DNA of 64,000 bases from Flavobacteria bacterium MS024-2A (GTDB lineage Bacteria; Bacteroidota; Bacteroidia; Flavobacteriales; Flavobacteriaceae), in assembly GCA_905182305.1 (NCBI GenBank), contig CAJJBB010000010.1, positions 1 through 64,000 of the forward strand. The letters run 5' to 3'. Below, in pieces: positions 1-64,000 of the stretch; within the stretch, counting starts at the first letter, position 1; each line of letters begins with the position of its first letter. A program made the position numbers and the translations under genes. Under the pieces are notes generated by a model that saw only the letters and a list, made by a program, of their open reading frames with translations, had not been told where the DNA came from and did not search any database.

Positions 1-302
1 CCCCAAACATTAAACATACTAACTAAAACCATGAGTAATAGAGCAATTAAACGAAATATTTTTAATGCTATATTTTGATTTATTTCTGCATTTTTCAGAA
101 AGTATATAGAAGTAAACGCTAATGAAAGATTTACTAATGTATGTGATGTTGGATTAATAGAAATATTAAAAAACATTTTGTTGTATTCAAGAAGTTTGTC
201 TGCTTGATTTATATCAATGAACTTATTGAATACATATATCCAGGTAAAGAAACTATAGACAGGTACTGCTGAAAATGAAAGGCCAAGAATAATTTTTCTC
301 AT
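1..302 (-). CDS. Hypothetical membrane protein, cut by window edge
   Basis: An open frame begins with ATG at 302 and runs without a stop to base 1, giving the first 100 residues of a protein whose end lies outside the window. Three hydrophobic stretches are visible, at about residues 3-27, 48-68 and 84-100, so it is very likely an integral inner-membrane protein with short loops. I recognise no family signature. It lies 90 bases downstream of the DUF5916 gene on the same strand and could share its transcript. The unbroken frame and membrane-like composition support a real gene; the function is unknown. Confidence 0.55.
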   Translation of the reverse strand, partial: MRKIILGLSFSAVPVYSFFTWIYVFNKFIDINQADKLLEYNKMFFNISINPTSHTLVNLSLAFTSIYFLKNAEINQNIALKIFRLIALLLMVLVSMFNVW

Positions 303-392
303 ATTTTCTTATTGGAATCCATACCCTAAGTTAAATACTTCAAATTTTATAAATATATATTTTGCCAATATAATATTAATTAAAGTTAATTT

Positions 393-2552
393 TTATAAAT
401 CAAATTGATATTGAAATTTGAAGTAAAGCTGACTTTTTTCAATTCCATATTTATTATTAGTATTTAAAATGGAATAGCCATTTGTACCACCAATATAGAA
501 AATTGTAAATGGATTTGGATTCCATTTTAACAAGGGCTGATAAAAAAAGTTATCATCAAAGTCATTAAATTCTCCAATAAGCCTAAAAGAAAGAGTGTTG
601 TTAAATTGATAATTGATTTCAGTACGCGCAATATAACCTCTAAAATAAAAGCTATTATCACTTTTGTTTTTTAGCTGAGAGTATCGAAAACTTGGACTTA
701 TAGTTAATTGTGGAGTAACTTGGAAACTATTAAATGTTCCAATAAACATGTTATTACCTGTTGCAGGATTTTCTTCATCATAAACAATAGACTCACCAAT
801 ATTTGTAAATAAACGAAGGCTTACTTTTTCGGAGGGATTATAGGAAACAAAAAATTCAAAGTCAGGCATATTTGTCCCATTAAATCCTTCAAACTCTTCA
901 CTTATGATAAAATTATATTCAATACCTGTTTGAATATTTCCACTTAATTGTAAATCGATAGACATACTTATATTCTGATATTTAAGGAGGTTTTCATAGT
1001 TATATCTAATTTCACTTCCAAAGTATACACCTAACTGTTTCACATAATTTTTTTTGTTAAAAAAGTGTTGATAGCCGTGATTACCACTTAAAAAACGCAT
1101 ACTATTTTGGGTTACAAATCCTATAGGTGTTTGGTAATGTGGAGAATACTGTTCGTACTCAATTTCAGAATTCCAATTTTTTGTATTTCGCTGAACGGAA
1201 AAGTAGAATGCATCTCCTTGGCTTTCTTCTCCATCCAATTGGGTATTTTTATCTTTAATTTGTTCGTTTTCATCAATCCAATTTGCTATAGGCTCTTGTG
1301 TAATACTTTTGTTAAATTCAAAGGAAGCAGTATATGATTTTATAAATCGATAGATACCATCAATTCCAATAGTATTTCCTGAACCGCCTTCTTTGAAAAA
1401 GCGGTTAGTCGTTAAAAAGCCTATATTACTTCCGCGATCAAAGGTGCGTTGGTATCTAAAAACATTTGAAAATGAAGCACCTCCTTTGCCAAAATAAGAT
1501 CGATTTTCACCCGCAATTAAATAAGGAGAGGCTTCGTCATAAGCAGCTAGCCAATAAATGCGTTGCTTTTCTCCTTGAGTAATTAGTTTTGAGGAAAAAA
1601 TAGGCTTGTTTATGGACCTTGTATAAACAGTGTTTAGTCTGGTGTCAATTATGTCATTTCCTTCATTAAAATAAGCCCTACGCTCTTCAAAGAAAACGGC
1701 AAAGGTGTTATTGGCTGTTATCTGTGAAACGTCAGCTTCTACTTGAGAAAAATCAGGATTTATTGCATATTCTAAGGAGGTAATATTGTTTAGATCGAAA
1801 AGACCACTTAGACCAACATCCCCAAATGGTTTTTCATAGCTTAAGTTTTTATTTTTTTGTGCTCCAGAGAGACCCCCAAAAACATAAGGCAATAGACTTA
1901 CTCTATTTTTTGATTCAATATTCTTTAATGTAATATTTGATTTTGTTTGACAGGGTAAACAAGGGTTATTTAAATCAATGGGAAAATTAATATTTTGACT
2001 ATTGTTTGCATCTGTATAGGTTGAGCGGTACAGTAAAACATTCCACTTCATCTCATCAGCTTTACTAAACTGTAGTACTGCAAAAGGAATTTTTAATTCT
2101 ACATGGTAACTGTTTTTATGCTTACTTGCTTTTGATTCAAAACTGACGTTGTAAGAAATATCAGTCTCTCCAGAGGATGAAAATTTCAAGTCCAATTGAT
2201 TTCCTTCAGGGTTTGACCCTAGTGAGATCATATAGCGTCCATCTCCATAAGTATCAATTCCAATCATAACATTATCATCTGGGTAACCTTCGTCTCTATT
2301 GCGTATTGAAGAGCGCAATTTTTTCATGTCAGCATAAGCGATAAAACCTACATATAAATCGGTTTTGGAATAAGTGATAAAAACCTCGGTTTCATGAGTT
2401 GAAGGTTCATTGTTTCCAGGTTCTATTTCATAATTGATCTTGAATTTTTCTGCATTTACCCATTCTTTTTCTGAAACTATTCCATCAAAGGTGGGAAGTG
2501 TTTTCTGAGCAGTTAAATACAGAGAACCTAAGAGAAGGAATAAATGACGCAT
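393..2552 (-). CDS. DUF5916 family outer-membrane-type protein with CBM9-like N-terminus
   Basis: The 719-residue product starts with a short signal peptide ending near SLYLTAQ. Residues about 20-200 resemble the family-9 carbohydrate-binding-like sandwich of this family (FDGIVSEKEW near the start, then PDDNVMIGIDTYGDGR around 95). The rest is rich in alternating aromatic and polar residues and ends in phenylalanine-containing strands (FKFQYQFDL), as expected for an outer-membrane beta-barrel. The segment NPDFSQVEADVSQITAN followed by FFEERRAYFNEG is typical of DUF5916 proteins. Family members are common in Bacteroidota but have no settled function; surface binding of glycans is only an inference from the N-terminal fold. 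It follows gltBD on the same strand, with a hairpin between them. Confidence 0.85.
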   Translation of the reverse strand: MRHLFLLLGSLYLTAQKTLPTFDGIVSEKEWVNAEKFKINYEIEPGNNEPSTHETEVFITYSKTDLYVGFIAYADMKKLRSSIRNRDEGYPDDNVMIGIDTYGDGRYMISLGSNPEGNQLDLKFSSSGETDISYNVSFESKASKHKNSYHVELKIPFAVLQFSKADEMKWNVLLYRSTYTDANNSQNINFPIDLNNPCLPCQTKSNITLKNIESKNRVSLLPYVFGGLSGAQKNKNLSYEKPFGDVGLSGLFDLNNITSLEYAINPDFSQVEADVSQITANNTFAVFFEERRAYFNEGNDIIDTRLNTVYTRSINKPIFSSKLITQGEKQRIYWLAAYDEASPYLIAGENRSYFGKGGASFSNVFRYQRTFDRGSNIGFLTTNRFFKEGGSGNTIGIDGIYRFIKSYTASFEFNKSITQEPIANWIDENEQIKDKNTQLDGEESQGDAFYFSVQRNTKNWNSEIEYEQYSPHYQTPIGFVTQNSMRFLSGNHGYQHFFNKKNYVKQLGVYFGSEIRYNYENLLKYQNISMSIDLQLSGNIQTGIEYNFIISEEFEGFNGTNMPDFEFFVSYNPSEKVSLRLFTNIGESIVYDEENPATGNNMFIGTFNSFQVTPQLTISPSFRYSQLKNKSDNSFYFRGYIARTEINYQFNNTLSFRLIGEFNDFDDNFFYQPLLKWNPNPFTIFYIGGTNGYSILNTNNKYGIEKSQLYFKFQYQFDL

Positions 2553-2569
2553 TAAGGCAAATTTCCAGT

Positions 2570-2611
2570 AAATATAAACTAGCCTATTTAATTAACAAGT
2601 TTATATTTTTT
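2570..2611. terminator. AT-rich hairpin between gltD and the DUF5916 gene
   Basis: An 11-base arm at 2570-2580 (AAATATAAACT) is perfectly complementary to 2598-2608, with a 17-base loop. A T-run follows on the plus strand, so the U-tract favours plus-strand transcripts. On the minus strand it lies after the gltD stop and just before the next gene, where it could weaken read-through. All stem pairs but two are A-T, so I call it only a possible terminator. Confidence 0.4.
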
Positions 2612-2636
2612 CAATAAAGTCATTTAACTGAAACTT

Positions 2637-4103
2637 TCATACTGCCATTAAATCACCAGCCATATTCTTTTGTGGAAGTGTTGATTTTCCCATCAAAAAA
2701 GTATCTACTTGATGAGCTGCTTCTCGGCCTTCAGAAATAGCCCAAACAATTAATGATTGCCCTCTTCTACAATCACCTGCTGTAAAAATGGATGGCTTTT
2801 GTGTTTGATAATCATTCTCACCTTTAATGTTTCCACGCTCGTCTAACTCTAGACCAAATTGTTGTGGCACTGTTTTTTCGGGACCCGTAAAACCGAGCGC
2901 TAAAAGAGCTAAATCACAAGGCCACTCTTTTTCAGAACCTACTTTTTCAATAAGCTGCGGACGCTCTCCTGGAATTTTTTTCCATTTAACTTCAACTGTT
3001 TTTAATCCTACAAGCTTACCAGATTTGTCTCCAACAAATTCTTTAGTCAAGATGCTCCATTCTCTATGGATACCCTCTTTGTGAGAAGAACTTGTTTTCA
3101 ATTTGAAGGGCCAATATGGCCATGGGTGTTCTTCTGTTCTCCCTTCAGCAGGCTTAGGCATAAGTTCGAAATTAGTGACACTTTTTGCACCCTGTCTGTT
3201 TGAAGTTCCAATACAGTCTGAACCCGTATCACCACCTCCAATGACAATAACATCTCGATCTTTAGCAATATATTTTGCTTTACGCTCAATTTGTCCATCT
3301 ACAGCTTTGTTGTTATGAGGAAGAAATTCCATCGCTTGTTCCACACCATTTAAATCTGAGCCTGGAATAGGGAGACCTCTCTTAATAGTTGCACCAGTGG
3401 AAAGTACCACTGCATCAAATTCATTTTCTAGAGTTTCGGCTGTTAGGGTTTTCCCAATTTCTACATTGCATTTAAAAATAATACCTTCTGCTTCTAAAAC
3501 ATGTAATCGACGATCAATAATATTTTTTTCCATTTTAAAGTCTGGAATTCCATAGCGAAGTAAGCCACCGGCTTTATTATCACGTTCAAAAACGGTTATC
3601 AAATGTCCTGCCCTATTTAATTGTTGAGCTGCTGCAAGTCCGGCGGGTCCTGAGCCAATAACAGCGACTGTTTTTCCTGATCTTGATTCAGGAGGTTGTG
3701 GTTTAATCCAGCCCTCTGAAAACCCTCTCTCTACAATATATTTTTCGATTAATTCAATTGATACAGGTGGACTTACGATTCCTAATACACAAGCTTCTTC
3801 ACAAGGAGCAGGGCAAAGTCTCCCTGTAAATTCAGGGAAATTGTTGGTGCTATGTAAAATGGTTAAAGCACGTTGCCATTCGTTTTGGTAAACAGCATCA
3901 TTAAAATCAGGAATTAAATTTCCTAAAGGACAACCACTATGACAAAATGGAACACCACAATCCATACAACGAGCTCCCTGTTCTTGTAATTCTTTTTCTT
4001 TGGGAGCTACTGTAAATTCATTATAATTTTTGACACGTTCCTTTGGATTAACTACCGACTCATTGAGACGGTCAAATTCCATAAAACCTTTAATTTTTCC
4101 CAT
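2637..4103 (-). CDS. gltD: Glutamate synthase small subunit
   Basis: The 488-residue protein is the FAD/NAD(P)H-dependent beta subunit, which passes electrons to the large subunit for making glutamate from glutamine and 2-oxoglutarate. The N-terminal iron-sulfur region has Cys46, 49, 54 and 58 (CMDCGVPFCHSGC) and a second set near residue 96 (LCPAPCEEAC). A dinucleotide-binding motif GSGPAGLAAAQQL lies near residue 150 and a second, VIGGGDTGSDC, near 290. FAD-binding residues near the end read TAGDCRRGQSLIVWAI. It starts 3 bases after the gltB stop, so the two subunits are translated from one message. Confidence 0.97.
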   Translation of the reverse strand: MGKIKGFMEFDRLNESVVNPKERVKNYNEFTVAPKEKELQEQGARCMDCGVPFCHSGCPLGNLIPDFNDAVYQNEWQRALTILHSTNNFPEFTGRLCPAPCEEACVLGIVSPPVSIELIEKYIVERGFSEGWIKPQPPESRSGKTVAVIGSGPAGLAAAQQLNRAGHLITVFERDNKAGGLLRYGIPDFKMEKNIIDRRLHVLEAEGIIFKCNVEIGKTLTAETLENEFDAVVLSTGATIKRGLPIPGSDLNGVEQAMEFLPHNNKAVDGQIERKAKYIAKDRDVIVIGGGDTGSDCIGTSNRQGAKSVTNFELMPKPAEGRTEEHPWPYWPFKLKTSSSHKEGIHREWSILTKEFVGDKSGKLVGLKTVEVKWKKIPGERPQLIEKVGSEKEWPCDLALLALGFTGPEKTVPQQFGLELDERGNIKGENDYQTQKPSIFTAGDCRRGQSLIVWAISEGREAAHQVDTFLMGKSTLPQKNMAGDLMAV

Positions 4104-4106
4104 GAT

Positions 4107-7100
4107 TTATAATATTTTTTCACTTTCTTGATCTGCCATCATTTCCAAAGCACGTTTGTAGTCAGTTGGCATAACTTTAATGAATTTTTTTCTTGATTTT
4201 GGCCAGTTTGATAAAATAGAGGCTGCTTTTGGACTTTTAGTGAAGTCAAGATGGTTTTGAAGAAGCCCTTGTAGTGTTTTACGATCACTTTCTTGAAGGT
4301 TTTCTAACTCTACCATTTCTAAGTTAAATTTTTTCTCGTCAAAAGAACTGTTTTCATTGTATAGATAGGCAATTCCTCCACTCATACCAGCAGCAAAGTT
4401 TCTTCCAAAATCACCAAGAACAACAGCAATTCCACCCGTCATATATTCACAACCATGATCTCCAATTCCCTCTACTACCGCTGACGCTCCTGAATTTCTA
4501 ACACAGAATCGTTCTCCCGCAATACCGTTTATGTATGCTTCACCTGCAGTTGCTCCATAGAGGCAAACATTTCCTACAATCACATTTTCATGAGGAACAA
4601 ATGTTGCTTTGTCTGGTACTTGCGCAACAATAGTTGCACCTGAAAGACCCTTTCCAAAATAATCATTGGCAGTACCTTCAACCTTCATGTAAAGTCCGTG
4701 GGTGGCAAAACCACCAAAACTTTGTCCTGCAGTTCCTTTAAATTTTAAACTCAAAGTGTCTTTTGGTAAGCCGTCTGCCCCATGAATTTTTGAAATTTCA
4801 TTGCTCAAAATAGCTCCAACCGTTCGATTAGTATTTTTAATATTGAACTCTAAATGTTGAATTTCTTTTCTGTAAAGTGCAGGATGAGCTTGTCTTAAAA
4901 TATCGAAATCCAGAACATTCTCTAAACCATGAATTTGTTCTTTAGTGTTTCGTTCTTTAACCGAGCTAGGAACTTTAGGCTTGTATAGAATATTTGAAAG
5001 ATCAATGCCTTGAGCTTTGTAATGATCCAATGCTTTTTTCATGTTTATTTTTTGTGATTGTCCTACCATTTCATCAATGGTCCTAAATCCAAGTTCTGCC
5101 ATAATCCCACGCAACTCTTCTGCAATAAAGTACATGTAATTAATAACATGCTCAGGTTTTCCTTTAAAGTTTTTCCGTAGTTCCGGATCTTGTGTTGCAA
5201 TTCCAACTGGACAAGTATTTAAATGACAAGCACGCATCATAATACACCCAGAGGCAATAAGAGGAGCTGTAGAAAATCCAAATTCTTCAGCACCTAAAAG
5301 ACAAGCAATTGCAACATCACGACCCGTTTTCATTTGACCATCGCATTCTAATACAATGCGACTTCTAAGGTCGTTCATTACCAACGTTTGTTGTGCTTCT
5401 GCGATACCAAGTTCCCACGGAAGTCCTGCGTGTTTTAGTGAGGTTAAAGGCGATGCTCCTGTTCCACCATCATAACCAGAGATTAATATAACATCTGCTT
5501 TTGCTTTTGCAACCCCTGCAGCAATAGTTCCCACTCCAACTTCTGAAACTAATTTAACATTTATTCTTGCCGCTCGGTTGGCATTTTTAAGGTCGTAAAT
5601 CAACTGTGCTAAATCTTCAATAGAATAAATGTCGTGGTGTGGTGGTGGAGAAATAAGTCCTACGTAAGGAGTTGAATTTCTCACTGAGGCAATATACGGA
5701 TTAACTTTAGGCCCAGGAAGTTGACCTCCTTCGCCTGGTTTTGCTCCTTGAGCCATTTTAATTTGAATTTCTTTAGCTGAACTTAAGTAGTGACTGGACA
5801 CTCCAAAACGGCCAGAGGCAACTTGTTTTATGGCTGAATTTCTCCAGTTCCCATCTTTATCTGGCTGGAAACGACGTTTGTCTTCTCCTCCCTCTCCAGA
5901 ATTACTTTTTCCCCCAATACGGTTCATTGCAATGGCCAGATTTTCATGTGCTTCTTGGCTAATTGACCCCAAAGACATGGCACCTGTTTTAAAACGTTTT
6001 ACAATATCTGTCCAAGGTTCCACTTGATCAATTGGAATTGGGTCAAAACTTGAAAATTCAAAGAGCCCTCTAAGGGTCATTAGTTTTTCGTTTTGATCGT
6101 TGATCATTTTAGCAAAAGTCGCATAACTTTCCGGTTTGTTTTGACGAACTGCTTGCTGCAAGCTTGCAATAGATGAAGGATTGACAACGTGTTCTTCTCC
6201 ATCTCTTCTCCAACGGTAATCGCCTCCTATTTCTAAAGGAAGGCCAAGATTGGATTCATGAGTGTATGCTTTTGTGTGACGAGCGTTAATTTCTTTTTCA
6301 ATTTCGTAGAGACCAATTCCTTCAATTCGAGTAGCAGTATTGACGAAGAAACGATCAATTAATTTTTGCGAAAGACCAAGAGCTTCAAAAATTTGAGCAC
6401 CTCTGTAAGAGTGAAGTGTAGAAATTCCAATTTTATTCATGACTTTAACAATACCTTTTGCAATAGCTTGATTAAAATTTTGGATTCCAACTTCTGCAGT
6501 CACCTCAATGGTTCCTTCTTCTGACTGATGAATAATAATTTCATTAATCATATAGGGGTTAATGGCACTTGCACCATAGCCAAATAAGAGCGAAAAATGA
6601 TGCGGCTCACGTGGTTCCGCAGATTCAATAATAATCCCAAACTTGGAACGTTTCTTTAAGCGTTTTAATGCATGGTGTGCATGTGCTGTAGCCAGTAGCA
6701 TTGGGATGGGTGCCATGGAAGCAGAAACCCCACGATCTGAAAGAATAATAATGTTTGCTCCTGATGCTAGAGCTTTATTAATCTCCTTAATCATGTCTTC
6801 TAAAGCTTCTTCCAAACTATTCAAACGTCCACTAAGTTCATAGAGTATCGAAATGGTAGATGCTTTAAAATCATTGTGCTCAATAAATCTGATTTTATCT
6901 AAATCTTCATTAGAAATTACAGGATTTTGAATACTTAATTTTTTTGCATGTTGAGGAGAAACTTCAAATAAATTAAATTCGCTTCCAATGGTTAAGCTAG
7001 TATCGGTTACAATTTCTTCACGAATTCCATCTAATGGCGGATTGGTTACCTGAGCAAAAAGCTGCTTAAAATAATTGTACAATAACTGAGGACGTTTTGA

Positions 7101-8609
7101 CAATACTGCTAGAGGTGTATCAATTCCCATAGAGCCCATGGCTTCTTTTCCAAGGGTACTCATGGGAGTTATAATAGTTTTTAAATCCTCTTGCGTATAT
7201 CCGAAAATCCGCATGCGTGTTTCAAAATCTTCTTTTTCAGTAGGAGTTACGTTTCCAGTGTAAGGAACTTCTTTTAAGGATAAAAGATTTTCATCTAGCC
7301 ATTTTTTATAAGGACGCTTGGTAGTGATTTCTTTTTTAATTTCATCATCTTCAATAATACGACCGTCGTCCATATTTACCAAAAACATTTTCCCAGGCTC
7401 TAGTCGACCATGACGTTCAATGTTTTCTGGCGCAATATCAAGAACACCAGTTTCTGAAGACATCACTACATAGCCATCTTTTGTTACTGAGTAACGAGAA
7501 GGACGAAGTCCGTTTCTATCTAAGAGCGCACCAATGTATTTACCATCTGTAAAGGGAATAGAAGCAGGGCCGTCCCAAGGTTCCATGATACAAGCGTTAT
7601 ATTTATAGAAAGCTTTTTTATCATCATCCATATAGGTGTGCTTTTCCCAAGCTTCAGGAACAAGCATCATCATTACTTCAGGAAGAGATCTGCCGGTTGC
7701 AAGTAATAGCTCAACAACCATGTCCATTGAAGAAGAGTCTGATTTACCCTTAAGTATAATGGGTAATATGTTTTTGATATCAGATCCAAATAAATCACTT
7801 TCAAGCAATTCTTCTCTTGCTTGCATACGGCTAAAATTCCCTCTAAATGTATTTATTTCACCATTGTGGCACATATATCTAAAAGGTTGCGCTAAGTCCC
7901 AAGTAGGGAAGGTGTTTGTTGAAAAACGTTGATGCACTAATGCTAATCTTGTAACTACTAATGGATCTGATAAGTCTTGGTAGTATCCTTTAATGTCTTC
8001 GGGAATCAGTAACCCTTTGTATATCAAAGTATGTGTTGACAAACTAGGAAGATAAAAATAAGAAGCTTGTGATAGCTTAGAATTTAAAATAGTATGTTCA
8101 CTTATTTTACGTGCAATAAATAGTTTGATATTAAATTCGCTATCACTTAATTTTGGATCTCCTCTTCCCACGAAAATTTGCATGATATGTGGTTCTGTTT
8201 GTGCAGCGATACTTCCCATAACTTCGGGATTTACTGGAACTTTTCTCCAGCCAAACACTTCAAGTCCCTGATTCTTGATTTCGGTTTCAAAAACACCAAT
8301 AGCATAGCTCCGTTGATTTTCTTTTTTTGGAAGAAATACCATTCCAACTGCATATTCATTCACATTTGGAAGTTTAAAATCACACTGTTTTGTGAGGAAG
8401 TCATGTGGGATTTCTATTAATATTCCAGCCCCGTCACCTGTTTTTCCATCGGCACTTACAGCACCTCTATGCTCTAGCTTATCTAGAATATCAAGTGCTT
8501 TGTGGATGATATCGTTGGTTTTGATTCCCTTTAAACTACAAATAAAACCGGCACCACAATTATCGTGTTCGAAATCTGGGTTGTAAAGGCCTTGTTTAGC
8601 TGGCAACAT
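4107..8609 (-). CDS. gltB: Glutamate synthase large subunit
   Basis: At 1500 residues this is a full-length alpha subunit. It carries an N-terminal class II glutamine amidotransferase, a central domain, an FMN-binding synthase domain and a C-terminal beta-helix (GXGXG) domain. Cys18 in DNCGAGF is the expected N-terminal nucleophile after removal of a short propeptide. Three cysteines near residues 1124-1135 (CIMMRACHLNTC) fit the 3Fe-4S cluster. The C-terminal glycine-rich stretch includes GATAGEAYINGIAGERF and VVEGIGDHGCEYMTGG. It is the first gene of a gltB-gltD operon with a TATCTTTG promoter element upstream, and it would feed nitrogen into glutamate for the biosynthetic operons elsewhere in the window. 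Confidence 0.98.
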   Translation of the reverse strand: MLPAKQGLYNPDFEHDNCGAGFICSLKGIKTNDIIHKALDILDKLEHRGAVSADGKTGDGAGILIEIPHDFLTKQCDFKLPNVNEYAVGMVFLPKKENQRSYAIGVFETEIKNQGLEVFGWRKVPVNPEVMGSIAAQTEPHIMQIFVGRGDPKLSDSEFNIKLFIARKISEHTILNSKLSQASYFYLPSLSTHTLIYKGLLIPEDIKGYYQDLSDPLVVTRLALVHQRFSTNTFPTWDLAQPFRYMCHNGEINTFRGNFSRMQAREELLESDLFGSDIKNILPIILKGKSDSSSMDMVVELLLATGRSLPEVMMMLVPEAWEKHTYMDDDKKAFYKYNACIMEPWDGPASIPFTDGKYIGALLDRNGLRPSRYSVTKDGYVVMSSETGVLDIAPENIERHGRLEPGKMFLVNMDDGRIIEDDEIKKEITTKRPYKKWLDENLLSLKEVPYTGNVTPTEKEDFETRMRIFGYTQEDLKTIITPMSTLGKEAMGSMGIDTPLAVLSKRPQLLYNYFKQLFAQVTNPPLDGIREEIVTDTSLTIGSEFNLFEVSPQHAKKLSIQNPVISNEDLDKIRFIEHNDFKASTISILYELSGRLNSLEEALEDMIKEINKALASGANIIILSDRGVSASMAPIPMLLATAHAHHALKRLKKRSKFGIIIESAEPREPHHFSLLFGYGASAINPYMINEIIIHQSEEGTIEVTAEVGIQNFNQAIAKGIVKVMNKIGISTLHSYRGAQIFEALGLSQKLIDRFFVNTATRIEGIGLYEIEKEINARHTKAYTHESNLGLPLEIGGDYRWRRDGEEHVVNPSSIASLQQAVRQNKPESYATFAKMINDQNEKLMTLRGLFEFSSFDPIPIDQVEPWTDIVKRFKTGAMSLGSISQEAHENLAIAMNRIGGKSNSGEGGEDKRRFQPDKDGNWRNSAIKQVASGRFGVSSHYLSSAKEIQIKMAQGAKPGEGGQLPGPKVNPYIASVRNSTPYVGLISPPPHHDIYSIEDLAQLIYDLKNANRAARINVKLVSEVGVGTIAAGVAKAKADVILISGYDGGTGASPLTSLKHAGLPWELGIAEAQQTLVMNDLRSRIVLECDGQMKTGRDVAIACLLGAEEFGFSTAPLIASGCIMMRACHLNTCPVGIATQDPELRKNFKGKPEHVINYMYFIAEELRGIMAELGFRTIDEMVGQSQKINMKKALDHYKAQGIDLSNILYKPKVPSSVKERNTKEQIHGLENVLDFDILRQAHPALYRKEIQHLEFNIKNTNRTVGAILSNEISKIHGADGLPKDTLSLKFKGTAGQSFGGFATHGLYMKVEGTANDYFGKGLSGATIVAQVPDKATFVPHENVIVGNVCLYGATAGEAYINGIAGERFCVRNSGASAVVEGIGDHGCEYMTGGIAVVLGDFGRNFAAGMSGGIAYLYNENSSFDEKKFNLEMVELENLQESDRKTLQGLLQNHLDFTKSPKAASILSNWPKSRKKFIKVMPTDYKRALEMMADQESEKIL

Positions 8610-8670
8610 AAAATTTAAATTTTGGAGGATTACAAAAATAAGAATCTATTTAACCTGCTAATAAGAATAG

Positions 8671-8678
8671 CAAAGATA
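8671..8678 (-). promoter_or_regulatory. Candidate -7 element for gltBD
   Basis: On the minus strand this reads TATCTTTG, an exact match to the Bacteroidota -7 consensus TAnnTTTG, 62 bases before the gltB start codon. I see no TTG at the usual -33 spacing, so the promoter is supported by the -7 element only. Confidence 0.45.
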
Positions 8679-8803
8679 AATCCAGACGTTTTGTAATATC
8701 ATAATTTTTAGAGTCCAAATTCCATATATTTTTAATTTTTAAGCCAAAAACTATAAATACTTTAAATTTTTCTTTCTTTGTTTCATATTGAAAAAAACTA
8801 AAA

Positions 8804-9865
8804 GTGGAAAAATCAGTCTATAATGTAATAGGAGTAATGTCTGGAACATCTCTTGATGGTATAGATCTTGCATATATTAGTTTTGAAAAAAAAGAGCACT
8901 GGACTTTTCATATAATTGAAGCGGAAACTTATTCATATACAGAAGATTGGAAGCTAATATTACAGAATTTACATCGATCTTCTCCAACAATTTTGGCAGA
9001 GAAAGATCTGCAATACACGAAGCTCTTAGGCGACACCATTCTTAAGTTTATTAATTCTAAGAATCTTAAAGAAATTGATTTGATTTGTTCTCACGGACAC
9101 ACTATTTTGCATGAACCAGATCGTGGTATAACTTACCAGATTGGTAATAATGAAGCCCTAGCAAAACAGCTTGTACAGACCGTAATTTGTAACTTTAGAG
9201 CTCAAGATGTTTTGTTAGGTGGACAAGGAGCTCCTTTAGTTCCTATTGGTGATTTATTACTTTTTCCAGATTATAATGCGTGTTTGAATTTGGGAGGATT
9301 TGCCAATTGCTCGATGTCTAAAAGCGGAGATGTTATCGCATATGATATATGTGCAGTAAATACAGTTATGAATTCATTAGCTGAAAAAAAAGGAATGCCT
9401 TTTGATACAGCGGGAAAACTGGCAAAAAACGGAACATTAATTCCAGAACTTTTCAGTGATCTTAGTTCTTTAGAATTTTATAAAATTACTTCTCCAAAAT
9501 CATTAGGAATTGAATGGGTTAATTCGATTATTTCTCCACTTTTAACAAAATTTAATGATCATAAAGTGGAAAATATTCTGCATACCTATGCAAGACATGT
9601 TAGCCTTGAGATTAGCAAAAATTTTTCTAAAAATCAGCATATTTTAGTTACAGGTGGAGGAGCTAAGAATCTATTTTTAATGTCTTTGTTAAAAACGGAT
9701 TGTTTAGCAACTTTATTTTTACCAGAAGAAAAATTAATTGATTTTAAAGAGGCATTAATCTTTGGTTTTTTAGGGGTATTACGGGTTAGAAATGAAGTGA
9801 ATTGTTTGGCTACTGTAACAGGCGCTTCTGAGAACCATAGTTCTGGAAACATTTTTTATTCATAA
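8804..9865 (+). CDS. anmK: Anhydro-N-acetylmuramic acid kinase
   Basis: The 353-residue protein has the AnmK phosphate-binding signature GVMSGTSLDG at residues 10-19 and LVTGGGAKN near residue 284. The enzyme hydrolyses and phosphorylates 1,6-anhydro-MurNAc to MurNAc-6-phosphate during recycling of peptidoglycan. The start is GTG at 8804; starting later would cut into the nucleotide-binding motif, and no upstream ATG is in frame nearby. It stands divergent from gltBD and 57 bases before nhaD on the same strand. Length and motifs agree with the family. Confidence 0.95.
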   Translation: MEKSVYNVIGVMSGTSLDGIDLAYISFEKKEHWTFHIIEAETYSYTEDWKLILQNLHRSSPTILAEKDLQYTKLLGDTILKFINSKNLKEIDLICSHGHTILHEPDRGITYQIGNNEALAKQLVQTVICNFRAQDVLLGGQGAPLVPIGDLLLFPDYNACLNLGGFANCSMSKSGDVIAYDICAVNTVMNSLAEKKGMPFDTAGKLAKNGTLIPELFSDLSSLEFYKITSPKSLGIEWVNSIISPLLTKFNDHKVENILHTYARHVSLEISKNFSKNQHILVTGGGAKNLFLMSLLKTDCLATLFLPEEKLIDFKEALIFGFLGVLRVRNEVNCLATVTGASENHSSGNIFYS

Positions 9866-9922
9866 AACTGTATTAAGGGCAAAGAAATTTATATTTTTAG
9901 ACTTTATATTTCACATTAATTT

Positions 9923-11251
9923 ATGGAAACTATTATAATTGTTCTTTTCGTTTTGGGGTATTTAGCAATTACTTTAGAGCATAGTTTAAAAGTAGACAAA
10001 TTAATTCCTGCTTTAGCAATGATGGCCTTAATGTGGGCGATTATTTCATTAGCACACTTGCCTGTTTTTGAGGTAAATGCTGAACTTAAAGAGTTACAGC
10101 CTTCTCATTTAGATGAAATTTTACTACATCACCTTGGAAAAACAGCTGAGATTATTGTCTTTTTACTTGGAGCAATGACCATAGTTGAAATTATTGATTA
10201 TTTCAATGGTTTTTATACTATCAAAAATTTCATAAAAACTAAAAGTAAAAAAGGTTTATTATGGATTTTTGGAATTCTAGCCTTTATACTTTCAGCTATT
10301 ATTGATAACCTTACTGCAACCATCGTATTAATTACTATTTTACAAAAAGTGATTCATGTGCGAGATACAAGATTATGGTTTGCAGGTTTAATTATTGTAG
10401 CTGCAAATGCCGGTGGTGCTTGGTCACCTATTGGTGATGTGACTACCACGATGTTATGGATTGGAGATAAAGTAACAACTTTGAAATTAATAAGTTATGT
10501 CCTAGTACCTTCGATAGTTTGCTTGATAATTCCAATAGTAATAGCCACTTTTTTACCAGCTTTTCAAGGAGATATTGATTCGATTGAAGAAGATCCAGAC
10601 GCAGTAATTCACAAACGAGGTGGTACGATGCTTTATTTAGGACTTTCAGCCATTGTATTTGTACCCGTTTTTAAAACATTAACCCATTTACCCCCTTATG
10701 TTGGAATGATGTTATCACTAGCAATTGTTGCTACTTTTGCTGAAATTTTTAGTAAAGCAAAAATCAATATTACTTCAATAGACGAGGAAAGTGATGCTCA
10801 CCAAACCTCGAGTCCTGTTCATAGTTCATTATCTAAAATTGAATTACCAAGTATTTTATTTTTTCTAGGAATACTTCTTGCCGTAGCAGCTCTAGAATCT
10901 TTAGGAATACTTTTTGCTTTTGCAGAAGGCTTAAATACGTTTATACCAAATACAGATATTGTAATTGGACTTCTAGGAATTGGATCTGCAGTAATTGATA
11001 ATGTACCATTAGTAGCAGCAAGCATGGGTATGTTCTCTATGGGAATTGATGACCCTGTATGGCATTTAATTGCTTACTCTGCTGGAACCGGAGGAAGTAT
11101 GTTAATTATTGGGTCTGCTGCAGGAGTGGTAGCAATGGGAATGGAAAAAATAGACTTCTTTTGGTATTTCAAAAAGATTACTTTGTTAGCATTAGCTGGA
11201 TTTTTAGGAGGCTTTGTTGTTTTCGTTCTTATTAGGGATTACATCCTTTAA
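9923..11251 (+). CDS. nhaD: Na+/H+ antiporter of the NhaD type
   Basis: This 442-residue protein has about a dozen hydrophobic segments and the NhaD/ArsB-like motifs DNLTATIVLITIL near residue 128 and GAWSPIGDVTTTMLWIG near residue 160. The second half repeats the motif as VIDNVPLVAASMGM. NhaD exchanges Na+ or Li+ for protons across the inner membrane, fitting a marine or salt-exposed cell. It sits just before exbB on the same strand. Some annotation pipelines label such proteins simply as 'sodium:proton antiporter'. Confidence 0.93.
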   Translation: METIIIVLFVLGYLAITLEHSLKVDKLIPALAMMALMWAIISLAHLPVFEVNAELKELQPSHLDEILLHHLGKTAEIIVFLLGAMTIVEIIDYFNGFYTIKNFIKTKSKKGLLWIFGILAFILSAIIDNLTATIVLITILQKVIHVRDTRLWFAGLIIVAANAGGAWSPIGDVTTTMLWIGDKVTTLKLISYVLVPSIVCLIIPIVIATFLPAFQGDIDSIEEDPDAVIHKRGGTMLYLGLSAIVFVPVFKTLTHLPPYVGMMLSLAIVATFAEIFSKAKINITSIDEESDAHQTSSPVHSSLSKIELPSILFFLGILLAVAALESLGILFAFAEGLNTFIPNTDIVIGLLGIGSAVIDNVPLVAASMGMFSMGIDDPVWHLIAYSAGTGGSMLIIGSAAGVVAMGMEKIDFFWYFKKITLLALAGFLGGFVVFVLIRDYIL

Positions 11252-11311
11252 ACCTTTTAATAGAATTTTTTGAAATAAAAATCGTTTTAAAGTAAATATC
11301 AATAATCAAAT

Positions 11312-11989
11312 ATGATTTTAACAACCCTACAAGAAGTCTCACCTTTGCAAACAGAAAAAACACTTTCTATAATCGAGTTGATTAAAAACGGTGGTTTAGG
11401 AGGACAGTTAATAATCGGACTATTATTCTTTTTACTTTTAATGGTAGTTTATATATATTTCGAACGTTTGTTTGCAATTCGTTCTGCTGTGAAAGTTGGG
11501 CCCAACTTTATGCCTCAAATAAGAACCTTTGTAATGAACGGAAAAGTTGAAGGTGCAAAAGAACTGTGTTCGACCGAAAACGTACCTGTTTCAAGATTAG
11601 TTTATAAAGGACTTTCACGTATTGGTCGCCCTTTAGATGACATTAATACAGCTATCGAGAACGCAGGAAGATTGGAAGTTTATCAGTTAGAAAAGAACAT
11701 AAGTATTCTAGCTACAATAGCTGGTGCTGCTCCAATGTTAGGTTTTTTAGGAACTGTGATTGGAATGATTCTTTCCATTTTTGAAATTTCTAACGCAGGA
11801 GGTAATATTGACATGCAATTACTCGCAGATGGTCTTTATACTGCAATGACTACTACAGTTGCAGGTTTGATTGTTGGAATTCTTGGATACATAACCTATA
11901 ATCACCTGGTAGTGAAAACCAATAAAGCGGTGTATCAAATGGAAGCAACAAGCTTGGAATTTCTAGACTTACTTAACGAACCGGCTTAA
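11312..11989 (+). CDS. exbB: MotA/TolQ/ExbB family proton channel protein
   Basis: The 225-residue product has three predicted membrane spans: near residues 34-50, and two in the conserved C-terminal channel region (GAAPMLGFLGTVIGMI and TTTVAGLIVGILGYI). This is the arrangement of ExbB/TolQ, which uses the proton gradient to drive TonB. The gene is 1 base from exbD and is followed by a TonB-like gene, so a complete ExbB-ExbD-TonB motor for outer-membrane uptake is encoded together. A TolQ role cannot be excluded from sequence alone. Confidence 0.93.
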   Translation: MILTTLQEVSPLQTEKTLSIIELIKNGGLGGQLIIGLLFFLLLMVVYIYFERLFAIRSAVKVGPNFMPQIRTFVMNGKVEGAKELCSTENVPVSRLVYKGLSRIGRPLDDINTAIENAGRLEVYQLEKNISILATIAGAAPMLGFLGTVIGMILSIFEISNAGGNIDMQLLADGLYTAMTTTVAGLIVGILGYITYNHLVVKTNKAVYQMEATSLEFLDLLNEPA

Positions 11990-11990
11990 C

Positions 11991-12386
11991 ATGAAATTAA
12001 GAGGAAGAAATGAGATTAAACCAGAATTTAATATGTCGTCGATGACTGATGTAGTTTTTTTGTTACTTATCTTTTTTATGATCGCTTCAACCCTTGCAAA
12101 ACAATTAAATACAATTGATGTTAAACTTCCCCAAGCAGATGGAAAAACCGAAAACCGTAACACAGTAGCCATCACCATTACTAATTCAAATCAATTTTAT
12201 TTAGATTCAGATAAAATATCAAAACAAAGGTTAGAGACTCTTTTGATTAATGCATTATCGACGTTTAAAACTCCTTCAATTGTTTTGCGGACTGAAAAAA
12301 AAGTAGCAATTGATCAGATAGTATATGTCATGAATATAGCTAATAAAAACGGGATTAAAGTAGTCTTAGCTGTAGACTCACCTTAA
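11991..12386 (+). CDS. exbD: Biopolymer transport protein ExbD/TolR family
   Basis: The 131-residue protein has a short cytoplasmic N-terminus, one membrane span at about residues 19-36, and a small periplasmic domain, as in ExbD/TolR. The segment FNMSSMTDVVFLLLIFFM contains the conserved aspartate (Asp20) of the proton pathway. It starts 1 base after the exbB stop and is followed 8 bases later by the TonB-like gene. Confidence 0.94.
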   Translation: MKLRGRNEIKPEFNMSSMTDVVFLLLIFFMIASTLAKQLNTIDVKLPQADGKTENRNTVAITITNSNQFYLDSDKISKQRLETLLINALSTFKTPSIVLRTEKKVAIDQIVYVMNIANKNGIKVVLAVDSP

Positions 12387-12394
12387 ATAATTTA

Positions 12395-13246
12395 ATGGAA
12401 TTTCTAAATACTCCTCACAAAAAAAAATCTGCTGGACTTACTGCAATTTTTGCAATATTGTTTTTATCACTATTTTTTGTTTTGGGACTTACCTATTACG
12501 ATCCTCCAGTGAGTTACGGAATGGAGGTTAATTTCGGAACTTCAACTAAAGGGAGTGGTAATGAACAGCCTCAAGAATTAGTGGAATCAAGACCTGCTGT
12601 TGTTGCGAAAAATACAGTTGAAAAAACTCAAGTAAATACCACACAACCACCCCCAAAACCTATTAAAGTTGGTGATGTTGTTACAGAAAAAGAGTCAATA
12701 GTTACTCTTCCTGAAAAAGAAACTGTTATTAAAGAAGTTCAGCCAGAAACTAAAATACCTGAAAAAGTTACAGAAGCTACACCCCAAAAAAAAGTTTCTA
12801 AAGTGTCAGAAGCAACAAAAAACGTGGTGTCAAATTTACTTAAAAATAAAACTCAACAAGGAGAAGTTATAGAGGGAGAAGGTGGTGATGTCATCGCAGG
12901 TGATAAAGGAAAACAAACAGGTGATCTTTATTCTTCGAGTTATTATAATACGGCTGGTTTAGGAGGTAAAGGAAAAGGATATGGTTTGAATGGACGAAAT
13001 TTACAATCTAATGGAAAAGTAGTTCAAGAGTGTAACCAAGAAGGAATAGTTGTTGTTCGGATTACGGTAAATAATCAAGGCAATGTTGTCTTTGCGGAGC
13101 CTGGAGTTAAGGGGAGTACTAATACACACCCATGTCTTTTAGAACCTGCTAAAAAAACAGCCTTACTACATAAATGGTATGCAGATACCAAAGCACCATT
13201 TGAGCAGGTTGGTTTTGTGGTCATTCAATTTAAATTAGGAGAATAA
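12395..13246 (+). CDS. TonB-like energy transducer
   Basis: The 283-residue protein has an N-terminal membrane anchor at about residues 15-32, a long Lys/Glu/Pro/Val-rich linker of the type that spans the periplasm, a glycine-rich stretch near residues 165-210, and a C-terminal domain (VVVRITVNNQGNVVFAEPG) that resembles the TonB C-terminal fold. It would couple the ExbB/ExbD motor encoded just upstream to TonB-dependent outer-membrane receptors. The linker has diverged in sequence, so the call rests on layout and neighbours as well as on the C-terminal domain. Confidence 0.85.
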   Translation: MEFLNTPHKKKSAGLTAIFAILFLSLFFVLGLTYYDPPVSYGMEVNFGTSTKGSGNEQPQELVESRPAVVAKNTVEKTQVNTTQPPPKPIKVGDVVTEKESIVTLPEKETVIKEVQPETKIPEKVTEATPQKKVSKVSEATKNVVSNLLKNKTQQGEVIEGEGGDVIAGDKGKQTGDLYSSSYYNTAGLGGKGKGYGLNGRNLQSNGKVVQECNQEGIVVVRITVNNQGNVVFAEPGVKGSTNTHPCLLEPAKKTALLHKWYADTKAPFEQVGFVVIQFKLGE

Positions 13247-13252
13247 ACGTTG

Positions 13253-14485
13253 ATGTCATATCAAGAAATTTTACAATGGATGTTTTCAAAGCTTCCGATG
13301 TATCAGCGAAAAGGAGCTGCAGCATATCGCCCTGGACTTGATGCCATGCTTGCTTTAGATAACTATCTAGGACTGCCTCACAAAAGCTTTAAATGTATTC
13401 ATGTAGCTGGGACCAATGGAAAAGGTTCAACCTCTCACATGCTTGCTTCTGTTTTACAACAAGCAGGGTATAAAGTGGGACTTTATACTTCTCCCCATTT
13501 ACTTGACTTCAGAGAGCGAATTAAAGTTAATGGTTCCATGATCCCTGAGCAAAAGGTGGTTGACTTTGTTTCAATTCACAAACCTTATTTTGAGGCTCAA
13601 CGGCTTTCTTTTTTTGAGATGACCGTAGGGATGGCTTTTTCTTATTTCAAACAAGAGAGGGTGGATTATGCCATAATTGAGGTTGGCTTAGGGGGACGAC
13701 TTGACGCTACTAATATTATTACCCCTATTCTTTCTGTAATTACTAATATAGGTCTTGATCATACTCAGTTTTTGGGAACAACACGGCCTAAAATTGCTAG
13801 AGAAAAAGCCGGAATTATAAAAAACGGAGTTCCAGTGGTCATTGGAGAGAAAGATGCTGAAACGGAAGATATATTTAGTGAAATTGCAATAAAAAAAAAA
13901 TCATCTCTTCTTTTTGTTAAAACCCAACTGTCAAAATATTTAACAGATTTAAAAGGCTCCTATCAGCAATTAAATGTTCAAACGGTCGTTGCTGCTTTAG
14001 GCTTTCTTTCTATAAAAAATATAACACCAGATATAATTCAAAAAGGACTTTTAAATGTTGTTTTAAACACTCAGTTATCAGGACGGTGGCAGATACTAAA
14101 TACATCACCTAAGATCATAGCAGATGTAGGGCATAACAAAGAAGGTTTATTTTTTCTTTCAAAACAATTGCAAGAGGAATCTTTTAAAAAATTACATATT
14201 ATAATGGGCTTTGTTAAAGGAAGGAAAATCCCTTCCTTACTATCATTATTTCCAGAGGATGCTTCTTATTATTTAAGTTGTCCTAACCTTGAACGAGGTC
14301 TTCCCGTTAAAGAATTAGAAAATAGCTTAATTTCTGAAAAGCGATCCATTCAGTATTATGATAGTTTGTCATTGGCATATGAAGCTACACTTAAACAAGC
14401 TGGGGAAAATGATTTGATTTTTATATGTGGTAGTACTTTTGTAGTTGCTGAAATATTGTCTTACTTAAATAAAAGTAAATTTTAA
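13253..14485 (+). CDS. folC: Folylpolyglutamate synthase/dihydrofolate synthase
   Basis: The protein has the Mur-ligase-like P-loop AGTNGKGST near residues 52-60, the segment FFEMTVGMAFSYF, and the nucleotide/folate-binding segment EVGLGGRLDATNI, all typical of FolC. The enzyme adds glutamate to dihydropteroate and to reduced folates. A TTG codon at 13250 is directly before the ATG at 13253; I take ATG as the start. The gene begins 6 bases after the TonB-like gene and ends the five-gene plus-strand run that starts at nhaD. Confidence 0.94.
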   Translation: MSYQEILQWMFSKLPMYQRKGAAAYRPGLDAMLALDNYLGLPHKSFKCIHVAGTNGKGSTSHMLASVLQQAGYKVGLYTSPHLLDFRERIKVNGSMIPEQKVVDFVSIHKPYFEAQRLSFFEMTVGMAFSYFKQERVDYAIIEVGLGGRLDATNIITPILSVITNIGLDHTQFLGTTRPKIAREKAGIIKNGVPVVIGEKDAETEDIFSEIAIKKKSSLLFVKTQLSKYLTDLKGSYQQLNVQTVVAALGFLSIKNITPDIIQKGLLNVVLNTQLSGRWQILNTSPKIIADVGHNKEGLFFLSKQLQEESFKKLHIIMGFVKGRKIPSLLSLFPEDASYYLSCPNLERGLPVKELENSLISEKRSIQYYDSLSLAYEATLKQAGENDLIFICGSTFVVAEILSYLNKSKF

Positions 14486-14496
14486 ATCGTAATAGT

Positions 14497-14525
14497 TTGG
14501 AATTTGGGTTTTAATTTTATCTTTG
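14497..14525 (+). promoter_or_regulatory. Promoter of tRNA-Val
   Basis: TTG at 14497-14499 and TATCTTTG at 14518-14525 are separated by 18 bases, matching the Bacteroidota housekeeping promoter (TTG, then TAnnTTTG). The tRNA begins 34 bases after the -7 element. Confidence 0.7.
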
Positions 14526-14559
14526 CGATCCCTAAGGGAGATAAAGTAAAATCTATTTA

Positions 14560-14637
14560 GGGCGCTTAGCTCAGTTGGTTCAGAGCACTTGGTTTACACC
14601 CAAGGGGTCAGGGGTTCGAATCCCTTAGCGCCCACCA
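14560..14637 (+). tRNA. tRNA-Val (anticodon UAC)
   Basis: A full cloverleaf folds. The acceptor stem is GGGCGCT with AGCGCCC, the D stem GCTC/GAGC, and the anticodon stem CTTGG/CCAAG with loop TTTACAC, giving anticodon TAC. The T arm is AGGGG-TTCGAAT-CCCTT. The 3' CCA is encoded (14635-14637). A consensus promoter precedes it and a strong terminator follows. Confidence 0.97.
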
Positions 14638-14648
14638 AGTATAACTGA

Positions 14649-14674
14649 CCTTCACGTAAAGTGAGGGTTTTTTT
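14649..14674 (+). terminator. Rho-independent terminator after tRNA-Val
   Basis: CCTTCAC (14649-14655) pairs with GTGAGGG (14661-14667) over a 5-base loop, one pair being T-G, followed by seven T residues. It begins 11 bases after the tRNA. Confidence 0.85.
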
Positions 14675-14796
14675 ATACCCCTCCAACTCACAAAACTCTC
14701 ACAAAAAAAACCTATATTTTCTTCTCACAGAAAAGCACTATTTAACCCAAAAAGAGGTCCAAAACGTCAATAAATAGAAAACGTTATTTTTGTATT

Positions 14797-14880
14797 ATGA
14801 AAGAATTTTTCTCAAGACCTATAATTTTATTTGCTGTTCTTTTCATTTTCATTTTTTATTGCTTCATAGTTTTTAAATGA
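14797..14880 (+). CDS. Possible 27-residue membrane peptide
   Basis: An ATG at 14797 opens a 28-codon frame (stop TGA at 14878) whose product is a short charged N-terminus (MKEFFSRP) followed by an uninterrupted hydrophobic segment of about 16 residues and a final Lys. That is the layout of small single-span membrane peptides. A TATTTTTG element at 14785-14792 lies so close that the transcript would be almost leaderless. In AT-rich DNA such frames also arise by chance, so this is tentative. Confidence 0.25.
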   Translation: MKEFFSRPIILFAVLFIFIFYCFIVFK

Positions 14881-15202
14881 TTGAAGTAAAAGAAAACGCC
14901 CCTAAAATTAATTAGTGAAGGTAATCACACAAACAAACGCAAGTCTTCACTTACTTCATTAGTAGCTTGTTTCATCTTGGTAGAGTGTGTTTTAGAACTT
15001 ACTGAAGATGATATGCCTTTAGTTCAAAAGAAAACGTCACTATAATTAATTAGTAACGTTATTACTTTTTTAAATAATCAGATTAACAAGTGGCTAAACA
15101 AGACTTATTTTTAAATCATAAGCCTATTATGTTTTTTAATTTTAAAAATTCTTTTTCAGACGATTCTTTTATTTTTTTAATACTTTAGGGAAAAATATTT
15201 TT
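14881..15202. other. Gene-poor interval with imperfect direct repeat
   Basis: I find no convincing gene here. A segment at 14888-14916 (AAAAGAAAACG ... ATTAATTAGT) recurs at 15026-15054 with a few mismatches, 138 bases apart. After the first copy, AGTGAAG (14914-14920) can pair with CTTCACT (14945-14951). The second copy runs into a weak hairpin (AGTAA, loop, TTACT) and a T-run. A small untranslated RNA is possible; so is neutral sequence. Confidence 0.3.
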
Positions 15203-15634
15203 GTGGAAAAATCTGGATTGACTTATCGTTTTGCTTTTGTAATGGTCCTAATTTTTTATCTAGTCACAATAGGGATTGGCTATGTTCATTTTAATAATTT
15301 AGTAACAAATGAACAAACGGAAATATTAATTGGAAAACGCCTAGTTCACTTAGTCTTAATCAAATTTAAAAAAGATATTTTACCTGATGACTTTCAGAAA
15401 ATAACAGATGGAGCTTATAGTTTGCAACAAATCGAAGGAGTTTTTGACTTAAATTTTCGAGAGAATGTTTCACCAGAAGGATTAGAGCAAGGATTTTCGC
15501 ATAGTTTAACAATGAAATTCCCTACAGCTAAAGATAGAGATAGTATATATCTCCCACATCCTGTACATCAAAAGTTTGTTAAATTATTTGTTCCCTTTAC
15601 TACCGATGTGCTGGTTTATGACTATTGGGAATAA
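15203..15634 (+). CDS. Membrane-anchored Dabb (stress-responsive A/B barrel) protein
   Basis: The 143-residue product has one membrane span at about residues 8-28 and then a Dabb-type alpha/beta-barrel domain: LVHLVLIKFKKD opens the domain, and the C-terminal part contains FPTAKDRDSIYLPHPVHQKFV. Dabb domains dimerise and occur in stress-response and polyketide-type proteins; the reaction here is unknown. The start is GTG at 15203. The next ATG (15242) would remove much of the membrane anchor. The gene converges with the coiled-coil protein gene 1 base away. Confidence 0.8.
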   Translation: MEKSGLTYRFAFVMVLIFYLVTIGIGYVHFNNLVTNEQTEILIGKRLVHLVLIKFKKDILPDDFQKITDGAYSLQQIEGVFDLNFRENVSPEGLEQGFSHSLTMKFPTAKDRDSIYLPHPVHQKFVKLFVPFTTDVLVYDYWE

Positions 15635-15635
15635 G

Positions 15636-16412
15636 TTATCCGCCAATAATTTTAGAAATTTTAATTTGCTCTTCTTTTGCGAGTTCAGCGTCAATTAAAA
15701 TTCGTCCAGAATGCTCATCCATTATAATTTTGTTTCTTGAAAGAATTTCTAACTGAATTTGTGGGGGAATTGTAAAATATGATCCTCCAGAAGCACCACG
15801 TTCTACGGGCACTATTGCTAGGCCATTTCTTACACTGCCTCTAATTCGTTTATAAGCAGTAACTAAGCGTTCTTCAATTTTAGTTTCAAATTCTGCAGAT
15901 TTCTTTTGAAGCAAATCTTCTTCTTTTTGAGTTTCCTTTAAAATGGTATCAAGCTCTTCTTTTTTTGCTTTAAGATGTGCATTACGTTCTTCAAGTTTTT
16001 CAGTTACTGAAGTAATTGCCTCTTGTTTGTGTTCAATAAACGCTTTAAATTCTTTGATTTTCTTTTCAGCCAGTTGGCTTTCAAGATCTTGATATTCTTG
16101 TTCTTTTACAATAGAATTGTACTCTCTATTATTTCTAACATTTTTTAATTTCTCTTCGTACTTTTTAAGTAGTTCTTTTGCCGTTTCAATTGTTTGTTTT
16201 TGATCTGTAATACCTTGTTCATTTTCCTGAACTTCAGCTTTAACCTTTTCAAACTTTGTATTTAATCCTGCAATTTCATTTTCTAAGTCTTCAACCTCTA
16301 GAGGTAGTTCACCTCGGAGGTTTTTGATTTCATCAATTCGTGAATCAATAAGTTGGAGGTCGTAAAGTGCCCTTAGTTTTTTTTCAATTGAGATTTCTTT
16401 TTTTTTGGCCAT
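15636..16412 (-). CDS. Coiled-coil protein of the C4-type zinc ribbon family, lacking the cysteines
   Basis: Most of the 258 residues form a long charged coiled coil (about 10-185), followed by a short C-terminal domain with the family's usual spacing (RGASGGSYFTIPPQIQ, then MDEHSGRILID). In relatives two CxxC-type pairs here bind zinc; in this protein the whole C-terminal region has no cysteine, so zinc binding is probably lost while the fold is kept. It follows the Nif3-like gene by 2 bases on the minus strand, a pairing I know from other Bacteroidota. The function is not known; a nucleic-acid-related role has been suggested for the family. Confidence 0.85.
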   Translation of the reverse strand: MAKKKEISIEKKLRALYDLQLIDSRIDEIKNLRGELPLEVEDLENEIAGLNTKFEKVKAEVQENEQGITDQKQTIETAKELLKKYEEKLKNVRNNREYNSIVKEQEYQDLESQLAEKKIKEFKAFIEHKQEAITSVTEKLEERNAHLKAKKEELDTILKETQKEEDLLQKKSAEFETKIEERLVTAYKRIRGSVRNGLAIVPVERGASGGSYFTIPPQIQLEILSRNKIIMDEHSGRILIDAELAKEEQIKISKIIGG

Positions 16413-16414
16413 GA

Positions 16415-17509
16415 CTAGAAATAATTAACTGGATTGGTTTTTATACTTGATAAAACGAATGCAAAATTAGGCATTTTTTTGGTAAGATAGTCATATATCA
16501 TTTTTTTGGTAAAATGCTCACTTTCATAGTGTCCCACATCCACTAAAAACAAGCTATTTTCTCCTAAATAAAATTGATGATATTTTAAATCAGAAGTAAT
16601 AAAAGCGTTGGCCCCTTGTTTTTTTGCCTCTTCGATCGCAAAACTTCCTGAACCTCCCAATACTGCAACTTTCTTAATTTTTTTAGAAATTAATGGACTG
16701 TGCCTTATGAGCTCTGTAGAAAGCTTTTTTTTCACAAATGAAAGAAAGTCTTTTTCTTCCATTGGTTCTTTGAGTGTTCCTATTCTTCCCATACCAACTT
16801 CTAGATTTGTATTATCTAAGCTAAAAATTTCAAATGCTGCTGTCTCATATGGATGAACTTTTTGAAGTGTATTTTGAATTATTTTTTCTAAATATGATTC
16901 AAAAACAACTTCAATTTTAACTTCTTCTACACTTGTTTCGTTATTAATATCTCCCAAATAAGGGTTACTTTGATCATTCCCTTTAAATTGACCCCTACCT
17001 TCTGAAGTAAAACTACAGTTACTATAGTTTCCCACAGCACCTGCTCCTTCTTGATGAAGGGCTGCAAGAACCTTAGGCACATTTATTTTTGGAACATAAG
17101 TACTTAGTTTTTTAAGGCTTCCTTTTTTAGGAATTAAGATTTGACTATTTGTCAATTCTAATTGACTACACAATGCGTGATTTACACCTTTAGGATGGTT
17201 ATCTAAGCGTGTGTGGAGAGCTAGAATAGCAATGTCATTTTGTATGGCTTTTATTACAACTCGCTCTACATAGTTTTTACCTGTTATTTTTTTTAATCCA
17301 GAAAACACGATGGGGTGAAAACTAATGATAAGATTACATTTTTTGTGGATGGCTTCTTCCATAACATCCTCTGTACAGTCTAATGTAATAAGTGCTCCAA
17401 GACATTCTTTTTTGACATCACCAACTAAAAGGCCCACATTATCAAAGTCTTCAGCATAAGCAGGAGGAGCCCACTCATCTAAAATAGTAATCAAGTTTTG
17501 AATAGTCAT
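16415..17509 (-). CDS. Nif3-like dinuclear metal centre protein
   Basis: The 364-residue protein has the Nif3/YbgI layout: an N-terminal half with metal-binding segments (DNVGLLVGD, then SFHPIVF near residue 64, and LHTRLDNHPKGVN), an inserted middle domain of the CutA-like type seen in long family members, and a C-terminal half with GGSGSFAIEEAKKQG and the metal ligands DVGHYESEHF. Structures of the family show hexamers with two metal ions per subunit; a GTP-cyclohydrolase-like role has been proposed but is not settled. It is the first gene of a pair with the coiled-coil protein. Confidence 0.92.
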   Translation of the reverse strand: MTIQNLITILDEWAPPAYAEDFDNVGLLVGDVKKECLGALITLDCTEDVMEEAIHKKCNLIISFHPIVFSGLKKITGKNYVERVVIKAIQNDIAILALHTRLDNHPKGVNHALCSQLELTNSQILIPKKGSLKKLSTYVPKINVPKVLAALHQEGAGAVGNYSNCSFTSEGRGQFKGNDQSNPYLGDINNETSVEEVKIEVVFESYLEKIIQNTLQKVHPYETAAFEIFSLDNTNLEVGMGRIGTLKEPMEEKDFLSFVKKKLSTELIRHSPLISKKIKKVAVLGGSGSFAIEEAKKQGANAFITSDLKYHQFYLGENSLFLVDVGHYESEHFTKKMIYDYLTKKMPNFAFVLSSIKTNPVNYF

Positions 17510-17528
17510 ATTTGGAAGTGAATATTCA

Positions 17529-17536
17529 CAAATATA
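17529..17536 (-). promoter_or_regulatory. Candidate -7 element for the Nif3-like gene
   Basis: On the minus strand this reads TATATTTG, matching TAnnTTTG, 19 bases before the start codon at 17509. It lies within the 45-base gap to the divergent lpxK gene. No clear -33 TTG was found. Confidence 0.35.
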
Positions 17537-17554
17537 ATATTTATCTTCATCGGC

Positions 17555-18580
17555 ATGAAACTCTTGCGTTGTATATTGTATCCTTTGGCTTTACTTTATG
17601 GATTTTTAGTAGCTATCAGGAATTTTTTCTTTGATAAGGGGTTCTTTAAAACACATACTATTTCAATGCCAAGTATTGGTGTTGGTAATCTTAGTTCAGG
17701 GGGAACTGGAAAATCTATTGTGATAGATTATCTGATCGTTTTGTTAAAAAAAACACACTCTATCTCAGTATTAAGTAGAGGTTATAAAAGAGAAACCTCT
17801 GGTGTAGTTGTTGGTACTGTGAATAGTTCGGCAGCAATGATAGGAGATGAACCCTTACAATTTTTAAAAAAACATCCATCAATTACTGTAGTTGTTGCTG
17901 AAAAAAGAATTTTAGGTCTTAATAAAATAAAAGAAATTACGCCCTCAAATACCATTGTTTTATTAGATGATATAATGCAGCACAGGTATGTGAAACCCTC
18001 ATTACTGATTATTACCACTACCTTTAACAAGCCTTATTTTTCAGATCACTTATTGCCAACAGGAAATCTTAGAGAGTCGCCTTTGGGTGCCAAAAGAGCA
18101 AATGTTATTTTAGTAACTAAGTGTCCAGACACCATTTCCAATCAAGACATAGATAGCTTTAAAATAAAATGTGTTCTTTCTGAAGATCAACACTTGTTTT
18201 TTACAAAAATAAACTACAGTTCTTACATATTCAATGGTGTTTCAAGCTTGTTATTGTCAGAATTGACCTCTTCTGTATTATTAATAACTGGAATTTCTGA
18301 CCCTAGTCCGATGGTTAAATTTTTAAATAAAAAAGGTATTAATCACATACATTTGGCATATCCAGATCATCATACTTTTACAACGAGCGATATTCAAGAA
18401 ATTTACAAACAAAAGGGTGAAAGTATCCTTCTTACTACAGAAAAGGACATGACAAGGATTAAGCCCATGATAAAGGGAACTTATTTGTATTATTTACCTA
18501 TTGAAATGGTATTTTTACATTCAAGTGAAAAAGCAGTTTTTGAGGCGTTAATTTTAAATGAAGCGAGTAATATAGTTTAA
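17555..18580 (+). CDS. lpxK: Tetraacyldisaccharide 4'-kinase
   Basis: The 341-residue protein phosphorylates the 4' position of the lipid A precursor at the inner membrane. An N-terminal hydrophobic helix (residues 5-22) is followed by the Walker A loop [11 protein letters not shown] (44-54) and the LpxK segment LSRGYKR. Later it has [18 protein letters not shown], which contains conserved active-site-region residues. Its last 4 bases overlap the end of the convergent lipA gene. Its presence confirms a Gram-negative envelope with lipid A. Confidence 0.95.
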
Positions 18581-19446
18581 GCAATGTGCTTATGGGCTTT
18601 GTAAGAAGATCTTACTAAAGGGCCACTTTCTACATGTTTGAATCCAAGATCAAGCGCAAAAGTTTCATACTTTTTAAAAACATCAGGTGTTATAAAAGAA
18701 TGAACTGGAAGATGCTTTTTACTAGGCTGTAAGTACTGGCCAATTGTCACAACATCCACAAATGACGATCTCAAATCCTGAAGCGATTCTAAAACTTCTT
18801 CCTCTTTTTCTCCTAACCCTAGCATGATACCAGATTTAGTTCTATTAATTCCTTCTTCTTTTAGGTAACGTAAAACCTCTAGGCTTGTTTGGTATTTTGC
18901 TTGAACACGCACTTTTCTAGTTAATCTTTTTACGGTTTCTATATTATGAGAAACAACTTCTGGGGCTACTTTAATAATTCTATTAATGTTTCGTTCGTTT
19001 CCCTGAAAATCAGGTATTAAGGTTTCCATTGTAGTGCCTGGGCTTATTCTTCGAACCGCATTTACTGTTTCAGCCCAAATTATAGAACCCATATCTTTCA
19101 AATCATCACGATCAACAGAAGTAATTACTGCATGTTTAATTTTCATGAGTTTAATGGAATTTGCAACTTTTTCTGGCTCCGTCCAGTCAACGGCACCTGG
19201 TCTTCCAGTTTGAACGCCACAAAAGCTACAGGATCGTGTGCAGATATTTCCTAAAATCATAAAAGTAGCTGTTCCTTCGGCCCAACACTCTCCCATATTA
19301 GGACAGCTACCTGAGGTGCAAATGGTGTTAAGTTTATATTTATCGACTAGGCTTCTGAGTTCAGTATATTTTTTACCCGTGGGGAGCTTAACCCTTATCC
19401 ATTCGGGCTTTTTCGTATGTTTAACCTCCTTAGACTTTACCTCCAT
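18577..19446 (-). CDS. lipA: Lipoyl synthase
   Basis: The 289-residue radical-SAM enzyme inserts two sulfur atoms into octanoyl groups on lipoyl domains. The radical-SAM cluster is held by Cys69, Cys73 and Cys76 (CTRSCSFC), and the sacrificial auxiliary cluster by Cys43, Cys48 and Cys54. The conserved C-terminal serine motif appears as SGPLVRSSY. It lies 32 bases downstream of the Nramp-like gene on the same strand. It would serve lipoylated complexes such as pyruvate dehydrogenase, whose E1 beta subunit is encoded at 38.2 kb. Confidence 0.97.
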
Positions 19447-19478
19447 GTTCTAACTTTTCGTTAAAGATACTCTAAAGC

Positions 19479-20693
19479 TTAGAGACTTAAAAGATAAAAT
19501 AATGTAAAACCTGTTAAAAATAAGATCCCTAAAACACTTAAAATTCTCATTCCTTTTTTAGGCTGTTGTGCTTTTGGCATTTCACTACTAATAACCAACC
19601 TGTAATTTAAAAACGCATAGAGTGGGGCGGTAATAAAAGATAAAACTGTAGCGATTTGAACAAGTCTCCCCATTTCAGAAAGCAGAAATAAAAAGATGCA
19701 ACCAGTACCTATGGAAAGGACTGCCATCCAGTGGAGGTAATAATCCGTATTTTTTTTATTAAACAATAACTGTACTGTTCGAGACATGGCTCTTGGGGAA
19801 GCGTCTAAGGTTGTGAGGGTGGTACTTAACATGGTAGTAAATGCTGCAATACCAATAATACCATATGCAGCTTCTCCAAGAGTAGATGTGTAAAGTTGAA
19901 TGAGTTGTGCTGCAAAGACACCACCTTGATTAGAAAATTTTAAAGGTGTTCCATACATAACTAGGGCTCCCAATCCTAAAAAACAAAGTGCCAGAACTAC
20001 TGTGGTAATGTATCCTACATTAAAATCAAACATACTTTCTTTTAGCGATACTTTTTTTACTTGTGTTTTATTTTTTTCTAAGGTCCATATAGAATGCCAA
20101 ATTGAAATGTCTAAAGGTGCAGGCATCCATCCTAAAAATGCAATTAAAAATAATAGACCCGTTTGGTCAGGAAAAATCTGTTGGAAGGAATTAGGCTTTT
20201 CATTATTTAAAAAAGCAAACGTAACTGCAGCAACACTAGTAATGGCAAGAATTATCATTATGACTTTTATCAATTTATCAAGCCAGTTATATCTTCCTGA
20301 CACTAATAAAAAAGAACATATAAGGGTAATTATTAGACTCCAAATTACAATGCTGTCTGTGATTCCAAATAGTGTTGAAGCTATGCCTGCAGTAACAACT
20401 GTAACAGCACTTTGTATAGTGAACATAGTACCCATATTTAATATGAAATAAGCCCACAAATATCCTTTTCCAAGCTTGTAGTAGCCGTCTAAAAGAGTTT
20501 CGCCGGTAACTTGAGCATACCGAGGACCATATTGAAAAAAAGGGTACTTAAATAGGTTGATAAGTAATATTGCCCATATTAAACCCCAACCAAAATCTGC
20601 ACCTGCCCTTGTAGACTGAACAAGATGAGACACTCCGATTGCTGCTCCAGCAAAAAGAAGCCCAGGTCCTAATTTAGAAAGTTTAGCCAGCAT
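19479..20693 (-). CDS. Nramp-superfamily transporter without the canonical metal motifs
   Basis: The 404-residue protein has about eleven hydrophobic segments and aligns by eye to Nramp transporters from the first helix (GPGLLFAGAAIG). The helix-1 metal motif DPGN is replaced by GVSH (near residue 20), and the helix-6 motif MPH is replaced by MPA (WMPAPLDIS, near residue 190). In studied Nramp proteins these residues bind Mn2+ or Fe2+, so the substrate here is uncertain. The gene overlaps the sigma-factor gene by 11 bases, so the two are translated together. Calling it a Mn/Fe importer would go beyond the evidence. Confidence 0.85.
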   Translation of the reverse strand: MLAKLSKLGPGLLFAGAAIGVSHLVQSTRAGADFGWGLIWAILLINLFKYPFFQYGPRYAQVTGETLLDGYYKLGKGYLWAYFILNMGTMFTIQSAVTVVTAGIASTLFGITDSIVIWSLIITLICSFLLVSGRYNWLDKLIKVIMIILAITSVAAVTFAFLNNEKPNSFQQIFPDQTGLLFLIAFLGWMPAPLDISIWHSIWTLEKNKTQVKKVSLKESMFDFNVGYITTVVLALCFLGLGALVMYGTPLKFSNQGGVFAAQLIQLYTSTLGEAAYGIIGIAAFTTMLSTTLTTLDASPRAMSRTVQLLFNKKNTDYYLHWMAVLSIGTGCIFLFLLSEMGRLVQIATVLSFITAPLYAFLNYRLVISSEMPKAQQPKKGMRILSVLGILFLTGFTLFYLLSL

Positions 20694-21243
20694 CTTTCTT
20701 CAATAAACTGGCTAACATTTTTTTTGCTCTGAATATTTTCACACGAACAGTTGAAGCCGATTCGTTTAATTTTTCTTCAATTTCTTTATAAGACAAATCT
20801 TCAAAATACCGGAGTTTTAAAATAACGCGGTATTCTTTTTTTAAAGATCTGATGTGGGTTAAGACGAGTTCTAAATTTTGATTTCCTATCATAAGGTCTT
20901 CAGGCGAAGGTTCTAAGTTAGAGGATTCAAAACAGGAAATTTCATCAGTCTCTTTTTGATTTTCTTGAAGGTGTTTAGATTTTCTGTAACGATCAATATG
21001 ATGATTTTTTGCAATCGTCAAAAGCCAAGCAATAAAAGGCTGGTTTTCATCAAAGCTATATAAACGATCAAATGCTTTTGCGAAAGTTTCAATAGCAAGT
21101 TCTTCAGCTAAATTTGTATTTGAAACGCGAGAATTTAAAAAGGAATAAACGGCATCCCAATAGGAGTTGAAGAGAATGTTAAAAGCATTTTGATCATTTT
21201 TTTTTGCTTTTTTAATTACTTCATTTTCTACTATTGTTTTCAT
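20683..21243 (-). CDS. RNA polymerase sigma factor, ECF type
   Basis: The 186-residue protein has a sigma region 2 (about 15-85, including AEELAIETFAKAFDRL and FIAWLLTIAKNHHIDRYRK) and a region 4 (about 130-180, YFEDLSYKEIEEKLNES with the helix-turn-helix). No region 1 or 3 is present, as in ECF sigma factors. I see no anti-sigma gene next to it: upstream is a small membrane protein and downstream, overlapping by 11 bases, the Nramp-like transporter. The small upstream membrane protein could be a partner, but this is speculation. Confidence 0.93.
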   Translation of the reverse strand: MKTIVENEVIKKAKKNDQNAFNILFNSYWDAVYSFLNSRVSNTNLAEELAIETFAKAFDRLYSFDENQPFIAWLLTIAKNHHIDRYRKSKHLQENQKETDEISCFESSNLEPSPEDLMIGNQNLELVLTHIRSLKKEYRVILKLRYFEDLSYKEIEEKLNESASTVRVKIFRAKKMLASLLKKDAG

Positions 21244-21262
21244 TTGTTTAATTGACCTATAA

Positions 21263-21478
21263 CTAATTTAAGGTGCTTTGAGTAGAGCTAGGATTTTTAC
21301 AATCTGTTTCTTCAGGCATCTTACCACACATTCCACAAGGTTGATTGTCTTTATTTAAAAAGGGACTTTGGCTCGCACATGTTCCTGAGAATTCACCATC
21401 TTTTTTTGCCCATATTTTAATTGAAATTCCTGCAAATGCTAGTGAAAGGAGAAAAAACGTGATTAAAAATAATTCCAT
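21263..21478 (-). CDS. Small cysteine-containing membrane protein
   Basis: The 71-residue protein has one N-terminal membrane span (residues 2-22), followed by a short soluble tail with four cysteines (GTCASQSPF, then PCGMCGK and DCK) and the segment IKIWAKKDGEF. I recognise this as a short protein conserved in Flavobacteria and usually annotated as 'membrane or secreted protein'; its role is unknown. The CGMC motif suggests metal or cluster binding or a disulfide. It is 19 bases upstream of the sigma-factor gene on the same strand and probably leads that operon. Confidence 0.75.
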   Translation of the reverse strand: MELFLITFFLLSLAFAGISIKIWAKKDGEFSGTCASQSPFLNKDNQPCGMCGKMPEETDCKNPSSTQSTLN

Positions 21479-21495
21479 AACAGTTATTAAAGATA

Positions 21496-21503
21496 CAAAA
21501 ATA
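21496..21503 (-). promoter_or_regulatory. Candidate -7 element for small protein/sigma/Nramp operon
   Basis: The minus strand reads TATTTTTG, fitting TAnnTTTG, 18 bases before the start codon of the small membrane protein. No TTG at -33 was found. Confidence 0.35.
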
Positions 21504-21607
21504 GTAATCTTTCTTGGAAGATGGTAGATTAAGTCTTATTTGAATAATTTACCAATAATCAAATTTCTGACAGCTAAAGCACAGAACATATTAAAAAAAA
21601 ATTATTT

Positions 21608-22108
21608 TCAAAAAAGACCATTCTTAAATTCCCACAAAATTTTCAGAAAGTAAAAGCAAAAGGCAAGACTAATCATAAACTTAAGAGAAACCCCTGTTAT
21701 AAATCCTAATAAAGCACCGATAGCAGCTTTTAAAGCTCCTCTTTTATCATCTTTGTTCATGTAAAGCTCTCCCAGAAAAGCTCCTGTAAACGGACCAAAA
21801 AGCAAACCAAATGGGCCAAGAAAAATTATTCCTAAAATGAGACCAATGCTGCTGCCTATGATACTTCCTTTTCCACCGCCAAATTTTTTAGCCCCCAGGA
21901 TTGGAATAATATTATCAATAATAAAAATAAATAAGGCAATGATAAAACTTAAAACCAGAAAGAAAGAGCTAATTGTTATTGAAGGAGAAAAGCTCAATAT
22001 CAAAAGGCCACTCCATGATGTAAGTGGACCAGGAATAATTGGAATAAAACTTCCTATAATTCCAAGGAGAATAAATAAACTGGCTAAGACTATAATCAAT
22101 AGATCCAC
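21608..22108 (-). CDS. DUF456 family membrane protein
   Basis: The 166-residue protein is almost wholly hydrophobic with four to five spans. It has the DUF456 features GSFIPIIPGPLTSWSGLL near the start and GPFGLLFGPFTGAFLGEL in the middle, rich in small residues. The family is widespread in bacteria and has no established function. It stands alone, divergent from the lipoprotein gene, with a TATTTTTG element (minus strand, 22113-22120) 5 bases before the start, which would leave little or no untranslated leader. Confidence 0.88.
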   Translation of the reverse strand: MDLLIIVLASLFILLGIIGSFIPIIPGPLTSWSGLLILSFSPSITISSFFLVLSFIIALFIFIIDNIIPILGAKKFGGGKGSIIGSSIGLILGIIFLGPFGLLFGPFTGAFLGELYMNKDDKRGALKAAIGALLGFITGVSLKFMISLAFCFYFLKILWEFKNGLF

Positions 22109-22201
22109 GGATCAAAAATATCATTTTATAAGCTTCTGAATCTTGTTTTTTGTGTTAAATGAATAAAAAAAGTGTAAATTTATTTCAGAAAAAAATTACT
22201 T

Positions 22202-22699
22202 ATGTATTCAAATTCAAAATTATATTTAACTGTGCTGTTTGGGTTATTCTTATTATCCCTTTCAAGCTGTCATTTGTTTGAGTCTACAAAAGTGCCTGCA
22301 AAAGAAATAAAAACAGCTTCAAGCTGGTCTGAAAAAGATCAATCACCTAGTTTTGAAAGTTGTGAAGATCTTAATCCAGAAGACCAGGTGTCTTGTTTTG
22401 AAGAAATGATTGCATTTACTGTTCTAGATTATATAAATGAAAATCTATGGGTGGCATCAGAAAATATTGATGAACAAGTTGTCTTGAATCTTTTGATAGA
22501 TAAAGAAGGACTAATTACATTAGAATCTGTTGATGCGTCAAATTATATTTTAGATGCTATTCCAGACATGGAAAACAGTTTGATTACGGCTATTAATTTA
22601 CTACCTCAGGCGCAACCAGCTGTGAAGACTAATGTTGGTACTTTGGTAACTACTTCTATTAAACTTCCTTTGAAAATTTTTGCTCAGGAAGAAAACTAA
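22202..22699 (+). CDS. Hypothetical lipoprotein upstream of ruvC
   Basis: The 165-residue product has a lipoprotein signal peptide with lipobox LSSC (Cys23), so it should be anchored in the outer or inner membrane. The mature part has a short acidic linker and a domain (about 70-155) with the segment [18 protein letters not shown], which is similar to the first strands of TonB C-terminal-like domains, although no Lys-rich linker is present. The stop and the ruvC start share one base (TAATG), so translation is coupled. Function unknown. Confidence 0.75.
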
Positions 22700-23253
22700 T
22701 GCAAGGGGAACAAATTATTCTAGGAATTGATCCAGGAACAACCATTATGGGCTTTGGTTTAATAAAAACAAACAAAACATCAATGGAGTTGATTCAAATG
22801 CATGAGTTACACCTCCAAAAGTATGATAATCATTATTTGAAGCTGGGCTTAATTTTTAAACGTACCCTTGAATTAATAGATGAGTATCATCCAGATGAAC
22901 TGTCTATTGAAGCACCTTTTTTCGGAAAAAATGTTCAGTCAATGCTAAAGTTGGGTAGGGCCCAAGGGGTGGCAATGGCAGCGGGAATTTCGCGTGAAGT
23001 ACCTATAACAGAATATTCTCCTAAAAAAATTAAAATGGCGATTACGGGTAATGGAAATGCTTCAAAAGAGCAAGTAGCTAAAATGCTTCAAAAGCTTTTA
23101 AACATTAAAACTTTACCAAAAAATTTAGATGCCACAGATGGATTGGGAGCAGCTGTGTGCCATTACTATAACCAAGGTTCTATCACTCAAGCAAAGTCCT
23201 ATTCTGGGTGGGGTGCTTTTGTGAATCAAAACCCTAAAAAAGTTAAGTCCTAA
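22699..23253 (+). CDS. ruvC: Crossover junction endodeoxyribonuclease RuvC
   Basis: The 184-residue protein resolves Holliday junctions in recombination. The four acidic catalytic residues are in place: Asp11 (GIDPGTT), Glu71 ([10 protein letters not shown]), and Asp144 and Asp147 (DATDGLGAA). The start codon overlaps the stop of the upstream lipoprotein gene, and hemW follows 23 bases later. Length is near the family norm, with a short C-terminal extension. Confidence 0.96.
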
Positions 23254-23276
23254 CCAGCTTACATTTTACTAGAAAA

Positions 23277-24401
23277 ATGTCGAATATTTATTTTCATTAC
23301 CCTTTTTGCAAGCAAGCTTGTCATTACTGTAATTTTCATTTTTCAACCTCAAAAAATGAACAAAACAGTCTGTGGAATGCAATGAATGAGGAATTACTCC
23401 TTAGAAAAGATGAAATGAAAGTACCCATTGAAAGTGTTTATTTTGGAGGTGGTTCACCGTCTTTAATTTCACCTAAAAAAATAGAAAAATTACTTAATTA
23501 TATTCACGATAGTTTTATCATTAATTCACCACTTGAAGTAACTTTAGAAGTTAATCCAGATGATGTTTCACTTCAATATTTAGATGCGTTAAAACAAGCT
23601 GGAGTCAATAGAATAAGCTTAGGAATTCAGTCTTTTCATCAAAAAGATTTAACCATAATGAACCGTGCCCACAATAATACCCAAGCTATAAGTGCAATAA
23701 AAGGTGTTGCTCAAAAATTTTCAAATTTCACTTTGGATTTAATTTATGGAATACCAAATTCAACCTTAAAAGAATGGAAAGAAAATTTAAATCGTGCACT
23801 TGAATTTGATCCTCCCCATCTTTCAGTGTACGCACTTACTGTTGAAGAAAAAACAGCTTTAGATTTTCAAGTCAAAAAAGGAGAGGTAACTCTAATTTCA
23901 GAGGAAGCTATTAAAGAACAATATGATTTTCTAACAACAAAAATGAGAAGTTTAAAGTACATAAATTATGAATTTTCGAATTTTGGAAAGGAAGGCTTTT
24001 TTTCAGTAAATAATCAAAACTATTGGAATGGAAAATCTTACATTGGAATCGGTCCTTCTGCTCATAGTTATGATGGATTTTCCACCCGGAGCTGGAATGT
24101 TTCAAATAATCATAAGTATGTTGCTGCTATTAAAAAAGAGGCACCTCTTGTGGAGGCAGAACATTTAACAATAAAAGACCGTTATAATGAATATGTTATG
24201 ACGGGACTCAGAAAAGTTGAAGGACTTTCTTTAGACTATGTAAAAAAGACATTTGGTTCTTCCTATGTAACTTATTTAGAGAGTCAATCAGGAAGGCATT
24301 TAGAGGCAAGAAATTTCTATTGGGATGGGGATTATTTAAAAATTACTCCAAAAGCAAAATTTTTATCAGACGGTTTAGCAGCAGACCTATTTAGAATTTA
24401 G
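23277..24401 (+). CDS. hemW: Radical SAM heme chaperone HemW
   Basis: The 374-residue protein has the radical-SAM cluster residues Cys11, Cys15 and Cys18 followed by Asn-Phe (CKQACHYCNF), which is the HemW form rather than that of coproporphyrinogen dehydrogenase HemN. It also has FGGGSPSLI and GIQSFHQKDL, plus a C-terminal HemW domain (YVMTGLRKVEGLSL). HemW binds heme and delivers it to respiratory proteins. It is the last gene of the lipoprotein-ruvC-hemW run and converges with the peptidase gene, 2 bases away. Confidence 0.94.
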   Translation: MSNIYFHYPFCKQACHYCNFHFSTSKNEQNSLWNAMNEELLLRKDEMKVPIESVYFGGGSPSLISPKKIEKLLNYIHDSFIINSPLEVTLEVNPDDVSLQYLDALKQAGVNRISLGIQSFHQKDLTIMNRAHNNTQAISAIKGVAQKFSNFTLDLIYGIPNSTLKEWKENLNRALEFDPPHLSVYALTVEEKTALDFQVKKGEVTLISEEAIKEQYDFLTTKMRSLKYINYEFSNFGKEGFFSVNNQNYWNGKSYIGIGPSAHSYDGFSTRSWNVSNNHKYVAAIKKEAPLVEAEHLTIKDRYNEYVMTGLRKVEGLSLDYVKKTFGSSYVTYLESQSGRHLEARNFYWDGDYLKITPKAKFLSDGLAADLFRI

Positions 24402-24403
24402 GC

Positions 24404-25783
24404 CTATTTATTTTTTAATAGCTCGCAATAGTGATGATAAAACCTTGGAATAGTTTCAATTCCCTTAAAGAAATTAAAGATTCCATAATGTTCATTTGGT
24501 GAGTGAATAGCATCGCTATCTAATCCAAAGCCCATTAAAATAGATTTTACTCCTAATTCTTTTTCAAACATTGGAACAATAGGAATACTTCCTCCACCTC
24601 TAATAGGGATAGGTGCTATTCCAAAGGTATCCTCATATGCTTTGTGCGCAGCTTCGTACCCAACTGTATCAGTAGGAGTAACATAAGCATATCCACCGTG
24701 ATGAGTTATTACACCAACCTGAACTCCCTCTGGAGCGAGAGACTTGAAATATTCAGTAAATAGCTCACTGATTTTATTCCAATCTTGATTGGGTACTAAA
24801 CGCATTGATATTTTTGCATGTGCTTTACTTGGTATAACTGTTTTTGCTCCTTCACCGGTATATCCACCCCATATTCCATTTACATCAAGCGAGGGACGTA
24901 TTGTGCGTCTTTCTTCATTGCTATAACCTTCTTCTCCTTGAACAGCACTAATTCCAATTGAGGCTTTAAATTCGTTTTCATCAAAAGGAGCCTTTGCCAT
25001 TTCATTTCGTACTTCCTGAGAAAGTTTTTCCACTTCATCATAAAATCCGGGGATGGTTATTCGCTGATTATCGTCTTTTAGTTGTGCAATCATTTCACAT
25101 AATACATTAATAGGATTTGCAACCGAACCACCATAAAGTCCAGAATGTAAATCTCTATCAGGGCCTGTAATAGTGACTTCCATGTAACTTAGGCCACGAA
25201 GACCAGTTGTTATAGATGGCTGTATTTTTGAAATCATACCAGTATCTGAAATCAGGATAACATCACACGTTAATTTTTTCTTGTTATTCTTCACAAAATC
25301 TTCTAAATGATCACTACCAACTTCTTCTTCCCCTTCAACCATAAACTTAATATTACAAGCCAAAGGTCCTTTGCTAAGCATAACTTCTAGAGCTTTAATA
25401 TGCATAAACACTTGACCCTTGTCATCACATGCTCCACGAGCAAAAACAGCTCCTTCAGGATGTAATTCTGTTATTTTTATTACGGGTTCAAATGGAGGGC
25501 TATCCCATAAATCAATTGGATCTGGGGGTTGAACATCATAATGACCATAAACTAAAACAGTAGGTAAGGAAGGGTTAATAAGATATTCGCCATACACAAT
25601 AGGGTGTCCAGGAGTTTTAATGATTTCTGTATGAGGACAACCCGCTTGACTTAACGCGATTTTCACCCAATCGGCAGCAGAATCAACATCCTTTTTGTAG
25701 GCAGGATCTGCGCTTACTGATGGGATCTTTAAAAAATTCATCCATTCTTTTAAAAAACGATTTTGATCATTTGTGAAGGTCAT
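24404..25783 (-). CDS. M20 family dipeptidase
   Basis: The 459-residue protein is a zinc peptidase of the M20 family. VYGHYDVQP (near residue 77) contains the first metal-binding His and the catalytic-region Asp, ARGACDDKGQV the bridging Asp, and MVEGEEEVGS the general-base Glu pair. An inserted dimerisation domain follows at about 190-370, and a C-terminal His-containing segment (IHSPNEHYG) completes the site. It probably cleaves short peptides in the cytoplasm. No signal peptide is seen. Confidence 0.93.
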   Translation of the reverse strand: MTFTNDQNRFLKEWMNFLKIPSVSADPAYKKDVDSAADWVKIALSQAGCPHTEIIKTPGHPIVYGEYLINPSLPTVLVYGHYDVQPPDPIDLWDSPPFEPVIKITELHPEGAVFARGACDDKGQVFMHIKALEVMLSKGPLACNIKFMVEGEEEVGSDHLEDFVKNNKKKLTCDVILISDTGMISKIQPSITTGLRGLSYMEVTITGPDRDLHSGLYGGSVANPINVLCEMIAQLKDDNQRITIPGFYDEVEKLSQEVRNEMAKAPFDENEFKASIGISAVQGEEGYSNEERRTIRPSLDVNGIWGGYTGEGAKTVIPSKAHAKISMRLVPNQDWNKISELFTEYFKSLAPEGVQVGVITHHGGYAYVTPTDTVGYEAAHKAYEDTFGIAPIPIRGGGSIPIVPMFEKELGVKSILMGFGLDSDAIHSPNEHYGIFNFFKGIETIPRFYHHYCELLKNK

Positions 25784-25862
25784 AGTTTTTTTACTAATAA
25801 TTATTTACGAAGTTAACCAATGTATTTTTTTTAGAAGAGGAATTTTTATTGGAAAACTTATT

Positions 25863-25870
25863 TATATTTG
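25863..25870 (+). promoter_or_regulatory. Candidate -7 element for tRNA-Leu
   Basis: TATATTTG matches TAnnTTTG and lies 12 bases before the mature tRNA. The only nearby TTG (25849) is too close to serve as -33. Confidence 0.45.
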
Positions 25871-25881
25871 TCCTCCTTATT

Positions 25882-25963
25882 GCGGGTGTGGTGAAATTGG
25901 TAGACACGCTAGACTTAGGATCTAGTGCTTCACGGCTTGGGGGTTCGAGTCCCTTCACCCGCA
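25882..25963 (+). tRNA. tRNA-Leu (anticodon UAG)
   Basis: The acceptor stem is GCGGGTG with CACCCGC, the anticodon stem CTAGA/TCTAG with loop CTTAGGA, giving anticodon TAG, and there is the extra variable arm expected of tRNA-Leu. The T arm is GGGGG-TTCGAGT-CCCTT. Unlike the tRNA-Val of this window, CCA is not encoded (ACTT follows the stem). Confidence 0.96.
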
Positions 25964-25971
25964 CTTATAGA

Positions 25972-26017
25972 CCTCATCGATAACTAATACAAAAATAGTT
26001 ATGAGATGGGGTTTTTT
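25972..26017 (+). terminator. Rho-independent terminator after tRNA-Leu
   Basis: CCTCATC plus ATAACTA (25972-25986) pairs with TAGTTAT plus GATGGGG (25996-26011), with a small internal bulge and a 9-base loop, and is followed by six T residues. It begins 8 bases after the tRNA and lies 31 bases beyond the end of the convergent CDGSH gene. Confidence 0.85.
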
Positions 26018-26047
26018 ATTTCCCGATTTAGTCTTAATTTTTTCAAT

Positions 26048-26218
26048 CTATACTTTATGTGCACCATCGCAAAATGGCAGTTTTTGAGATTTCCCACATC
26101 CACAAAGAGTAAAGCGCTCACCATGTGGAATTTCATTTCCTTGATCGTCGGTAAGTTTAACTGCGCCTTCAATAACAATTTGTCCTTTTTCTTTTCGAAA
26201 TATATGTATTTTTCCCAA
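26048..26218 (-). CDS. CDGSH iron-sulfur domain mini-protein
   Basis: This 56-residue frame is below common length cut-offs. Its C-terminal part reads CGCGKSQKLPFCDGAH, which fits the CDGSH pattern C-X-C-X2-S-X3-P-X-C-D-G-(S/A)-H exactly, so three Cys and one His can hold a 2Fe-2S cluster. The rest (IVIEGAVKLTDDQGNEIPHG) fits the strand and 'GPI(V)' region of small CDGSH proteins. The only usable start is TTG at 26218, because an in-frame stop lies two codons upstream. It begins 2 bases after the DUF885 stop, so it is probably translated by coupling. Its redox role is inferred from the family. Confidence 0.8.
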   Translation of the reverse strand: MGKIHIFRKEKGQIVIEGAVKLTDDQGNEIPHGERFTLCGCGKSQKLPFCDGAHKV

Positions 26219-26220
26219 TT

Positions 26221-27933
26221 TTAATTAGATTGTTTAGATTTAATATAGCCTAAGATTCTTGATTCTAATATGGGAAGAGTTACTGTTCCCTTTTCTAAAA
26301 TAACTTCATGAAAATCACGAATGTCAAATTGATTTCCCAATTCTTTTTCAGCTTTTTCACGAAGTTCTCTTATTTTTAATTCTCCAATTTTGTAGGATAT
26401 TGCTTGTCCTGGCCATGAGATATAGCGATCTATTTCAGTATTGACTTCATGAATTGAGAGAGCAGTATTTTTTGACATAAAATTAACGGCCTCTTCTCGT
26501 GTCCAGCCAAAAGCATGAATACCTGTGTCTACTACTAATCTACATGCACGCCACATCTCGTATGTGAGTTTACCAAAATGTTCATAAGGTGTTGAGTATA
26601 TTCCCATTTCATCAGCTAAATATTCAGAATACAATCCCCAGCCTTCTCCGTAGGCAGAAAGGTATAAATCTCTTCGAAATCGTGGAATACTTTCAGCAAG
26701 CTCACTATTTAAGGATCCTTGAAGGTGATGACCAGGTACAGCTTCATGAGCAGTAAGTGATGGGAATACATACAAAGGTCTACTTGATAAATTATAAGTA
26801 TTCACCCAATAATATCCAGGATCTGTGCTTGTAGGGGAGGTGCCTACATAACGACCACTAGTATATTTTGGGGCAATTGCATCAGGGACTGGAGCCACTC
26901 CATAGGGTTTTCTGGGCAGAGTTTTAAAATAACGTGGTAGTTGTTCATCTAATTTTTTAGAAATATTTCTAGCATGTGCTAAAAGTTGTTCAGAGGTCTT
27001 GGCATAAAACTGAGAATCAGTTCTTAAAAAGGCAATAAACTCACTTAGTGAACCTTTATATTTAACTTCTTTAACAATGTCAAGCATTTTAGCATTAATT
27101 CGGGCTACTTCCTCCAAGCCTTTTTCATGGATACTCTGTGGAGTCATTTTTAGAGTTGTGTAAAAATCAATTCGGCTTTGATAATATTCTTTTCCATTTG
27201 GTATTTCAGAAACAGCAATAGCGATTCTTGTCTTAGGGAAATAAGTTTCTTCAAAAAAAGTCTTTACCTTTTTAAAGGAAGGAATAACAGATTGATTAAT
27301 AACTTTTTTTGCTGCCTGACGTAAAGAGTCTTTTTCTTGTTTTGAAATTTGATCTGGGAGTTTTATAAAAGGAGAGTAATAAAAGTTTTCTTCAGGCGTT
27401 TTTGTGATGTGTTGCTCGTAAGTAGAGCTATAACCATTGAAAATAATCAAAGGTTGCCCCATACCAGCATTTAATCCTTTTTCTATTAAGGTAGTTTGTT
27501 GATCAATATAGAGGGGAATTGCTTTCAAAAGATTTAAATATTTTAAAGCAGTTTTTTTGGTGGAAATAGGTCGCACTCTGTAAGTTAAATTAGAATGAAA
27601 TCCTGCGTCAGAAAGTATAGGATTCCAGTGAGTTTTATAATCATATTTAACACCTGTTTCTTTAAGCACAAAATGAAGTAATTTATATGAAATTAGATCA
27701 TTCGCTTCAAGCCCATATGAATCAATTGTTTCAAGCTTTAGTTTTAGAGAATCACAAAAAAGAGCATAATTTTCAAAACGCTCTTCACTAAAATCTCCTA
27801 AAGGAAATTCACTTTTTTTATGGGTATTATATTCATGATAGGAATCAATAATTGATTTTAGCTCACTTTGGGGATTATTTCTGTTGCATCCAAGAATGAG
27901 AAGTATTATAGAAAAAAAGACACTATTTTTCAT
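26221..27933 (-). CDS. DUF885 family lipoprotein, putative metallopeptidase
   Basis: The 570-residue protein has a lipoprotein signal peptide (lipobox LILGC, Cys16). The large alpha-helical body includes the metallopeptidase-like motif AHEAVPGHHLQ (near residue 395) and a downstream YGEGWGLYSEYLADEMG, which supplies the third metal-binding Glu. DUF885 proteins are thermolysin-clan-like enzymes of largely unknown substrate, found often in Bacteroidota. It is followed within 2 bases by the CDGSH mini-gene. Peptidase activity is inferred. Confidence 0.9.
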   Translation of the reverse strand: MKNSVFFSIILLILGCNRNNPQSELKSIIDSYHEYNTHKKSEFPLGDFSEERFENYALFCDSLKLKLETIDSYGLEANDLISYKLLHFVLKETGVKYDYKTHWNPILSDAGFHSNLTYRVRPISTKKTALKYLNLLKAIPLYIDQQTTLIEKGLNAGMGQPLIIFNGYSSTYEQHITKTPEENFYYSPFIKLPDQISKQEKDSLRQAAKKVINQSVIPSFKKVKTFFEETYFPKTRIAIAVSEIPNGKEYYQSRIDFYTTLKMTPQSIHEKGLEEVARINAKMLDIVKEVKYKGSLSEFIAFLRTDSQFYAKTSEQLLAHARNISKKLDEQLPRYFKTLPRKPYGVAPVPDAIAPKYTSGRYVGTSPTSTDPGYYWVNTYNLSSRPLYVFPSLTAHEAVPGHHLQGSLNSELAESIPRFRRDLYLSAYGEGWGLYSEYLADEMGIYSTPYEHFGKLTYEMWRACRLVVDTGIHAFGWTREEAVNFMSKNTALSIHEVNTEIDRYISWPGQAISYKIGELKIRELREKAEKELGNQFDIRDFHEVILEKGTVTLPILESRILGYIKSKQSN

Positions 27934-28017
27934 TATCGAAATTTTAAAATTACCTAAAGTTTATTTTAGCTTATTGTAATGTCGAAACACAATATTGAAG
28001 GAGTAGTATCCCTAAAA

Positions 28018-28758
28018 TTATTTTCGATCGACTTTAAATAATCTAAATTTGATATCATCTAAACCTTCATCATCAAAAGGGTATTCCATTTGATCTTGAA
28101 TATTGTAAAGAGAAATTAATATAAACTCACTTAAAATAACAATAAAGAAAGTTAGCCAACTAGGATTATCTAAACCAATTTTATTAATGATGGTTGGGGT
28201 ATAAATAACCGGAAAAATATAAATAAAAATAAGACAGTAAGCCTTAAGACTAACAGGAGTTCTATGTGAATGAATGGCAATTAAATTATTAGCACTTTCA
28301 ACAGTATCTTTGAAAAAACGTAAAGCTTTCTCACGAGTACCGTTTCCAATAGCAATACTATTCTCAGCTAAAAAAGAATAAAAATCCTCCACATTTTGAT
28401 CAAAAGGCTGGAAATTTTCATCGATTGTTCTTAAATGATCAAATAATTTTTTGTCAACAGTGTTTAAAATTGCAACGGCTTTATCCTTATCTTCTGAGGC
28501 AATCTTAGGGCTACTTACAAAACAATTAATAACTGTTTTTATACTTGCTCTAAATTTACTTAGATGTTCTAAAGCCTTTTCTCTTCGCCTAAAAGCACCA
28601 CGAATAGTAAAGACAAGTGGGAATATGATTGCAATACTTAAAAGTGTAAGATCAATGTTATAAACTACCTTAAATTTATAAGCAACAATTGGCGTTAGAA
28701 TCGAAAGAAAAAGGGTTATTAAAGTTCTAAAGTTAATTATGATGAGGTATCTGGACAT
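28018..28758 (-). CDS. Membrane protein, possibly bestrophin-like
   Basis: The 246-residue product has two N-terminal and two C-terminal membrane spans (about 10-26, 34-52, 170-188 and 198-215) around a helical cytoplasmic middle. The C-terminal segment QDQMEYPFDDEGLDDI resembles the bestrophin signature, in which a Pro-Phe and a cluster of acidic residues follow the last helix, and RTPVSLKAYCLIF matches the helix before it. Bestrophins are anion channels. The match is by eye and distant, so an unrelated membrane family remains possible. The divergent secreted-protein gene starts 41 bases away. Confidence 0.6.
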   Translation of the reverse strand: MSRYLIIINFRTLITLFLSILTPIVAYKFKVVYNIDLTLLSIAIIFPLVFTIRGAFRRREKALEHLSKFRASIKTVINCFVSSPKIASEDKDKAVAILNTVDKKLFDHLRTIDENFQPFDQNVEDFYSFLAENSIAIGNGTREKALRFFKDTVESANNLIAIHSHRTPVSLKAYCLIFIYIFPVIYTPTIINKIGLDNPSWLTFFIVILSEFILISLYNIQDQMEYPFDDEGLDDIKFRLFKVDRK

Positions 28759-28781
28759 TGATTTAATTTGTTATATTTAAT

Positions 28782-28789
28782 CAAATTTA
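28782..28789 (-). promoter_or_regulatory. Candidate -7 element for the bestrophin-like gene
   Basis: The minus strand reads TAAATTTG (fits TAnnTTTG), 23 bases before the start codon. No -33 TTG was assigned. Confidence 0.35.
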
Positions 28790-28799
28790 AACTTTATAT

Positions 28800-29828
28800 A
28801 TGAAACATCTAATATTTTCGATCTCCATTTTTTTCTTGTCACTCTCAGTTAGCGCTCAGAAAGTCTTAAAGTCTGATGCTCTTTTTTCAGACCAAACACC
28901 TTTAGAAATTAAGTTAGGGTATTCTAATAAAGAGATGAATAAAAAAACTAATGATTCTACTTTTATTGACACAACAATGGAATTTTCACATGAAGGAAAA
29001 TGGTCTTCAATAGATGTGAATCTTCGAGCTAGAGGTAATTTTAGACGTAATGAATGTTATTTCCCCCCTATTAAAATGAAAATTAAAAAAGATCAATATA
29101 AAGAGACAATATTTGATGGAAATAAAACCATGAAATTAGTTTTGCCATGTAAAATCGAATCCGAAAATAATGACAATATTATTCAAGAATTTATTGCCTA
29201 TAAAATATATGAACAAATTTCTCCATATCACTTTAAAACTCGTAGGGTAAATATTGATTTTACTGAACCTAAGGGAAAGAAGAAAGTCAAAACGTTCAAG
29301 TTAAAAGGATTCTTAATTGAAGATGATAAGAGAGTTTCGCAGCGTCATGAATCAAGGGTTTTTGAGCGATTTGTTCATCCTATGGCAATGGATCACTTGA
29401 CTTCTGTTCATAATGCCTTTTTTCAATACCTTCTGGGAAATACTGATTTTTCTGTAGCTTATCAGCATAATGGGAAATTAATGTATTCAGAAGCAGAAAA
29501 GAAAATCATTCCTTTACCATATGATTTTGACATGACCGGATGGGTTAATCCAAGTTATGCAACAGTTAATACTACCTTAGGTATTAATTCAGTGCAGGAC
29601 AGAAAATATAGAGGATTTAAACGTGAGCAACAGTATTTTGATCAAGTACGTAAAGAATTTTTGGATAAGAAAAGTTCACTTATGGAAATGGTCGCTTCCT
29701 TTGAATCTGAGTTTTCAGATCCAAAGGAATACAAAAACATGTTTGATTTTATGGGTGACTTTTATGAAACAATGGAAGACGACAGTAAATTTCAAAAATC
29801 TATTGTGGACGAATCTAGAACGAAGTAA
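28800..29828 (+). CDS. Secreted protein with CotH-kinase-like features
   Basis: The 342-residue product has a signal peptide (cleavage likely after SVSAQ). Segments VNLRARGNFRRNECYFPPIKM, YLLGNTDFSV and IIPLPYDFDMTGWVNPSYA are in the order expected for secreted CotH-like protein-kinase folds, in which the Asp of GNTD and the Asp of DFD would act in catalysis and metal binding. I have seen such proteins annotated only as hypothetical in Flavobacteria, so the assignment is an inference. Its coding end lies inside a perfect palindrome shared with the convergent alkaline phosphatase gene. Confidence 0.6.
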   Translation: MKHLIFSISIFFLSLSVSAQKVLKSDALFSDQTPLEIKLGYSNKEMNKKTNDSTFIDTTMEFSHEGKWSSIDVNLRARGNFRRNECYFPPIKMKIKKDQYKETIFDGNKTMKLVLPCKIESENNDNIIQEFIAYKIYEQISPYHFKTRRVNIDFTEPKGKKKVKTFKLKGFLIEDDKRVSQRHESRVFERFVHPMAMDHLTSVHNAFFQYLLGNTDFSVAYQHNGKLMYSEAEKKIIPLPYDFDMTGWVNPSYATVNTTLGINSVQDRKYRGFKREQQYFDQVRKEFLDKKSSLMEMVASFESEFSDPKEYKNMFDFMGDFYETMEDDSKFQKSIVDESRTK

Positions 29829-29842
29829 TATATTACTTCGTT
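29819..29842. terminator. Perfect 24-base palindrome over two convergent gene ends
   Basis: AACGAAGTAATA at 29819-29830 is followed directly by its reverse complement. It contains the stop codons of both convergent genes (TAA at 29826 on plus; TAA on minus at 29835-29833), so both proteins end in Thr-Lys. As RNA it gives a 10-bp stem with a TATA loop on either strand. There is no long T-run, so intrinsic termination is not certain. Confidence 0.55.
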
Positions 29843-30879
29843 ACTGCTTTTAGCATCTTGTCAAAAATTGCTGTGTTTTCGTAAATTCCTTTAAAAAGCT
29901 CAGCTTTTGGACCATAACTAAATACTGGTACCATTGCAGCGGAATGCCCTTTGGTACTAAAAGTTCCTTTTGCGGTTCCACGCTTAATATTACCACCACT
30001 CAACGTTAAGCCTCCTGTTTCATGGTCTGCGGTTACAATTACCAGGGTGTTACCATCAGATTTAGCATAGTTTAAAACACGTTGAATAGTTGTGTTAAAT
30101 TCTTTAAATTCGGATAGAACATAATCCATATCATTGGAATGACCTCCCCAATCTATTTGAGATCCTTCTATCATCATAAAAAAGGGCTCTCCTAAAGATT
30201 TCATTTTTTTAATACTCGATGAAGCCATGTCTTCAAGTGCTGGACTCCTTCCTTCTAATTTTGTTGGAGGTTCATCTTTATAGGTTAGATACCCTATTTT
30301 CTTAGACTCACTTGAAGAGAGTTCCTCTAAACTTTTAACAAAATGGTAATTGTTCATTTCTTCTATCAAATTTCTTTTGTCATCTCTTTTGTTAAAATGT
30401 TTTTTACCACCTCCAATAAACAAGTCGACACTATGTTCTCTTAATTGTAAAGCAATATCTTGGTATTGTCTTCTAGAAGGAATGTTGGCATAAAAAGAAG
30501 CAGGTGTAGCATGAACAATACTTGAGGTAGCAAGAAGTGCAGTTTTATAACCTTTATCTTGACAAATTTCTAAAATACTTTTAATAGATTTATTTTTAGT
30601 GTCAATACCAATCACCCCATTGTATGTTTTTACTCCTGAGGCCATGGCAGTTCCGCTGGCTGCAGAATCTGTTATTAGTTGATCAAAAGCATGTGTTTTT
30701 GATAGCCCTATGAATTCAAAGCCTTCTAAAGCCGTACTATTTTTATTAGCATACATTCCAGAGCTAATTTGAGTTAAGCCCATACCATCACCAATCATTA
30801 GAATAATATTTGGAGATTTATCTTGTGCGATACCTGATGTAATGATTATTAAAAGTAATAAAGAGATTAACTTACTCAT
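29833..30879 (-). CDS. Alkaline phosphatase
   Basis: The 348-residue protein has a signal peptide ending near GIAQ and the alkaline-phosphatase core: metal-binding Asp31 in MIGDGMG, nucleophile Ser72 in DSAASGTAMASG, and TADHETGG near residue 284 with metal-binding Asp and His. GHSAAMVPVFSYGP supplies the last His. It is short compared with the E. coli enzyme (about 450) and may lack peripheral insertions. It would release phosphate from organic phosphates in the periplasm or outside the cell. A TATATTTG element (minus strand, 30902-30909) lies 22 bases before the start codon. Confidence 0.93.
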   Translation of the reverse strand: MSKLISLLLLIIITSGIAQDKSPNIILMIGDGMGLTQISSGMYANKNSTALEGFEFIGLSKTHAFDQLITDSAASGTAMASGVKTYNGVIGIDTKNKSIKSILEICQDKGYKTALLATSSIVHATPASFYANIPSRRQYQDIALQLREHSVDLFIGGGKKHFNKRDDKRNLIEEMNNYHFVKSLEELSSSESKKIGYLTYKDEPPTKLEGRSPALEDMASSSIKKMKSLGEPFFMMIEGSQIDWGGHSNDMDYVLSEFKEFNTTIQRVLNYAKSDGNTLVIVTADHETGGLTLSGGNIKRGTAKGTFSTKGHSAAMVPVFSYGPKAELFKGIYENTAIFDKMLKAVTK

Positions 30880-30980
30880 GTTTTTATTGATTTAAAAAAA
30901 TCAAATATACAATACCTTAATTAAATTAAATTTTTTATTTTTTGAAGCAAAATTTTTTTTCTGACCAAAAACCAATTCCT

Positions 30981-30988
30981 TACCTTTG
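30981..30988 (+). promoter_or_regulatory. Candidate -7 element for the Stealth/glycosyltransferase set
   Basis: TACCTTTG fits TAnnTTTG. It overlaps a TTG codon at 30986 that could otherwise be taken as the start of the next gene, and so favours the ATG at 31013. Confidence 0.45.
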
Positions 30989-31012
30989 AAATGGTTAGTA
31001 AATGCAATAAAT

Positions 31013-32008
31013 ATGAAGGAAAATCAGCATATTGATATAGTAATAGCTTGGGTGAACGGAGCTGACCCTATTCATAAAAATAAACGTTTGAAATTCCTAA
31101 ACAAGTCACAAGAAATAATTCTTCCAGGCGCTAATAAAACTCGTTTTCATTCTTTAAATGAAGTGGAATACTGCGTACTTTCCATATTAAAATTTGCCTC
31201 TTTTGTAAGAAACATTTTTATTGTTACAGATAACCAAGATCCTAAAATATCAGCCGCAGTTCAAAAACATTTTCCCGAGCGCTTGAAAAATATTCGTATT
31301 GTAGATCATACCGAAATTTTTAAGGGATATGAACAGTTTTTACCTACATTTAATAGTATATGTATTAGTAATATGTTGTGGAAAATAAAAGGCCTTTCAA
31401 ATCAATTTGTTTACTTTAATGATGATATATTTTTACTTCGTAAAATAACACCATCGGATTGGTTCAGAAGAGGTCGACCTGTTTTAAGAGGCTCTTGGTC
31501 CACTCCACCTTATGAAAGAATTTTATGGGATAAGCTTAAACATTTTTTTTTAAACTTTTCTATGTCACAAAATGAAATCAAATTAGCAGCTTCTTTTCAA
31601 TTAAATCAATGGAACGCAGCTAACAAACTAGGGTTTAGCTTTCGTTATTTTAAATCTGGACACACACCATTAGCAATGGATAGAGATCGTTTGGAGACTT
31701 ATTTTTATTCCAATCCAGAGGTTTTAGAAAAAAATATCTCTCATCGTTTTAGGAATTATAGTCAGTTTAATACGGTTTCACTTGCAAACCATCTTGAAAT
31801 AAATAGTGGAAATACTAATTTTGAAAAATCTCAAGCAGTTTATTTACAACCCCATAATAGAAGGGATAAATATGTAGAAAAGAAATTTAATCTTTGTAAA
31901 TCAGATAAATCAAAGCTTTTTATTTGTGCTCAAAGCTTGGATCTTGCTAATGAAAAAGATCAAACAAATGTGCTTAAAACTATGCGAGCAATTTTAAAGC
32001 TAGACTAA
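31013..32008 (+). CDS. Stealth family sugar-phosphotransferase
   Basis: The product (331 residues from this ATG) has the Stealth regions in order: CR1 near the N-terminus (IDIVIAWVNGADP), CR2 (RFHSLNEVEYCVLSILKF, then NIFIVTDNQDP and FVYFNDDIFLL), and CR3-like sequence further on (SHRFRNYSQF). Known Stealth enzymes transfer sugar-1-phosphates to build capsule-type polymers linked by phosphodiesters. An in-frame TTG at 30986 exists, but it lies within a promoter-like TACCTTTG, so ATG at 31013 is preferred. The next gene, a glycosyltransferase, starts at the base after its stop. Confidence 0.88.
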   Translation: MKENQHIDIVIAWVNGADPIHKNKRLKFLNKSQEIILPGANKTRFHSLNEVEYCVLSILKFASFVRNIFIVTDNQDPKISAAVQKHFPERLKNIRIVDHTEIFKGYEQFLPTFNSICISNMLWKIKGLSNQFVYFNDDIFLLRKITPSDWFRRGRPVLRGSWSTPPYERILWDKLKHFFLNFSMSQNEIKLAASFQLNQWNAANKLGFSFRYFKSGHTPLAMDRDRLETYFYSNPEVLEKNISHRFRNYSQFNTVSLANHLEINSGNTNFEKSQAVYLQPHNRRDKYVEKKFNLCKSDKSKLFICAQSLDLANEKDQTNVLKTMRAILKLD

Positions 32009-32848
32009 ATGGAAAATAAAGGTGAAATTGCAGTTATTTCTATGGTAAGAAATGACACCTTCTTTGCGGATAAGTGGATTGAATACTATGGAACTCAATT
32101 TGGATTTAAGAACCTTTATCTATTTATAGACGGACTTGATCAAGATATTCCCGCAAAAGCGAATAAAATAAATCATTTTCAGAAACCACATAAACCACAA
32201 AAGCGAGCAGCTGGAGATCGAAATCGTGCTCGTATGATTTCAAATTTCGCAAAAAAATTATTTTCAGACTACCAAGTAGTTTTAGCGATGGACATCGATG
32301 AGTTTCTTGTGTTAGATCCAATTAAAAAAATTTCTTTAAAAGAGTATTTACTTCAAGATTTTTCAACCTCCTCAAGATCAGCTTTAGGCTTAGATGTCGG
32401 ACAACATCCAGTATTAGAGCATCCCATTGATCATAATAAAACTTTCTTATCTCAACGAGAATTCGCTCAACTTTCTAGTCGCTATACAAAACCGATAGTT
32501 GCATTTAAGCCTTTGAAATGGGGCTCTGGATTTCATAGGGTAAAAGGTAAAAATTATACTATAGATAATCATTTATATCTTTTTCACTTTGGTTTGGTAG
32601 ACTATTCATCTGCAACCAGTAAGGCTTCAAATAAAGAAATAAAAGATGCTGGATGGAAAGACCATTTGGACAGACGTTTTAATTTATATCGACTATTAAA
32701 AGCAGGAATTATTCACCAAGAAAGCTTTATTGAAAAAGGACGGAAAACCTTACAGAAAAAACGAAGTTGGTTTGCTTGGAATAAACCAGCTCCATTAAAA
32801 GGACACGCTCTTATAAAGATACCAGAGCGTTTTAATTCTATAGTTTAG
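32009..32848 (+). CDS. Glycosyltransferase family 2-like protein
   Basis: The 279-residue protein begins IAVISMVRNDTFFADKWIEYY and has the metal-binding DxD-type motif in MDIDEFLVLD near residue 97, as in family 2/92-like transferases that carry a 'glycosyltransferase_2_4' domain. SGFHRVKG and LYLFHFGLVDY later are also typical. The substrate is unknown. It follows the Stealth gene with no gap and is followed 38 bases later by a sugar aminotransferase, so the three may build or modify a surface glycan. Confidence 0.83.
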   Translation: MENKGEIAVISMVRNDTFFADKWIEYYGTQFGFKNLYLFIDGLDQDIPAKANKINHFQKPHKPQKRAAGDRNRARMISNFAKKLFSDYQVVLAMDIDEFLVLDPIKKISLKEYLLQDFSTSSRSALGLDVGQHPVLEHPIDHNKTFLSQREFAQLSSRYTKPIVAFKPLKWGSGFHRVKGKNYTIDNHLYLFHFGLVDYSSATSKASNKEIKDAGWKDHLDRRFNLYRLLKAGIIHQESFIEKGRKTLQKKRSWFAWNKPAPLKGHALIKIPERFNSIV

Positions 32849-32886
32849 TTCCCTTCAAACCAACTTATAAATTTTAAAAAATTCAG

Positions 32887-34017
32887 ATGAAAAAAATACA
32901 AATGGTTGATTTAAAAGGCCAGTATGAATTTATTAAAGAAGAAGTTCAAGCTTCTTTCAATAAAGTTTTAAGCACGACATCCTTTATTAATGGACCTGCT
33001 GTTAAGGCGTTTCAAGAGGATTTAGAGCGTTATTTAGGAGTAAAGCACGTAATTCCATGTGCCAATGGAACAGACGCATTGCAAATTGCATTAATGGGGT
33101 TAAAACTTGAGCCAGGCGATGAAGTTATTACAGCCGACTTTACTTTTGCAGCAACGGTAGAGGTTATTTTATTGTTACAACTAAAACCAGTTTTAGTAGA
33201 TGTTGATCCTAAGACATTTAATATTAATCCTCAGGCAATTGAGGCGGCTATTTCACCGAAGACAAAAGCTATAATTCCTGTTCATCTTTTTGGACAAGCA
33301 GCTGATATGCAGGCTATAAATGAACTTGCAGAAAAATACAATCTTTTTGTAATTGAAGATAATGCACAAGGCATCGGAGCTACCTATACTTACGATGATG
33401 GGAAAAAAATAAAAACAGGTGCCTTAGGTCATGTGGGAGCTACCTCTTTTTTTCCTTCAAAAAATCTTGGTGCTTATGGAGATGGTGGTGCTATTTTCAC
33501 GAATGACGATGATCTTGCACATTTTATTAGAGGTATTGTCAATCATGGTATGTATAAACGTTATTATCATGATGTTGTGGGTGTAAATTCACGATTAGAT
33601 TCTTTACAAGCAGCAGTTTTAAAAGTAAAATTGAACTATTTAGATTTTTATAACGAAAGAAGGAAAGAGGCAGCATTAAGTTATTCTAACTTGCTTTCTG
33701 GTCATCCTAATATTATAACTCCTTTTACTTCTGGTGCCTGCACTTCACATGTATTTCATCAATATACTCTTAGAATTATAGGGGCAGACAGAGATGGATT
33801 GGTTCAGTATTTAAATGATCATGAAATACCGTGTGGTATTTATTATCCAGTACCCCTTCATAATCAAAAAGCCTACGCTGATCCCAAGGTTAATCAAGAC
33901 AATTTTCCAGTTACAAATCAATTGGTAAAAGAGGTAATTTCACTTCCAATGCATTCAGAATTGACAAAAGAGCAGATAGAATTTATTACAGGAAAGATAA
34001 TCTCTTTTTTAGCCTAA
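32887..34017 (+). CDS. DegT/DnrJ/EryC1/StrS family sugar aminotransferase
   Basis: The 376-residue protein has the PLP-binding Lys192 in FFPSKNLGAYGDGG and Asp158 in VIEDNAQGIGA, the pattern of nucleotide-sugar aminotransferases, such as WecE/WbpE-type enzymes that make amino sugars for O-antigen or capsule. CGIYYPVPLHNQKAY near the C-terminus is also typical. The keto-sugar substrate cannot be told from sequence alone. It is the last gene of the three-gene envelope set and converges with fabD. Confidence 0.93.
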   Translation: MKKIQMVDLKGQYEFIKEEVQASFNKVLSTTSFINGPAVKAFQEDLERYLGVKHVIPCANGTDALQIALMGLKLEPGDEVITADFTFAATVEVILLLQLKPVLVDVDPKTFNINPQAIEAAISPKTKAIIPVHLFGQAADMQAINELAEKYNLFVIEDNAQGIGATYTYDDGKKIKTGALGHVGATSFFPSKNLGAYGDGGAIFTNDDDLAHFIRGIVNHGMYKRYYHDVVGVNSRLDSLQAAVLKVKLNYLDFYNERRKEAALSYSNLLSGHPNIITPFTSGACTSHVFHQYTLRIIGADRDGLVQYLNDHEIPCGIYYPVPLHNQKAYADPKVNQDNFPVTNQLVKEVISLPMHSELTKEQIEFITGKIISFLA

Positions 34018-34037
34018 ATTCCCAATTAAATCATTTA

Positions 34038-34916
34038 TCAACTACCAGATTGTGTTTCCATAGACCGATCAATTTTTTTGACTAATCCTTGAAGTACTTT
34101 TCCAGGGCCAACTTCTATAAAATTTGTAGCACCGTCAGAAATCATTTGTTGTACACTTTGTGTCCATCTTACAGGTGCAGTTAGTTGAGCTACTAAATTA
34201 GATTTTAATAGTTCGGGATCTGATGTTCCTTTACCAGTTACATTTTGATAGATGGGACAACTAGGTTCATTAACTCTTGTGTTTTCTATTGCTTTTTCTA
34301 ATCTGGATTTTGCTGGTTGCATTAAAGGGGAGTGAAATGCTCCACCTACCGGAAGTAAAAGCGCTCTTTTGGCTCCAGCATCTGTAAGTTCCTTACATGC
34401 ATTTTGGACCGCTTCAACTGCTCCAGAAATCACCAATTGTCCAGGGCAATTATAATTAGCCGCAATTACTATGCCTGGTGTCTTTTCGCAAATAGATTTA
34501 ACGCGATTATCTTCAAGACCTATAATGGCAGCCATAGTTCCTTGTGTTTCATCACATGCAGCTTGCATAGCTAGTGCTCTTTCGTGAACTAAACTAAGGC
34601 CATCTTCAAAAGATAGTGCACCAGCAGTAACCATTGCTGAAAACTCTCCTAATGAATGCCCCGCTAGCATTTCTGGGTTAAAACGATTTCCCATCACTTC
34701 ACTTAATATTGTAGAGTATAAAAAAATAGCAGGTTGAGTTACTTGTGTTTGTTTCAATGCTTCTGCATCTTCTCCAAACATAACTTCAGTAATAGAAAAG
34801 CCTAATATTTCATTAGCCTGTTTAAACCGAATTTTAGCAATAGATTCTGATGCATAAAGGTCTTTTCCCATCCCTGGAAATTGAGCCCCTTGTCCTGGAA
34901 ATACAAAAGCGTTCAT
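34038..34916 (-). CDS. fabD: Malonyl-CoA:ACP transacylase
   Basis: The 292-residue protein loads malonyl groups on acyl carrier protein for fatty acid synthesis. The N-terminal FPGQGAQFPGMGKDLY, nucleophile Ser88 in GHSLGEFSA and His195 in GGAFHSPLM are all in place, and length is normal. Its start codon overlaps the folA stop by one base, so the two genes are co-translated, although their pathways differ. Confidence 0.96.
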   Translation of the reverse strand: MNAFVFPGQGAQFPGMGKDLYASESIAKIRFKQANEILGFSITEVMFGEDAEALKQTQVTQPAIFLYSTILSEVMGNRFNPEMLAGHSLGEFSAMVTAGALSFEDGLSLVHERALAMQAACDETQGTMAAIIGLEDNRVKSICEKTPGIVIAANYNCPGQLVISGAVEAVQNACKELTDAGAKRALLLPVGGAFHSPLMQPAKSRLEKAIENTRVNEPSCPIYQNVTGKGTSDPELLKSNLVAQLTAPVRWTQSVQQMISDGATNFIEVGPGKVLQGLVKKIDRSMETQSGS

Positions 34917-35425
34917 TAAGATATTTTTTTATACGTTAAATAAGAATAAGTATGAGGCTGGTCTGAAGTTGGCATATTTTTTTCTTCCGCAATTAATAAC
35001 CATTTAGTAGTATCTATAGCTGGAAAAAAAGCATCTGCCTCAAAAGTATCGTGCACGCGAGTTAATTCAATAGTATGTGATACATCGAGGAAAAGAGTAT
35101 AAATTTCACCACCTCCTATGATAAAGGGTTGTTTATCGTCTCCAGTAAAGGCTAATGCTTCTTGGGGTGTATGAGCTATTAAGGCATCGGTTGCAGTGTA
35201 TTCTCTATTCCTAGTTAAGATAATATTCGTACGATTGGGTAGCGCCTTTGGCATGGACTCAAATGTTTTTCTTCCCATTATTACTGCATGACCTTGAGTT
35301 AATCTTTTAAAGCGTTTTAAGTCTTCTGAGATGTGCCAGATTAGTTGGTTGTCTTTCCCTAAGGCATTGTTGTCTGATGTAGCAGCAATTAAGGTTATAT
35401 CTTTTGAAATCTTTTTTTCATTCAT
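34916..35425 (-). CDS. folA: Dihydrofolate reductase
   Basis: The 169-residue protein has the chromosomal DHFR features LIAATSDNNALGKDNQLIWH, the segment FKRLTQGHAVIMGRKTFES and FIIGGGEIY (NADPH site). It regenerates tetrahydrofolate, which is consumed by thymidylate synthase; thyA lies 1.1 kb away on the same strand, with a plus-strand aminotransferase gene between them. It is followed by fabD with a one-base overlap. A TATTTTTG element (minus strand, 35451-35458) lies 25 bases before the start. Confidence 0.95.
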   Translation of the reverse strand: MNEKKISKDITLIAATSDNNALGKDNQLIWHISEDLKRFKRLTQGHAVIMGRKTFESMPKALPNRTNIILTRNREYTATDALIAHTPQEALAFTGDDKQPFIIGGGEIYTLFLDVSHTIELTRVHDTFEADAFFPAIDTTKWLLIAEEKNMPTSDQPHTYSYLTYKKIS

Positions 35426-35438
35426 CTTTTGAAAAGAT

Positions 35439-35458
35439 TAAATTTGTCAACAAAAATA
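35439..35458. promoter_or_regulatory. Facing -7 elements for folA and the class V aminotransferase
   Basis: On the plus strand TAAATTTG (35439-35446) precedes the aminotransferase ATG at 35476. On the minus strand TATTTTTG (35458-35451) precedes folA. Both fit TAnnTTTG. The plus element lies within the longer reading frame that starts at TTG 35404, so it argues for the later ATG. Confidence 0.4.
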
Positions 35459-35475
35459 CACTTTCTTCTTTTCTT

Positions 35476-36513
35476 ATGTATTCAGATTCGCTTCCGTTAT
35501 TAACAAACTATACCTATTTAAACACAGCATATGTTGGCCCTATGTCTAATGAATTAGCTGCTTTTAGAAGAAAAGAAGAAGAAGTATACGTTCAAGACGG
35601 TGGAGAATATAAGGTAAAAGCATATGATTCTCTTCGGGATACTCATAGAGTTATTTCTAATTTTTTTGGAAACCCAGCCGAACATACTTTTGTAGTTCCT
35701 AACTTTTCAATAGGAATTAGAAAAGCAATTTCTTTTCTACCTATTACTACTAAAATATTAGTCTTAGAGGAGGATTATCCTTCATTAGTTGATGCTTTTA
35801 CAGAGCAGAAATTTGAGATAAAAACTATTCCTCTAAGTTCAACTATAGAAGAATCTATAGAATCGTTTCTTTCTGCAAATAAAATTGATGTATTGGCATT
35901 AAGTATAATTCAATATACATCAGGGATACTTATTGACTTTTCATTTTTGAATCGAATAAAAGAAAAATATCCAAAATTATTAATAATAGGAGATGGAACT
36001 CAGTTTTTAGGAGCACACCCATTTAATTTTTCTAAAGCTCCCTTTGATATAGTTGTTGGAAGTGGCTATAAATGGCTAATGGCTGGATTTGGAAATGGTG
36101 TTTTAATGGTTTCTGAAAAATATTTAGAGCAAATCAAAATAACACCATCTTTTTTATACAATCATATTTTTAAAGGTCACTTCAATATACTCGCTACTGC
36201 TAGTTTACGATTTGCTATAGAAGCATTTAACCGTCAAAATTTTAAGGCTTTAATGGAGCAAAAAGCACAAATTACTTCAGCTGTTAAAGCTCGTTTAAGT
36301 TCATTAGAGTTAATAGCGCCGTGGGTAATTGAACGCCCCTCCCATAGTAGTATTTTTAATATACCTGGAAATCAGTCTCTATATAATAAGTTACAAGAGA
36401 ATAAAATCCATTGTGCCTTAAGAGGAAATGGAATTCGTATTTCTTTTCATTATTATAACCAAATGAGCGAATTAGATTCTTTAATAGAAGTGCTAGAAAG
36501 TAACGAACATTAA
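35476..36513 (+). CDS. Class V aminotransferase-like PLP enzyme
   Basis: The product (345 residues from this ATG) has the cysteine-desulfurase-like fold of class V enzymes: [12 protein letters not shown] near the start, [13 protein letters not shown] with the PLP-contacting Asp, and the PLP lysine in [12 protein letters not shown] (near residue 203). IRISFHYYN near the end is also typical. The reaction is not clear; I see no catalytic-loop cysteine that would support desulfurase activity. The stop codon overlaps that of the convergent thyA gene by 3 bases. A longer frame from TTG 35404 would overlap folA and is less likely. Confidence 0.85.
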
Positions 36514-37334
36514 ATAGCGACTTTTCCCTTAATTAAAGGATGCGGATTATAGTTCAGTAGTTCAAAATCATCATATGTGAAATCAAAAATGTTTTTAATT
36601 TCAGGGTTTAGTTGCATTACAGGTAATTTTTTTGGTAATCTTGTGAGCTGTTTATTTATCTGTTCAAAGTGATTTGAGTAAATATGTGCATCACCAAAAG
36701 AATGTATGAAATCTCCTGCTTCATAGCCACACACTTGGGCAATCATTAATGTTAGTAGAGCGTAAGAGGCAATGTTAAAAGGCACTCCTAAAAACACATC
36801 TGCACTGCGCTGGTATAGCTGACAGGATAACTTTCCACCAGCAACATAAAATTGAAAAAAAGCATGACAAGGCGGAAGAGCAGCTTTATTATTCGCAACA
36901 TTTTCCGCAAAAGATTTACTAGAGTCAGGCATAACACTTGGGTTCCAAGCAGAAATGAGCATTCTTCTACTGTCGGGATTAGTTTTTAGGGTATTGATAA
37001 CTTCTTCTATTTGATCAATACCTTCACTATTCCAGTTGCGCCATTGGTGTCCGTAAACAGGCCCTAGATTTCCCTTTTCATCTGCCCATTCATTCCAAAT
37101 GCGCACTCCATTTTCTTTTAAATAATTAATATTTGTAGTTCCTTTAAGAAACCACAAAAGTTCATGAACCAGAGATTTTACATGAATTTTTTTTGTTGTA
37201 ACTAACGGAAAACCTTTTGATAAATCGAACCGCATTTGATGCCCAAAAATACTTTTAGTGCCCGTACCCGTTCTATCTGTTTTTTCTATTCCTGAGGTGT
37301 AAACTAGCTTCACTAAGTCTAAATATTGTTTCAC
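36510..37334 (-). CDS. thyA: Thymidylate synthase
   Basis: The 274-residue protein methylates dUMP to dTMP using methylene-tetrahydrofolate. The nucleophile Cys156 sits in [13 protein letters not shown], preceded by the phosphate-binding [12 protein letters not shown], and followed by [20 protein letters not shown] and HIYSNHFEQ. Length is close to the 264 residues of E. coli. A TATTTTTG element (minus strand, 37350-37357) lies 15 bases before the start codon. It works with folA, encoded nearby. Confidence 0.97.
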
Positions 37335-37425
37335 AAATTTTTATTTTTTCAAAAATAGTAGCATTTGAAGGATATATTAGCCTGAGTAGATAAAAGGTTA
37401 TAAAAAAAAATTAACAATGGATGGC

Positions 37426-38040
37426 TTATCTTTTACGATTAGAGAGTTCATCTCTTAGGCGCGCTGCTTTTTCATAGTCTTCATTAGCAACAGAGGTGAT
37501 AAGCATATTTTTCAGTTTAGAGATTGATAATTTTTTCAAGTCTTTAATCTCTTTCTTTTTTTCGTTTTGTTCTGTATCAAAACCTGCAATCCATTTATCT
37601 TTAGAAACTTTTTTCTCTCGAGAAGAAACTGCTGTTGTAAATCCAGCTTTCTTTAAAATGGAGTCGTAAATAAATATAGGTGCTTTATAGCGCAATGCTA
37701 AAGCAATAGCATCTGATGTTCTTGAATCAATAATTTCCTCAATTTTATCGCGTTCGCAAATTAAACTTGCATAAAAAACACCGTCAACTAATTTTTGAAT
37801 AATTACTTGTTTTACAACAATTGAAAATCGTTCGGCAAAACTTTTAAATAAATCGTGGGTCAAAGGGCGGGTCGGTTTAATTTCATGCTCTAAAGCAATT
37901 GCAATTGATTGCGCTTCAAAAACACCAATAATAATAGGTAGTTTTCTATCACCTTCAGCTTCTTTTAAAATAAGTGCATAAGCACCAGTTTGAGTTTCGC
38001 TGTATGAGATTCCTTTAACGTTTATTTTTACTAACTTCAT
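37426..38040 (-). CDS. Bifunctional nuclease family protein (DUF151 plus UVR)
   Basis: The first 135 residues or so form a BFN/DUF151 domain (LPIIIGVFEAQSIAIALE and IIDSRTSDAIALALRYKAPIF). The last 30 residues form a UvrB/UvrC-like UVR motif (YEKAARLRDEL). This two-part layout is common in Bacteroidota. A plant relative has been reported to cleave DNA and RNA; the bacterial role is not established. It stands alone, divergent from pdhB. Confidence 0.9.
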   Translation of the reverse strand: MKLVKINVKGISYSETQTGAYALILKEAEGDRKLPIIIGVFEAQSIAIALEHEIKPTRPLTHDLFKSFAERFSIVVKQVIIQKLVDGVFYASLICERDKIEEIIDSRTSDAIALALRYKAPIFIYDSILKKAGFTTAVSSREKKVSKDKWIAGFDTEQNEKKKEIKDLKKLSISKLKNMLITSVANEDYEKAARLRDELSNRKR

Positions 38041-38126
38041 AGGTAAATTCGATGTATATTTTAATTAAAAAAGAACTTCTAATTGAGTTGTATCTTTACA
38101 AACGGATATTTTCCTTCTTTATTGAG

Positions 38127-38158
38127 TTGAGTTAATAGATAATTATTGATTAAATTTG
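38127..38158 (+). promoter_or_regulatory. Promoter of pdhB
   Basis: TTG at 38127-38129 and TAAATTTG at 38151-38158 are 21 bases apart, fitting the Bacteroidota consensus. Transcription would begin near 38165, about 14 bases before the pdhB start codon. Confidence 0.55.
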
Positions 38159-38178
38159 CACCTCAATGAACAAAATAC

Positions 38179-39156
38179 ATGAAGACCTTACAATTTAGAC
38201 AAGCCATTGCAGAAGCAATGAGTGAAGAAATGCGACGTGACGAAACCATATACTTAATGGGAGAAGAGGTAGCAGAATATAATGGAGCTTATAAAGCATC
38301 AAAGGGAATGTTGGATGAGTTTGGCGCTAAACGAGTTATTGATACCCCTATCTCAGAGGCAGGTTTTACTGGAGTTGGAGTCGGTTCTACAATGACTGGA
38401 AATAGACCTATAATTGAGTTTATGACCTTTAATTTTGCATTAGTTGGAATTGATCAAATTATCAACAATGCTGCAAAAATTAGACAGATGTCAGGAGGAC
38501 AGTTCCCATGTCCTATTGTCTTTAGAGGTCCAACGGGCTCTGCGGGTCAGTTGGGGGCTACTCACTCACAAGCTTTTGAGAGTTGGTATGCAAATTGCCC
38601 TGGACTTAAGGTTATTGTTCCCTCAAATCCTTATGACGCAAAAGGATTATTAAAATCTGCAATTCGTGATGATGACCCTGTTATTTTTATGGAGTCGGAG
38701 CAAATGTATGGTGATAAAGGAGAGGTGCCTGAAGGAGAATATACTCTTCCCATTGGTGTGGCAGAAGTCAAACGTACTGGAAAAGATGTCACACTCGTCT
38801 CTTTTGGAAAAATATTAAAAGAAGCAATTAACGCTGCAGAAGAACTTACCAAAGAAGGAATTGATGTTGAGGTTATTGATCTAAGAACAATAAGACCACT
38901 AGATTATGCTACAATTTTTGAGTCTGTTAAGAAAACTAATCGCTTAGTCATTTTAGAGGAATCATGGCCTTTTGGAAATATTTCTACTGAGATTACTTAC
39001 CAAGTTCAAAATCAAATTTTTGATTATTTAGATGCACCTATTGAAAAAATCAACACGGCAGATACTCCTGCCCCTTATTCACCGGTTCTTTTAAAAGAAT
39101 GGTTGCCTAATCATCAAGATGTAATTAAAGCAATAAAACGCGTAATGTATCATTAA
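38179..39156 (+). CDS. pdhB: Pyruvate dehydrogenase E1 component, beta subunit
   Basis: The 325-residue protein is the beta chain of an alpha2beta2 E1 of the pyruvate dehydrogenase type, using thiamine diphosphate. MGEEVAEYNGAYKASKGM (near residue 27) holds the conserved Glu that activates the cofactor; DTPISEAGFTGVGVGS and FRGPTGSAGQLGATHSQAFE follow. The C-terminal transketolase domain includes VIDLRTIRPLD. The alpha subunit and E2 are not in the window. Branched-chain dehydrogenases are close relatives, but GGQFPCPIVFRGP is the pyruvate type. LipA (18.6 kb) would make the lipoyl groups of the E2. Confidence 0.94.
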   Translation: MKTLQFRQAIAEAMSEEMRRDETIYLMGEEVAEYNGAYKASKGMLDEFGAKRVIDTPISEAGFTGVGVGSTMTGNRPIIEFMTFNFALVGIDQIINNAAKIRQMSGGQFPCPIVFRGPTGSAGQLGATHSQAFESWYANCPGLKVIVPSNPYDAKGLLKSAIRDDDPVIFMESEQMYGDKGEVPEGEYTLPIGVAEVKRTGKDVTLVSFGKILKEAINAAEELTKEGIDVEVIDLRTIRPLDYATIFESVKKTNRLVILEESWPFGNISTEITYQVQNQIFDYLDAPIEKINTADTPAPYSPVLLKEWLPNHQDVIKAIKRVMYH

Positions 39157-39280
39157 AAAACTCAGACTTTACCTCAAAACCTATTTTAGGGACTACGCCT
39201 TATTTTTTTGATCATCATTAGATTTTGAAACCGAGTTTGTTTTACTATTTTTACCACACTTTTCAAACAAAAAATTAAAC

Positions 39281-41620
39281 ATGGAATTAATTATAAAACT
39301 TTTACCTGCCTTTGGAATTTTGGCATTACTATTTGTCTTTTTTAAGAACAATTGGGTTGCCAAACAAGAAGTTGGAAATGAAAAAATGGCAAGAATTGCC
39401 AAGAATATTGCAGATGGTGCTATGTCCTTTCTTAAGGCTGAATACAAAATTCTTTCAATTTTTGTGGTAGCTGTTGCTATCCTTTTATACTTCAAGGGAA
39501 GCAATGAAGTAGGATCTAATGGAATGGTTGCAGTCTCTTTTATAGTAGGTGCTGTTTGTTCTGCGCTAGCTGGATTCATTGGAATGCGCGTTGCCACAAA
39601 AGCAAACGTAAGAACGACACAAGCAGCTAGAGCCTCTCTAGGAAGAGCCCTAGAAGTTGCTTTTGCTGGTGGAGCTGTAATGGGACTTGGCGTTGTTGGT
39701 TTAGGCGTGTTAGGGCTGAGTAGTCTTTTTGCTATTTATCAAAATATTTGGCCTGGAGCTGATAATCTTTCAATGGTATTAAATGTATTGACAGGTTTTT
39801 CAATGGGAGCTTCTTCTATTGCATTATTTGCAAGAGTAGGAGGTGGAATTTACACCAAAGCAGCTGATGTAGGTGCTGACTTAGTGGGTAAAGTTGAAGC
39901 TGGAATCCCAGAAGATCACCCTTTAAACCCTGCTACAATTGCTGATAACGTTGGGGACAATGTTGGAGATGTTGCAGGAATGGGAGCTGATTTATTTGAA
40001 TCATATGTAGGTTCAATTATCGGTACAATGGTTTTAGGAGCCTTTATTATTACACCAGATTTAAACGGTCTTGGCGCGGTATATCTTCCATTAGTATTAG
40101 CCGCAGTGGGCATCATTATGTCAATTATAGGGACTTTCTTTGTTCGTGTCAAAGAAGGAGGAAATCCACAAACTGCATTAAATGTTGGGGAATTTGGATC
40201 TGCCGGACTAATGGTAGTAGCCTCTTATTTTATTATTCATGCAATGATTCCTGAATCAATTGAAGGATTGCCCTCTGGAGCCATGGGAATTTTCTTAGCT
40301 ACTATTGCAGGACTTACTGCCGGTTTAGGAGTTGGAAAAATTACAGAATATTATACAGGTACTGGCTCTAAGCCAGTAAATTCAATTGTAAAACAATCTG
40401 AAACTGGTGCAGCAACGAATATTATTGCAGGATTAGGTGTTGGAATGATGTCTACAATGATTCCTATTTTATTAATCGCTGCAGCAATTCTAGTTTCACA
40501 TCATTTTGCAGGTCTTTACGGAATTGCAATTGCAGCAGTAGGTATGCTCGCAAATACTGGAATTCAGTTAGCAGTTGATGCTTACGGTCCTATATCAGAT
40601 AACGCGGGTGGTATTGCTGAAATGGCAGAGCTTCCTAGTGAGGTAAGAGAACGTACCGACACCTTAGATGCTGTTGGAAATACTACAGCTGCAATTGGAA
40701 AAGGTTTTGCGATTGCTTCTGCTGCCTTGACTGCATTAGCATTATTTTCTGCATTTATGAAAGTTGCCAATGTAACAAGTATTGATGTCTCTCAACCACG
40801 TATTATGGCTGGATTATTAGTAGGAGGAATGTTGCCTTTTGTATTTTCTGCCCTATCTATGAATGCTGTAGGAAGAGCAGCAATGGCTATGATTGAAGAA
40901 GTAAGAAGTCAATTCAAAAACATTCCTGAATTAAAAGCTGCGCTTGTCGTAATGAAAAAATATGATTCTGACATGACCAAAGCAACGGATAAAGACCGTG
41001 CTATTTTTGATGCTGCAGATGGAAAAGCAGATTATCAAAAATGTGTTGAAATTTCAACTAATGCCTCAATAAAAGAAATGGTATTGCCAGGGTTATTAGC
41101 AATTGCAGTACCTGTAGCTGTTGGATTTATTGGTGGTGCAGAAATGTTAGGAGGTTTATTAGCTGGCGTAACCACATGTGGTGTACTTATGGCAATTTTC
41201 CAGTCAAATGCTGGAGGTGCCTGGGACAATGCTAAGAAAATGATTGAGTCTGATGGTAGAAAAGGGTCTGATGCACACAAGGCTGCTGTTGTTGGAGATA
41301 CCGTTGGAGATCCTTTTAAAGATACTTCGGGACCTTCTCTAAACATCTTATTGAAATTGATGTCTGTAGTAGCACTGGTAATTGCACCTAGTATCGCTAT
41401 GAGTAGTGATGCCGTTTCAAGCTATGTAAAGGATACAATCGAAAATGAAGAGACTACAGAATTAGTAGTTCCTGCATCCAAAGATTTTAAGGTTAAAATC
41501 AATGCTGAAAATGAAGATAAAACTATGACTGTTGAGGTTTCTTTGGTAGGAAGCCAAGAAGAAGTTAAAGAAGCTATAGACAGATTAACTCCTGAAATTG
41601 ATAAGTTGATTTTGAAATAG
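39281..41620 (+). CDS. hppA: Membrane-bound ion-pumping pyrophosphatase
   Basis: The 779-residue protein has about 16 membrane spans and the pyrophosphatase signature: [19 protein letters not shown] (near residue 194), [17 protein letters not shown] and a C-terminal [16 protein letters not shown]. The motif [10 protein letters not shown], with Ala rather than Lys, is the K+-dependent type. It hydrolyses PPi and pumps H+ or Na+ out of the cytoplasm; which ion cannot be settled here. A soluble tail after the last helix (about 725-779) is longer than usual. A hairpin terminator follows within 25 bases. Confidence 0.95.
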
Positions 41621-41644
41621 TATTTTTCAATTGAACATAAAAAA

Positions 41645-41670
41645 AGTGGCTCATTTGAGCCGCTTTTTTT
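41645..41670. terminator. Bidirectional terminator between hppA and the kinase gene
   Basis: GTGGCTC (41646-41652) pairs with GAGCCGC (41657-41663) over a 4-base loop, with A residues before and T residues after, so it can act on both the hppA transcript and the convergent kinase transcript. Confidence 0.85.
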
Positions 41671-41677
41671 ATGTCTT

Positions 41678-42283
41678 TTATTTTAGTTTATTATCAATAA
41701 TATTAATCACTTTAGATAAATCTTCTTTATTGTCCACAAAATCCAAGGAATCAACATCAATAATAATCAATTTTGAAGAGTCGTATGAACTGATCCAAGC
41801 TTCATAACGTTCATTTAGTCTACTTAAATAATCTATACTAATAGAACTTTCGTATTCACGACCTCGTTTGTGAATCTTGTTAACTAAATTTGGGATAGAA
41901 CTTCTTAAGTATATCAAAAGATCAGGTCCTTGAATTAATGATTCCATTAATTCAAAAATTCCTTTATAGTTGTTAAAGTCCCTTTGGTTCATTAGCCCCA
42001 TAGCGTTCAGATTTGGGGCAAAGATATGGGCATCTTCGTAGATTGTCCGGTCTTGAATGACAGTTTTATTATTTTCTCTAAATGAAAGTAATTGTTCAAA
42101 TCTACTTTTTAAAAAATAGACTTGAAGGTTAAAAGACCAACGCTCCATGTGATTATAAAAATCATCTAAATAGGGATTGTCAATTACATCTTCATAGTGA
42201 GGTTCCCAATTGTAGTGTTTGGCTAAAAGTTCTGTCAGTGAGGTTTTTCCTGCCCCAATATTTCCGGCAATTGCAATATGCAT
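41678..42283 (-). CDS. Deoxynucleoside kinase
   Basis: The 201-residue protein has the P-loop GNIGAGKTS at residues 7-15, the segment YLDDFYNHMERWSFNLQVYFL, and DRTIYEDAHIF, the DRS-like motif of deoxyguanosine/deoxyadenosine-type kinases. The lid segment KRGREYESSIS follows. It phosphorylates salvaged deoxynucleosides; which base it prefers is not evident. It converges with hppA. Confidence 0.92.
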   Translation of the reverse strand: MHIAIAGNIGAGKTSLTELLAKHYNWEPHYEDVIDNPYLDDFYNHMERWSFNLQVYFLKSRFEQLLSFRENNKTVIQDRTIYEDAHIFAPNLNAMGLMNQRDFNNYKGIFELMESLIQGPDLLIYLRSSIPNLVNKIHKRGREYESSISIDYLSRLNERYEAWISSYDSSKLIIIDVDSLDFVDNKEDLSKVINIIDNKLK

Positions 42284-42381
42284 TATTTGTTTATTTGTTT
42301 ATGGAACTGCAAAGTAGTAGCTTTTTTGAAAAGAAAAAAGAGAAGCAAAGATTAAAAATAGGATTTTTAAAAGTAAAACAT

Positions 42382-42411
42382 TTGGGTTTGTTTAGAAAAA
42401 GTTTACATTTG
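42382..42411 (+). promoter_or_regulatory. Promoter of the methionine operon
   Basis: TTG at 42382-42384 and TACATTTG at 42404-42411 are 19 bases apart, a perfect Bacteroidota promoter. Transcription would begin near 42418, directly before the riboswitch aptamer at 42422. Confidence 0.75.
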
Positions 42412-42421
42412 TCTTGTTAAA

Positions 42422-42521
42422 CGAGGAAGGATTTGACTGATTGCAGCCTCGATAAAAATTTGCTAAAACAGTGTTGCTTATTAAACAACCGTTTAAATCC
42501 TTCCGTAAAAGCAACATTTAA
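42422..42521 (+). promoter_or_regulatory. SAM-II (SAM-alpha) riboswitch and expression platform before metK
   Basis: The aptamer covers 42422-42472. P1 is CGAGG (42422-42426) with CCTCG (42447-42451), the loop carries GATTTGACTGATTGCAG, and the tail carries TTTGCTAAAACAG; these are the conserved SAM-II blocks. ACTG (42436-42439) pairs with CAGT (42469-42472) for the pseudoknot. Downstream, TGTTGCTT (42472-42479) pairs with AAGCAACA (42509-42516), closing 5 bases before the metK ATG. In addition 42425-42434 is perfectly complementary to 42495-42504, giving a rival fold that would break both the aptamer and the closing hairpin. SAM would thus shut off metK and the genes behind it. Confidence 0.88.
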
Positions 42522-43778
42522 ATGTCATATTTTTTTACCTCAGAATCTGTAAGCGAGGGACACCCGGACAAAATTGCTGATCAAATTAGTGATGCTCTAT
42601 TAGATAATTTTTTAGCCTTTGACCCCGAAAGTAAAGTTGCTTGTGAAACACTTGTGACTACTGGACAAGTAATATTAGCAGGTGAAGTTAAAAGTGCTAC
42701 CTATCTTGATGTGCAATCTATTGCACGTGAAACTATTAATGCTATTGGATATACCAAAGGAGAATATCAGTTCAGTGGTGATTCTTGCGGGGTGATCTCC
42801 TTAATACATGAACAGTCTCAAGACATCAATCGTGGCGTTGATCGTGAAGAGAAAGAAGCCCAAGGCGCAGGTGATCAAGGAATCATGTTTGGTTATGCAA
42901 CTGCAGAAACCGAATCCTTTTCTCCTTTGGCCTTAGATCTTTCGCACAAGATTTTAATTGAACATGCAGCATTGAGAAGAGAGAATAAGGAAATTACCTA
43001 TTTGCGTCCCGATGCAAAATCTCAGGTTACCATTGAATATGACAACAACAACAAACCCTTGAGAATAGACACCATAGTTATTTCAACACAACACGATGAT
43101 TTCAATTCGGATGAAGTTGCCATGTTAGAAAAAATTAAAGCAGATGTTATTTCGATTTTAATTCCAAGACTTAAGAACACTTTACCTCAAGAAATCCAAG
43201 CTCTATTTGGAGACGATATTACTTATCACGTAAATCCCACGGGGAAATTTGTGATTGGTGGCCCTCATGGGGATACTGGTTTAACAGGTCGTAAAATTAT
43301 AGTAGACACTTACGGTGGAAAAGGGGGCCATGGAGGTGGAGCCTTCAGTGGAAAAGACCCCAGTAAAGTAGATCGAAGTGCAGCCTATGCAGCACGTCAT
43401 ATGGCTAAAAATTTAGTTGCTGCAGGTGTAGCAGATGAGATTTTGGTTCAATTGAGCTATGCCATTGGTGTTGTTGAACCCACCTCAATTAATATCAATA
43501 CGTATGGAACAGCAAAAGTGTCACTTTCTGATCCTGAGATTGCTGAAAAAGCGACAGCTTTATTTGATATGCGTCCCTATGCTATTGAACAACGATTAAA
43601 ACTTAGAAATCCCATGTACTTAGAAACCGCTTCCTACGGTCATATGGGGCGCCAGCCTCTTACTATAACCAAAACGTTTGAATCCCCCTATAACGGAAAA
43701 GTATCGAAGGAAGTAGAACTTTTTACCTGGGAAAAATTAGATTATTTAGAAACAATTAAAAATACATTTCAATTATGA
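42522..43778 (+). CDS. metK: S-adenosylmethionine synthetase
   Basis: The 418-residue enzyme makes SAM from methionine and ATP. Signatures are [17 protein letters not shown] at the N-terminus, [12 protein letters not shown] (near residue 123) and the phosphate loop [21 protein letters not shown] (near 267). It is a little longer than the E. coli enzyme (384). It is the first gene behind the SAM-II riboswitch, so its product is sensed by its own message. Its stop overlaps the metY start (ATGA). Confidence 0.98.
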
Positions 43779-45046
43779 GTACTCAATTAGCAACAAAAGC
43801 TTTACATGCAGGACATGATTCAGCCAACACTCAAGGTACCCAAGCGGTCCCAATATATCAAACCACATCCTATGTGTTTAAAGATTCAGAACATGCAGCA
43901 AATTTATTTTCATTAGCTGAACCTGGATTCATTTATACCCGTTTAAATAATCCTACCAATGACGTATTAGAACAACGTTTAGCAGCACTAGAGGGTGGTG
44001 TAGCTGCAGTTGCAACAGCTTCTGGTACTGCCGCCATTGCTACCACACTAATGGTGATTTTGAAAAATGGAGATCATATAGTAGCTTCTAGTAGTCTATA
44101 TGGCGGAACCTATAACTTGTTAGCAAATACTCTCCCTCGTTTTGGAATCACCACCACCTTTGTTGATCCTGATTCTCCAGAAGAATTTTCAAAAGCAGTT
44201 CAACCCAATACCCGTGCATTTTTTGCAGAGTCTTTGGGGAATCCGAAATTAGACGTGTTAGATTTAAAAGTCATTTCTGAAAAAGCACAAGCGGCAAAAG
44301 TTCCCTTTATTGTAGATAATACAGTTGCTTCACCGGCTTTATTAAACCCAATTGAATATGGGGCAAATATTGTTATTCATTCCCTCACAAAATATTTAAC
44401 TGGGAACGGAACTTCTTTAGGAGGTATAATTATTGATGCAGGAACTTTTAATTGGGCCAATGGGCTATTCCCTGAGTTTACTGAACCCAATCCAAGTTAC
44501 CACGGTTTAAACTACCATGAAGCTTTAGGTGCCATTGCTTTTATTGCTAAAGTTAGAATTGAAGGGTTACGAGACTTGGGAAGTGCCCCTAGCCCCTTTA
44601 ATAGTTTTCAAACTATTCAAGGAATTGAAACTTTAGATATTCGAATGAAGAAACATTCTGAAAATGCCCTAAAACTTTCTGCTTGGCTTTCTACAAGAGA
44701 AGAAGTTGCTTGGGTAAATTATCCAGGATTAAAAACTTCAAAATACAATGATTTGGCTCAAAAGTATTTACCCAAAGGACAAAGTGGAATTATAACTTTT
44801 GGATTAAAATCTGGCTTTGAGGGAGGTAAAAAAGTAGCTGATCACACAAAACTTTTCTCACTTTTAGCTAATATTGGAGACACCAAGTCATTGATTATTC
44901 ATCCTGCGAGTACCACTCATCAGCAGTTAGATGAGGCAGCACAAAAAGCAACTGGCGTAACTCAAGATTTAATTCGACTCTCAGTTGGATTAGAGGATAT
45001 TAAAGATTTAATGGAGGATTTAGAGACTGCTTTTACTCATTTATAG
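43775..45046 (+). CDS. metY: O-acetylhomoserine sulfhydrylase
   Basis: The 423-residue PLP enzyme has [39 protein letters not shown] with the PLP lysine (near residue 208), and the inserted region [14 protein letters not shown] that marks the long MetY-type sulfhydrylases. It condenses O-acetylhomoserine, made by the next gene's product, with sulfide to give homocysteine. It overlaps metK by 4 bases. Being longer than the second PLP enzyme of this operon (390), it belongs to a separate subfamily. Confidence 0.93.
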
Positions 45047-45055
45047 TCTAATTTG

Positions 45056-46012
45056 ATGGAAATCAAAACCCTTACGATTCCTCAATTTACCACAACGACG
45101 GGAGCTTTTTATAACTCGATTAATTTGCATTATCAGTATTTTGGACAAGCCATAGGAACAGCACCCGTTGTATTGGTTAATCATTCTCTAACAGGGGACT
45201 CACAAGTTACAGGAAAGAATGGATGGTGGAATGAAATTATTGGATCTGGAAAAACAATTGACACAAATCTGTATTGCATTTTAGCATTCAATATTCCAGG
45301 GAATGGAACCTTGGGGCAAACCTTTTCCACTCCTGAAGATTTTCATACGGGAGATATTGCCTCTATATTCATTAAAGGACTTGAAATTTTAAAAATTGAT
45401 GAGTTGTATGCCTTGATCGGCGGATCTATTGGAGGAGGGATTGCATGGGAAATGGCAGCATTAGCACCAGAATTAACACAATATTTAATTCCCATAGCAT
45501 CCGACTGGAAAGCCAATGATTGGATTATTGCTAATACATTTTTACAAAAAAGAATTTTACAAAATTCTAAGAACCCCCTAGAAGATGCACGAATTCATGC
45601 AATGCTAACCTACCGTACCCCACAATCTTTTGATAATAGATTTGGAAGGACTAAAAATGAAGAATTAGGGATTTTTAATATAGAAAGTTGGCTATTACAT
45701 CATGGAAAGAAATTAGCAAATCGATTTTCTTTACCATCTTACGTCATGATGAATCATTTGTTATCTACAATTAATATTGAGCGTGACGGAAAATCTGCAC
45801 AAAAAATTATAGGTTCAATTAATGCGGAAATTCATTTGATAGCAATTGACAGCGATTTGTTTTTTACCCCCTCAGAAGATCAAAGAACTTTTCAAATGAT
45901 AAAGCAAAAAAAAGAAAATATCTATTATCACGAATTAAAATCAATTCATGGTCACGATGGCTTTTTAATTCAAAGTGATAACGTTTCTCAAATTTTAAAA
46001 ACCATTTTTTAA
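45056..46012 (+). CDS. metX: Homoserine O-acetyltransferase
   Basis: The 318-residue alpha/beta-hydrolase-fold enzyme activates homoserine for sulfhydrylation. Features are VLVNHSLTGDSQ (oxyanion region), FNIPGNGTLGQTF, nucleophile Ser124 in GGSIGGGIAWEM (most relatives have GGSMGG), and the catalytic His in SIHGHDGFL near the C-terminus. MLTYRTPQSFDNRFGR is typical of MetX. A TTG three bases upstream (45053) is in frame; I take ATG. It lies 9 bases after metY. Confidence 0.93.
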   Translation: MEIKTLTIPQFTTTTGAFYNSINLHYQYFGQAIGTAPVVLVNHSLTGDSQVTGKNGWWNEIIGSGKTIDTNLYCILAFNIPGNGTLGQTFSTPEDFHTGDIASIFIKGLEILKIDELYALIGGSIGGGIAWEMAALAPELTQYLIPIASDWKANDWIIANTFLQKRILQNSKNPLEDARIHAMLTYRTPQSFDNRFGRTKNEELGIFNIESWLLHHGKKLANRFSLPSYVMMNHLLSTINIERDGKSAQKIIGSINAEIHLIAIDSDLFFTPSEDQRTFQMIKQKKENIYYHELKSIHGHDGFLIQSDNVSQILKTIF

Positions 46013-46028
46013 TCTTAAAATCAAAATA

Positions 46029-46454
46029 ATGAAAGTATCTCTAGAGAGAATTAACGAAGATTATCTTTTTGAAGTAAGCAACGAAAACGGACAAAGTGTT
46101 CTTTTAGATAATAAATCAAAAGAAAAAGGTGAGGTGCAAGGTATTAGTCCTATGGAATTACTTCTGATGGGAGTTGCTGGATGCAGTAGTATTGACATTG
46201 TAGCTATTTTAAATAAGCAAAAAATAAATCCAACCACATTGAAAATGGATGTAAAAGGGCATCGAAAAGAAAGCGAAGTTCCTTCCTTGTTTTATCAGAT
46301 TGATGTGACTATTTATTTGGAAGGTGATTTTTCTGCAGATAAAGCCAAACGCGCTGCTCAACTTTCGTTTGAAAAATATTGTTCAGTTTCTAAAACACTA
46401 GAACCGACAGCAAAAATTAATCACCACATCATTTTTAATGGAGTTGCGTTGTGA
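46029..46454 (+). CDS. OsmC family protein in the methionine operon
   Basis: The 141-residue protein has the OsmC/Ohr layout: an N-terminal strand pair, PMELLLMGVAGCSSIDIVAIL with the first cysteine (near residue 53), and FEKYCSVSKTL with the second (near residue 117). Such proteins form dimers that reduce peroxides or carry thiol chemistry; the role here is unknown. It lies between metX and metZ, with the metZ start overlapping its stop by 4 bases, so a link to sulfur metabolism is likely, for example handling reactive sulfur. Confidence 0.9.
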   Translation: MKVSLERINEDYLFEVSNENGQSVLLDNKSKEKGEVQGISPMELLLMGVAGCSSIDIVAILNKQKINPTTLKMDVKGHRKESEVPSLFYQIDVTIYLEGDFSADKAKRAAQLSFEKYCSVSKTLEPTAKINHHIIFNGVAL

Positions 46455-47623
46455 GTTATAAGTTTGAAACCCGTGCCATTAGAAATCAAATGAAACGCTC
46501 ACAATATCTTGAACATTCCACGCCACTTTATTTAACTTCTAGTTTTGTTTTTGAAGATGCCGAAGACATGCGCGCTTCTTTTGCAGAGGAAAAAAAGCGA
46601 AATATTTATAGCCGATTTTCGAATCCCAATACTTCAGAGTTCGTTCAAAAGGTAGTACAAATGGAGGAAGCAGATGATGGAGTTTCTTTTGCTACTGGAA
46701 TGGGAGCAGTTTTTGCAACTTTTGCTGCGTTTTTAAACGCTGGAGATCATATTGTTTCAGCACGTGCTTTATTCGGCTCCACACATACGTTATTTACCAA
46801 GTATTTACCCAAATGGGAAATTTCGACAAGCTATTTTCCTGTTGATGATATTTCTTTGGTAGAAGAATTGATTCAGCCCAATACCAAATGTATTTATGTT
46901 GAGTCACCTACTAATCCAGGTGTTGATATTTTGGACTTAGAGGCGATCGGAATAATTGCTAAAAAACACAAATTGCTCTTTATTGTTGACAATTGTTTTG
47001 CCACTCCTTATTTGCAACAGCCCATAAAATACGGAGCCGATTTAGTCATTCATTCTGCCACCAAATTGATGGATGGTCAAGGACGTGTTTTAGGTGGGGT
47101 AACAGTTGGTAGTAAAGACCTAATCCGAGAATTATTTCTTTTTGCTAGAAACTCAGGAGCTTCGCTTTCTCCTTTTAATGCATGGATATTATCAAAAAGT
47201 TTGGAAACCTTAGCAGTAAGAATTGATCGTCATTGTGAAAATGCTTTTACAATTGCGGAAAAGCTTGAAGCAAGCCAAGAAATTAATTGGGTTAAATATC
47301 CTTTTTTAAAATCCCACCCTCAATATGCGTTAGCCAAAAAACAAATGTTAAAGGGAGGAAATATTATTGCCTTTGAAGTGAAAGGTGAACTCGAAGCAGG
47401 ACGGAATTTTATTAATGCAATTGAGTTGTGTTCGTTATCATCAAACTTGGGAGATTCCAGAACTATTATTACACATCCAGCTTCTACTACACATAGTAAA
47501 TTATCTAACGAAGATCGATTGGCTGTGGGAATTACCAATGGAATGATTCGTATATCTATAGGATTAGAACACCCTGAAGATATTTGGAATGACCTTAAAA
47601 ATGCATTAAGTAAAATAGAATGA
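46451..47623 (+). CDS. metZ: Trans-sulfuration PLP enzyme, O-succinylhomoserine sulfhydrylase type
   Basis: The 390-residue enzyme has YSRFSNPNTSEFVQK, DNCFATPYLQQPIKYGAD and VIHSATKLMDGQGRVLGG with the PLP lysine (near residue 205). It fits the MetZ/MetB/MetC family, and the segment GQGRVLGG is typical of MetZ. It starts with GTG (46451) overlapping the OsmC-like gene by 4 bases, and its end overlaps the homocysteine methyltransferase gene by 4 bases. Since the operon makes O-acetylhomoserine, its true substrate may be that ester or another; cystathionine chemistry is possible. Confidence 0.88.
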   Translation: MSYKFETRAIRNQMKRSQYLEHSTPLYLTSSFVFEDAEDMRASFAEEKKRNIYSRFSNPNTSEFVQKVVQMEEADDGVSFATGMGAVFATFAAFLNAGDHIVSARALFGSTHTLFTKYLPKWEISTSYFPVDDISLVEELIQPNTKCIYVESPTNPGVDILDLEAIGIIAKKHKLLFIVDNCFATPYLQQPIKYGADLVIHSATKLMDGQGRVLGGVTVGSKDLIRELFLFARNSGASLSPFNAWILSKSLETLAVRIDRHCENAFTIAEKLEASQEINWVKYPFLKSHPQYALAKKQMLKGGNIIAFEVKGELEAGRNFINAIELCSLSSNLGDSRTIITHPASTTHSKLSNEDRLAVGITNGMIRISIGLEHPEDIWNDLKNALSKIE

Positions 47624-48624
47624 GTATAGTAAAAGAGTTGGAACAACGTATTTTAGTTTTAGATGGTGCCATGGGAACCATGATTCAAAACCATAGCCTA
47701 AACGAGGAAGATTTTAGAGGAGAACGTTTTGTAGATCACCCGGCTATTTTGAAAGGAAACAACGATCTTCTCTCTATTACACAACCCGAAATCATTAAAG
47801 AAATTCATAGAAATTATTTTGATGCTGGGGCAGATATCGTTGAAACCAACACCTTTTCCTCCACTTCCATTGGAATGGCGGATTATCAAATGGAAAGTCT
47901 TGCCTATGAACTGAATTATGAAAGTGCTAAAATAGCCAAAGAAGTAAGTGAAGAGTATTTAGAAAAAACACCGGATCAACCGCGTTATGTAGCGGGTTCT
48001 ATTGGTCCCACAAATAAAACTTTGAGTATGTCACCCGATGTAAATGATCCGGGTTACCGAGCCATTACTTTTGACGAACTTGTTATAGCTTACAAAGAAC
48101 AAGTCAATGGACTTGTTGACGGAGGTTCCGATTTACTTTTAGTGGAAACTATTTTTGACACCCTAAATGCAAAGGCAGCATTGTATGCAATCAATGAAAT
48201 AAAAGAAGAGCGTAGAATTGATATTCCCATTATGGTGAGTGGTACCGTCACGGATGCTAGTGGAAGAACACTTTCCGGACAAACTGTGGAGGCTTTCAGA
48301 ATTTCTATGAATCATATTCCTATTTTAAGTATTGGGTTTAATTGTGCCTTGGGTGCAGATCAATTATTACCTTATGTCAAACGACTAGCCAATCAAAGTG
48401 ATTTGTTTGTTTCTGCACATCCCAACGCGGGGTTACCCAATGCCTTTGGTGCATATGATCAATCTCCGGAAGAAATGCAAGCTTTAATTGAGGATTATCT
48501 CAAGCAAAATGCAGTAAATATTATTGGAGGGTGCTGCGGTACCACACCAGATCATATTCGGCTTATAGCGGATGTGGCTAAAAAATACCTGCCTAGAAAC
48601 CCTAAACAATTGTTGGATGTCTAA
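47620..48624 (+). CDS. metH: Methionine synthase, homocysteine-binding module (split MetH)
   Basis: The 334-residue protein is the homocysteine S-methyltransferase module. [20 protein letters not shown] opens it, [16 protein letters not shown] follows, and zinc ligands are in [15 protein letters not shown] and [11 protein letters not shown]. In E. coli this is the first domain of a single large MetH; here it is a separate gene that overlaps the rest by 8 bases. Together the two genes rebuild a full cobalamin-dependent synthase. Confidence 0.94.
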
Positions 48625-51304
48625 ACATGAACGTAAACCTTTAATGTTATCGGGCTTAGAGCCCTTGGTCATTTCTGAGACAACTAATTTTGTCAATATT
48701 GGAGAACGGACCAATGTTACCGGTTCAAGAAAGTTTTTACGTTTAATAGAAAAAAATCAATATAATGAGGCGATCGAGGTTGCTCGTGAACAAGTATTAG
48801 GAGGTGCTCAGATTATTGATGTAAACATGGATGAAGGAATGATTGATGGGACGAAAGCCATGACAAAGTTCCTGAATTTGATGGCTGCCGAACCTGATAT
48901 TGCACGTATTCCAGTGATGATTGATAGTTCTAAATGGGAAATCATTGAGGCAGGACTCAAGGTAGTACAAGGGAAAAGTGTGGTTAATTCCATTAGCTTA
49001 AAAGAAGGAGAAGCCAATTTTATTGCCCAAGCTACAACCATAAAAAAATATGGCGCTGCGGTGATTGTGATGGCTTTCGATGAAGACGGTCAAGCGGATT
49101 CTTTGGAACGTCGTATTGAAATATGTAAACGTTCTTATGATGTATTGGTTGATAAAGTAAACTTTGCCCCCGAGGATATTATTTTTGATCCTAATATTTT
49201 TCCTGTAGCTACTGGAATGGAAGAGCATCGCAAAAATGCACTTGACTTTTTTAATGCCACAAAATGGATACGTGAAAATTTACCTCATGCCAGTGTGAGT
49301 GGGGGAGTGAGTAATGTTTCTTTTTCTTTTAGGGGGAACAATACCGTTCGTGAAGCCATGCATGCTTCTTTTTTATACCACGCGATTCAGCATGGAATGA
49401 ATATGGGGATTGTAAATCCTTCAATGTTGGAAGTGTATGATGAGGTGCCTAAAAAATTAATGGAGCATGTGGAAGATGTTTTACTCGACCGAAGGGAAGA
49501 TGCTACCGAACGCCTTTTAGATTATGCTGAAAATATAGTTTCCGTAAAAAAGGAAGGAAAAAAGCAAGATGATTCGTGGCGTAAAGAAGACTTAAAAAGC
49601 AGAATTACTCATGCCTTGATTAAAGGAATTGACGCCTTTATTGTTGAAGATACTGAAGAGGCTAGAAAAGAAGCTAGCCGCCCAATTGAAGTAATTGAAG
49701 GTCCATTAATGGATGGAATGAATGTGGTAGGGGATCTTTTTGGTGCGGGGAAAATGTTTTTACCTCAAGTAGTAAAATCTGCTCGAGTAATGAAAAAGGC
49801 GGTAGCACATTTGCAACCCTTTATAGAAGCAGAAAAGAGTGAAGGCTCGCAGTTTGCCGGAAAAGTATTGATGGCTACCGTTAAAGGCGATGTTCACGAT
49901 ATTGGAAAAAACATAGTAAGTGTGGTCTTGGCGTGTAACAATTATGATATCGTAGATTTAGGCGTTATGGTGCCGCCAGAGGTTATTATTCAACGTGCTG
50001 TAGAAGAGCAAGTAGATATTATTGGCCTTTCAGGTTTAATTACGCCTTCCCTGGATGAGATGGTTTATTTGGCAAAAGAATTGGACCGTCAGAATATAAA
50101 AATCCCTGTATTGATTGGAGGTGCTACCACCTCAAAAGCCCATACAGCAGTAAAAATTGCTCCCGTTTCTAAAGGACCAATTATACATGTAAACGACGCT
50201 TCTAGGGCGGTTTCCGTAGTTAGTAATTTATTACAAAAAGATAAAAAAGAGCCTTATATATTAAAAATTAGAGAGGAATATGAAGTCTTTAAAGAGAAAT
50301 TTTTAGAACGCACTTCCTCTAAAACGTATTTGACCTATCAGCAGGCACAACAGAATTTTCTAACGCTAGATTGGGATCAATTTAAACCAACGCCCCCTAA
50401 AACGTTGGGAGGCATTACACTAACAGATTTTCCATTAGAGGAGTTAGTTCCATTTATTGATTGGTCTCCATTTTTCCGTTCGTGGGATTTACATGGGAAG
50501 TACCCTGATATTTTAACCGACAGTTTAGTCGGGGAACAAGCACAAAGTTTATTTGCCGATGCCAAAGAAATGCTGGCGCAACTCGTCAAAGAAAAATGGT
50601 TAACGGCCAAAGCTCGTTTTGGAATTTTCCCAGCCAATGCGAATGGTGATGATATTGAAATCTATACTGATGAAGACAGAGAAAAGGTGTTTGCTACTTG
50701 GCTCACCTTAAGGCAACAACTGAAAAAATCAAAAGATCAACCCAATATTGCTTTGTCAGATTTTATTGCTCCAAAGACAACAGGAGTGAAAGATTATATG
50801 GGTGCTTTTTGTGTGTGTACAGGCTTTGGAACTTTCGAAAAAGCAAAAGCTTTTGAAGAAGAAAATGATGATTATAACTCCATCATGATTAAAGCATTGG
50901 CAGATCGACTGGCAGAAGCTTTTGCTGAATACCTGCACTTAAAAGTACGAAAAGAGTATTGGGGATATGCCTCTGATGAAAAACTGAGCAATAAAGAATT
51001 AATTAATGAAACTTATAAAGGCATTCGTCCCGCCCCAGGTTATCCCGCCTGCCCTGATCACTTGGAGAAAAACACCCTTTGGGATCTTTTAAAGGTGGAA
51101 GAACAAATAGGAGTAACCCTTACGGAAAGTTTAGCCATGTGGCCCGCAGCAGCAGTTTCTGGATATTACTTTGCACATCCTGAAGCTAGATATTTTGGCT
51201 TGGGAAAAATCAAAGAAGATCAATTGGTGTCCTACAGCCAGAGAAGAAAAATTTCATTGGAAGAAGCTCGAAAATGGTTGAATCCTAATTTAATAGAAGA
51301 CTAG
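48617..51304 (+). CDS. metH: Methionine synthase, folate/cobalamin/reactivation modules (split MetH)
   Basis: The product (895 residues from this ATG) carries the folate-binding module ([19 protein letters not shown]), the helical cap, the B12-binding module with the base-off His motif [10 protein letters not shown] and [13 protein letters not shown], and a C-terminal SAM-binding reactivation module ([15 protein letters not shown]). It methylates homocysteine using methyl-tetrahydrofolate supplied by MetF, encoded next. The frame is open further upstream to ATG 48572, but ATG 48617 gives the more usual short overlap with the first module. Confidence 0.95.
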
Positions 51305-52261
51305 ATGAAAGTAACGGAACATATCGCAAAAGCAAAAGGAAAGACACAATTCACATTTGAAATACTTCCTCCTTTAAAAGGACAGCACATTAATGCTTTA
51401 TTTAAATCTATAGATGCTTTAAATGAGTTCAAACCGCCCTTTATTGATGTGACCTATCATCGTGAAGAGCATATTTATAAAGATCGAGGGAACGGATTGC
51501 TCGAGTTAAAAGTAATTAAGAAGCGTCCCGGAACTGTAGGAATTTGTGCTGCAATACAGAGTAAATATAAGATAGATGCTGTTCCGCATATCTTATGTGG
51601 TGGATTTTCTAAAGAGGACACTGAAAACCTTTTGGTGGATTTAGATTATTTAGAGATTGATAATGTGGTTGCGCTGCGTGGGGATTCGATTAAATCTGAA
51701 ACTTATTTTACTCCCAACAAAGATGGACATAATTATGCCAATGAATTGGTGCAACAAATTGTAGATCTTAACCAAGGGAATTATTTGGACAAGGAACTAT
51801 TAAATTCTTATGCGACGCATTTTTGTATTGGTGTTTCTGGCTACCCAGAAAAGCATATGGAAGCCCCCAGCTTGGAAAGCGACCTGTATTTTTTAAAGAA
51901 AAAAGTGAAAGCAGGAGCTGACTATATAATAACCCAAATGTTTTTTGATAACCAAAAGTTTTTTGATTTTGTGACCAAAGCTCGCGAAGAAGGTATTACC
52001 GTTCCGATTATTCCGGGATTAAAACCGCTTTCTACAACCAAACAACTCAATATGATTCCCCACCGTTTTCATGTAGATTTACCTGAAGCTTTGATCAAAG
52101 AAGTAATTAAGTGTAAGGATAATAATGCAGTTCGTCAAGTAGGGGTGGAATGGTGTATCCAACAGAGTAAAGAATTAATGACCGCTGATGTCCCTTTCTT
52201 ACACTATTACTCTATGGGTAAATCCGATAACATCAAGCAAATTGCTGAGGGAGTGTTCTAA
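51305..52261 (+). CDS. metF: Methylenetetrahydrofolate reductase
   Basis: The 318-residue flavoprotein reduces methylene- to methyl-tetrahydrofolate for methionine synthase. FTFEILPPLKG contains the catalytic Glu, VALRGDSIK the folate-contacting Asp region, and GADYIITQMFFDNQKFF and IIPGLKPLSTTKQL are also conserved. The start codon directly follows the metH stop. It is the last gene of the riboswitch-led operon; its stop overlaps that of gldA on the other strand. Confidence 0.96.
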   Translation: MKVTEHIAKAKGKTQFTFEILPPLKGQHINALFKSIDALNEFKPPFIDVTYHREEHIYKDRGNGLLELKVIKKRPGTVGICAAIQSKYKIDAVPHILCGGFSKEDTENLLVDLDYLEIDNVVALRGDSIKSETYFTPNKDGHNYANELVQQIVDLNQGNYLDKELLNSYATHFCIGVSGYPEKHMEAPSLESDLYFLKKKVKAGADYIITQMFFDNQKFFDFVTKAREEGITVPIIPGLKPLSTTKQLNMIPHRFHVDLPEALIKEVIKCKDNNAVRQVGVEWCIQQSKELMTADVPFLHYYSMGKSDNIKQIAEGVF

Positions 52262-53151
52262 GCCGTCAATTTTTTAAACAATTGCTCTAAACTTTCGTTC
52301 TTGAATTGAAGATTAAGAATTTTTAAGCCATTATCATGCGCAAAATCAAAGATGGAAGGGCGCATGTCTTTGGTTCCCTTGATATGTAATTCGTAATCAA
52401 AATCATGAGTATTAATTGCCTTTTGGACATTTATAAGTTTCTCTAAAGCAACTACTTCGATACGGTAATCAAAACTCACTTCAATAATTTGTTCTTGTTT
52501 ATTTCGCAATTCTTCTAAAGCTTGATCTAAAACAATTTCACCTTTATTGATAATAATCACTCGATCACAAAGGGCATCCACTTCTTGTAATATATGGGTG
52601 GAGAGTAAGACGGTTTTATCTTTTCCCAACTCGCGAATTAACTTCCGTATGGAGACGAGTTGATTGGGGTCTAAGCCCGTGGTAGGTTCATCTAAAATGA
52701 GTAGTTGTGGATCGTGTATTAAAGCAGCGGCCAAGCCTACACGTTGACGATAGCCTTTGGAAAGTGTTTGAATTTTATGGCGTTGGTGGTCCAGAAGCCC
52801 TGTTTTTTCAAGAGTTTCTTTATAAGGTGGATTTTTAAGTTTGTAGAGACTACCCACATATCTTAAATATTCTATCACAAACATTTCATCGTACAAGGGA
52901 TTGTTTTCAGGTAAATAGCCTACTTGTTTTTGAATATTTTGCAAATCGATTTTTAAGTCCAGGCCATCATAAGAAATTTCACCTTCCCACTCTTTATAAT
53001 ATCCTGTTAGGATTTTCATGAGAGAAGATTTACCAGCTCCATTGGGTCCTAATAAGCCAACCACTTCTCCTTTTTTTAATTCAACCGAGAGTCCTTTTAA
53101 TGCTTTTACGGCACCGTAGCTTTTGGAAACGTTTTGTAGAAGAAGCGACAT
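52258..53151 (-). CDS. gldA: Gliding motility-type ABC transporter ATP-binding protein
   Basis: The 297-residue ATPase has Walker A GPNGAGKSS (residues 35-43), the Q-loop in VGYLPENNPLYDEMFVIEYL, signature LSKGYRQRVGLA and Walker B LLILDEPTTGLD. The long form with a C-terminal extension (about 215-297) fits GldA, which with GldF and GldG forms an ABC transporter needed for gliding and the type IX secretion apparatus in Flavobacteria. The membrane partners are not in this window, so a general ABC-2 ATPase remains possible. Confidence 0.85.
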   Translation of the reverse strand: MSLLLQNVSKSYGAVKALKGLSVELKKGEVVGLLGPNGAGKSSLMKILTGYYKEWEGEISYDGLDLKIDLQNIQKQVGYLPENNPLYDEMFVIEYLRYVGSLYKLKNPPYKETLEKTGLLDHQRHKIQTLSKGYRQRVGLAAALIHDPQLLILDEPTTGLDPNQLVSIRKLIRELGKDKTVLLSTHILQEVDALCDRVIIINKGEIVLDQALEELRNKQEQIIEVSFDYRIEVVALEKLINVQKAINTHDFDYELHIKGTKDMRPSIFDFAHDNGLKILNLQFKNESLEQLFKKLTA

Positions 53152-53186
53152 TTATTTTTTTATTTAAAGATAAGTGGTTTGTTTTT

Positions 53187-54047
53187 TTAAACCTTACGGG
53201 ATCGTAAACTTTCTATAACAACAGTTATTAAAATAATTCCACCTCCAATAAGACTACTCGCCGGGGGAATTTCATTTAAAAAGAAAAAAGCAAGGAGAAT
53301 TCCAAAAATGGGTTGAATGCTGTTCATGATACTTGCCGTTGCCACCGTAAAATAGGTTAAGCTATTTAGAAACAAGGTGTGTCCAATAGCAGTAGTGACA
53401 AATCCTAAAAATAATAAATAGGGAATTTGTGACGATAAGGAGTCAAGTGGATAAATTAATATCACAGGAAAAAGGAGGAGAATGGTGATTCCCATTTGAT
53501 AAAACATTAGTAAAGAGCCATTGATTTTTTTAGTTCTTTTTTTAATAATCAAGTTTCTAAGGGCATAGGTCAAAGCCGAGAATAAACCCATAAAAAGCCC
53601 TTTGGTTTGTTCGGTTTCAAAATCAAAGGCAGGGACGAGAAGATAAATACCAAATAAAATGAGGAATCCAAAAAGCAAATGAATGGGGTGGAGTTTTGTT
53701 TTAAAGAACAGTGGTTCAAGAAAAACGGTGATGATAGGGAAAGTAAACATTGATAACATTCCAACGGCGACCCCACTCCACTGTAAAGCAAAAAAATAAG
53801 TGACCCAATGAAGGGTGAGTAAGGTCCCGCTATAAATTATAGTATATCTGTTTTCTGCAAATCCTGTTCTAATCTTCTCTTTTTTCCAATAACAATACGC
53901 TCCTAAAACAAGAAAGGCAACAAAGGCTCTAGACCAAATAATCAATGGAGGCGGTAGAGGAATAAAACGACCCAAGGGTCCAGATGTACTAATGCATAAC
54001 ATCCCTAAATTGAGAATAAGAATGTTATAAAGATGACGATTTTTCAT
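53187..54047 (-). CDS. EamA/DMT family transporter
   Basis: The 286-residue protein has ten predicted membrane spans arranged as two EamA repeats (about 8-135 and 150-282). Typical pieces are GPLGRFIPLPPPLIIWSRAF in the first repeat and SIMNSIQPIFGILLAFFFLNE in the second. The family exports metabolites such as amino acids or sugars; the substrate cannot be told. It lies 35 bases upstream of gldA on the same strand, and about 300 bases from the divergent Phe/Tyr operon promoter. Confidence 0.9.
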   Translation of the reverse strand: MKNRHLYNILILNLGMLCISTSGPLGRFIPLPPPLIIWSRAFVAFLVLGAYCYWKKEKIRTGFAENRYTIIYSGTLLTLHWVTYFFALQWSGVAVGMLSMFTFPIITVFLEPLFFKTKLHPIHLLFGFLILFGIYLLVPAFDFETEQTKGLFMGLFSALTYALRNLIIKKRTKKINGSLLMFYQMGITILLLFPVILIYPLDSLSSQIPYLLFLGFVTTAIGHTLFLNSLTYFTVATASIMNSIQPIFGILLAFFFLNEIPPASSLIGGGIILITVVIESLRSRKV

Positions 54048-54296
54048 TCTTAAAAGTTGGTTTCAAAGTGCTAAAATCCATAAATAACCCGATATAAAAA
54101 AATAGGATTCTTGTTAATCGAAATGAGAGAGAAAAGGTGTTTTTCATTATTAAATATTTCAATCTATTGAATTTCAATGGTCACACCTTATTTTTTTGTT
54201 TGGCTTTATCGGGGATTAATAAAAATATTTTTTGTGACACTAACCTTGAAAGACGTTAAATTTAATCTAGTTTAGATAAAAAAAAATCCTAAAAAT

Positions 54297-54326
54297 TTGT
54301 TTTTTACAAAAGCAATGTTACTTTTG
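54297..54326 (+). promoter_or_regulatory. Promoter of the Phe/Tyr operon
   Basis: TTG at 54297-54299 and TACTTTTG at 54319-54326 are 19 bases apart, matching the Bacteroidota consensus. Transcription would begin near 54333, some 13 bases before the leader-peptide start. The 250 bases between this and the EamA gene hold nothing I recognise. Confidence 0.75.
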
Positions 54327-54345
54327 TTATGATTTTTAAATAACA

Positions 54346-54414
54346 ATGAATAAAACTTTCTTTTACTACAATAACTTTTACTACTTCTACTCAGAAGCAG
54401 ACAGGACTTTGTAG
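54346..54414 (+). CDS. Phe/Tyr-rich leader peptide of the aromatic operon
   Basis: An ATG at 54346 opens a 22-codon frame ending in TAG (54412). Residues 5-15 read FFYYNNFYYFY: four Phe and five Tyr out of eleven, in front of an operon that makes Phe and Tyr. The peptide has no likely function of its own; stalling at these codons when charged tRNA-Phe or tRNA-Tyr is scarce would steer the downstream RNA fold. Note the Asn-Asn pair splitting two aromatic runs. Confidence 0.9.
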   Translation: MNKTFFYYNNFYYFYSEADRTL

Positions 54415-54472
54415 TATTTAGAATACGATATATAAAAACAAAAAAGTCCTGATTAATCGGGACTTTTTTTTT
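54402..54472 (+). terminator. Attenuator: antiterminator and terminator before pheA
   Basis: The terminator stem is AAAAAAGTCC (54440-54449) with GGACTTTTTT (54460-54469), extended inside by a short pairing of TGATT and AATCG, and followed by T residues to 54472. The antiterminator is CAGGACTTT (54402-54410), perfectly complementary to AAAGTCCTG (54443-54451), the left arm of the terminator. A ribosome at the leader stop (54412) would cover the antiterminator arm; one stalled at 54358-54390 would not. A third pairing, TACTACAA (54364-54371) with TTGTAGTA (54409-54416), can form when the leader is not translated. Confidence 0.9.
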
Positions 54473-54479
54473 GGAACAA

Positions 54480-55313
54480 ATGAAAGAAAACACAAACATA
54501 GCAATTCAAGGAGTCGAAGGATCTTTCCACCATGCGGTAGCAAAGAGTTACTATGGGAAGCACTTGTCTTTGATGGAATGCGAAACTTTCGATGCAACCG
54601 TTAATGCACTGAGGGATAATTCTGCTGATCAGGCGGTGATGGCGATAGAAAACTCTATTGCGGGATCTATTATTCCTAATTACGCATTGATTGATCAAAA
54701 CGATCTTCAGATCGTGGGCGAGTATTCACTTAGTATCCATCACAATTTGATGGCCCTCCCGGGGCAGAGCTTGGCTGATCTTAAGGAAGTGCACTCACAT
54801 CCTATGGCTTTGTTGCAGTGTAAAGATTTTTTCAAAGACTATCCGCACATTCGTTTGATAGAAGCAGAAGATACGGCCAATGAAGCCCGACGTATATCAG
54901 AGCATAAGATTTCTGGAATAGCCGCAATTGCGAGCAAAGAAGCAGCAAGCTTATATGCCCTGGAAGTATTGGTCCCTTCCATTCAGACCATTAAAAATAA
55001 TGTCACTCGTTTTGTGATTATCCAGAATAAAGGAACTTTAATTCCTCAAAAAAAAATCAATAAAGCGACTATAAAATTCATCTTAGATCATCAGCGTGGA
55101 AGTTTGGCTGCGGTCTTAAATGTTATGAGCGATTGTCAACTCAATCTCACCAAAATTCAATCTTTACCTGTGATTGAAACCCCTGGTAAATATGCTTTTT
55201 TCGTAGATGTAACTTTTGATGAATTTAAATTTTACGATAAGGCACGAAAGTTAATTACCATTATGGCATCACAATTTAAAATTTTAGGCGAATATGCCCA
55301 ACACTCAAGATGA
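54480..55313 (+). CDS. pheA: Prephenate dehydratase
   Basis: The product (277 residues from this ATG) has a periplasmic-binding-protein-like prephenate dehydratase domain (AIQGVEGSFHHAVAK, MAIENSIAGSI, NNVTRFVII with the catalytic Thr-Arg-Phe) and a C-terminal ACT domain (about 192-270, LDHQRGSLAAVLNVMSD) for feedback by Phe. It makes phenylpyruvate. No chorismate mutase is fused here; that activity is at the end of the operon. A TTG at 54471 lies in the terminator T-run and is not a credible start. Its stop overlaps the next start (ATGA). Confidence 0.95.
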   Translation: MKENTNIAIQGVEGSFHHAVAKSYYGKHLSLMECETFDATVNALRDNSADQAVMAIENSIAGSIIPNYALIDQNDLQIVGEYSLSIHHNLMALPGQSLADLKEVHSHPMALLQCKDFFKDYPHIRLIEAEDTANEARRISEHKISGIAAIASKEAASLYALEVLVPSIQTIKNNVTRFVIIQNKGTLIPQKKINKATIKFILDHQRGSLAAVLNVMSDCQLNLTKIQSLPVIETPGKYAFFVDVTFDEFKFYDKARKLITIMASQFKILGEYAQHSR

Positions 55314-56461
55314 TAGCAACGGCAAAGCGTTTAGCGAGTGTTCAGGAATACTATTTTTCCCGCAAGTTGCGAGAAGTATCCCAGATGGTTCAACAAGGAC
55401 ATCCTGTAATCAATATGGGTATTGGCAGTCCCGATTTGGCACCCCATCCGGATGTGATCAATGCCTTGTCAAAAGCCATGGAACATCCCAGAGCGAACAT
55501 GTATCAAAGCTATCAAGGGCTTCCAGAATTACGCTCAGCGATTGCTGATTTTTACCAAAACCATTACCAGGTTACTTTAGATCCTAATGCAGAGGTTCTT
55601 CCTTTGATGGGCTCCAAAGAGGGGATCATGCATATTTCGATGGCTTTTTTAAATAAAGGTGATCAGGTATTGTTTCCTAATCCTGGATATCCCACCTATG
55701 CTGTGGTTACTAAACTTTTGGAAGCAGAGCCTGTATTGTATAATTTAACAGCTGCTAACCATTGGCAACCTGATTTTGAGGCCCTGGAAGCGCTGGACAC
55801 TTCTCGCGTAAAAATCATGTGGATTAATTATCCCCATATGCCAACTGGCTCAGAAGCGCAAGCCGAAACCTTTGACCGATTAATCGCTTGGGCGAAAGCG
55901 CGTAATATTTTATTAGTAAATGACAATCCTTACAGTTTTGTTTTGACTCAAAAACCACAAAGTATTTTATCTCGCCCCGGAGCGATAGAAGTTGCTATGG
56001 AATTAAATTCATTAAGTAAATCATTTAACATGGCAGGCTGGCGCGTGGGTATGTTATGTGGGAAAGCAGAAACAATACAAGCCGTTTTAAAAGTAAAAAG
56101 TAATATGGATTCTGGAATGTTTTTTGGAATTCAACAAGGGGCAATCGCTGCTTTGAATGTAGACGTTTCATGGTTTGAAAGTCTGAATACTATTTACAGG
56201 AAACGCCGAAAGTTGGTTGAGAAATTAGCTACAAAATTAGGAGCTAAATTTGATCCGAAAAGTGTCGGTCTTTTCGTTTGGGCAAAGTTGCCAAAAGGGG
56301 AGGTAGACTCTGAAACGTTTATCGATAAAATTTTACAGAAGCAATATGTTTTTATCACACCAGGAACTATTTTTGGAAGTCAAGGGGAGGGATATATTCG
56401 ATTTTCATTGTGCGTTCCAGAAGCCACAATTGAAGAAGCAATAAAACGTTTTGGATCATGA
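55310..56461 (+). CDS. PLP-dependent aminotransferase of the Phe/Tyr operon
   Basis: The 383-residue class I/II aminotransferase has NMGIGSPDLAPHPDV near the N-terminus, NYPHMPTGSEA, the PLP lysine in SLSKSFNMAGWRVGM (near residue 240) and YIRFSLCVPE near the end. In this operon it most likely converts phenylpyruvate and 4-hydroxyphenylpyruvate to Phe and Tyr, or acts on prephenate to form arogenate. Both joints are 4-base ATGA overlaps with pheA and tyrA, so expression is tightly coupled. The substrate is inferred from context. Confidence 0.9.
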   Translation: MIATAKRLASVQEYYFSRKLREVSQMVQQGHPVINMGIGSPDLAPHPDVINALSKAMEHPRANMYQSYQGLPELRSAIADFYQNHYQVTLDPNAEVLPLMGSKEGIMHISMAFLNKGDQVLFPNPGYPTYAVVTKLLEAEPVLYNLTAANHWQPDFEALEALDTSRVKIMWINYPHMPTGSEAQAETFDRLIAWAKARNILLVNDNPYSFVLTQKPQSILSRPGAIEVAMELNSLSKSFNMAGWRVGMLCGKAETIQAVLKVKSNMDSGMFFGIQQGAIAALNVDVSWFESLNTIYRKRRKLVEKLATKLGAKFDPKSVGLFVWAKLPKGEVDSETFIDKILQKQYVFITPGTIFGSQGEGYIRFSLCVPEATIEEAIKRFGS

Positions 56462-57324
56462 AAATAGGTGTAATCGGTTTGGGTTTAATTGGCGGTTCTT
56501 TTGCTTTAGCAGCAAAAAAATTCAATATTGGGGCAAGTCTTTATGGACAAGATAATAATCCAAAACACATGGAGGAAGCATTGAATTTAAGAATTATAGA
56601 CCATCCTCTTGAGGTTGATAATTATGCCTCTATGGACGTTATTTTAATGGCGATTCCCGTAGATGCATGTCTTACTTTGGTACTTTCCCTTTTGGATCAG
56701 ATTAATGATAATGCTTTATTACTAGATGTCGGGTCAACGAAATCCGCTATATGTAAGCATATAGAATTACACCCCAAACGCAATCAATTTTTAGCAACAC
56801 ATCCTATTGCAGGAACAGAATTTTCTGGTCCTTCTGCTGCTTTTGCAGAATTATTTGTGGAACAAGCGCAGATTTTGTGTGAAACCTCTAAAACACGTCC
56901 CGATCTTCTGGAGTGGGCGGTTCAGTGGTTTAGGAATATGAATATGGAAATACATGAGATGGACGCCGAAGCACATGACAAGCATATTGCTTATGTCTCT
57001 CATCTATCCCATATTTCCTCATTTATGTTAGGAAAGACGGTAATTGAAAAAGAAAAAGATGAACGGGCTATTTTTAAAATGGCGGGGAGTGGATTTGCCT
57101 CTACTGTTAGACTGGCAAAAAGTTCACCCGATATGTGGATCCCTATCTTTAAACAGAATAAAGAAAATATACTAGAGGTTTTAAAAGAATACATCTCCAA
57201 TTTGGAACATTTTGAACGTCTTTTAGAGTCTGATGACTTTGATCAACTTTTTAAACAACTGAAAAACACCAATACGATTAAAACCATTTTGGCAGGAATC
57301 AACGAAAAAAACATAACTAAATAA
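56458..57324 (+). CDS. tyrA: Prephenate dehydrogenase
   Basis: The 288-residue NAD(P)-dependent enzyme has the Rossmann motif GVIGLGLIGGSFA at residues 3-15, DVGSTKSAI (near 93), the conserved THPIAGTEFSGPSAA (near 114) and HDKHIAYVSHLSH (near 178) with catalytic-region His. It makes 4-hydroxyphenylpyruvate, or tyrosine if it uses arogenate. No ACT domain is visible. It overlaps the aminotransferase gene by 4 bases, and the DAHP synthase follows 11 bases later. Confidence 0.95.
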   Translation: MKIGVIGLGLIGGSFALAAKKFNIGASLYGQDNNPKHMEEALNLRIIDHPLEVDNYASMDVILMAIPVDACLTLVLSLLDQINDNALLLDVGSTKSAICKHIELHPKRNQFLATHPIAGTEFSGPSAAFAELFVEQAQILCETSKTRPDLLEWAVQWFRNMNMEIHEMDAEAHDKHIAYVSHLSHISSFMLGKTVIEKEKDERAIFKMAGSGFASTVRLAKSSPDMWIPIFKQNKENILEVLKEYISNLEHFERLLESDDFDQLFKQLKNTNTIKTILAGINEKNITK

Positions 57325-57335
57325 TAATTTAAATC

Positions 57336-58418
57336 ATGGAAAATAAAAAAGAAATGCGCCAATGGTTAACTGATTTTGGCCTAGACCATCCCTTAGTGAT
57401 CGGCGGACCTTGTAGTGCAGAAACCGAAGAGCAAGTATTGAAAATTGCTCACGAATTGAAAGAAACTGATGTAACGGTTTATCGCGCTGGAATCTGGAAG
57501 CCTAGAACACGCCCCGGAATGTTTGAAGGGGTGGGTGCTATTGGTTTAGGATGGTTGAAAAAAGTAAAAGAAGAAACCGGCTTATTGACGGCTACTGAGG
57601 TGGCAAATAAAGACCATGTAAAATTAGCTCTAGATAATGATGTCGATATTTTGTGGATAGGTGCTCGTTCCACGGTTAGTCCATTCATAATGCAAGAAAT
57701 TGCAGACGCATTGGAAGGAACAGATAAAATTGTTTTGGTAAAAAATCCAGTAAACCCTGATTTGGCTTTATGGCTAGGAGGTGTTGAGCGTTTATATACA
57801 GCAAACATCAAAAAGTTAGGTTTAATTCATCGTGGATTTTCAACCTATGAAAAAACAAAATACCGTAATATCCCTGAATGGCAAATTGCGATTGAGGTGA
57901 AAAATAAATTTCCTGATTTACCGATGATTTGTGACCCTTCTCATATTGGAGGGAAACGAGATTTGATTTTAGATATTTCTCAAACTGCATTAGACTTGAA
58001 TTTTGATGGCTTGATGATTGAAACTCACTGTGATCCAGACAATGCTTGGAGTGACGCGGCGCAACAAGTAACTCCCAAGCGCTTGGTCGAAATAATGAAG
58101 GATTTAAAAGTTCGGAAGAAAACAAACGAAGAAGAAGCATATCTTCATTCTTTAAATAATTTAAGAGCTCAGATTGATGTTGTAGATCAAACGCTTTTAG
58201 ATACCTTGGGAAAACGAATGAAAACTGCTGTAGAAATAGGTACCCTTAAAAGAGATAACAATGTTGCAGTTCTTCAAAATAAACGCTGGAATGAGATTCT
58301 GGGTAAAATGATTTTAGAGGGACAGGAACGTAATCTTTCTGAAGAATTTATTTTAAGAGTGTTTAAAGCGATTCACCAAGAATCAATTAATCAACAAGAA
58401 AAGATTATCAATTCATAA
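57336..58418 (+). CDS. Bifunctional DAHP synthase / chorismate mutase
   Basis: The first 260 residues form a DAHP synthase of the AroAbeta/KDO8PS-like type: VIGGPCSAETEEQ with the metal-binding Cys, RAGIWKPRTRPG, ICDPSHIGGKRD and GLMIETHCDPDNAWSD. The last 90 residues are an AroQ chorismate mutase (NNLRAQIDVVDQTLLDTLGKRM). It performs the first step of the shikimate pathway and the branch step toward Phe/Tyr. Ending a Phe/Tyr-specific attenuated operon, it lets aromatic need control pathway entry. In related fusions the mutase domain also acts as the feedback sensor. Confidence 0.95.
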   Translation: MENKKEMRQWLTDFGLDHPLVIGGPCSAETEEQVLKIAHELKETDVTVYRAGIWKPRTRPGMFEGVGAIGLGWLKKVKEETGLLTATEVANKDHVKLALDNDVDILWIGARSTVSPFIMQEIADALEGTDKIVLVKNPVNPDLALWLGGVERLYTANIKKLGLIHRGFSTYEKTKYRNIPEWQIAIEVKNKFPDLPMICDPSHIGGKRDLILDISQTALDLNFDGLMIETHCDPDNAWSDAAQQVTPKRLVEIMKDLKVRKKTNEEEAYLHSLNNLRAQIDVVDQTLLDTLGKRMKTAVEIGTLKRDNNVAVLQNKRWNEILGKMILEGQERNLSEEFILRVFKAIHQESINQQEKIINS

Positions 58419-58457
58419 AGAATTAAAAAGAATACATTCTTAAAATCAAATTTAATT

Positions 58458-59042
58458 ATGGATTTACTTCAATTAATGCGAAAGGCAAGAGTCTTGTTGG
58501 AGCCCCATTGGGTTTTGGCCATTGGAGTTTGTTTGGTCTATGGTTTGGCAGTAGCCCTTCCTGCCGAACTCAATAGCTACGGTGAGATGGTAAGTTTTCT
58601 ACTGGCAGGTCCCCTTCAATTAGGCTTGTGTTTTTTCTTTTTGAATTTGGTTAAAGGGGAAGAAATACGTTTTGAACTTTTATTTGAAGGATTTAAACCT
58701 TTAGGCACCGTATTATTGTCCTATACTATGATCACCTTACTTACGCTTGTTGGAATGGTTTTACTAATTATTCCTGGAATCATAGTAGCTTTAGGTTTTT
58801 CTATGACCTATTATATCATTGTTGATGATCCCGACATTTCTTTTCAAAACGCTTTAGAAAAAAGCTGGAAGCTAACCGATGGCAATAAAATTGAATTATT
58901 GGAACTAAACTTGCGTTTTATCCCATGGTATCTTTTAGGTTTATTGTGTCTTATTGTGGGCGTTTTTGCTGTTATTCCTTGGCACAATACTACCCTTGCG
59001 CTATACTATCAGGATTTAAAGGAGCGACAAATACATATTTGA
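58458..59042 (+). CDS. DUF975-like integral membrane protein
   Basis: The 194-residue protein has about five membrane spans with the pattern of DUF975 proteins: an amphipathic N-terminal helix, GPLQLGLCFFFLNL near residue 51, FELLFEGF, IIPGIIVALGFSMTYYIIVDDP and a C-terminal IPWYLLGLLCLI. Function unknown. It lies 39 bases after the DAHP synthase and 11 bases before the hemolysin III-like gene, so it may be reached by read-through from the Phe/Tyr operon, although nothing ties it to that pathway. Confidence 0.8.
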   Translation: MDLLQLMRKARVLLEPHWVLAIGVCLVYGLAVALPAELNSYGEMVSFLLAGPLQLGLCFFFLNLVKGEEIRFELLFEGFKPLGTVLLSYTMITLLTLVGMVLLIIPGIIVALGFSMTYYIIVDDPDISFQNALEKSWKLTDGNKIELLELNLRFIPWYLLGLLCLIVGVFAVIPWHNTTLALYYQDLKERQIHI

Positions 59043-59053
59043 TTTTTTAAAAC

Positions 59054-59695
59054 ATGAGTAAAGATTTAAATTACCTCTATTCTGAAAAAGAAGAACGGTT
59101 GAATGTTTTAACCCACGCTTTTGGATTATTATCTAGTTGTATTGCCTTACCCTTACTTATTTATAAATCGCTTGATTATGAAGGATTTTGGAAGCCAGCT
59201 AGTTTGGTTATTTATGGAGTTAGCTTGATAGTTTTATATGCTGCCTCTACTTTTTATCATGCAGCTAAAGAGCCCAAGCAGAGAAGAAAATTGAACATTC
59301 TTGACCATGCTGCCATATATGTTTTAATTGCAGGAACTTATACCCCATTTACCCTTATCATTCTGTCAGGATCTTTAGGATGGTATATTTTTATTTTTAC
59401 TTGGACCTTTGCTCTGATTGGAATAGTCTTAAAATTATTTTATACTGGAAGGTTTGAGAAAATTTCTACTATTATGTATGTCCTTATGGGTTGGCAAATT
59501 ATTTTTGCTATTAACCCTTTGATGGAAAAATTTCCTATTCAAGGAGTAAAACTTCTATTCTTGGGGGGTATTTTTTATACTCTGGGAGCACTAATGTATT
59601 TACTTAAAAAAATCAATTATAATCATGCAATTTTTCATGTGTTTGTGCTTTTGGGGAGCTTGTGTCACTTTTTAAGTGTTTATAGTTTTTTCTAA
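59054..59695 (+). CDS. Hemolysin III / PAQR family membrane protein
   Basis: The 213-residue protein has seven membrane spans and the PAQR motifs: EERLNVLTHAFGLLSS at the start, ASTFYHAAKEP with conserved Ser, His near residue 74, ILDHAAIYVLIAGTYTPF with Asp and His near 95, and HAIFHVFVLLGSLCHF at the end. These residues form a metal site in this superfamily, which is hydrolase-like in animals. The bacterial role is in membrane energetics or lipid homeostasis at best guess. It converges with the helicase gene, 3 bases away. Confidence 0.92.
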   Translation: MSKDLNYLYSEKEERLNVLTHAFGLLSSCIALPLLIYKSLDYEGFWKPASLVIYGVSLIVLYAASTFYHAAKEPKQRRKLNILDHAAIYVLIAGTYTPFTLIILSGSLGWYIFIFTWTFALIGIVLKLFYTGRFEKISTIMYVLMGWQIIFAINPLMEKFPIQGVKLLFLGGIFYTLGALMYLLKKINYNHAIFHVFVLLGSLCHFLSVYSFF

Positions 59696-59698
59696 GGT

Positions 59699-60934
59699 TT
59701 ATCTCCAATTTCGATTTTTGTTACGGGTGTTATTTGATTTATTGCGGTTTTTATTTCGGGCTTGTGGTTTTTTTGATAGTGAACCCTCAACCACATCAGC
59801 ACCTTCCATAAAAGGATGTTCTCCCATTCGAGGCACTTGTTGTTTGATAAGGTTTTCAATATCCTTTAAATAAGGCCGTTCGTCTCCCATGCAAAAAGAA
59901 AGTGCAATTCCACTCGCACTTGCACGACCAGTTCTGCCAATTCTATGAACATAGGTTTCAGAAACATTAGGTAAGTCATAGTTAATTACTAAGGCCAAAT
60001 CATCTACATCAATTCCTCTGGCCGCAATATCTGTTGCAATAAGTACTTTTAAAGATCCATCTTTAAAAGCTCCTAATGCTTTTTGACGTTGAAGCTGTGA
60101 TTTGTTCCCGTGAATTGCTGCCGACTTAATGTTAGCTTTATCTAAAACTTTCACAATTTTATTGGCTCCATGTTTTGTGCGTGAGAATACTAGTACAGAA
60201 TCTGAACTTCGTCCCTCTAAAAGATGTATTAATAATTTCGGTTTATTGTTTTTACTAACAAAGTAGACACCTTGTTCAACCTTTTCTGCTGTCGCTTGTT
60301 GTGGTTTTATAGTTACCCTTTTAAAATCACCCAACATTTTTTGTGACAAGTCAACAATACTTTTGGGCATGGTAGCTGAAAAAAATAAGGATTGTCTTTT
60401 TGGGGGTAGTTTAGCAATAATTTTCTTAACATCATGAATAAAGCCCATGTCAAGCATTTGATCGGCTTCATCTAGGACTACATATTTTAAGTTACTAAAG
60501 GAAATGTAACCTTGGTTCATCAAATCTAATAATCGTCCAGGTGTAGCAACTAAAATATCAACTCCTTGCTGGAGACTGGCGACTTGCTTAGATTGTTTTA
60601 CACCGCCAAAAATCACTGTATTTCGCAGGTTGGTAAATTGACCGTAGGCCCTAAAACTTTCAGCAATTTGTATAGCAAGCTCCCTAGTGGGTGTTACTAC
60701 AAGAGCTTTAATTTTTCGTTTTCCGCTGGTGTTATTTTCTTTAAGTAAGTGGTTTAGAATCGGTATACCAAAGGCAGCTGTTTTTCCAGTACCTGTTTGA
60801 GCAACACCTAATAAATCATGTCCATTTAATAGTATAGGAATAGCTTGTTCTTGAATGGGTGTAGGATTTGTGTACCCCTGTTTATCTATGGCTTTCAGAA
60901 TTGGATCTTCAAGTTTTAAATCTTCAAATATCAT
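59699..60934 (-). CDS. DEAD-box RNA helicase, RhlE-like
   Basis: The 411-residue helicase has the Q motif (GYTNPTPIQEQAIP), motif I AQTGTGKTAAFG (near residue 40), VLDEADQMLDMGF, SATMP, and the C-terminal motifs ATDIAARGIDVD and HRIGRTGRAS. The last 20 or so residues are very basic with repeated Arg-Asn (ARNKNRNKSNN), an RNA-binding tail common in this group. It unwinds RNA duplexes in ribosome assembly or at low temperature. It stands alone on its strand. Confidence 0.94.
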   Translation of the reverse strand: MIFEDLKLEDPILKAIDKQGYTNPTPIQEQAIPILLNGHDLLGVAQTGTGKTAAFGIPILNHLLKENNTSGKRKIKALVVTPTRELAIQIAESFRAYGQFTNLRNTVIFGGVKQSKQVASLQQGVDILVATPGRLLDLMNQGYISFSNLKYVVLDEADQMLDMGFIHDVKKIIAKLPPKRQSLFFSATMPKSIVDLSQKMLGDFKRVTIKPQQATAEKVEQGVYFVSKNNKPKLLIHLLEGRSSDSVLVFSRTKHGANKIVKVLDKANIKSAAIHGNKSQLQRQKALGAFKDGSLKVLIATDIAARGIDVDDLALVINYDLPNVSETYVHRIGRTGRASASGIALSFCMGDERPYLKDIENLIKQQVPRMGEHPFMEGADVVEGSLSKKPQARNKNRNKSNNTRNKNRNWR

Positions 60935-61039
60935 ATATATGATTAGAATGTTAAAGTACGCTTATATTTTTGAGCTCTTAATTTTGTATTGGGGTCCAAT
61001 AAGAAAAACCATTATTTATAGTTTTTTCAGAAGAGTTTT

Positions 61040-62224
61040 TTATTTTAATACATTGGCAATACGTCTTACAGCTTCTTGAATATTTTCAACCGAGGCAGCA
61101 TAAGAAATTCGAATACAAGCGTCATTTCCAAACGCCTCACCTGTGACTGTAGCAACGTGTGCTTCTTCTAAAAGAAGCATAGAGAAATCAGAAGCAGTCG
61201 AAATTGTTTTTCCTTGAATCGTTTTTCCAAAATAATAGGAAACATCAGGGAATATATAAAAGGCTCCTTGTGGCTGATTCATCTTAAAGCCATCTATACT
61301 GCTAAGTAGTTTTATGATCATTACACGACGCTTTGCAAACTCATCAATCATATATTGAATATTGCTGACTGGAGCTTCCAGAGCAGCAATCGTTGCTCGT
61401 TGTGCTATACAATTTGCTCCAGAGGTGATTTGTCCTTGCATTTTGTTGCAGGCTTTGGCGATCCACTCGGAAGCACCAATATACCCAATACGCCAACCGG
61501 TCATCGCAAAGGCTTTTGCGACACCATTTACTGTTATGGTGCGATCGTATAATTCTGGAATTGCAGCTATACTAAAATGTGCAGTTCCGTAATTAATGTG
61601 CTCATATATTTCATCTGAAAGAATGAAAATATCAGGATATTTTTCTAGTACTTTTCCTAAAGCACGATATTCTGCCTCAGTATAAATAGTTCCACTGGGA
61701 TTGTTTGGAGAGTTAAACATTACCAATTTAGTTTTAGGCGTTATGAATGCTTCTAACTGTTCTGGGGTAATTTTAAAGTCTGTTTCTATAGACGAAGGGA
61801 TGATAATAGATGTTGCTTCTGCTAAGGTTGCAATTGCTGAATAACTTACCCAATAAGGTGCAGGAAGTAGAACTTCATCTCCGGGATCTAAAAGCACCAT
61901 ACATATATTTGCGATTGATTGTTTTGCTCCTGTTGATACAACAATTTGTGAAGGTGAATAGTTTAGGTTGTTATCGCGTTTAAATTTAGCGCAAATAGCC
62001 TCTTTTAAATCAGCATATCCATCTACAGGACTGTAAGAGTTGTAGTTATCTTTTACCGCCTGTATAGCTGCATCTTTTATGAATTCAGGGGTATTAAAAT
62101 CGGGTTCACCGAGGCTTAAGCCAATAATATCAATCCCTTTATTCTTTAATTCTCTGGCTTTTGCTGCCATGGCAAGCGTTTCAGAAACAGGCAAACTGTT
62201 TATCCGAGCTGATAGTTGGTCCAT
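61040..62224 (-). CDS. Aspartate aminotransferase-type PLP enzyme
   Basis: The 394-residue class I aminotransferase has KGIDIIGLSLGEPDFNTPE near the N-terminus, FNSPNNPSGTIYTEAEYRAL (near 169), DEIYEHINYG with the PLP Asp/Tyr, the PLP lysine in GVAKAFAMTGWRIGY (near residue 236), and CIRISYAAS near the end. This is the Igamma aspartate/prephenate aminotransferase group, so it may also take part in Phe/Tyr synthesis beside the operon enzyme at 55.3 kb. It lies 9 bases after the desaturase gene on the same strand. Confidence 0.92.
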   Translation of the reverse strand: MDQLSARINSLPVSETLAMAAKARELKNKGIDIIGLSLGEPDFNTPEFIKDAAIQAVKDNYNSYSPVDGYADLKEAICAKFKRDNNLNYSPSQIVVSTGAKQSIANICMVLLDPGDEVLLPAPYWVSYSAIATLAEATSIIIPSSIETDFKITPEQLEAFITPKTKLVMFNSPNNPSGTIYTEAEYRALGKVLEKYPDIFILSDEIYEHINYGTAHFSIAAIPELYDRTITVNGVAKAFAMTGWRIGYIGASEWIAKACNKMQGQITSGANCIAQRATIAALEAPVSNIQYMIDEFAKRRVMIIKLLSSIDGFKMNQPQGAFYIFPDVSYYFGKTIQGKTISTASDFSMLLLEEAHVATVTGEAFGNDACIRISYAASVENIQEAVRRIANVLK

Positions 62225-62233
62225 GATTATTTT

Positions 62234-63328
62234 TTAACTGGGTTGCATGCCCATTTGTTTTAAAAATCTAAAGTGCGAAAGTATGGCACTTCTGGTCGTT
62301 TTGTATTCGTTATAGGGTAAATTAAATTCTTGAGCTGTTTTTTTTACAATTTCTGCAATTTTAGTGTAATGGACATGACTAATATGAGGAAAAATATGAT
62401 GTTCAATTTGATGATTTAATCCCCCAGTAAACCAATTAACAAATCGATTTTTGGTAGAAAAATTTACAGTTGTTAAAAGCTGGTGTATAGCCCAAGTATT
62501 TTTCATTGTTCCTGAAGCTTCTGGCATAGGCATTTCAGCGTCTTCCATTATGTGTGCTAGTTGAAATACTAGGCTCAAGATAAGTCCAGCAGTATAGTGC
62601 ATAGCTACAAATCCAATTAAAACGGACCACCAAGGAGCATTTATTAAAATTATAGGTATAATAATCCACACACTCCAATACATTACTTTAGTGATGAATA
62701 AGCCTATCCATTGAAGACTAGGACGTTTACTGTTGGTATAGGATAATTTCTTCTTAAGATAGCGCTTCATTTGCTGTAAATCTGTAAATATTGCCCAATT
62801 AATAGTTAATAATCCGTATAAGAAAAAGAAATATAAATGTTGAAATCTGTGATGTGGCATCCATTCAGCATGTTTTGAAAAACGCAAAACACGACCAGCC
62901 TCTAAATCTTCATCATGCCCGTGAATATTGGTGTAGGTATGATGTAAAAGATTATGCTGAATTTTCCAATTAAAGACGTTCCCAGCTAAGAAGTAGATAC
63001 TACTTCCCATGATTTTATTTATCCAAGGATATTTTGAGAATGATCCATGATTACCATCATGCATAACATTCATTCCAATACCTGCCATACCTACTCCCAT
63101 TACAATTGCAAGCAATAGTTTGTACCAGAGACTAATATTTAGTACAATTATTAATACATAAGGTGTGATTAAAAGAGCAAACATAACTACTGTTTTGGCA
63201 TAGAGCTTCCAGTTACCAGTTTTATGAACTTTTTTTTCTTTGAAATATTTATTAACGCGCTGGTTTAGTGTTTTGAAAAATTGTTTTGGGTCTTTTCGAG
63301 AAAATCGTAGGCTTTGTGTAGCTTGCAT
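62234..63328 (-). CDS. Acyl-lipid/acyl-CoA desaturase, front-end type
   Basis: The 364-residue membrane di-iron enzyme has the three His boxes: HDGNH near residue 92, HNLLHH near 128, and QIEHH near 305. A Gln in place of the first His of the third box is typical of 'front-end' desaturases. Four membrane spans are seen, at about 48-66, 68-86, 180-200 and 225-245. No cytochrome b5 domain is fused. It introduces a double bond in fatty acyl chains, which helps keep membranes fluid in the cold. The start lies beside a TATTTTTG element (minus strand, 63345-63352). Confidence 0.93.
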   Translation of the reverse strand: MQATQSLRFSRKDPKQFFKTLNQRVNKYFKEKKVHKTGNWKLYAKTVVMFALLITPYVLIIVLNISLWYKLLLAIVMGVGMAGIGMNVMHDGNHGSFSKYPWINKIMGSSIYFLAGNVFNWKIQHNLLHHTYTNIHGHDEDLEAGRVLRFSKHAEWMPHHRFQHLYFFFLYGLLTINWAIFTDLQQMKRYLKKKLSYTNSKRPSLQWIGLFITKVMYWSVWIIIPIILINAPWWSVLIGFVAMHYTAGLILSLVFQLAHIMEDAEMPMPEASGTMKNTWAIHQLLTTVNFSTKNRFVNWFTGGLNHQIEHHIFPHISHVHYTKIAEIVKKTAQEFNLPYNEYKTTRSAILSHFRFLKQMGMQPS

Positions 63329-63344
63329 AAAAAAAATTATTTAA

Positions 63345-63352
63345 CAAAAATA
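63345..63352 (-). promoter_or_regulatory. Candidate -7 element for the desaturase gene
   Basis: The minus strand reads TATTTTTG (fits TAnnTTTG), 16 bases before the desaturase start codon. Confidence 0.35.
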
Positions 63353-63383
63353 GTCGAAAAAATATTCTAATCAAAACATCACC

Positions 63384-63445
63384 TTGGATAAGCTAATAAA
63401 ATATTTCCCTCACTTTCAGCTTCTCAAATAGAAAAGTTTAAAAAC
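63384..63445 (+). other. Frameshifted N-terminal coding segment of rsmG
   Basis: From TTG 63384 one frame encodes (M)DKLIKYFP, the usual beginning of flavobacterial RsmG. The rest of that helix (SLSASQIEKFKNL) is in the -1 frame, which joins the main rsmG frame. The switch falls exactly on T-TTC-CCT (63404-63410), a perfect X-XXY-YYZ slippery heptamer; slipping back by one base there gives the contiguous protein. Programmed frameshifting and a missing base in the assembly both fit. Confidence 0.55.
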
Positions 63446-64000
63446 TTGCCTATTCTTTATGAAGATTGGAATTCTAAAATTAACGTAATCTCAAGAAAAG
63501 ACATCGATTTTTTTTATGAACGGCATCTATTGCATTCTCTAGGAATTGCTAAAGTGCTACAATTTTTACCAAACGCTAAAATTTTGGATGTTGGAACTGG
63601 TGGTGGTTTTCCAGGAGTTCCATTGGCTATTTTGTTTCCACAAACTCATTTTTTTCTTATCGACAGTATTGGGAAAAAGATAAAAGTAGTGGAGGAGGTT
63701 GCAGCAGCTTTAGACATAAAAAACATTTCAGTTTCAAAAATAAGAGCAGAAAATTTTAACGAAAAAGTTGATTTTGTGGTAAGTCGAGCAGTAACAAAAA
63801 TGGATGTTTTTGTTCCTTGGGTCAAAAAAAATATCCGCTCCACTCACAAGCACTCTATTAAAAATGGAATATTATATTTAAAGGGTGGAGATCTTACTCA
63901 AGAGCTTTTGAAATTTCCAAAAGCACGGCAGTTTGATTTAGCTCAACATTTTAACGATGCTTTTTTTGAAATGAAAAAGGTGGTCTATGTTCCTTTGTAA
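63446..64000 (+). CDS. rsmG: 16S rRNA (guanine-527-N7) methyltransferase
   Basis: The frame from TTG 63446 gives 184 residues. The SAM-binding motif ILDVGTGGGFPGVPLAI is near residue 49, followed by LIDSIGKKIKVVEEV and the conserved VSRAVTKMDVF; DWNSKINVISRKDIDFF is typical of the N-terminal domain. Flavobacterial RsmG is usually near 205-210 residues, and the missing 20 or so are found upstream in another frame (63384-63410). No ATG exists at a suitable place. The stop TAA is the last codon of the window. The enzyme makes the m7G whose loss gives low-level streptomycin resistance in several bacteria. Confidence 0.9.
   Translation: MPILYEDWNSKINVISRKDIDFFYERHLLHSLGIAKVLQFLPNAKILDVGTGGGFPGVPLAILFPQTHFFLIDSIGKKIKVVEEVAAALDIKNISVSKIRAENFNEKVDFVVSRAVTKMDVFVPWVKKNIRSTHKHSIKNGILYLKGGDLTQELLKFPKARQFDLAQHFNDAFFEMKKVVYVPL

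Follow-up and report, generated by a model that had tools for sequence, protein, structure and literature searches.

The pheA attenuator of enterobacteria combines an aromatic leader peptide, a competing antiterminator and a U-tract terminator that precedes pheA. The locus described here lies in a stretch of DNA of 64,000 nucleotides (the window) from a marine flavobacterium. It resembles the enterobacterial system in having an aromatic leader, a competing antiterminator and a U-tract terminator ahead of pheA, and differs from it in its mixed Phe and Tyr codons, its joint Phe/Tyr operon and its Bacteroidota promoter. The Rfam family Phe_leader (RF01859) gives a weak match at 54345–54472 that spans model positions 1–125; because the match reaches 21.5 bits (E 0.19) against a gathering score of 55, the pheA leader is not assigned to that family. 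Thr_leader scores slightly above Phe_leader at the same site (23.1 bits, cut-off 55).

Within the Bacteroidota, Bacteroid-trp (RF01692) was described as a leader RNA (Weinberg 2010, PMC2864571). Rfam calls it a tryptophan peptide leader; its codons are Trp codons, whereas those of the pheA leader of the window are Phe and Tyr, and Bacteroid-trp is absent from the Rfam matches listed there. PMC4833913 cites a comparative study of 2010 by Lopatovskaya and others. In Flavobacterium psychrophilum, a transcribed and structured 5′ element at pheA has been reported that is conserved in other genera of the Flavobacteriaceae, together with strong clues for upstream leader peptide attenuation at amino acid operons (PMC9723704). 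A pheA 5′ element in this family is thus already in print. It shares gene and family with the window element and is presumably the same element; in the text of that report that was compared, neither the sequence of a pheA leader nor its arms or geometry are given. The flavobacterial group is also reported there as not relying on Shine-Dalgarno sequences. Among the papers listed in searches on the subject, none tested a pheA attenuator of the Bacteroidota by experiment, which is not proof of absence. With regard to origins, Sun et al. 2013 (PMC3766115), working solely from the Rfam leader models of that time, put forward a possible beginning of amino acid attenuators in the gamma-proteobacteria, with very few transfers.

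Anatomy of the leader region

The elements of the leader region, with the evidence for each in brackets, are:

54296–54299, + strand: −33 element, TTTG (sequence; near-clade conservation)
54319–54326, + strand: −7 element, TACTTTTG (consensus TAnnTTTG; near-clade conservation)
54346–54414, + strand: leader peptide ORF of 22 codons, MNKTFFYYNNFYYFYSEADRTL, with its ATG at 54346 and stop codon TAG at 54412–54414 (sequence; conserved in relatives)
54364–54371, + strand: arm 1, the protector, with its partner at 54409–54416 (fold; double changes; synonymous-recoding test)
54402–54416, + strand: arm 2, of which 54402–54410 pairs with arm 3 as antiterminator and 54409–54416 with arm 1 (sequence; duplex, distance and joint-variation tests)
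54440–54452, + strand: arm 3, the 5′ arm of the terminator, of which 54443–54451 pairs with arm 2 (sequence; fold; duplex and joint-variation tests)
54457–54469, + strand: arm 4, the 3′ arm of the terminator (sequence; fold; terminator survey)
54464–54472, + strand: U-tract of the intrinsic terminator, overlapping arm 4 (sequence)

As read from the sequence, 19 nt separate the TTTG from TACTTTTG, which fits TAnnTTTG, the flavobacterial promoter consensus placed at −12 to −5 (PMC9723704). With the box in that position, transcription is predicted to start at about 54331, leaving a 15-nt 5′ end ahead of the leader; use of this promoter is likewise a prediction. The −7 box is present in 42 of 42 near-clade loci, with TTTG 18–21 nt upstream of it in 41 of the 42. 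Family-wide, the exact box occurs in 24 of 129 loci, against 149 of 2580 mononucleotide shuffles, so the box is well conserved in the near clade only. A scan for E. coli-type promoters did not list this promoter, where the Bacteroidota consensus fits instead, and a genome-wide search with the promoter pattern proved too unspecific (866 matches, against 553 with the pattern reversed).

Nine Phe or Tyr residues (4 Phe, 5 Tyr) occupy residues 5–15 of the leader. Downstream, CAGGACTTT (54402–54410) is the perfect complement of AAAGTCCTG (54443–54451), and AAAAAAGTCCTGA-TTAA-TCGGGACTTTTTT (54440–54469) forms a hairpin (13 bp, UUAA loop) that runs into nine T, with seven bases between the end of the U-tract (54472) and the pheA ATG (54480). 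The initial annotation had put forward these same parts: a promoter with both elements, a 22-codon leader with nine aromatic residues, an antiterminator of nine perfect pairs and a U-tract terminator seven bases ahead of pheA. Each was recovered on the sequence. Its list lacked an 8-bp stem, UACUACAA (54364–54371) with UUGUAGUA (54409–54416), that competes with the antiterminator; this stem is the protector and completes the full four-arm design of the trp type. RNA from 54330 to 54490 folds with z = −4.6 (0 of 200 shuffles as good), and 54394–54475 alone with z = −3.06 (1 of 200). When both strands of the 64-kb window were scanned for short ORFs that start with ATG, are enriched for any one of ten residue groups and stand directly before a hairpin plus T-run, the pheA leader was the sole place returned.

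The operon downstream of the leader

Four genes follow the terminator:

54480–55313, + strand: pheA, prephenate dehydratase with ACT domain (PF00800, 4.9e-57; the ACT match is under its Pfam cut-off)
55310–56461, + strand: class I/II aminotransferase (PF00155)
56458–57324, + strand: tyrA, prephenate dehydrogenase (NF006307, above cut-off)
57336–58418, + strand: aroF/CM, fused DAHP synthase and chorismate mutase (PF00793 and PF01817)

Adjoining genes overlap or are separated by an 11-nt gap, and the order pheA-aminotransferase-tyrA-aroF recurs in 76 of 80 relatives' loci, the remaining four displaying just the first one to three genes. The product of the window pheA shares 91% identity with its counterpart in an uncultured Flavobacteriaceae genome and 83% with the one in the Flavobacteria bacterium MS024-2A record, and has matches of about 70% in Candidatus Arcticimaribacter. 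A leader with both Phe and Tyr codons fits a joint Phe/Tyr operon, as the initial annotation had proposed from the mixed codons.

The upstream neighbour (53187–54047, − strand) is a divergent EamA-family transporter, and among ORFs of 80 aa or more, none on the plus strand has its end between 52261 and the terminator, which is therefore unlikely to be part of an upstream gene. The transporter matches the YddG aromatic amino acid exporter model at 26.8 bits (E 3.3e-06), far under the cut-off of 300, and might export aromatic amino acids.

Distribution of the leader

All 110 loci of a first gathering carry the leader, from near relatives (MNTTFFYYNNFYYFYTEAGRTL) through Flavobacterium (MSNNRFYFSNSFYFFFSRSEDCAMVI), whose type of leader is present in Flavobacterium johnsoniae CI04 (L098); these loci comprise 82 distinct leader-to-pheA stretches, from source sets of 30 and 80 loci that overlap in part. 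A broader sample of the Flavobacteriaceae took 149 genomes, nearly one per genus, of which 134 have a pheA match, and the leader was found in 129 of the 134. This count combines 128 of 133 loci with at least 6 Phe or Tyr in 12 codons, a density reached by 77 of 1020 dinucleotide shuffles, with one genome (G267) that was scanned separately and has a leader. The five family genomes that lack one are L199, L245, L258, L260 and L280. At L260, a 287-codon ORF on the same strand stops about 40 nt short of the match, so that pheA may lie within an operon; at L280, a 197-codon ORF, also on the same strand, stops about 250 nt short of it.

Beyond the Flavobacteriaceae, 32 of 46 distinct pheA loci of the class have a leader, including one doubtful case (L307) in which the leader lies 261 nt ahead of the pheA match and the duplex is no better than shuffles; a 47th locus, from G504 (L342), also has one. 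A PF00800 search of the class found 41 of 149 genomes, and a protein search of the phylum found pheA in 215 of 247; judged by the latter, the PF00800 first look seems insensitive, and it was not used for presence or absence. In other classes of the phylum, none of 19 hand-picked pheA loci (L315–L333) has a leader when scanned from the first in-frame ATG with a threshold of 5 Phe, Tyr or Trp in 12 codons. Leaders are carried by four genomes outside the class Bacteroidia (L304, L305, L306 and L309), whose pheA is 42–44% identical to that of the window. The other genomes listed for three of the four families (f83, f86 and f101) have a pheA of 30–36% identity, and in the fourth (f95) the remaining genomes with a match have E-values of 1e-27 or weaker, against 4.6e-68. 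For these four genomes the comparison suggests transfer of pheA along with its attenuator. Set beside the gamma-proteobacterial origin suggested by Sun et al. 2013, the counts of 129 of 134 Flavobacteriaceae genomes and 32 of 46 other class loci suggest that the Bacteroidia possess a widespread set of amino acid attenuators of their own.

Conservation of the aromatic codons

The comparisons of arms and spacing further below use a family set of 128 loci, 127 of them from the 149-genome sample and one (L292) from the phylum protein search, and a class set of 36 that includes two Flavobacteriaceae loci (L121, L124) and the four out-of-class loci. Both Phe and Tyr codons are present in all of the 128 family leaders counted by density above. 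Among 28 close leaders, nearest neighbours differ at aromatic codons 43 times, and 37 of these differences retain Phe or Tyr (30 synonymous changes and 7 Phe-Tyr exchanges, with 6 others; reciprocal pairs can count twice); of 36 possible single changes, 8 would retain an aromatic residue. Such in-frame conservation is that of a presumably translated leader rich in codons for the amino acids that the operon produces.

Competing RNA stems

An intrinsic terminator lies between the leader and the first gene in nearly all of the loci surveyed, a hairpin with T-run being detected in 285 of 291. Four of the six exceptions, which were dropped from the later tests (L073, L078, L083 and L089, the others being L129 and L314), have short leader-to-pheA stretches of 119–120 nt, which probably reflects a pheA start placed too far upstream.

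The antiterminator was assessed as the best pairing of the RNA after the last aromatic codon with the terminator 5′ arm, compared with shuffles of the same RNA; choosing arm 2 as the best duplex favours pairing, which makes the shuffles the fair comparison. Identical leader-to-pheA stretches were counted once, and two of the 110 first loci (L016, L040) were left out of the terminator, arm and spacing analyses for an ambiguous base. Across the 128 family loci, the median energy of the duplex of arms 2 and 3 is −10.9 kcal/mol, where shuffles average −5.3, and among 100 shuffles it ranks in the best 5% in 120 loci and in the best 1% in 97. The signal is weaker elsewhere, with the best 5% reached by 62 of 78 near relatives and Flavobacterium loci and by 28 of 36 in the class set.

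The complementary arms differ by genus, being AGGACTTT/AAAGTCCT in the window and CGAGAC/GTCTCG, CGGGACT/AGTCCCG or CCGGGTT/AACCCGG elsewhere. In the doubly paired core, arms 2, 3 and 4 covary position by position across genera; at one example position the three bases read GCG in 55, ATA in 34, ATG in 29 and CGC in 4 of 127 loci. By eye, the antiterminator of L028, L030 and L052 appears shifted in register, with GATCAGG/CCTGATC instead of AGGACTT/AAGTCCT. Where the leader stops early (L041, L062 and L064), the arm 2 sequence is retained wholly or largely as non-coding RNA, as expected of a function in the RNA.

In the near clade (41 sequences), 85.9% of antiterminator cells pair, against 29.5–56.9% when the arms are slid, and no pair is changed on both sides; all 500 of 500 column shuffles reach the percentage paired, because arm 3 is almost invariant. 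Support for an antiterminator that shares the terminator 5′ arm, and so excludes the terminator, therefore comes from the wider family. The protector and terminator of the near clade contain 11 doubly changed cells, a number matched by 0 of 500 shuffles; these cells lie in just 2 pairs (140 of 500 shuffles reach 2), all in the protector stem. In 61 of the 128 family loci, against 6.4 expected, the fold of the leader as far as arm 3 surpasses that of synonymous recodings at the 5% level. Fold, double changes and synonymous recoding all speak for the stem between arms 1 and 2. The initial annotation had expected an alignment of relatives' pheA upstream regions to show conserved aromatic codons and compensatory changes in the two competing stems: the codons are conserved and the arms covary across the family, but the near-clade antiterminator lacks compensatory change.

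Spacing of the aromatic codons and arm 2

Pairing in arm 2 begins 7–14 nt past the last aromatic codon (median 11) in 127 of the 128 family loci, a spacing found in 444 of 2560 shuffled RNAs; in the class set the figures are 31 of 36 and 104 of 720. The start of arm 2 relative to the stop codon is more variable, with a 5–95% range of −18.6 to +2. A ribosome that terminates translation is taken to cover −18 to +12 around the stop codon. Arm 2 lies wholly inside these limits in 120 of 128 family loci and in 18 of 36 class loci; in 5 of the 36, none of it lies there. Thus a ribosome at the last aromatic codon would just clear arm 2 and a terminating one would usually cover it, a placement found in 127 and 120 of the 128 family loci, respectively. 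It is the distance from codon to arm 2, more than the position of the stop codon, that is conserved. The initial annotation had set the stop just behind the antiterminator arm; this is true in the window, but the exact stop position varies in relatives and the codon-to-arm distance is tighter. Attenuation needs a ribosome close behind RNA polymerase, and the conserved distance therefore makes transcription-translation coupling in the Bacteroidota directly testable.

Proposed mechanism and its alternatives

The locus very probably controls its aromatic amino acid operon by ribosome-mediated transcription attenuation of the trp type. The Phe/Tyr attenuator already proposed in the initial annotation gains support from the frame, the aromatic codons, the covariation of the arms and the survey of terminators. 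Anatomy, conservation, joint arm variation and geometry are observed; leader translation, stalling, termination and the response to amino acids are predicted from them. RNA polymerase would start at about 54331 and a ribosome would enter the leader. Scarcity of charged tRNA-Phe or tRNA-Tyr would stall it in codons 5–15, where it would cover or disrupt arm 1 and leave arm 2 free to capture arm 3 ahead of the synthesis of arm 4. The terminator would then be blocked and pheA-aminotransferase-tyrA-aroF/CM transcribed. With both tRNAs well charged, the ribosome would reach the stop codon and cover arm 2, allowing arms 3 and 4 to form the terminator and transcription to end near 54472. In an untranslated leader, arm 1 would pair with arm 2 and the terminator would also form.

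Folding with ribosome-occluded segments yields the protector plus the terminator when no ribosome is present and the terminator only with a ribosome at the stop codon. With the RNA made to 54456, a ribosome placed on any one of the five aromatic codons that were tried gives the antiterminator. Once arm 4 is present, the terminator wins at equilibrium in 5 of 5 stalled states. In these models, therefore, the switch would have to be kinetic, decided during transcription, and the equilibrium result counts against a purely thermodynamic reading.

The stability of the fold on its own would also suit a plain terminator joined to a conserved, structured 5′ UTR that binds a small molecule or a protein, with a short frame that is incidental. 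This is very unlikely, because the aromatic codons are kept in frame through synonymous change, Phe and Tyr recur in every family leader at a tight distance from arm 2, and Rfam returns no match above its cut-off and no riboswitch or T-box among 26 weak matches at the leader. Another alternative is constitutive early termination, or a short sRNA made from the pheA promoter without amino acid sensing, given that a promoter with a terminator about 140 nt downstream would yield a short RNA; the conservation of the antiterminator arm beyond shuffles and of the protector fold beyond synonymous recoding makes this the least probable of the alternatives.

The leader might instead act on translation, through reinitiation or masking of the pheA start. 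The terminator is so close to the pheA ATG that termination and start masking are hard to tell apart by sequence, and reinitiation has been argued for leaders close to genes (PMC4833913). Yet 65 nt separate the leader stop from the pheA ATG, far above the Bacteroidetes peak of 11–14 bp given in that source, and the hairpin keeps its T-run in nearly all of the loci surveyed, so that a translational mode deserves very little credence, less than the bound 5′ UTR and a little more than early termination.

Tryptophan codons and a wider reading of the leader

A Trp codon is present in 87 of 128 Flavobacteriaceae leaders, every one within the 12-codon aromatic core, a core picked by Phe/Tyr/Trp density, which favours finding Trp inside it. 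Trp makes up 3.1% of family leader residues, against 1.3% in six window proteins; the window's own pheA leader has zero Trp codons. Sensing of Trp as well is plausible because the DAHP synthase of the operon feeds all three aromatic amino acids. A tentative reading, on balance doubtful, is that of an old Bacteroidia attenuator in which one leader reads Phe, Tyr and Trp and which apparently accompanied pheA into a small number of genomes from other classes. Such an attenuator, if real, implies close ribosome-polymerase coupling on a leader in a group said to initiate translation without Shine-Dalgarno sequences.

Other candidate leaders and elements in the genome

Two further candidate leaders are found in the same genome. 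At L353 (G000 C6, − strand), a His leader, MKLMNIHHHYLEVSNES, lies upstream of hisG, with its stop 95 nt before the first in-frame hisG ATG and, by eye, a hairpin and T-run between. At L354 (G000 C5, − strand), a Trp leader, MNKITILNSWWHTNSNSSS, lies upstream of trpE with a terminator-like hairpin and T-run, again by eye; it scores 43.7 bits with Bacteroid-trp RF01692, under the gathering score of 49. A search at ilvD gave no convincing leader, the best two short ORFs beginning with TTG. Three biosynthetic operons of the organism, pheA, hisG and trpE, probably share an attenuation logic. Elsewhere in the window, 42417–42476 matches the SAM-II riboswitch of Rfam at 67.9 bits, above the cut-off of 44.
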